Shown one piece after another: positions 1 to 23,577 of a stretch of DNA of 23,577 bases (position 1 is the first letter of the stretch; each line of letters starts with the position of its first letter). The position numbers and the translations under genes were made by a program. The notes beneath the pieces were generated by a model. It was not told the origin of the DNA. It saw only the letters and a list, made by a program, of their open reading frames with translations, and made no database searches. This stretch comes from a virus: the IMG/VR virus record IMGVR_UViG_3300006117_000052, positions 1 through 23,577 of that record, one strand, 5' to 3'.

Positions 1-1002
1 ATCAATTTCTGATTGAGTGTCGTCTGTTTTATTTTTTGCAATATCAGAAGAACCATATGTTGATCCAAGAAGAGGAACAGCAAGATCTTCTTGAACTGAT
101 TCATTGCGCTGTTTTGCATAATAAGCTGCAAGCGCCATTTCCTTACGCTTTTCTTTTGACTTACCAGCAAACTTAGGATTCTTTGAATGAACGAAATCAT
201 GAATGGTTTCACCAGCAGTTGTTGACTTAGTTAGCACTTCGTCAAGAGCTTCTTCATGAATATGGATAACATGTCCGCCATCAACGGATTTAGTATTATG
301 AGTTAAACCGTCTTTCTTGAAAGAAGATTTTTTGTATGCTGATTCAGGACGATTATAACCAAGTCCATGGATATCATGATGCTGGTCGACAACTCGAGTT
401 GAAGACACGTGTTCATTACCTTTTGTATGAACAGAAGCAGAACCATCTGGATGAAATTTAACTCGAGCTAATCCTTTCATACCTTTAACTGTTTTTTTAG
501 CAGCTTGGTGAGCTTTACTATTTTTATCATATGCTTCGTCGATAACTTCTTCCTTCATAGCTTTTTCTTGTTTTTCCTGTTCCATGCCCTTAGCACGGAA
601 CTTGTTAGCTTGCGCTGCACGCTTTTTAAAAATAGGACCAGAACGACCCTGAACATCTGTCATGGCAACCTTAGCTGCTTTATGAGCTGCACGATGTAGA
701 AGGTCAGTTGAAAGCTCATCAAGAGTTTCTTCTTTTACAGCAGTAAATGCAGCTTTCTCAGCTTCTTTTTGAGTATATCCTAGGCGAGCATTGATTGCCT
801 TATCAAGAGCATAATCAACTTTTCCAGTGAACATACCTTCATTATCATGAGGATATTCATGCTTCTGGTGAACATGCATAGCAACAAACTTCTGTTCATC
901 ACCAGCCTTTGGCTCGTAATCAACGCCTGGATCTTTTCCAAGATTACCAGGAACAGTTTTAACTGATCTTGTTCCTAAAATATCTTTAAGCTGCTTTGCC
1001 AT
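1..1002 (-). CDS. Putative prohead core-type protein, C-terminus cut by window edge
   Basis: Open for 334 codons from ATG at 1002 to the window edge with no stop, so the C-terminus is missing. The start is supported by GAGGAA about 10 bases upstream, overlapping the end of the preceding gene. I do not recognise a named family. The protein is rich in Lys, Glu, Ala and His. It carries repeated acidic motifs: K-E-E-T-L-D-E-L at residues 90-97, K-E-E-V-I-D-E-A at 150-157, H-E-E-A-L-D-E-V at 249-256 and a weaker N-E-S-V-Q-E-D-L at 300-307. A helical F-V-H-S-K ... A-L-A-A-Y-Y segment lies near 270-295. T4 prohead protease cuts after Glu in L/I-x-E sites, so the motifs may be processing sites (inference). 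It sits where T4 has gp68 and gp21, but no protease signature is visible. A prohead core or internal head protein is the best guess. Confidence 0.75.
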   Translation of the reverse strand, partial: MAKQLKDILGTRSVKTVPGNLGKDPGVDYEPKAGDEQKFVAMHVHQKHEYPHDNEGMFTGKVDYALDKAINARLGYTQKEAEKAAFTAVKEETLDELSTDLLHRAAHKAAKVAMTDVQGRSGPIFKKRAAQANKFRAKGMEQEKQEKAMKEEVIDEAYDKNSKAHQAAKKTVKGMKGLARVKFHPDGSASVHTKGNEHVSSTRVVDQHHDIHGLGYNRPESAYKKSSFKKDGLTHNTKSVDGGHVIHIHEEALDEVLTKSTTAGETIHDFVHSKNPKFAGKSKEKRKEMALAAYYAKQRNESVQEDLAVPLLGSTYGSSDIAKNKTDDTQSEID

Positions 1003-1008
1003 TATTTC

Positions 1009-1215
1009 TTATTCCTCTGATTCTGAATCCTGTTCAGTATTTATATCTTCTGCAGGATTAAACATTGATTGAGCCACTTCAATTTTTTTATTGTCAACAG
1101 CTACAGCAATTCTATCTGTTAGAATAGAATTAAATGCTGCTTCAAAATCTATCGGCTTCTGTTCATAAGAAAATTTTACTAAATCCTGAATAGAATGCGT
1201 TGTTTCATTATCCAT
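1009..1215 (-). CDS. 67: Prohead core protein, gp67-like
   Basis: A 68-residue acidic protein directly after the portal gene, the position of gene 67 in T4 (80 residues there). T4 gp67 is part of the prohead scaffolding core and is cleaved during maturation. The middle of this protein, around residues 24-52, has the pattern usual for gp67-like proteins of T4-type phages: a helix with A-F-x-S-I-L-x-x-R-I-A followed by K-K-I-E-V-A-Q-S-M-F. The C-terminal end is a run of Asp, Glu and Ser. GGAG lies about 8 bases before the ATG. It ends 6 bases before the next gene, whose ribosome-binding site overlaps this stop. Assignment rests on position, size and this short pattern, so it is good but not certain. 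Confidence 0.75.
   Translation of the reverse strand: MDNETTHSIQDLVKFSYEQKPIDFEAAFNSILTDRIAVAVDNKKIEVAQSMFNPAEDINTEQDSESEE
1038..1045 (-). promoter_or_regulatory. T4-type late promoter before the left-edge gene
   Basis: An exact TATAAATA on the minus strand, inside the 3' end of the gp67-like gene and 36 bases before the ATG at 1002. The predicted leader is about 30 bases and includes GAGGAA. Exact match and good spacing, though within coding sequence. Confidence 0.5.
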
Positions 1216-1228
1216 TTTTTATCTCCAC

Positions 1229-2983
1229 TTATTTATTTTTTGCTAGAATTTGAGCAACTGACTTGTAATCTGCTATATCTTTTAATGTTTTATTCTTTTT
1301 ATTTTTTAGAAGATTGTACTTTGCTTTGGCTTGCTGCATTTTTTTATTTTGTTCATCAGTTGCAGGAGTAGCATCAGTATCTTCATCATTGGCTAAAGGA
1401 TTCTGTTCAGTATCGCCTTTTTCTTCACCTTCACCAAAAGGTGCATTAGGATCTTGATCATTCATCATCATTTGTTGATCCATTGGATTCATCCAACGTT
1501 TATCACCAGAATCAGTTTCTTCTTTAATTTCTTTATCTTGCTCTTCAATATCTTCATCATTCTGCTGAAGGATATTTTTACGCGCCCACTCGTGCGAGTA
1601 ATACTTACCAATCATATCCTGCATGTTGCGCATGAGGTTAATACGATTATCAAGAATCTCACCTTCCTTCAACTCATTGAAGTAATTGTCCTTAGTATAA
1701 TCATATTTAAGATCAGCAGCGATATTGTTAAAATCTTCAATAGTCATAATTTGCTTAAGAACTAGCTGCTTCTCAAGCATTTTAGTAAAGAGCATCGAGA
1801 ACTTAGCACGTAATCTTGAAACAAAACGAGCGAACTTCAATTCATCACGAGTAACTTCTGTAGCACGTCCAAGCGAGAACAATGCGTCAGAGTTAAGGCG
1901 ATTGATAGGAACATTCAATGTGCCATAGAATTTCTTCTGGAAGTAAAGAACGTCGTCCATCTGACCAAGTGTCTGACCACCAGGAAGTGTAGTTACTTCT
2001 GTACCACGACCACCTTCACGACGAGGCAACCAATAGTCTTCGAGCATCGACATAAACTTACGATCATCTCTTACGTTGCCAGATTCAGCGTCATAGATCA
2101 AACGGTTTTTATGCTTAACCATGATATCACGAACATACTGCTCGGCTTTCATTTTAGGAAGATTACCAACGTCAATATACCAGATACGACGTTCAGGAGC
2201 ACGAGCAAGGCGGTAGATAACAAGTGCATCTTCAAGAGTGCGTAGCTGATTTAGAGCCTTAATAGCTTTGTGAAGATATGAAAGCACCATAGTGCCATTA
2301 GTATCAGTTAATCCTGATGTAACATGAAGGATAGAGTCCTTAGCAATACGTAATCCGTTAGTTGAAGGACCAACAGTTTTATTGCCGTAATTAAAACCCT
2401 TATCATTAAAAATATAATATTCATTTTGTGTCTTAGTGATAACAGCTTCACCACCTTCACCACCCTTAACTCTTTGTTTTACAATTTCACGGACCTTGCG
2501 GATCTTACGTGGATCAATAAAACGAATTTCTTTAATACCAGCTTTTGTATCTTTATCATCAATGATAACATGATAATACAAACGACCATCCACATACCAA
2601 CGACGATAAATTTCGTAGGCATAGCGGCGGAAATCAAGAATGTTTACAATGTTATTAAATTCTTCTAGAATAGCTTTTTTAAGCTTATCAGAAACTTCAA
2701 GATTATCTAAATCTAACTTAACAATATCTTTTTCATCGATCGCCATTGTTTCATTAACAATTTCGTCGATAGCTGCATCACATTCAGGCTGTAGAGCCAT
2801 TTCTCTATATTTTGTAACTAGCTCGGCTTCAGTTCTTACCGTACCATCAAGATCAACATATGTACCATAACTACCGCCAGCAGCTAAGACTAATGCACCA
2901 TCTTCGGTCTCTTTTGGAGCGAATGAGGGCGCTAAATCTTGTGCTACTTTGCGTTTAAATTCGAAACCGAATAATTCTGCCAT
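1229..2983 (-). CDS. 20: Portal vertex protein gp20
   Basis: The portal protein forms the ring at the special vertex of the capsid, initiates prohead assembly, and is the channel through which terminase pumps DNA and to which the neck attaches. The protein is about 584 residues from ATG at 2983 (T4: 524). The open frame extends 11 codons upstream to a GTG at 3016, but that GTG lies inside a hairpin. The N-terminus M-A-E-L-F-G-F-E-F-K-R-K is typical of gp20, so I choose 2983; its ribosome-binding site is weak (AAAGAAAG). The body shows portal-family blocks: an R-F-I-D-P-R-K-I-R-K segment near residue 155, Y-R-L-A-R-A-P-E-R-R around 257-266, and R-D-E-L-K-F-A-R-F near 380. The last ~120 residues are an acidic, low-complexity tail. 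Position between gp19 and a gp67-like gene matches T4. Confidence 0.96.
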   Translation of the reverse strand: MAELFGFEFKRKVAQDLAPSFAPKETEDGALVLAAGGSYGTYVDLDGTVRTEAELVTKYREMALQPECDAAIDEIVNETMAIDEKDIVKLDLDNLEVSDKLKKAILEEFNNIVNILDFRRYAYEIYRRWYVDGRLYYHVIIDDKDTKAGIKEIRFIDPRKIRKVREIVKQRVKGGEGGEAVITKTQNEYYIFNDKGFNYGNKTVGPSTNGLRIAKDSILHVTSGLTDTNGTMVLSYLHKAIKALNQLRTLEDALVIYRLARAPERRIWYIDVGNLPKMKAEQYVRDIMVKHKNRLIYDAESGNVRDDRKFMSMLEDYWLPRREGGRGTEVTTLPGGQTLGQMDDVLYFQKKFYGTLNVPINRLNSDALFSLGRATEVTRDELKFARFVSRLRAKFSMLFTKMLEKQLVLKQIMTIEDFNNIAADLKYDYTKDNYFNELKEGEILDNRINLMRNMQDMIGKYYSHEWARKNILQQNDEDIEEQDKEIKEETDSGDKRWMNPMDQQMMMNDQDPNAPFGEGEEKGDTEQNPLANDEDTDATPATDEQNKKMQQAKAKYNLLKNKKNKTLKDIADYKSVAQILAKNK

Positions 2984-3000
2984 TTTCTTTCTTTCAAATG

Positions 3001-3024
3001 AGAGAGGGGTTTTCACCCCTCTCT
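3001..3024 (-). other. Perfect 9-bp hairpin between gp19 and gp20
   Basis: In the 60-base gap between the gp19 stop and the gp20 start, AGAGAGGGG (3001-3009) and CCCCTCTCT (3016-3024) form a perfect 9-bp stem with a 6-base loop. On the minus-strand transcript it ends 17 bases before the gp20 ATG at 2983. No U-run follows it in either direction, so it is not a standard Rho-independent terminator. A processing or stability element, or a modulator of portal expression, is possible (inference). The stem is seen directly; its role is unknown. Confidence 0.7.
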
Positions 3025-3043
3025 ATTACATCACTATTATATA

Positions 3044-3640
3044 TTAAGTTGAAACAGGAGTTACTGCATCACCAAGGTATGCATTAAACTGTTCTGTTCC
3101 ATCAGTTGGGAGCCAGTAATCATATGAGAAAGTAACACCAAATGTTTCGATCTGGTTAGTTGTTTCCCAGTTAAGATCAATTGCATCAACTGTTGAAGGA
3201 TAAGCGCCGATGATGTCGTAACCACGAATCACCTTACCGTCCTTAGAATACTGGATAACATTCATTGTTGCCTTATAGTCATTTTCTGACTGATAAGCCT
3301 TACGCACGTTAGCCTGAAGCTTGTTTAGCTCATTCGACCACTTTTCGAACATTGAACGAACAAGGAAATCCTCATCGTTCATTACTGTTACTGTCCAGTC
3401 AGCGAATGTGCGATCACCAGCGAACTTAATAGTACGACCGAAGTATGGAACTTCAACCGTACCAAGCTGAGCAGCTGGTAGCTGCGCTCCACGACATGTG
3501 AAGCGAAACTTTGAATCGGAGCCAGTATCTGCAGCTACGAATGTTGGGATAGTTAGATACACTTCGAAGAGTGCAGGGCGAACACCACCAAGTGTTAGAC
3601 CTCTTGACTTGAAAGTGCTGATATTAAAACCTGAAGCCAT
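3044..3640 (-). CDS. 19: Tail tube protein gp19
   Basis: A 198-residue protein immediately after the sheath gene, matching gp19, the subunit of the inner tail tube through which DNA passes (T4: 163 residues). It has the family pattern: an N-terminal F-K-S-R-G-L-T-L-G-G-x-R-P-x-L-F-E-V segment, F-x-C-R-G-A-Q-L-P near residues 48-56, then P-Y-F-G-R-T-I-K-F-A-G-D-R-T-F-A-D-W around 65-82, and a C-terminal F-G-V-T-F-S-Y-D-Y-W near 167-176. The start is supported by AGGAG 7 bases before the ATG. It is 35 residues longer than the T4 protein, partly in a polar C-terminal tail. The order gp18-gp19-gp20 confirms the call. Confidence 0.95.
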   Translation of the reverse strand: MASGFNISTFKSRGLTLGGVRPALFEVYLTIPTFVAADTGSDSKFRFTCRGAQLPAAQLGTVEVPYFGRTIKFAGDRTFADWTVTVMNDEDFLVRSMFEKWSNELNKLQANVRKAYQSENDYKATMNVIQYSKDGKVIRGYDIIGAYPSTVDAIDLNWETTNQIETFGVTFSYDYWLPTDGTEQFNAYLGDAVTPVST

Positions 3641-3660
3641 TATTGCTTACTCCTTTTATC

Positions 3661-3668
3661 TATTTATT
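3661..3668 (-). promoter_or_regulatory. Possible late promoter before gp19
   Basis: The minus strand reads AATAAATA, one base off the T4 late -10 element TATAAATA, 20 bases before the gp19 start and overlapping the end of gp18. Predicted leader about 15 bases, containing the AGGAG site. The match is degenerate and could be chance in AT-rich DNA. Confidence 0.3.
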
Positions 3669-5778
3669 AGAACTTACCAACGACTTCAGAGAACTGTACG
3701 CCAGTAGCAACAGCAACGAAGTTAAGTTGGATAAAGTTGATAGAACGAGCTGGCTTGATGTAAATATCGCCAACGAACTGATTACTGTCAATAACCTGTG
3801 GTGTATTGTTTGTTCCATCGCAAACAACGAGGAAGTCAGTGATACCACGACGACCCTGAACGTCACGAAGATATGGAGTGATCAAGTTCTTGAACTGTGC
3901 ACGAGTAAACTCATCGTTGAATTCGAATAGAGTAAACTTAGAAGCAGTTGAAATTGCTTTCTCAAGAACAATGAACAAACGACGAACATTGATACGATCG
4001 AATGCAGATGGCTTAGACTGAAGAGTCTTATCACCATAAAGAACTGTGCCTTCACCTGGGAACGATACAACTGGGTTGATACCATTCTTATAAAGAATAT
4101 CTCTTGCTGACTTACGTGGATTGTAACGCATCTTAACTACGTTCTTGATCTGACCACGATTTAGACCAGCTGGTGACCACCATGGATCACGAGTTGCATC
4201 AGTACGTGCACAAAGACCAGCAATATCACCGTTTGTTGGAACGTAACGATAGATGTCGTTATAACGATCGTACATGTACTTATAGCCAGAGTCCATCACA
4301 GCATATGAAGAATCATGAATAACATTTCTCCAAGCAGTGATTGCAAGAGCTTCATTACCAGCATTACCAGTTACAACACCATCGTCTGGAGTAATAAAGG
4401 CGACACAGTCAAGTCTAGTGGCGCAGATATTGTCGATGATATAGTTAGCAAGCTGGAAGTTATTTACAGTGTAAGAACCAGAAGCAGTTGAACCACCAAT
4501 TGGCTTGCCCTGAAGAACGAGAGAAATATCTACATCTTCTGGTGAAGCGAATAGGTTGTAAGCATTTGCAAGAATCTGCAACGAGCTGGTATTTGCTTCA
4601 GTGATACCGTCAGAACCGTAGTTAAGCGATAGAGTAAGAGCAGCGCCATTTGTTGAAGAAGCAATAAGAGCAGCATTTGCAGAAGCAGCACCAGTACGAT
4701 CATTAATGTCCCAAATATAATTTGAAGTCTGGTTAATGATAGTACGGTAATAGTTTGTTTGACCGCCAATTGTCTTAGCATCTGTTGCACGAGAAACATT
4801 AGTGAATGTTTCAAGAATAGCGCCTGGAGTACCAGTAAACATGCCGTTTTCGTCAGCGACAACAACGTGCATGGTATCAACAGCAGCACTATTACCAAAC
4901 TGCGAAACATATGTCGAAGTTGTTGGAGCCTGGTCAACTACGTTATAAAATTCCCAGTGACGTGTTACAGTGTTCGAAGCAGTTGAGTTAGCAATGAACT
5001 GAGTTGCGCCTCTGTAAGTATCATCGAAAGTAAGAGTGAATGATGCTACGTTAGAAACTGCAGTAAGTGCACCAATTGTGTTAAGTCTGTCGAATTGAAT
5101 ACCAATTGAGCTGTTACCAAGACCAATAGTATCACCAACAGTTAAGTTAGCAGCAAGAGCAGATGCATAAGCATTTGTTGCAATACCGTTTGCAGAAACA
5201 GAAGAAACAACAACTGTTACAGAATTGCTACCGATATTTGCAGTGAACGATGCAGTAACATCAGCATTAGCAACCATGTTAAGAGTTGAACTGTATGCAT
5301 TTGGACTATCACAAACAGAAACCTTAAGTGAGTTACCAAGAGCACCTGGATAACGAGCAGCAAAAATAACTGAAGAATCGAAAGTACCAGCCTTATTTGA
5401 ATAATCAGTGGTATTAAGAATTGCAACAGTAGAAGAATTGGCTAGTTGTGATCCAGCAATAGTACCATAAGCATTGTATGCAGAAATCTGACCGTTAGCA
5501 TATGTTGAATTGGCAAAAGTGTTAGCAGCGCGAGCAACGATAAGGCTGTTTGTATAGCCTAGGAAGTTAGCTGCAGTGAACCATGTCTCGGCATTATTAG
5601 CATTTGGCTTACCAAATATATTAACGAGACTTGTTTCTGAATCGACAAGAGTTCTTTCATTAACTGGACCCCAGTTGAAGATACCCGCGATGGCTCCAGT
5701 GCTAGTGGCAACTGCAGGTACAATCGTAGTAAGATCTACCTCAGTTACATTTACGCCTGGACTTAATTGAAATGGCAT
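3667..5778 (-). CDS. 18: Tail sheath protein gp18
   Basis: A 703-residue protein (T4: 659) forming the contractile sheath around the tail tube. The N-terminus shows the classic sheath start, L-S-P-G-V-N-V-T-E-V-D, followed by T-G-A-I-A-G-I-F-N-W-G-P at about residues 27-38. The C-terminal third contains the conserved core that packs on the tube: D-R-Y-N-D-I-Y-R-Y-V-P, then D-P-W-W-S-P-A-G-L-N-R-G near residues 530-541, and a final strand with F-V-A-V-A-T-G-V-Q-F. The middle (roughly 100-450) is Ala/Ser/Thr/Asn-rich and probably forms the variable surface domains. A strong GGAAGGAG ribosome-binding site precedes the ATG. A T4-type late promoter lies in the 48-base gap after gp17, fitting a highly expressed structural gene. 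Confidence 0.97.
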   Translation of the reverse strand: MPFQLSPGVNVTEVDLTTIVPAVATSTGAIAGIFNWGPVNERTLVDSETSLVNIFGKPNANNAETWFTAANFLGYTNSLIVARAANTFANSTYANGQISAYNAYGTIAGSQLANSSTVAILNTTDYSNKAGTFDSSVIFAARYPGALGNSLKVSVCDSPNAYSSTLNMVANADVTASFTANIGSNSVTVVVSSVSANGIATNAYASALAANLTVGDTIGLGNSSIGIQFDRLNTIGALTAVSNVASFTLTFDDTYRGATQFIANSTASNTVTRHWEFYNVVDQAPTTSTYVSQFGNSAAVDTMHVVVADENGMFTGTPGAILETFTNVSRATDAKTIGGQTNYYRTIINQTSNYIWDINDRTGAASANAALIASSTNGAALTLSLNYGSDGITEANTSSLQILANAYNLFASPEDVDISLVLQGKPIGGSTASGSYTVNNFQLANYIIDNICATRLDCVAFITPDDGVVTGNAGNEALAITAWRNVIHDSSYAVMDSGYKYMYDRYNDIYRYVPTNGDIAGLCARTDATRDPWWSPAGLNRGQIKNVVKMRYNPRKSARDILYKNGINPVVSFPGEGTVLYGDKTLQSKPSAFDRINVRRLFIVLEKAISTASKFTLFEFNDEFTRAQFKNLITPYLRDVQGRRGITDFLVVCDGTNNTPQVIDSNQFVGDIYIKPARSINFIQLNFVAVATGVQFSEVVGKF

Positions 5779-5823
5779 TGTTATTCTCCTTCCATGGAAA
5801 AGGTATTTTGATTAATCTATGAT

Positions 5824-5831
5824 TATTTATA
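5824..5831 (-). promoter_or_regulatory. T4-type late promoter upstream of gp18
   Basis: The minus strand carries an exact TATAAATA, the -10 element used by T4 late sigma gp55. It straddles the gp17 stop region and sits 46 bases before the gp18 ATG; the predicted transcript start near 5817 gives a leader of about 40 bases with a strong ribosome-binding site. It is the best-placed of the late promoter candidates here: an exact match in a true intergenic gap before the most abundant tail protein. Confidence 0.7.
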
Positions 5832-7479
5832 AATTTTCATTTTCTACATCATAACTAGACATCCAACCTGTGCCACGGGGCAATTCTAATGCCTCGTGTG
5901 GGTCGTCAATGCCATTGTCAACAAATCCAAAAGGAGATAAGTCAATCATAATCTCATCATCAGTTTTATCTCGGAGTTTCATAAGTGTATTTATGTTGGT
6001 ATAATCCTTGAAATATTGCTGTTCTGAAAGCCAACCGAACAATACTAGACCCATTACAAGATCGTCGTGTGCTCCATCTTCAGCTTCATAGCTTTTGCCC
6101 TTACGAGAAAATCTAGCTAGTTCTTCAATAGTATGAAAATCATTAACAATTAACTGGTTTTGTTCAATCAAAAGTTTAAGCATTGAACAACCATTTGCCT
6201 TGACAGAAATAGTAGTTCTTACACCCATATCTACTTTAGAACCAAATCCAGTGCTTACTTTCTTACCACCACGACCTGCATTTTCAGTTGAAAGAACATT
6301 TTCATATTCAAAATCATAATGAAGAGAAGCACCAACTTGTTCTCCAAGATCATTAATTTCAACTAGAACAGGAGCGTTATTATAAGCTTTGGCGACTCGA
6401 TGAATTACCTCTGCATAATCGAGAGGTGTGATCATATTATTTCGATATACAGCTGCTTGATTATATGGCATTTTTGTAACATCAATAACATGGAATGCAG
6501 AATAATCTAATCCTTTACCACGAGACACATCACAAATAATAACATAAAGATTATTTTGGATTGGTTGAGAGTATGCAGTCAAACCTTCACGTGCATTCAA
6601 TGGAGTCTGGTGAACAAGTTCTTTTAATTTCCAACCAGCGATAAGAGTGCCAGAGCTACCAAGGAATTCAACGCAATATTCTTGCTCAAATTTCTCCATG
6701 TCGAAGTTCATAGCAGCAAGAGTATCTTTTTGCCACTTTTCATCTCGACCTGGAACGTCTTGCCACATTACCTTAGTAAATGAATATCCATTTCTACCTT
6801 CATTGGCATTAACCCAAATTTTATAAAAATGATTCAAACCATTTGGAGTTGACACAAGAACAATTTTTGATTCTTTACCAGATGAAATGGTAGGATAAAC
6901 TGAGGTAAAAAATGCATCCCAATTTTCAATAAATGCTGCTTCGTCGATGAATAGAAGATTGATAGAATAACCACGAATAGCATCAGAGCTTGTTGCTGCT
7001 GCAATAACACGGCTTTCGTTTTCGAGTTCCATAGAACCCTTGTTCCATTCTTTCACACCTTGCTGCAACCATGTCGGAAGATGCTGGTAAGCTAACTGGA
7101 TACGACCAAGAATTTCTCGTGCTGTCTCGCCTTTATTGGCAAGCAGTGCAACTGTTTTTTCTTTATGGAAGATAATATACCAGAGCACGAAAGCGCAAGT
7201 AACAGTCGATTTACCAGCTTGTCGAGCAGTTGCAATAACATTGAAACGATTGTCCGCCATGGAACGAATCATATCTTTTTGATATGGATATAATTTGAAT
7301 GCAACGAGACCACGATCAATATTGATGATTTTCATATATGTTTCAGTAAAATATACTGGATCTTGAGAACACTTTACGTATTCTTGTACAAGCTCAGGTG
7401 TCCATTCTATTGATTGTCTTGCACGTTTTAGATTAATGTTACCATTATAACCACGTGGTGCTTTAGGAGCTGCTACCAT
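5827..7479 (-). CDS. 17: Terminase large subunit gp17
   Basis: The DNA packaging motor: an ATPase that drives genome translocation into the prohead plus a nuclease that cuts concatemeric DNA. The protein is 550 residues (T4: 610). ATPase domain: adenine-binding Y-P-Y-Q at 64-67, Walker A T-A-R-Q-A-G-K-S-T at 84-92, Walker B L-L-F-I-D-E-A at 175-181 with the catalytic Glu180, and coupling motif S-T-P-N-G at 210-214. Nuclease domain (RNase H fold): Asp317 in V-I-I-C-D-V-S-R-G-K, Glu374 in V-L-V-E-I-N-D, and H-D-D at 471-473 give the expected acidic metal-binding triad. All motifs are intact, so the enzyme should be active. The start overlaps the end of gp16 by 17 bases, as in T4-like phages, implying translational coupling. 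Confidence 0.98.
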   Translation of the reverse strand: MVAAPKAPRGYNGNINLKRARQSIEWTPELVQEYVKCSQDPVYFTETYMKIINIDRGLVAFKLYPYQKDMIRSMADNRFNVIATARQAGKSTVTCAFVLWYIIFHKEKTVALLANKGETAREILGRIQLAYQHLPTWLQQGVKEWNKGSMELENESRVIAAATSSDAIRGYSINLLFIDEAAFIENWDAFFTSVYPTISSGKESKIVLVSTPNGLNHFYKIWVNANEGRNGYSFTKVMWQDVPGRDEKWQKDTLAAMNFDMEKFEQEYCVEFLGSSGTLIAGWKLKELVHQTPLNAREGLTAYSQPIQNNLYVIICDVSRGKGLDYSAFHVIDVTKMPYNQAAVYRNNMITPLDYAEVIHRVAKAYNNAPVLVEINDLGEQVGASLHYDFEYENVLSTENAGRGGKKVSTGFGSKVDMGVRTTISVKANGCSMLKLLIEQNQLIVNDFHTIEELARFSRKGKSYEAEDGAHDDLVMGLVLFGWLSEQQYFKDYTNINTLMKLRDKTDDEIMIDLSPFGFVDNGIDDPHEALELPRGTGWMSSYDVENENL

Positions 7480-7888
7480 TTTTCATATTCTCGATTACTT
7501 TTTGTAACTCAGCTGTCGAACCAACAAACAGATTATTTGTCACTTGCTGAGCCTGTTCATTAGTTGGAGCATCAGATGAACTAATGTCACGAATTTTCTT
7601 TTGAATATCTAACAGATCTTTGTTAGCATCGAGCATTGTTTTCATGAGAGTACCAAGTACTTCAAATGCTCTTGGGTGTTGCGAACTATCTGCAATCTGT
7701 GCTAGTTTTTCAATAGCATAAGAACCATTCTGAATAATCTCGTGAATATTAGCACGAGCCATTTCGAAATCATTCTTAGCACTATCATCATGCGCTGCTG
7801 CTACAATTGATTTTATAGGATCATTTTTAGGCATAGGAGCAAGATTAAAAGCTGCACTCAATGGATCATTATTTGCACTATTTGTCAT
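7463..7888 (-). CDS. 16: Terminase small subunit gp16
   Basis: A 141-residue, mostly helical protein (T4: 164) directly before gp17. The small terminase subunit forms a ring that recognises viral DNA and regulates the gp17 motor. The central part, about residues 40-97, has the pattern of the gp16 family: A-R-A-N-I-H-E-I-I-Q-N-G, then S-x-x-P-R-A-F-E-V-L-G-T-L-M-K, then D-A-N-K-D-L-L-D-I-Q-K-K. The N-terminal 35 residues and the C-terminal tail are polar and likely flexible. The ATG overlaps the gp15 stop as ATGA. The 3' end overlaps gp17 by 17 bases. Identity is based on the central pattern and on the conserved 15-16-17 order. Confidence 0.93.
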   Translation of the reverse strand: MTNSANNDPLSAAFNLAPMPKNDPIKSIVAAAHDDSAKNDFEMARANIHEIIQNGSYAIEKLAQIADSSQHPRAFEVLGTLMKTMLDANKDLLDIQKKIRDISSSDAPTNEQAQQVTNNLFVGSTAELQKVIENMKNGSSS

Positions 7889-8727
7889 TCTATTGAATCT
7901 GTATCTGTTTTAGTTATAACATAACCAAAGTCGTCGGAAGCTACGATATCTGATACTGGTATTGAAAGAGAAGCATTAGATGTAGGTTCGCCATTGGCTG
8001 TTAAACCAGGTTGAATTTGCACGTATGAAACTGCCCCAACATTTCCAACAGCAGATTGTAACTGACCATCGGGAACATGAGGAGTGTAGAAAGCAGTATT
8101 TGTATACTTAATAACTTTGGTAGTTTTTACTGGTCCATAGATATAACCTTTAATGGTAAAATCTAAAGTCCAAGTTAATGATTGACGTTCAGTAAATGAA
8201 CCATCATATGTATCACTGTGACTTACTCTATGTAGTACAACAGGTATTTCCATAGTGATACCCATTTCTGGAATAAGTTGAACAGTTACAGTAAAATCAG
8301 GAGTAAAGAAAGGAAGAATCTGTTCAACGATCTTTGTTCCATCCTCTGTATTTTTTACAAGAATATTAAGCTGGAAATCAAAATTATATGGAACAGGATT
8401 GTATTGATACTTTAAAGAATTTGCTGTATTTGCAACATGTGCAACTCTTCCAACAGTATGTAGTTTTCTTGATGGTTCGTAATTCACACCAACCATTTCA
8501 AAAGACATTACAGGAAGCGTCATTGTTGCTGTTGGACGATCAATATTAGGATCTTGTTGAAGACGAGCCAACATTTTTTCTTTTGGCGCGTAAGTGATTG
8601 GCACCTTAATAAGCTGCGTCATGTTTCCGTTTGTATCTGTTCTGATAATAGAAATATTATCGAACAACGTGCCAAATAAGGTAACATATTTACGGATTGT
8701 TGAAAAATAAAAATTTTGACCGAACAT
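7885..8727 (-). CDS. 15: Tail terminator / sheath stabiliser gp15
   Basis: A 280-residue protein, close to the T4 gp15 length of 272. gp15 forms a hexameric ring that caps the finished tail, stabilises the sheath and provides the docking site for the head neck. The N-terminal F-Y-F-S-T-I-R-K-Y-V-T-L-F-G-T-L-F-D, the following R-x-D-x-N-G segment, and P-x-x-Y-A-P-K-E-K-M-L-A-R near residues 43-55 are typical of this family. The stretch P-Y-N-F-D-F-Q-L-N-I-L-V near 113-124 also matches. The start overlaps the gp14 stop as TAATG, and the stop overlaps the gp16 start, so translation of gp14, gp15 and gp16 is probably coupled. Confidence 0.94.
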   Translation of the reverse strand: MFGQNFYFSTIRKYVTLFGTLFDNISIIRTDTNGNMTQLIKVPITYAPKEKMLARLQQDPNIDRPTATMTLPVMSFEMVGVNYEPSRKLHTVGRVAHVANTANSLKYQYNPVPYNFDFQLNILVKNTEDGTKIVEQILPFFTPDFTVTVQLIPEMGITMEIPVVLHRVSHSDTYDGSFTERQSLTWTLDFTIKGYIYGPVKTTKVIKYTNTAFYTPHVPDGQLQSAVGNVGAVSYVQIQPGLTANGEPTSNASLSIPVSDIVASDDFGYVITKTDTDSIE

Positions 8728-9449
8728 TAGAAATGACCTTCACTGAATGGATCTTGAGCCGTAAAATCTATGAAACCTGAAGATTCATTTGCCATGATAT
8801 CATTTGTTCCTGTACCTTCAATATTATCTAGGTTATATTGTTCAACCTCGATATAATCATCATCTTCATTTGTAATAGGTTCATTCTGTTCTGTCATAAT
8901 AGAATAATCAAGAATGTTAGTGCTATACTGAGTTTGGATACGATCAATTTCTGGAATACCAGTGCTGAATGTTTCGTCACTGTATTCGAATAATTCACAA
9001 GTCATTTCCCAAGTCTGTAATGAACCTAATTGATAGAACATTTCAAACTTGTTGACAAATTTAATTTGAAAACATTTATTGTTCAATGGAAAATAAATTA
9101 AATCGCCTTCGCGTGGTCTAGTAATTGCTGTGTATGCACCAATTTCATTAGAGAATGTTCTTTGTGCAATAGAGAAAATAACCTGATCTCGAATTTCAAG
9201 ACCAAACTTAGACATGAAATTACCATCGCCAGAAAATCCATCAACTGATTTGATATAAAATTCTACAAGATAAGCATTGGTATACGATGATTGATCGTCA
9301 GCTGTGTAAACCTGATCGAGGTTATTAATATTACGAGGAATGTAAAACATATCCTCACCATAAATTTTGATCGCTTCAATAATCAAATTTTCCAGCAAAT
9401 CTTGTTCGCCCGAAGATTTATAGTTATTGAAATAAAAATTAGTTGACAT
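8727..9449 (-). CDS. 14: Neck protein gp14
   Basis: A 240-residue protein (T4: 256) with the gp14 N-terminus: F-Y-F-N-N-Y, then E-Q-D-L-L-E-N-L-I-I-E-A-I-K-I-Y-G, then Y-I-P-R-N. A conserved G-D-L-I-Y-F-P motif occurs near residue 115 and W-E-M-T-C-E-L-F-E-Y near 145. Together with gp13 it forms the neck that seals the DNA-filled head and receives the tail. The acidic segment around residues 185-215 is less conserved. The ATG overlaps the stop of the preceding homing endonuclease gene as TGATG. In T4-like phages gp13 normally lies directly upstream; here the endonuclease has been inserted between the two. Confidence 0.93.
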   Translation of the reverse strand: MSTNFYFNNYKSSGEQDLLENLIIEAIKIYGEDMFYIPRNINNLDQVYTADDQSSYTNAYLVEFYIKSVDGFSGDGNFMSKFGLEIRDQVIFSIAQRTFSNEIGAYTAITRPREGDLIYFPLNNKCFQIKFVNKFEMFYQLGSLQTWEMTCELFEYSDETFSTGIPEIDRIQTQYSTNILDYSIMTEQNEPITNEDDDYIEVEQYNLDNIEGTGTNDIMANESSGFIDFTAQDPFSEGHF

Positions 9450-10126
9450 CAGATTATATTCTTATGTTTACATTTGGCATTGTGGTAACGACCTATGGTT
9501 CCTGCATTGCCCTCATATTCACAATGCTGACATTTAATTTTCTTATTATTTAGTTCTTTGAAATGTGTTGTTTCTCTAATTTGGTTCTTGCGTTCTTCAG
9601 AAAGTTTTTTGCCTCTGTTAGCAGCTGCAGCCATTTCACGAGCTTTAAAATTATCTTTACCTACATTTTTACCAATCATTGATTGGCGACGTTTTTCTCG
9701 AACTTCAATATCAGAACTTCTAGTGTCTCTTGTAGCTAATCCAGCGAGATATTTTTCTCTAACTGATGGGCGGTACATCGCTTCTTTAGTTTTTTGTGAA
9801 ATTTTTTCTCTTATTGATAACGAAGAATTTATATCAGTTGTCCAATGACCCCATTTATGCTTACGTAAATTATAATATTTTTGACCTAATTCTTCATTTT
9901 TAATAAAGGAAAGCCATTTATATTCCTCTTCGAACATCTGATCTCTGTTAGAAATATTCTCAATTAATATTTTTCTTGTGAAATCTTTAGGTCTACGCTT
10001 AAATGCTTTTCTCATCCTATTCGAAGAACAAATATATCCATCATTTTTAAATCCCCAATGACATCCAACATAATACATTTTACGTTTTTTATCAAACCAA
10101 AGATAAACAAACCCATACTTTTCCAT
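9449..10126 (-). CDS. GIY-YIG homing endonuclease between gp13 and gp14
   Basis: A free-standing homing endonuclease of 225 residues. The frame is open upstream to 10153, but ATG at 10126 has a strong AAGGAG site 8 bases away and begins M-E-K-Y-G-F-V-Y-L-W, so I choose that start. The GIY-YIG core is residues 3-76: F-V-Y at 6-8, Y-V-G at 19-21, G-C-H-W-G at 21-25, an Arg in C-S-S-N-R-M at 33-38, and the likely catalytic Glu in F-E-E-E-Y at 65-69. Residues ~100-190 hold NUMOD3-like basic DNA-binding repeats. The C-terminus has a zinc finger with Cys199, Cys202, His215 and Cys219. Such genes spread by cutting phages that lack them near the insertion site. It is basic and Lys-rich, unlike its neighbours. 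Its own promoter lies upstream. Confidence 0.9.
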   Translation of the reverse strand: MEKYGFVYLWFDKKRKMYYVGCHWGFKNDGYICSSNRMRKAFKRRPKDFTRKILIENISNRDQMFEEEYKWLSFIKNEELGQKYYNLRKHKWGHWTTDINSSLSIREKISQKTKEAMYRPSVREKYLAGLATRDTRSSDIEVREKRRQSMIGKNVGKDNFKAREMAAAANRGKKLSEERKNQIRETTHFKELNNKKIKCQHCEYEGNAGTIGRYHNAKCKHKNII

Positions 10127-10156
10127 TTTAAAACTCCTTAAATTATAGAACATTAT

Positions 10157-10185
10157 ATTCTACTATATAAAAAGTATTTAGTCAA
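10157..10185 (-). promoter_or_regulatory. Sigma70-type promoter for the homing endonuclease
   Basis: In the 68-base gap between gp13 and the endonuclease the minus strand reads TTGACT (10185-10180), a 17-base spacer, then TAGAAT (10162-10157). Each box matches the bacterial consensus at 5 of 6 bases and the spacing is ideal. The predicted transcript start near 10150 gives a leader of about 25 bases that includes AAGGAG. This would allow early expression independent of the late structural operon, as is common for free-standing homing endonucleases. Confidence 0.6.
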
Positions 10186-10194
10186 ACGGTCGCG

Positions 10195-10935
10195 TCAGCC
10201 GATCATATCTGTAACTGGGATACTGTTGTAAATGATCATTTCCTTTTCCATTTCTCTGCGCTCTTCATGCGCTTCATTATAAATCTGTTGACCATTAAAA
10301 GTGATACCACCTGGAAGTTGCATATTACCGAACTTCTTTAGGTTTGATCCCCACTGTTCTTTGATAAGAATAGTTGCATAATTCTGCAACCAACGCTCTG
10401 AGTATGTCTTTGTAAATGTATCTGGATCAACGATCTGATAAGCTTCTGCAATGATATAATCACCAACGTTGATGATATTCCAGTCCATGTCAATATACAA
10501 CTTATTAACATTACGGTTATATCGAATAGGCTGCTGACCAACGAGCATCTGTTCAAGAAACTGGATGTGCTGGAGAGCCATGTAGTATGGAACCATCGAG
10601 ACAGAAGTAAGTGTATAAAGATCGTTCAATGCAATCTGATAACGAATGTTGAATAGGTTATTTGTATTCAACGCCTGACCGATTGGGAAAAGATTGACAA
10701 TACCAATAATATTATCAGGAACAGGAAGATACTTGTTATCAATATCAGTCTGTGTTACTTGATACTTGTAATAAGTTTTATCAACACCATCGAAATGATA
10801 GTCCCAATAAAAACGAAATGCTTCGTCGATACGATCTTCAACCTGATCATCATCAACATTAATTTCAATTACAGGAGCGCCTAGCTTACGTAGACAATAA
10901 GCTTTAAAATCTGCTCTTGATGCTGGTACTGCCAT
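10195..10935 (-). CDS. 13: Neck protein gp13
   Basis: A 246-residue protein matching gp13, partner of gp14 in the neck that closes the packaged head (T4 gp13: 309 residues). The family pattern is clear: F-K-A-Y-C-L-R-K-L-G-A-P-V-I-E-I-N-V-D-D-D-Q near the N-terminus (residues 10-31), then R-I-D-E-A-F-R-F-Y-W-D-Y-H-F-D-G around 35-50. A later conserved block contains N-x-L-Y-I-D-M-D-W, and W-x-K-x-Y-type W-G-S-N-L-K-K-F near residues 196-203. The ribosome-binding site is weak. It lies after the fibre array and cupin gene and before the endonuclease insertion. The downstream endonuclease does not disturb the reading frame, which ends normally with TGA. Confidence 0.95.
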   Translation of the reverse strand: MAVPASRADFKAYCLRKLGAPVIEINVDDDQVEDRIDEAFRFYWDYHFDGVDKTYYKYQVTQTDIDNKYLPVPDNIIGIVNLFPIGQALNTNNLFNIRYQIALNDLYTLTSVSMVPYYMALQHIQFLEQMLVGQQPIRYNRNVNKLYIDMDWNIINVGDYIIAEAYQIVDPDTFTKTYSERWLQNYATILIKEQWGSNLKKFGNMQLPGGITFNGQQIYNEAHEERREMEKEMIIYNSIPVTDMIG

Positions 10936-10957
10936 TTATTTCAACCCTTGTTTTTAA

Positions 10958-10965
10958 TATTTATC
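10958..10965 (-). promoter_or_regulatory. Possible late promoter before gp13
   Basis: The minus strand reads GATAAATA, one base off the T4 late element TATAAATA, overlapping the cupin stop and ending 22 bases before the gp13 ATG. The predicted leader is about 17 bases. Same variant as the element at 16490-16497. Confidence 0.4.
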
Positions 10966-11230
10966 TATTCTTAGGAATATTAATTAAACGCGAATTTGCT
11001 TCAAGAGCAATAAATTCATGCGCTTTTCCAGGTTCCCAATCAACAATATCTCCTGCTTTAGAATTCATTTCCCAATCATCTCCACGAATATGAAATGATC
11101 CTCTAGCAATTATACTAAAATGTATATCAATTTCTGTATGATTATGCATTGGTAAAATATCATTTACTTCTGGAAAATCATAAACAATTGTAAGTACGTT
11201 ACCAAATATATGTTGTGCAGATTTCATCAT
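10961..11230 (-). CDS. Small cupin-fold protein
   Basis: An 89-residue single-domain cupin (small beta-barrel, often metal-binding). Cupin motif 1 has His29, His31, Glu33, His37 and Gly44 in M-H-N-H-T-E-I-D-I-H-F. Motif 2 has Gly60, Pro67, Gly68 and His71 in G-D-I-V-D-W-E-P-G-K-A-H-E-F. The His pattern suggests a bound divalent metal, but no substrate can be assigned. The frame extends upstream to 11260 via TTG and ATG codons inside the previous gene; the ATG-ATG at 11230/11227, directly after that gene's stop, is the more natural start. No clear ribosome-binding site is visible, so translation is probably coupled to the upstream gene. Its placement among tail genes is odd: it may modify a sugar or be a virion decoration. 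Confidence 0.85.
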   Translation of the reverse strand: MMKSAQHIFGNVLTIVYDFPEVNDILPMHNHTEIDIHFSIIARGSFHIRGDDWEMNSKAGDIVDWEPGKAHEFIALEANSRLINIPKNR

Positions 11231-11231
11231 A

Positions 11232-11774
11232 TTATATAACTTTCGGTGCAGTACCATCAAGTATTGGAGTGATAGCTACCCAAGATATATTTTTTTCATT
11301 CCATCTATAATCTTTACCATCAGTAGGATAAGGAATAGGTGGAATCCATTTTTCTTTCATACTATCAAATATAAAAGAAGGAAACGAAGATGGTTTTGTA
11401 GGAGTTTTATCAATCCATGATAATGTAGACTCATTCCATTCGTATAATTTATTTTTTGAATCTTCTGGTAGATTAACAGGAGCTTCCCATTTGCAAGTTG
11501 TTTCGTTTAAAATCCAAGAAGCAAAAAAAGGTTTAGTTTCTCTGAATGCATCTCGTTCAACATCATAAGTTTCACCAACTATTGCATAATTTTTACGAAA
11601 TGAACTGTTGTAACTGGTCTGGATCCATTTTGTATTTTCTCCAAATATTTTTTTACAAATTTCAATACCAATGGTTTCATTTTCTTTACCAGTTGCATCA
11701 ATAATATCATCATTACTAATAGTAATAACATTTGTTACAATATTATTTTCATCAATTTGTGCAAAATGTGCCAT
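11232..11774 (-). CDS. W-rich fibre-associated protein of T4-like phages
   Basis: A 180-residue protein starting M-A-H-F-A-Q-I-D-E-N-N-I-V. I recognise it as a type often placed near tail-fibre genes in aquatic T4-like phages, but I know no function. The N-terminal ~95 residues include W-I-Q-T-S-Y-N and F-R-K-N-Y-A-I-V-G-E-T-Y-D, a recurring signature. The C-terminal half has a repeated unit built on W-x-x-P-x-x-x-P-x-D, followed by Y-x-W-N-E and S-W: copies at about residues 107-135 and 150-172. AAGGAT precedes the ATG by 8 bases. It ends just before the cupin start. A virion-associated or fibre-assembly role is likely from context only. Confidence 0.8.
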   Translation of the reverse strand: MAHFAQIDENNIVTNVITISNDDIIDATGKENETIGIEICKKIFGENTKWIQTSYNSSFRKNYAIVGETYDVERDAFRETKPFFASWILNETTCKWEAPVNLPEDSKNKLYEWNESTLSWIDKTPTKPSSFPSFIFDSMKEKWIPPIPYPTDGKDYRWNEKNISWVAITPILDGTAPKVI

Positions 11775-11787
11775 AGTTTAATCCTTA

Positions 11788-12666
11788 TTAAAGTGGAGCA
11801 AGTATGCTAGAACCAGTGAATGTATGATATGTATAACCACCAGAAGAAGTAACAGTTCCGCCACTATATTTTTGTGTTCCTGCATAACGAATGATAATAA
11901 TACCAGAACCACCACTACCAGAATAGCCAGGAAATCTAGCACCACCACCACCGCCGCCTAAATTAGTTGTACCAGATTGAGCATTTGCACCATTGCCAAG
12001 AGAACCAGCTCCATATCCGCCACCACCTACACCACCATTACCACTGCCGCTCAATCCATGACCACCAGCACCACCAGCATAGTAAGTTCCATTTACAGAC
12101 CAACTTGTTCCAGCGCCACCATCTCCACCATAATCATTAATAGTAGTTGATGGATAATAATTTCCGCAACAATAGTAGCTAGAACAAATTTGAGTTTGGT
12201 AACCTGCGTTACCAACTGCTCCAGCGCCACCACCACCACCAGAACCGCCAGAACCACCATTTTGATTAATATTACCAGCGCCGCCATTATGTCCTTGACC
12301 AACAGTTCCGGTTCCACCACTACCCGCAGTGCCGCCACCACCACCAGAACCGCCAGAACCACCACCAGAATAGTATGCGCCACCGCCGCCGCCACCTGTT
12401 GCAGAAATGCTACCAAATGATGAAACACCACCCTGACCACCAGAAGTAGAAGCAGCGCCACCTGCGCCAACAATAACATTATAACTTATTCCAGCAGCAG
12501 AAGTTGTTCCTGATACAAAACCACCACCTGCACCACCACCACCTGCAATACCATTCCCTCCACCAACACCAGTACCACCGCCACCACCACCTGCAACGAT
12601 TAGATAATCAAATGATGTAGGAAATACTTTTGATAATGAACCTAGTAAAACATTATAAATTGACAT
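11788..12666 (-). CDS. Glycine-rich tail adhesin A
   Basis: A 292-residue protein dominated by long Gly runs, typical of phage glycine-rich tail domains, which are thought to pack as polyglycine-II helices as in the receptor-binding gp38 of phage S16 (family knowledge). Residues ~18-22 (Y-L-I-V-A) lead into the Gly-rich core at 24-265, which ends with G-S-G-I-I-I-I-R-Y-A-G; a short C-terminal tail contains Y-T-Y-H-T-F-T-G. The frame is open upstream to 12714, but ATG at 12666 overlaps the previous stop as TAATG and begins M-S-I-Y-N-V-L-L-G, so I choose it. Unusual: a Tyr/Cys-rich insert C-S-S-Y-Y-C-C-G-N-Y-Y at about residues 161-171. Likely a receptor-binding tip protein. Confidence 0.85.
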   Translation of the reverse strand: MSIYNVLLGSLSKVFPTSFDYLIVAGGGGGGTGVGGGNGIAGGGGAGGGFVSGTTSAAGISYNVIVGAGGAASTSGGQGGVSSFGSISATGGGGGGAYYSGGGSGGSGGGGGTAGSGGTGTVGQGHNGGAGNINQNGGSGGSGGGGGAGAVGNAGYQTQICSSYYCCGNYYPSTTINDYGGDGGAGTSWSVNGTYYAGGAGGHGLSGSGNGGVGGGGYGAGSLGNGANAQSGTTNLGGGGGGARFPGYSGSGGSGIIIIRYAGTQKYSGGTVTSSGGYTYHTFTGSSILAPL

Positions 12667-13193
12667 TAGGTTAAACCGCCGCCAGTGATAACAAATGTAT
12701 TGGCACCAACGCAAAATACTGTAGCTAACCCACGTTGTGCAAGTGTACGATTACCTGTAGTTGATGAACCAACAAGATACATTGTTACACCAGAAGTTTG
12801 TACAATAGATTGATTTGCTGAACTGTCATTATAAATGGTTACTGATTGTCCTGCTGAAAAAATAGAAGCAGGAACAACAATGCCGCCACCTGTAATGTCA
12901 ATAAACTTACCATTATCAGAAGCAACTAGTGTATAAGCACCACTTGTTTGTGAATTAACTGGAACATTTCGAATATTACCAATGCTATCAGAAAGTGTAT
13001 TACTGAAAGTAGCTGCACCAGTTACTGTAATAGTATTACTGACAGCAAGAGAATTAGCAATTACAGCTGTTGAATTTACTGTGAGTGTAGTCGAACTACC
13101 AGCAACAATATTGATCGTATTAGAACCAGCATACTGAAATCTATTGTTGGCAGTAGATTCAAACCAAATATTGGCTACTTGTAATGTTGACAT
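12666..13193 (-). CDS. Short tail-fibre protein with MSTLQVANI start
   Basis: A 175-residue protein whose first nine residues, M-S-T-L-Q-V-A-N-I, are the same as in the 397-residue fibre upstream. A short Thr/Asn/Ser-rich beta-repeat follows, with one copy of the stalk motif T-G-A-A-T-F-S-N-T (about residues 58-66). The rest has a compact region with G-A-Y-T-L-V-A-S-D-N-G-K-F-I-D (about 85-99) and a C-terminal A-Q-R-G-L-A-T-V-F-C-V-G. This looks like a small trimeric fibre or fibre tip. The ATG is 3 bases after the stop of the preceding small gene, and its own stop overlaps the next start (TAATG). Confidence 0.8.
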   Translation of the reverse strand: MSTLQVANIWFESTANNRFQYAGSNTINIVAGSSTTLTVNSTAVIANSLAVSNTITVTGAATFSNTLSDSIGNIRNVPVNSQTSGAYTLVASDNGKFIDITGGGIVVPASIFSAGQSVTIYNDSSANQSIVQTSGVTMYLVGSSTTGNRTLAQRGLATVFCVGANTFVITGGGLT

Positions 13194-13196
13194 ATG

Positions 13197-13382
13197 TTAA
13201 CTACCTGTATTTGCTGTTGGTGCTGGAGTAATAGTAAGCGTACCAGCTTCTACTAATGTCATAATGTTTTTGTAATCTGTATTTGTAGAATCAATTGGAA
13301 TGAAACCAGCTATATTATTAATATCACAGCTAATTCCTGTAACTACACCATTAAAAGAAATATATTGAGTATTAGTGTACAT
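13197..13382 (-). CDS. Small accessory protein in fibre array
   Basis: A 61-residue protein from ATG at 13382, beginning M-Y-T-N-T-Q-Y-I-S-F-N. A TTG codon at 13388, overlapping the previous stop, would add two residues. The middle has F-I-P-I-D-S-T-N-T-D-Y-K-N-I-M, a pattern I recognise from small proteins beside tail-fibre genes in T4-like phages; function unknown, perhaps fibre assembly or a chaperone-like role (inference). A Thr/Pro-rich tail ends the protein. A deleted copy of the same gene survives as a scar at 14579-14612, showing that this gene belongs to a unit duplicated with the fibre gene upstream. Confidence 0.72.
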   Translation of the reverse strand: MYTNTQYISFNGVVTGISCDINNIAGFIPIDSTNTDYKNIMTLVEAGTLTITPAPTANTGS

Positions 13383-13406
13383 GATCAAAGCTCCGCTGAT
13401 GCTGTA
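13375..13406. repeat. 32-bp direct repeat at fibre 3' end, copy 2
   Basis: Identical over 32 bases to 14605-14636. It covers the last codons of the fibre (S-A-E-L and stop) and the first bases of the small accessory gene. With the 87-bp repeat it brackets the variable cassette. Confidence 0.85.
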
Positions 13407-14578
13407 TATGTAACATTAGAAATATTGCCTTCTCCAGAACCAGAAGGAGTTTGTGCAAAAGTAATTTGTCTCGATGTAATAATTGCTGCTGATGGTGAAC
13501 CTGATGCTGTACCTGCATTTGTATATGCTGGAATAGTAACAGTTGGCGCTGTTCTCATTGTTACAGGCAAATATAAACTAGGATAACCAAAAGAAGCCAC
13601 CGATTGAAAAAATCTAGCAAAAAATATTCCGCTTTCTTGAACATAATATCTCTGACACTGCACCAATTGGTCGCTGTAGATTTGCAGCTCGTAAGGATTG
13701 GCTTTGGTTCCGACTTCGAGCTGGACGCCTGTGATGTACAAGCTCTCATCCGCGCCCGCCGTTCCAGAAGCGTTCCAAGAAACTTGAAACCCTATTTGTG
13801 TAGCTGTAGAAGAAACTGCCCCCGTGTACGCATATAACACCCATCCCGTTGTTATCGATGTGCTAGTGCTTACAATTGTTGATTCTCCGGTCCATGCTCC
13901 ACCAGTCATGTTGCTGAAGCTTTGATCAGTTCCAGTACCGGTGTAAATATTTATACCTATTGGTTGGCTTAAATTTGCACCCGCTTTTGCATAGAAAGAA
14001 AGCGTAATACTTTTTCCTTGCAGGTCGACGCTGTTCAGCGTTTCACAAGCCTGTCCCAAAGCATAAGCAGATGTAACCATGTTGCCGGAGGCGCGTTGTA
14101 ATTTGGCAGCATATTGAAACCCAGTTAAACCAGATGCAACTTGCGAAAAAGTTCCCGCGCCGCCAGCCGCGCTGTAGTATGCGACAAAGCGATCGATGCT
14201 GGGGTATATGGAACTATTGTTTTGAAGAGCGCCAGAAGTACCACGTTGAGCAAATAGCATATTCCCATTTATAAGATGGTTGCGTTTGAAGCTGGACGCC
14301 ATTGAAAAGTTACCGGCAACTGTTGTATCACCAGTAATATTAACTGTATTACTAAATGTAGCAGCACCAGTATGTGTTGTTGTATTACTAAATGTAGTGG
14401 CACCAGTAATATTAACTGTATTACTAAATGTAGTGGCACCAGTAATATTAACTGTATTACTAAATGTAGCAGCACCATTTTGTGTTAGTGTACCTGACAC
14501 AGCAACTGATTGAACAGAAGTTGTACCTAAATTAGATGTTGGTTGACCAACAATGTTTGCTACTTGTAATGTTGACAT
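13385..14578 (-). CDS. Tail fibre with exchangeable C-terminal cassette, copy 2
   Basis: A 397-residue fibre. Residues 1-9 are M-S-T-L-Q-V-A-N-I. Residues ~36-83 hold four 12-residue stalk repeats of the type T-F-S-N-T-V-N-I-T-G-A-T, encoded by 36-bp DNA repeats. The signature S-F-K-R-N-x-x-I-N-G-N near residue 100 marks the start of the receptor-binding part. This contains V-D/R-x-D-R-F-like I-D-R-F-V-A-Y-Y and later G-V-Q-L-E-V-G-T-K-A-N-P-Y-E followed by Y-S-D-Q-L-V-Q-C-Q-R-Y-Y, which I know as a widespread block in phage tail fibres. It ends T-A-S-A-E-L, like the paralogue upstream. The C-terminal coding part is moderately GC-richer than the core genes. Likely binds a cell-surface glycan. 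Confidence 0.85.
   Translation of the reverse strand: MSTLQVANIVGQPTSNLGTTSVQSVAVSGTLTQNGAATFSNTVNITGATTFSNTVNITGATTFSNTTTHTGAATFSNTVNITGDTTVAGNFSMASSFKRNHLINGNMLFAQRGTSGALQNNSSIYPSIDRFVAYYSAAGGAGTFSQVASGLTGFQYAAKLQRASGNMVTSAYALGQACETLNSVDLQGKSITLSFYAKAGANLSQPIGINIYTGTGTDQSFSNMTGGAWTGESTIVSTSTSITTGWVLYAYTGAVSSTATQIGFQVSWNASGTAGADESLYITGVQLEVGTKANPYELQIYSDQLVQCQRYYVQESGIFFARFFQSVASFGYPSLYLPVTMRTAPTVTIPAYTNAGTASGSPSAAIITSRQITFAQTPSGSGEGNISNVTYTASAEL
14286..14372. repeat. 87-bp perfect direct repeat before variable cassette, copy 2
   Basis: Identical base for base to 15459-15545. It encodes the end of the stalk repeats and the start of the S-F-K-R-N signature, the junction between the conserved stalk and the divergent receptor-binding part. 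Long enough to serve homologous recombination. Confidence 0.9.
14330..14473. repeat. Four tandem 36-bp stalk repeats
   Basis: Four contiguous 36-base units (14330-14365, 14366-14401, 14402-14437, 14438-14473), in frame, each encoding one 12-residue T-F-S-N-T-V-N-I-T-G-A-T-type stalk unit. The second unit differs (T-T-T-H-T-G). The paralogue upstream has three. Confidence 0.9.
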
Positions 14579-14612
14579 TTATTAATTACCTGTATTTGAT
14601 ATTGGTGTACAT
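14579..14612 (-). pseudogene. Deletion scar of the small accessory gene
   Basis: Between the two paralogous fibres, the minus strand starts with ATGTACACCAAT, like the first codons of the intact small gene (ATGTACACTAAT at 13382), and jumps to AAATACAGGTAATTAA, like that gene's last codons. About 150 internal bases are missing, leaving only a frame-broken remnant of 8 codons. The placement is the same as in the intact copy: after a fibre stop and before M-S-T-L-Q-V-A-N-I. Confidence 0.65.
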
Positions 14613-14636
14613 GATCAAAGCTCCGCTGATGCTGTA
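14605..14636. repeat. 32-bp direct repeat at fibre 3' end, copy 1
   Basis: Partner of 13375-13406; perfect over 32 bases. It covers the stop of the 386-residue fibre and the start of the deleted small-gene remnant. Confidence 0.85.
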
Positions 14637-15775
14637 AAGTTTCCATAGTAATAGGCACCGGCAGTGGACGCGCCAACTCCGTAAATTTGAAATTGACCTG
14701 AGTATGGATTTAATGCCAGCGAGTTGAGATTTGTAGAGGAAACTGAACTTGTAGCCATCGATGGGGCGGTTCGCATTTCAACAGCAAATGATTGTTGGTA
14801 AAACATTGCTGTTGAGTTCAAAATGTAACCGGCTTGACCAAATTTACCAGCTTGATAATACCTCTGACACTGCGCCAACTGATCGCTGTAAATCTGGCGC
14901 TCATAGGGCGTGGCAATTGACCCTGCCTCAAGTTGCACATTACCAATCGTCCACGTTCCGCTGGTCTGCGCGCCAACAGAAAGAACAATCTGCAAGCCAG
15001 TCGTAGCCGCAGAAGGAATGGCAATCTGCACATTGTAGCGCGTCACCGTCGAGCTGACGGTAAACGTTCCGGTGGCGATGGAAGTGACCGTAGGAGACGC
15101 CAAAGTGCCAAACGTGTTCGTCGTGTTGGCGTAGTAGGCAGTCCACGTCACGGTCGTCAAAAGACTGTTCGCCAGATCGACGGAGAAGGTTGCCGTCGTG
15201 CCAGCAAGATCAGCGCAGTTGAGAGCTTCGATACGCTGCGCGAAATTGATGGCAGTGACGGATGCAGCACCAGTGAACTGATAGCGATACTGATTTGCCG
15301 TCGCGCCAGCCACTTGCTGACCCGTCACGTTCGCGCCTGTGCAGTAAGCGTAGAAACGGTCAACCGTATAGGTCAAAGCCGCACCAGCGGTGATCGTTTG
15401 TGCCGCGCCAGCATTGCGCTGGTCCACCGCGCAATTTCCATTGATGATGCGGTTACGCTTGAAGCTGGACGCCATTGAAAAGTTACCGGCAACTGTTGTA
15501 TCACCAGTAATATTAACTGTATTACTAAATGTAGCAGCACCAGTAATATTAACTGTATTACTAAATGTAGTGGCACCAGTAATATTAACTGTATTACTAA
15601 ATGTTACTGCATTATTGGTAGCAATAACAATAGCATTTGCACCAGAATTGCCTTGGAGAAATACACCACCACCCGAAGAGACAATAACTTTACCACCGAC
15701 AGTATTGCCAGAAGTAACCGTTAGATCGGTTGTACCATTAGCTGTATTAATTGTTGTTACTGAAAGTGTACTCAT
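14615..15775 (-). CDS. Tail fibre with exchangeable C-terminal cassette, copy 1
   Basis: A 386-residue fibre beginning M-S-T-L-S-V-T-T-I-N. Residues ~55-90 hold three 12-residue stalk repeats (T-F-S-N-T-V-N-I-T-G), then the signature S-F-K-R-N-R-I-I-N-G-N near residue 105. The C-terminal ~270 residues form a different receptor-binding cassette: Y-T-V-D-R-F-Y-A-Y near 138, R-I-E-A-L-N-C-A-D-L near 187, and W-T-I-G-N-V-Q-L-E-A-G-S followed by Y-S-D-Q-L-A-Q-C-Q-R-Y-Y. It ends F-T-A-S-A-E-L. The DNA of the cassette (about 14870-15455) is visibly GC-rich and uses G/C-ending codons, unlike all neighbours, suggesting recent acquisition from a GC-rich phage or prophage. The start overlaps the previous stop as TAATG. 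Confidence 0.85.
   Translation of the reverse strand: MSTLSVTTINTANGTTDLTVTSGNTVGGKVIVSSGGGVFLQGNSGANAIVIATNNAVTFSNTVNITGATTFSNTVNITGAATFSNTVNITGDTTVAGNFSMASSFKRNRIINGNCAVDQRNAGAAQTITAGAALTYTVDRFYAYCTGANVTGQQVAGATANQYRYQFTGAASVTAINFAQRIEALNCADLAGTTATFSVDLANSLLTTVTWTAYYANTTNTFGTLASPTVTSIATGTFTVSSTVTRYNVQIAIPSAATTGLQIVLSVGAQTSGTWTIGNVQLEAGSIATPYERQIYSDQLAQCQRYYQAGKFGQAGYILNSTAMFYQQSFAVEMRTAPSMATSSVSSTNLNSLALNPYSGQFQIYGVGASTAGAYYYGNFTASAEL
15459..15545. repeat. 87-bp perfect direct repeat before variable cassette, copy 1
   Basis: Partner of 14286-14372, offset 1173 bases, no mismatch over 87 bases. It sits at the boundary between the AT-rich stalk code and the GC-rich cassette. Confidence 0.9.
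15503..15610. repeat. Three tandem 36-bp stalk repeats
   Basis: Three contiguous in-frame 36-base units (15503-15538, 15539-15574, 15575-15610); the last diverges in its final bases. Same unit as at 14330-14473. Confidence 0.9.
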
Positions 15776-16458
15776 TAGATGATCACCGCTCTACCGCCAG
15801 TTGAAATTGTGAACGTATTACCTGTGCCAATAGTGATCGGACCAGTAGTCAGAGCATTTTCACCAGCAGCAATGGTAATATTATTTGACATCGTATTTCC
15901 ATTAATACGGAAAAGATTGTTTGCATTTGAAGGCGCGCCAACTGTGCCAGCATTACCTTTATAGTAACCACCACCAGATGAAAATGCAGTACCATTAATG
16001 AAAACACCAGTACTGGTAAGATATGCATTAACAGTAGAGTTACCAACAAAAATAGCAGAGCTGTTTGAACTTACATTCGAACCAACAGAAACAACACCAC
16101 TGAATGTTGGGGAAGCTAGAAGCGCATAGCTCGCAGCAATAGTTCCACCAAGATACAATGCATTATTAGCGGTAAGCGAAGTCAACGCACTGTTGACGTT
16201 TAGATCAGCTTCGTTTTTACCGAAAGCATGAGTAGCATTATTAGCTGTGCTACCAGAGATATTGATGTTTTGGAGATTAGCTTGCAACTGTGCATTTGAT
16301 ACAACGTTAGCCGCAGAAACAGTTCCAACGTATAAAGCGTTATTAGCCGTGCCAGTGAAGAAAGTAGAATTTACTGTCGCATTGACAGAAGAGTTGCCGA
16401 CGATTAAATACGTATTTGCAACTACGCCATTTTTAACTTGGAAGTCTAATGCTGACAT
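15775..16458 (-). CDS. Repeat-rich tail fibre protein
   Basis: A 227-residue Ser/Asn/Val/Thr-rich fibre protein. It carries the phage fibre repeat built from N-S-S-V-N-A-T-V-N-S-T-F-F-T-G followed by T-A-N-N-A-L-Y-V-G (residues ~22-45), repeated as L-T-A-N-N-A-L-Y-L-G-G near 95-106 and N-S-T-V-N-A-Y-L-T-S-T-G-V near 140-153. The same repeat family occurs in the 760-residue fibre upstream. The start M-S-A-L-D-F-Q-V-K-N-G-V is preceded by AGGGAA and by a candidate late promoter. The stop overlaps the next start (TAATG). Probably a trimeric beta-rich stalk protein without a recognisable receptor-binding domain. Confidence 0.82.
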   Translation of the reverse strand: MSALDFQVKNGVVANTYLIVGNSSVNATVNSTFFTGTANNALYVGTVSAANVVSNAQLQANLQNINISGSTANNATHAFGKNEADLNVNSALTSLTANNALYLGGTIAASYALLASPTFSGVVSVGSNVSSNSSAIFVGNSTVNAYLTSTGVFINGTAFSSGGGYYKGNAGTVGAPSNANNLFRINGNTMSNNITIAAGENALTTGPITIGTGNTFTISTGGRAVII

Positions 16459-16489
16459 TATCGGTTCCCTTTCCCCGAGTTCTTTTTAT

Positions 16490-16497
16490 TATTTATC
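16490..16497 (-). promoter_or_regulatory. Possible late promoter before the 227-residue fibre
   Basis: The minus strand reads GATAAATA, one base off T4 TATAAATA, 32 bases before the ATG at 16458. The predicted leader is about 26 bases and includes AGGGAA. It overlaps the end of the preceding 111-residue gene. Confidence 0.45.
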
Positions 16498-16828
16498 CAA
16501 CTGCCCAAGGCAAGGTAGGATTAATTACAGTAGGTGGATTAGCTGAATTGTCAATTGATGTATTAATTAAAGCTTGTGCATCAGTTATTACTGCTGGATC
16601 AGTATATTGTTCAACCCAAGAAATAACATCTGTTTCTGTCAAAGTTGCAAAAGGTTTATATTCAGTTGCTGGATTATATGGTATATCTGTACTTCCTAAT
16701 ACAATAGAACTGTATGTACCATCTGTACCTTTGTATTCCCATAAAACTGTGAATACAAGATTTTCTAATGATTGGTATGTTGGATAACATAAAACGTTTG
16801 TTATTCTATAAGAATATGTAATTGACAT
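16493..16828 (-). CDS. Small fibre-array protein of unknown function
   Basis: A 111-residue protein beginning M-S-I-T-Y-S-Y-R-I-T-N-V. It contains V-F-T-V-L-W-E-Y-K-G-T-D-G-T-Y-S (about residues 26-41), then Y-K-P-F-A-T-L-T-E-T-D-V-I-S-W-V (about 57-72). The pattern (a short beta-rich half with a conserved G-T-D-G-T-Y, then an amphipathic helix with W-V) recurs in small proteins beside fibre genes of T4-like phages, but I cannot name a family or role. It is preceded by AAGGAAA 8 bases from the ATG. It ends inside the likely promoter of the next gene. Confidence 0.75.
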   Translation of the reverse strand: MSITYSYRITNVLCYPTYQSLENLVFTVLWEYKGTDGTYSSIVLGSTDIPYNPATEYKPFATLTETDVISWVEQYTDPAVITDAQALINTSIDNSANPPTVINPTLPWAVG

Positions 16829-16839
16829 TTTTTATTTCC

Positions 16840-17559
16840 TTAGTATTCAATAATGATTGCACCAGTGCTTCCTGCACCACCCGAACGACCAGTTGCAGCA
16901 GAGCCAGCATAACCACCAGATCCTCCAGCGCCAAATCCAGTGCCAGCAACACCATTAGCACCAGTGATTGGTGTTGGTGTTAATCCGCCAATACCATAAC
17001 CAAGTGGTGTACTAGCACCAATACCAACTACTGAAGTAGTTGCAGCTGCAATGCCACCAGTACCACCAGCCTGACCGTTAATGCCTAATGCATTGGCAGT
17101 TGTACCATTTGTAATTGCTGATTGCGTTCCACCAGTTCCACCTGCACCACCAGAAACAGAAGCACCAGCAGCAACAGTAGCATATGTTGTACCGTTATAA
17201 GTTATACTCGAAAGACCACCAGCACCACCTGCACCAGCAGAAGCACCAGCTGTTCCTGCAGCACCAACTGTATATGTCATAGTATATACACCAGCAACAA
17301 CTGTTAAGTAAATAACAATTACAGCTCCAGATCCACCACCACCACCAACTGAACCAATAGTTGCAGCAGAGCCAGCACCGCCACCACCACCACCAATAAT
17401 AGTTACTTTAATTTTAGCTCCTGCAAATTGCAAAGCTGTTGGAAAAGTATATGTTGCTGCAGAACCAGTAACAAATACAGTCATATTTGAATAACCAGCA
17501 CCTGCACCGTCAACTAATAATGAACCATAAACTCTTGTTCCACCTATAAGTTTTGCCAT
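16840..17559 (-). CDS. Glycine-rich tail adhesin B
   Basis: A 239-residue protein with a short N-terminal part (M-A-K-L-I-G-G-T-R-V-Y-G) and a Gly-rich domain from about residue 55 (I-I-G-G-G-G-G-G-A-G) to the end, which closes with G-A-I-I-I-E-Y, the usual last strand of this phage glycine-rich domain. Ala and Thr alternate with Gly more than in the other glycine-rich adhesin at 11788-12666, and it lacks that protein's Tyr/Cys insert. The domain is known from receptor-binding tail proteins; a role in host attachment is inferred. AGGAAA lies 7 bases before the ATG. It follows the LamG protein after an 18-base gap. Confidence 0.85.
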   Translation of the reverse strand: MAKLIGGTRVYGSLLVDGAGAGYSNMTVFVTGSAATYTFPTALQFAGAKIKVTIIGGGGGGAGSAATIGSVGGGGGSGAVIVIYLTVVAGVYTMTYTVGAAGTAGASAGAGGAGGLSSITYNGTTYATVAAGASVSGGAGGTGGTQSAITNGTTANALGINGQAGGTGGIAAATTSVVGIGASTPLGYGIGGLTPTPITGANGVAGTGFGAGGSGGYAGSAATGRSGGAGSTGAIIIEY

Positions 17560-17577
17560 TTTAATTTCCTATTTTAA

Positions 17578-20487
17578 TTATGATGTACCTGTTACTTCAT
17601 CAAACTGATTAAATATTTGAGTAATACCTGTATTGGACAATTTCATCACCGTTGTATTTGCTGGCAATACAAAGTTTGGCGTAGCAAATGGAATAGGGCT
17701 AGTCTGCTGAGTTGTACTACTCGATGTCAGTGTATAACCATTAAGTGAATTGTCTTTCAATGTTGATGACTGTGATGTAAGTAATGAAACTTGTGAAGCA
17801 TTAGCACTTTGACTTGTTGTAGTCAAAGGTGATGTTGATGGAGTAAATCCAGTTGTATATAATGCTGTTCCTTTAACAATACGAAGGTTAGAAATATACC
17901 CATTATATTTCAAAAATTGATCAGAAGCTCTTGCTCCAACATATAATGCCTGCGTTGAAGTATCATCAGCGGAAACAATGGTTACGCTTGAACTTGAATT
18001 TGCCAATGTTCCATTTAAAAACAATCTAGTAGTTGTACCATCATATGTTGTTGCTACGTGATACCAAGTATTATTAGCAAGAGCTGATGTTTTTAAATTT
18101 CCATTATCTGTATAATACGTCATTGTATTATCAGTTTCTATACGAAAAGTATAACCAAATGTACTTGCTAAATTTTTATTGACAAGGTCTTGCTGTGTTC
18201 CATTGACAAGCGTTGGATACATCCAATATTCAACAGTATAATTCGATCCAGCTAATACTAAAGATGTATTTGCTGGAACAGTATAATATGCTGAACCATT
18301 AAAGTAAGTACTGAAATAACCATCAGGAAATCCAATAATAGGAAATGGACTAACCGTAGAATTTGTTGGAGAACCAACTTTTGCAATTGGATTATTATAT
18401 ACACTGATATCAGTTAAATCTGTTTTAAGAGTTCTCAATAATAACGTTGTACTTGCTGTGTTAGTAATAGCAGAAATATTAGTTCCAGAACCTTGTGTTA
18501 TTGTCAATAAGTTTGTTGGTGGCGTGAACGTACCAGTATAAACAGCAACACCACTTACAATACGAAGATTTGAAATATAACCAGGAAAATAACCGCCAAC
18601 TACAAGACCATAATAACTTCCAATAGTGCTAGTTGTGGGTGTTACTGTATAGTTTATGGAGTCAGTGGCTGTTGCTACTGAAACACCATTTCTGTAAATC
18701 GTTCCTGTTGTTCCACTTCTAACGTAAGCAACATGAAACCATTGACCAGTTGGAAAATCTGTTGTTGATGCATCATTTGCACGTATAGCACCACTGCTAT
18801 ACCAGCCAAGACGACCAGCACCACTCAAACCAAAACCAAATGCCCAAGATGTTGTATGTGTTGAATCTCTAGCATCGATAATATATTGCGATGCTTGTGT
18901 AGCAGTAAGATATATCCAAGCTTCAACAGTAAAATTGCCTGTACCAAATGCAACACCAGAGCCTGATGACCAAGTTAAATACTGAGATGTACCATTGAGC
19001 GAAATACTTCCAGTTAAATTAGGATTTAAAGACATTTCATCAAAATTATTAAAAGTTTGTAATACACCATTGCTGTATTGTTTACTAACCGTTAAACCAA
19101 GATTTGCTGCATATGATGGTAACAACTGAAGAGGTAAACAGTTGTTCGTATTTGTTAGCGTAAATGCATTTGGCGAATTATCAATAATAGTTGGTGATTG
19201 ACCAGTAACTAAAGATGCACTACCAGGTGGAAGATTATAAAGTGGTGGTGTGAAATTTGATGTATAAATTGCTGAGTTATTAGAGATACGAATATTAGAA
19301 AGATAACCACTGAACTGTGCATTAACAGTGCCAACTGTATCATATCCAATATTTAATACAGCAGCTCCTGTTCCAGGTTGTGTAATAGTTACTGGTGTTG
19401 TCGTAACGCTTTTACCATTAAAATATATCGTAGCAGAGCCAGCATTTGAAACTACTGCAACATGATACCAAGTATTCAAAGCAATAGATGTATTACTAGA
19501 AACACCAGTAGAACCTGTAAGCGGTCGACTAGCAGAAATAGTTGAGTCTGGATTAAGATAAACGGTAAAAGAATTCGATGTACCATTAACTCCAATCATT
19601 ATAAATCGACATTGGTTTGAAGCAGGAACTACAGCTGTTTGATATAACCAAGTTTCAATAGTCCAATTACCACTAGAAAGAGTAAAAGCTCCGCTAGACG
19701 GAGCTGTCAATTTGCTACCATTAAAATATATACCATAATATGCATTTGGTAAAAATGGAGTTGATGCTATTGATAAAGCAGTACCGACGTTAGTGACTGT
19801 AAAAGCATTTGGACTTGAATCTAAAAATGCATCTTTAGTGTATGGCGTATTTAATAACAGAGATGTATTAGTAATAGGTGTTAACGGTTGCTTTGGTGGA
19901 GTAAATGCTGATGTATATACTGCTGTACCTTTTACAATACGGAAATTTGATATATAACCATTCAACGCATAAGTTGCTGATGGATTGTTACCATCGGCAC
20001 CGATAATAGGTCTGTTAGCTCCAACAGTATAAGAAGTGGAGTCAGATACGCTCGAACCAACTTGCGATCCATTAATATATAATCTTGAAGTGCCGCTTGC
20101 TCTAGCAACGGCAACATGATACCAAGTATTGATAGATAATGTTGGTCCAGTTATTGTAGTAGCACTGAGGGTAGTTGATATAACACCGGCTGTTGATGCT
20201 CCAATAACAATATAATTTGTTGTTGATGAAGTACCTGCGGGTCTTAAGTCGAATATCTGACTTGCGCCCGATACAAAAGATGTAAAATTTACCCAAAATT
20301 CAATAGTAAAATCACCAGCGCCAAAAGTAAACGAAGAAGCCGCTGAGGTTGGAAGATTTAAATATTGAGTTGATGCTGCAGTGAATGAAATACTACCCAT
20401 TGCATTAGGATTATTTGTTACTTCGTCGATGTAGCTGTAGGTTTGTAGATTACCAGTATTAGCTAATCTGCTAACTGTATTTGCCAT
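17578..20487 (-). CDS. Giant adhesin with four LamG-like domains
   Basis: A 969-residue protein with four concanavalin A / LamG-type jelly-roll domains at about residues 30-197, 250-415, 493-657 and 725-884. Each shows a first strand F-T-I-E-F-W-V (variants W-T-I-E-T-W-L, F-T-V-E-A-W-I, Y-T-V-E-Y-W-M), a W-Y/F-H-V-A strand and a closing Y-I-S-N-L-R-I-V-K-G-T-A-x-Y-T motif. Such domains typically bind sugars. After domains 1, 2 and 4 comes a D-N-S-P-N-A-F-T-L-T-N-like segment. A linker of the type L-S-N-T-G-x-x-Q-x-F-x-x-F-D-E-V occurs at 8-23, 470-485 and again at 950-965, where the protein stops. The start overlaps the previous stop as TAATG. Likely a virion surface or tail-fibre adhesin for host polysaccharide. 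Confidence 0.88.
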   Translation of the reverse strand: MANTVSRLANTGNLQTYSYIDEVTNNPNAMGSISFTAASTQYLNLPTSAASSFTFGAGDFTIEFWVNFTSFVSGASQIFDLRPAGTSSTTNYIVIGASTAGVISTTLSATTITGPTLSINTWYHVAVARASGTSRLYINGSQVGSSVSDSTSYTVGANRPIIGADGNNPSATYALNGYISNFRIVKGTAVYTSAFTPPKQPLTPITNTSLLLNTPYTKDAFLDSSPNAFTVTNVGTALSIASTPFLPNAYYGIYFNGSKLTAPSSGAFTLSSGNWTIETWLYQTAVVPASNQCRFIMIGVNGTSNSFTVYLNPDSTISASRPLTGSTGVSSNTSIALNTWYHVAVVSNAGSATIYFNGKSVTTTPVTITQPGTGAAVLNIGYDTVGTVNAQFSGYLSNIRISNNSAIYTSNFTPPLYNLPPGSASLVTGQSPTIIDNSPNAFTLTNTNNCLPLQLLPSYAANLGLTVSKQYSNGVLQTFNNFDEMSLNPNLTGSISLNGTSQYLTWSSGSGVAFGTGNFTVEAWIYLTATQASQYIIDARDSTHTTSWAFGFGLSGAGRLGWYSSGAIRANDASTTDFPTGQWFHVAYVRSGTTGTIYRNGVSVATATDSINYTVTPTTSTIGSYYGLVVGGYFPGYISNLRIVSGVAVYTGTFTPPTNLLTITQGSGTNISAITNTASTTLLLRTLKTDLTDISVYNNPIAKVGSPTNSTVSPFPIIGFPDGYFSTYFNGSAYYTVPANTSLVLAGSNYTVEYWMYPTLVNGTQQDLVNKNLASTFGYTFRIETDNTMTYYTDNGNLKTSALANNTWYHVATTYDGTTTRLFLNGTLANSSSSVTIVSADDTSTQALYVGARASDQFLKYNGYISNLRIVKGTALYTTGFTPSTSPLTTTSQSANASQVSLLTSQSSTLKDNSLNGYTLTSSSTTQQTSPIPFATPNFVLPANTTVMKLSNTGITQIFNQFDEVTGTS

Positions 20488-22769
20488 TATGAGAATACCG
20501 TGTCAAGACTTCCAGATATTGTATTTATGAACTGATATGCAACACCAGTGCTTGTACCTGTCGCGTTTGTAAAGGCAATATTAGATACAGCAATAGATGC
20601 ACCATTACTAAATGAACTACCACCACCCGTTACTGTTGACCAATAAACACCACCAGTAGCATTTGATGTCAATACTTGGTTAGCTGTACCATTCGAACCA
20701 TTTGCTGTAATTACACTGGATACAACTATAGTATTGGAAAATGTGATGGTGTTTGTAAAAGTATATTGGCTTGCTGTATTAACGCTACCGCTACCACCAG
20801 TAACACTTGCCCAAATTGTTGCTGTACCATTTGATGTTAATACTTGGTTATTTGTTCCTATTCCACCATTGATTGCGATTGCTGTAGAATTGATATTAAC
20901 ATTAACAGTGTTGTTACCGTGGTTTACAGAAGGAACAGTAATTGCACCAGTAAACAGAGCGCCGGAAAGTGCAGCATAGTTAGCAAGATTATTAGACAGC
21001 TGGAACGATGTAACATAAGAAGAAGAAACAACACCACCAAGATAAGCAGAATTATTAGCATTTAATGCATTGTTAGCTGTGCCATTTATTGTACTATTAA
21101 ATATAATAGTGTTCGTAAATGTTTGGGTGTTCGACCAAGTATATTGAGCGTCAGCATTGGCAATATTAGTAATTGTTTGCCAAATCGTTGCTGTGCCATT
21201 TGATGTTAATACTTGATTAGTTGTGCCAACGCTTCCATTAATAGCAATAGAAGTGGAGTTAATATTTACGTTTACACTATTATTACCATGATTAACAGAA
21301 GGAACAGTAATTGCGCCAGTAAATACTGCACCAGAAAGTGCAGCATAGTTCGCTAAATTATTTGTTAACTGGAATGCAGTAGTATAAGATGCAGCTGCTA
21401 TACCACCAAGATAAGCAGAATTATTAGCAGTGCCAGAAAAAGTAGTTGAATTAATAGATGCATTAACAGTAGAGTTACCAACATAGATTGGATTCTTTGT
21501 GAATGTACCTGCATAACCAGTTTCAAGGTAAGTATTACCCGAACCCTGACCAATTACAAAACCTTCAAGATTAGAAGCAGCCGCAATGATATCAACGGTA
21601 TTGTTCGTGTAATAGAATTTGGTAGTTACACCAGTATTGCGACCCATTCTCCAATTAGCATCAGTAATACCATTAAAATATATGGCGCTTGTATTACTAT
21701 TCAAACCAAACAAACCACCATTGATAGATACGTTAGCATTGAACGTATGGTTATTTGTCCATGTAAAAGCTGCCGCTGTATTCGTGCCAGTAGCTGCAGC
21801 TATAGTTGACCAATAAGGAGGGCTAGCACCGTTCGAAGTGAGAACCTGCCCTGCGTTACCATTTGAGCTACCAGCAACCAAAGTAGATGTTACTTCAAAA
21901 GGAACAACAGCTTTGAAACTAGAAGTTGAACTATTTGCAAATACTGTCCATATTGCTCTCTGACCATAAGTTGCGTTAGTCGAATACATAACGAAATTGT
22001 CATCATTTTGTTGAATAAATGATGAGTATGCAAAAGTATTAACTGTTTGGAAATTTAAACTTTTATTATTGTTTAGTATGAGATTATTGTTATGTGTTAT
22101 AACACCTGATAATGTATAGCTTCCAGAAGTATTAACATAAGAAGAAGCAGCAACACCGCCAAGATTGTTGGCATTGTTAGCAGTAAGAATAGCAACGTTA
22201 GCAGCTAGTGTTGAATTGAGCTGATAAGAAGAAGCAGCAGTTCCACCAAGATAAGATGAATTATTAGAACTACCAGAGAATGTTGTTCCATTCATGGTAA
22301 CATATGCAGAATTGTTACCTATCTGTAAAACAGAAGAATTTGCAAAAAATAAGTTAGCTGCTGACGCATATGTTGGATTGTTAACAACACCAAACCAAGT
22401 GTTACCGCCAGGACCATTATTTCCTGGCCAACCAAGCGTAATTGTTGGACCAAGATTTTGACCACCAATCAAAGCGTTTGCGCTAAGAGCAACGAAATTG
22501 GTTGTAGTGTTAGCAGCTGCAAAGATTGTAGAGTTGACAACAGAATTGACACTAGAATTACCAATGTATATTGTATTGGTCACAGATTGATTCAATACAT
22601 TAGAACCAACGTATATTAAGCTAGTACCATCTGAAGTATAGAGGATTTGATCCGGCATGTTAAGCGCAAATTCACCAGCAGCAATATACTGTGTGTTAGA
22701 TGAATTTGTTGTATTAGGAATTCGTCCAGCAGTGGACGTTCTCTTATGCTGGATAATATTATTAGCCAT
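20487..22769 (-). CDS. Long repeat-built tail fibre / structural protein
   Basis: A 760-residue protein with a fibre N-terminus, I-Q-H-K-R-T-S-T-A-G-R-I-P-N-T, then Y-I-A-A-G-E-F-A-L-N and L-Y-T-S-D-G-T, which I know from marine phage fibres and is probably the virion-attachment end. The rest is Asn/Ser/Thr-rich repeats of the form N-S-S-V-N-S-V-V-N-S-T and N-S-A-Y-L-G-G. Two units of about 83 residues (near 447-530 and 570-653) are close duplicates. Several G-N-A-G-Q-V-L-T-S-N-G-type turns (Q-V-L-T-S-N-G-T-A-T-I-W) recur and are typical of such fibres. No catalytic motif is visible. AGAGGAAG precedes the ATG at 8 bases. Likely a homotrimeric stalk. Confidence 0.88.
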   Translation of the reverse strand: MANNIIQHKRTSTAGRIPNTTNSSNTQYIAAGEFALNMPDQILYTSDGTSLIYVGSNVLNQSVTNTIYIGNSSVNSVVNSTIFAAANTTTNFVALSANALIGGQNLGPTITLGWPGNNGPGGNTWFGVVNNPTYASAANLFFANSSVLQIGNNSAYVTMNGTTFSGSSNNSSYLGGTAASSYQLNSTLAANVAILTANNANNLGGVAASSYVNTSGSYTLSGVITHNNNLILNNNKSLNFQTVNTFAYSSFIQQNDDNFVMYSTNATYGQRAIWTVFANSSTSSFKAVVPFEVTSTLVAGSSNGNAGQVLTSNGASPPYWSTIAAATGTNTAAAFTWTNNHTFNANVSINGGLFGLNSNTSAIYFNGITDANWRMGRNTGVTTKFYYTNNTVDIIAAASNLEGFVIGQGSGNTYLETGYAGTFTKNPIYVGNSTVNASINSTTFSGTANNSAYLGGIAAASYTTAFQLTNNLANYAALSGAVFTGAITVPSVNHGNNSVNVNINSTSIAINGSVGTTNQVLTSNGTATIWQTITNIANADAQYTWSNTQTFTNTIIFNSTINGTANNALNANNSAYLGGVVSSSYVTSFQLSNNLANYAALSGALFTGAITVPSVNHGNNTVNVNINSTAIAINGGIGTNNQVLTSNGTATIWASVTGGSGSVNTASQYTFTNTITFSNTIVVSSVITANGSNGTANQVLTSNATGGVYWSTVTGGGSSFSNGASIAVSNIAFTNATGTSTGVAYQFINTISGSLDTVFS
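20522..20529 (-). promoter_or_regulatory. Possible late promoter before the LamG adhesin
   Basis: CATAAATA on the minus strand, one base off TATAAATA, 35 bases before the ATG at 20487, inside the 3' end of the upstream gene. Spacing is like that of the exact element at 1038-1045, but it is coding sequence and may be chance. Confidence 0.3.
20811..21060. repeat. ~250-bp diverged repeat within long fibre, unit 2
   Basis: Closely similar, not identical, to 21180-21429 at a fixed offset of 369 bases. Each encodes about 83 residues from N-S-A-Y-L-G-G to T-S-N-G-T-A-T-I-W. Differences are mostly at third codon positions, so the duplication is old and selected at protein level. Confidence 0.8.
21180..21429. 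repeat. ~250-bp diverged repeat within long fibre, unit 1
   Basis: Partner of 20811-21060, in frame within the 760-residue fibre; shares the core G-A-I-T-V-P-S-V-N-H-G-N-N. Confidence 0.8.
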
Positions 22770-22780
22770 TTGGCTTCCTC

Positions 22781-22808
22781 TTTAACGGTATATACCGAGG
22801 TTAAAAAT
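22781..22808 (-). other. Inverted repeat upstream of the long fibre gene
   Basis: The gap between the coiled-coil gene and the long fibre holds the perfect 12-base palindrome CGGTATATACCG (22786-22797), flanked by TTTAA / TTAAA arms. On the transcript, CCTC just 5' of the palindrome can also pair with the GAGG of the ribosome-binding site. A weak hairpin, a translational control element or an operator are all possible; only the symmetry is seen directly. Confidence 0.45.
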
Positions 22809-22992
22809 CTTCTTTGATCTTTGCAGTCTTCTTATTTAAGCTTGACTGTAATTTCTCAACGTCTGCTTGGAGACTAGCGATCAATTTCTCGGCAATCACT
22901 AGTCTCGTTTGCAGTAGAATCTCATTTTTGATGAGATCTGTCAATTTATTATTCATCACTTCAATATAAGTGTTGACAAACTCTTCATTCAT
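22801..22992 (-). CDS. Small coiled-coil protein between fibre genes
   Basis: A 63-residue protein starting M-N-E-E-F-V-N-T-Y-I-E-V. From about residue 8 to 58 it shows a heptad-like spacing of Ile, Leu and Val (K-L-T-D-L-I, L-V-I-A-E-K-L-I-A-S-L, V-E-K-L-Q-S-S-L) with no Pro or Gly, so it should form one long coiled coil. Small proteins of this type sit between tail-fibre genes in aquatic T4-like phages; role unknown, perhaps a trimerisation or assembly factor. The start ATG has no strong ribosome-binding site. The codon density and the tight gaps (31 and 30 bases) support a real gene. Confidence 0.75.
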   Translation of the reverse strand: MNEEFVNTYIEVMNNKLTDLIKNEILLQTRLVIAEKLIASLQADVEKLQSSLNKKTAKIKEDF

Positions 22993-23022
22993 TAGTATAA
23001 TATCTCTGTAACCCAGTAATGA

Positions 23023-23577
23023 TTAGAATGTACCACCGTCGAGTGAACCATAGGCTGGTAGGTTGTTGGTGATCATGAGTACTTGTCCGTTAGCTACTGA
23101 TCCAGGAATAGACAGTTTACTTAGTGCTGTTGGATTTGATGTACCAGCATAAAGAATATCACCAGCAGCATAAGTGTTAACGCCAGTACCACCAGAAGTA
23201 GCAAGTAGAGCAGAACTTAACACCAAAGTATTGGCAGAGAAGTTAACACCGAGTGTAGAGTTCGCTGTAATTTGAACATTTGATGTATTGGCAATAAGAC
23301 CACCACCAACACCATAAGGAGCTAGGTATGCTTGTAAAGTACCAGTCGCGCTATTTGATGCAGAAAGATCAAAAGTAGGTGAAGTGTTTGGATTTGTATT
23401 TGAAGCAAAAATTTGGAAGTATGGACTATTGTTCGATGATTTCGAAGCAATACGACCAATACCTGAATACCAAACTGAGGTAGAGTTACCTGCAGGAGCA
23501 TAAAGACCAAAGTCTACCGAATCACTAGTTCTGTTGTTAGAAGCAAGCTCGATAATGTTATCATTAACAGTAAGCTG
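23023..23577 (-). CDS. Tail fibre / structural protein, C-terminal part only
   Basis: The frame is open from the window edge through 184 codons to TAA, so the N-terminus lies outside. Seen residues are Asn/Ser/Thr/Ala-rich beta-type sequence, with D-F-G-L-Y-A-P-A-G-N-S near residue 30 of the visible part, then a C-terminal block with S-G-G-T-G-V-N-T-Y-A-A-G-D-I-L-Y-A-G, L-S-K-L-S-I-P-G, G-Q-V-L-M-I and the end G-S-L-D-G-G-T-F. This ending is typical of long structural fibre proteins of T4-like aquatic phages (family knowledge). An internal ATG would give a 67-residue product, but the coding pattern clearly continues upstream, so I treat it as truncated by the window. Confidence 0.82.
   Translation of the reverse strand, partial: QLTVNDNIIELASNNRTSDSVDFGLYAPAGNSTSVWYSGIGRIASKSSNNSPYFQIFASNTNPNTSPTFDLSASNSATGTLQAYLAPYGVGGGLIANTSNVQITANSTLGVNFSANTLVLSSALLATSGGTGVNTYAAGDILYAGTSNPTALSKLSIPGSVANGQVLMITNNLPAYGSLDGGTF

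Follow-up and report, generated by a model that had tools for sequence, protein, structure and literature searches.

A cassette mosaic at the gene 68 position of an uncultured T4-like phage, with predicted prohead protease sites at its seams

Gene order at the head locus

The DNA analysed here (hereafter the window) is a virus record of 23,577 bases, which on sequence grounds is from an uncultured T4-like bacterial virus of the T4 superfamily. The gene of interest lies on the minus strand (1–1002), with its ATG at 1002, and is truncated 334 codons later by the window edge at base 1, its stop codon falling outside. A contig with 99.94% identity to the window across 5,111 bases (L002) was used to complete the protein to 414 residues, of which the window therefore encodes the first 334. 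Upstream on the same strand we identified genes for a gp67-like prohead protein of 68 residues (1009–1215, minus strand; PHROG 1064 ‘prohead’, E=0.0002), a gp20-like portal protein (1229–2983, minus strand; PHROG 213, E=1.7e-198), and tube, sheath, terminase and neck proteins. In L002 and in the near-identical L004, the order is portal, gp67-like protein, gene of interest, two small ORFs, gp21, gp22 and gp23; L002 itself ends in the start of the gene after gp21, which L004 reveals to be gp22. A reading of the window made from its sequence alone, hereafter the sequence-only reading, had placed the gene where T4 keeps its prohead core genes, and this neighbourhood is borne out both by the gene order and by PHROG matches for the head maturation protease gp21 (L002, PHROG 207, E=2.5e-76; also present in L004), the scaffold gp22 (L004, PHROG 237, E=3.2e-70) and, directly after it, the major head protein gp23 (L004, PHROG 138, E=1.3e-165). 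The gene thus occupies the position of T4 gene 68.

Based on the portal protein, the closest annotated phage was Stenotrophomonas phage DLP_6 (57.6% identity), followed by cyanophages. The protein of interest returned no informative match to Pfam or PHROGs, and Pfam scans of both this protein and its relatives at the same position gave nothing above cut-off. The slot between the gene of interest and gp21 was found to be variable, comprising ORFs of 121 and 76 residues in L002 (5354–5951), neither of which matched a PHROG, and an ORF of 84, 543, 88 or 83 residues in L005, L007, L010 and L014. Elsewhere in the window, a homing-endonuclease-like ORF was identified among the neck-protein genes (9449–10153, minus strand; PHROG 314, E=1e-16), and L005 possesses a similar ORF after its major capsid gene. 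Two adjoining ORFs (13385–15775, minus strand) were also found from their translations to have repeated stretches in common (TFSNTVNITGATTFSNTVNITG).

Cassette architecture and acidic motifs

Relatives of the protein were collected through two scans of viral contigs, yielding 74 loci in one and the best 80 of 183 in the other. Altogether 74 loci were taken into the comparison, corresponding to 63 distinct proteins, 46 of them complete, which were reduced to 42 after exclusions and the merging of near-duplicates; L227 and L235 were excluded owing to their other architecture, the distant L023 was retained, and the starts of L165, L178, L196 and L233 have probably been placed too far upstream. 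The 42 relatives span 276–663 residues. An alignment of 11 members revealed N- and C-terminal cores common to the family, between which lies a string of cassettes varying in kind, number and order. In the window protein, an N-terminal region (residues 1–96; 715–1002, minus strand), the first part of which aligns as the conserved N-core, is followed by cassette A (residues 97–156; 535–714, minus strand), which is helical in a structural model (blocks within it at pLDDT 79–82), cassette B (residues 157–255; 238–534, minus strand) and cassette C (about residues 256–303, VLTKSTTAGETIHDFVHSKNPKF...AKQRNESV; 94–237, minus strand).

Several comparisons pointed to the exchange of these units. Cassette B comes before cassette C in L002 and after it in L009, and is replaced in L004, and among 36 proteins cassette C was preceded by 21 different upstream sequence clusters. 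L002 and L004 share 99.0% identity over 2,498 bases on one side, and 99.1% over 2,037 bases on the other side, of a single swapped stretch, the edges of which were placed by eye within cassettes A and C, off the acidic motif described below. We infer that this exchange took place by homologous recombination through the conserved cassettes that flank it. Both cassettes A and C also appear to be constrained by purifying selection, with a median dN/dS of 0.07 for A (35 pairs, 86% below 1) and 0.11 for C (360 pairs, all below 1), the pairs not being independent in either case.

The sequence-only reading had drawn attention to three near-identical acidic motifs and a weaker fourth. The three are real, being EETLDE (motif 1, residues 91–96; 715–732, minus strand), EEVIDE (motif 2, residues 151–156; 535–552, minus strand) and EEALDE (motif 3, residues 250–255; 238–255, minus strand), with cuts predicted from the sequence pattern after E96, E156 and E255, respectively. 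Shuffling the L002 protein 2,000 times gave a mean of 0.002 and a maximum of one occurrence of the strict form, EE.[LI]DE, compared with the three observed. Conversely, the fourth site was lost upon closer inspection: residues 300–307 (82–105, minus strand) read NESVQEDL, which contains no L/I-x-E, and the aligned positions in relatives read QEDLA, KEDLA, NEDLA, NEELA, KEAYA, EEAYA, NEAYA or KEANA, giving no consensus site. The description of the intervening segments as basic applies to residues 97–156 (13 Lys and Arg versus 9 Asp and Glu) and 157–255 (16 versus 12, plus 11 His), and fails for residues 1–96 (14 versus 17) and 256–414 (18 versus 25), both of which are net acidic.

Across the 42 relatives, the strict motif was observed 22 times, versus 0.07 in shuffled and none in reversed sequences, and was confined to 13 members, the other 29 lacking it altogether; a looser form occurred 67 times in 34 members (1.49 shuffled, 2 reversed). 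The bare L/I-x-E tripeptide showed mild enrichment (151 versus 114.9 in shuffled sequences) and was outnumbered by its reverse, E-x-[LI] (218), so that it is the placement and context of these sites, rather than their number, which are unusual. Furthermore, six relatives possess a single L/I-x-E which, together with the 29 lacking the strict motif, indicates that multiple cuts per chain are no family-wide feature. Use of the strict motif as a genome-wide marker of cargo was tried and dropped (11 exact DNA matches in 16 records), and proteins combining it with a strict capsid targeting sequence (CTS) numbered zero in each of eight genome sets.

Candidate protease sites and head targeting

The element retained at cassette borders was shorter than the full acidic motif. 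At the seam preceding cassette C, examined in 36 proteins, the P1 position was Glu in all 36 and P3 was Leu in 20, Ile in 8 and Val in 8, followed after the seam by Val (33) or Ile (3). Given that the acidic EE is often absent here (e.g. KKTLKE, SKVNE), the kept element is L/I/V-x-E. A second module type, searched for blind to its upstream sequence, was directly preceded by [LIV]-x-E at 32 of 35 pattern matches (L/I-x-E at 30), the three exceptions appearing by eye to be out of register or chance matches. Conserved motif spacing, which the sequence-only reading had expected, does not hold literally, since spacing varies widely among relatives; what is conserved is [L/I/V]-x-E at the seams. We read the varying distances as the outcome of swapping entire cassettes, the site being retained at the seam, rather than as a refutation.

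To relate motif positions to cassette borders, gapped BLAST alignments were replaced by ungapped homology blocks, since the former pass through unrelated cassettes. In the middle region, 98 of 266 ungapped block ends fell within motif intervals, compared with a random mean of 24.8 and with none of 2,000 random trials reaching 98, an excess that may partly reflect length variation within the motif, which itself terminates ungapped blocks. Ends of gapped blocks showed a weak excess within 2–3 residues of motif ends that was matched by random trials, and a larger one both within 5 residues (55 versus a random mean of 27.2 and maximum of 48) and within 10.

In published work on T4 head proteolysis, internal proteins and giant phages (PMC9026906, PMC5694885, PMC3012670, PMC4360716, PMC10052503), the specificity of T4 gp21 is given as L/I-X-E, gp67 and gp68 are described as cleaved to fragments, and the gp23 propeptide as comprising 65 residues. 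Two features expected of a gp21 substrate are present here: L/I-x-E at conserved positions, with three such seams in the window protein, and a gp21-type protease in the same phage lineage (PHROG 207 matches in L002 and L004). The Val found at P3 in 8 of 36 cassette C seams lies outside the T4 rule. The expectation that other head proteins of this phage would carry the same site was upheld in part. In gp23, L/I-x-E stands at the T4 maturation position in all 25 non-T4 contigs compared, no more than one alignment column away from T4 E65 (26 rows, L007 and L206 being one contig). The many L/I-x-E of gp22 constitute weak evidence because this scaffold is Glu-rich, and the gp67-like protein contains none, which counts against a fully T4-like scheme.

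The N-terminus of the protein was also compared with known head-targeting signals. An exploratory pattern picked out LKDIL at codons 5–9 (976–990, minus strand), which resembles the core of the T4 capsid targeting sequence: MAKQLKDIL and T4 MKTYQEFIAE have in common a hydrophobic-x-acid-hydrophobic-hydrophobic core. The processing Glu two residues past the hydrophobic pair is absent, the window protein reading LKDIL-GT, and the strict CTS pattern does not match the window protein. Over 27 loci the N-terminal pattern was matched by 23 of 25 family proteins, 16 of 22 proteins in the gp67 slot and 13 of 26 gp21 proteins, versus 9 of 261 other ORFs, with the caveat that the pattern was devised post hoc and that family and gp21 starts had been chosen with patterns including part of it. 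When first-ATG starts were used instead, exactly 3 of 41 proteins in G002 matched, corresponding to the gp67-like protein, the protein of interest and gp21. Matches in G003 numbered 4 of 100, one being gp67-like and the others unrelated, its family protein having been missed because of its start; those in DLP_6 numbered 3 of 214, none from genes in the portal–gp21 interval. In T4, 18 of 241 ORFs matched, including two IP proteins, Alt and a 427-residue protein at the gene 24 position, as well as unrelated ones. An N-terminal element common to family, gp67-slot and gp21 proteins is supportive of a targeting role, without amounting to proof.

Candidate role in the prohead core and related proteins elsewhere

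The explanation that we consider probable is that the protein is a mosaic of the prohead core, encoded at the T4 gene 68 position and cut by gp21 at its cassette seams. The N-terminal L-x-[DE]-I-L element, the terminal cores, or both would carry the protein into the gp22 core; once the shell had assembled, the phage's gp21 would cleave after the seam Glu, and this cleavage would dissolve the core and free the cassettes. Least certain are the last elements of this scheme, namely that some basic cassettes may stay behind with the DNA inside the head, and that cassette exchange may reflect selection on cargo, as with T4 internal proteins. A variability like that reported for T-even internal proteins, together with the appearance of related cassettes in proteins encoded elsewhere, would argue for such retention; the fragments of T4 core proteins, which are reported mostly to exit, count against it.

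It is quite possible, if not our favoured reading, that the seams are cut as predicted and all fragments exit, the seams serving to dismantle the core and the cassettes acting as volume-setting filler. Such a disposable core would be in keeping with the core-gene position of the protein, with the fate of T4 core-protein fragments, and with giant-phage propeptides that are reported to be cleaved several times and then cleared. Filler would, however, poorly explain the purifying selection on cassettes A and C, or the recurrence of the same cassettes in proteins of other phages encoded outside the head locus.

We regard as rather unlikely the alternative that the motifs are uncut, acting as flexible acidic joints or recombination seams of a core or virion protein that is never cleaved. 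The coincidence of motif ends with cassette borders and the exchange of cassettes are both compatible with such linkers, as is the placement of motifs 1 and 3 in low-confidence stretches of the AlphaFold model; this model is poor overall (mean pLDDT 48.3, pTM 0.21) and thus carries little information on seam exposure. Against linkers, the acidic part of the motif can be lost, whereas the hydrophobic P3 and the P1 Glu persist precisely at the seam, and the exchange edges in L004 lie, by eye, inside cassettes A and C and away from the motif. Finally, that the protein is a diverged gp68 homologue bearing insertions is improbable, since profile comparisons by hhalign gave probabilities of only 2.2% for cassette C (E 0.0076, one comparison), 0.1% for the C-core and 0.04% for the N-core, with no PHROG or Pfam match to gp68, despite the shared gene position and the presence in all 22 distinct gp68 sequences of T4 relatives (from 29 loci) of [L/I]-[N/D]-E before a basic C-terminal half, an arrangement recalling seam 3 followed by cassette C.

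The predicted cleavage of a prohead-core mosaic by gp21 may also be set against known systems. As with T4 gp68, which is reported to be cleaved by gp21, the gene follows gp67 and precedes gp21 (here with at least one small ORF intervening before gp21), and gp68 likewise has a conserved L/I-x-E ahead of a basic region; gp68 sequences differ in measuring 134–142 residues and in lacking exchangeable cassettes. The T4 internal proteins IPI–IPIII and Alt resemble it in the hydrophobic-x-acid-hydrophobic-hydrophobic element of the post hoc pattern and, as reported for T-even internal proteins, in diversity among relatives, whereas the window protein lacks the processing Glu, carries many units per chain and lies outside the internal-protein locus. 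Several Glu-ended prohead protease sites per chain are likewise described for SPN3US gp53 and gp54 and for phiKZ inner-body proteins, but there the repeated sites sit in a propeptide, and the descriptions cited here mention no cassette exchange. Polyvalent proteins, as portrayed in PMC5512222, are many-unit chains, likened there to polyproteins, that are believed to be delivered together with the phage DNA, but contain enzyme and peptidase domains, none of which was recognised in the window protein. The best reading is that the protein would work in the manner of a core protein in the gp68 position and a gp21 substrate; the sequence comparisons do not place it among internal proteins with a strict-sense CTS or among polyvalent proteins, given the lack of a strict CTS and of Pfam domains, respectively.

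A bolder and more doubtful extension of this core-mosaic reading is a polyprotein whose units are cut apart in the capsid by the prohead protease and delivered with the DNA as a changeable collection of short basic peptides. A single gene in the core position would then act as an exchange rack in which cassettes recombine via conserved flanking cassettes, the protease site at its seam allowing each new unit to be released. It is already known from the sources cited above (including PMC5512222) that core proteins are proteolysed, that propeptides can be cut at several places and that chains of several domains are delivered, and among the open-access PMC literature matches listed we found no gene-68-position protein with exchangeable cassettes and protease-type seams. 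Relatives vary in which units they carry, in how many and in what order, yet retain the predicted cut site at the seams. If the predicted cleavage is real, sequence alone would predict peptides released inside the heads of many uncultured T4-like phages, and the gene would represent a naturally occurring system for modular cargo in capsids.

Arrays of related modules, their seams being L/I-x-E or close to it, were also identified in Caulobacter phage Cr30, Prochlorococcus phage P-TIM68 and contig G004, differing from the present protein in being located outside the portal–gp21 interval. The Cr30 array is a 682-residue protein (L238, 7762–9810) whose modules are preceded by seams of this type, and since Cr30 is an isolate (host given in its record as Caulobacter crescentus CB15), the idea is testable on a cultured phage. 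The array genes of Cr30 and P-TIM68 (L237, 3490–6510) and an array or cassette C gene of SynMITS9220M01 (L077, 6931–8831) were all found beside or near a cytidylyltransferase-like gene, all three phages being isolates, and in contigs such as L020 and L028 a nucleotidyltransferase-like N-terminus lies within the same protein (Pfam E=0.0032 in L020, below cut-off). In contig G004, a 527-residue array gene with five loose motifs adjoins four adjoining genes (L097, 8648–14129) with strict capsid targeting starts (MFRFKDYIQE, MKNYKNFLKE, MKSFNTYLVE and MVSFKEYLEE), making this a possible locus of capsid-packaged proteins.

Between the portal and gp21 genes of DLP_6 (L078, 7858–8903), a small ‘holin’-annotated gene and the one beside it encode proteins that start with KTYNDLINE and KTWNQFKSQLPIHE, respectively, both starts resembling capsid targeting sequences that end in L/I-x-E, and the ‘holin’-annotated protein also resembles the family N-core by eye. 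In Agrobacterium phage Atu_ph07, a 250-residue protein (AUZ94987.1; L236, 7386–8138) ends in a cassette C-like stretch; its gene directly follows one annotated as ‘prohead core protein’, and CDS 170–215 of this phage are described in PMC6102473 as a cluster rich in virion proteins.
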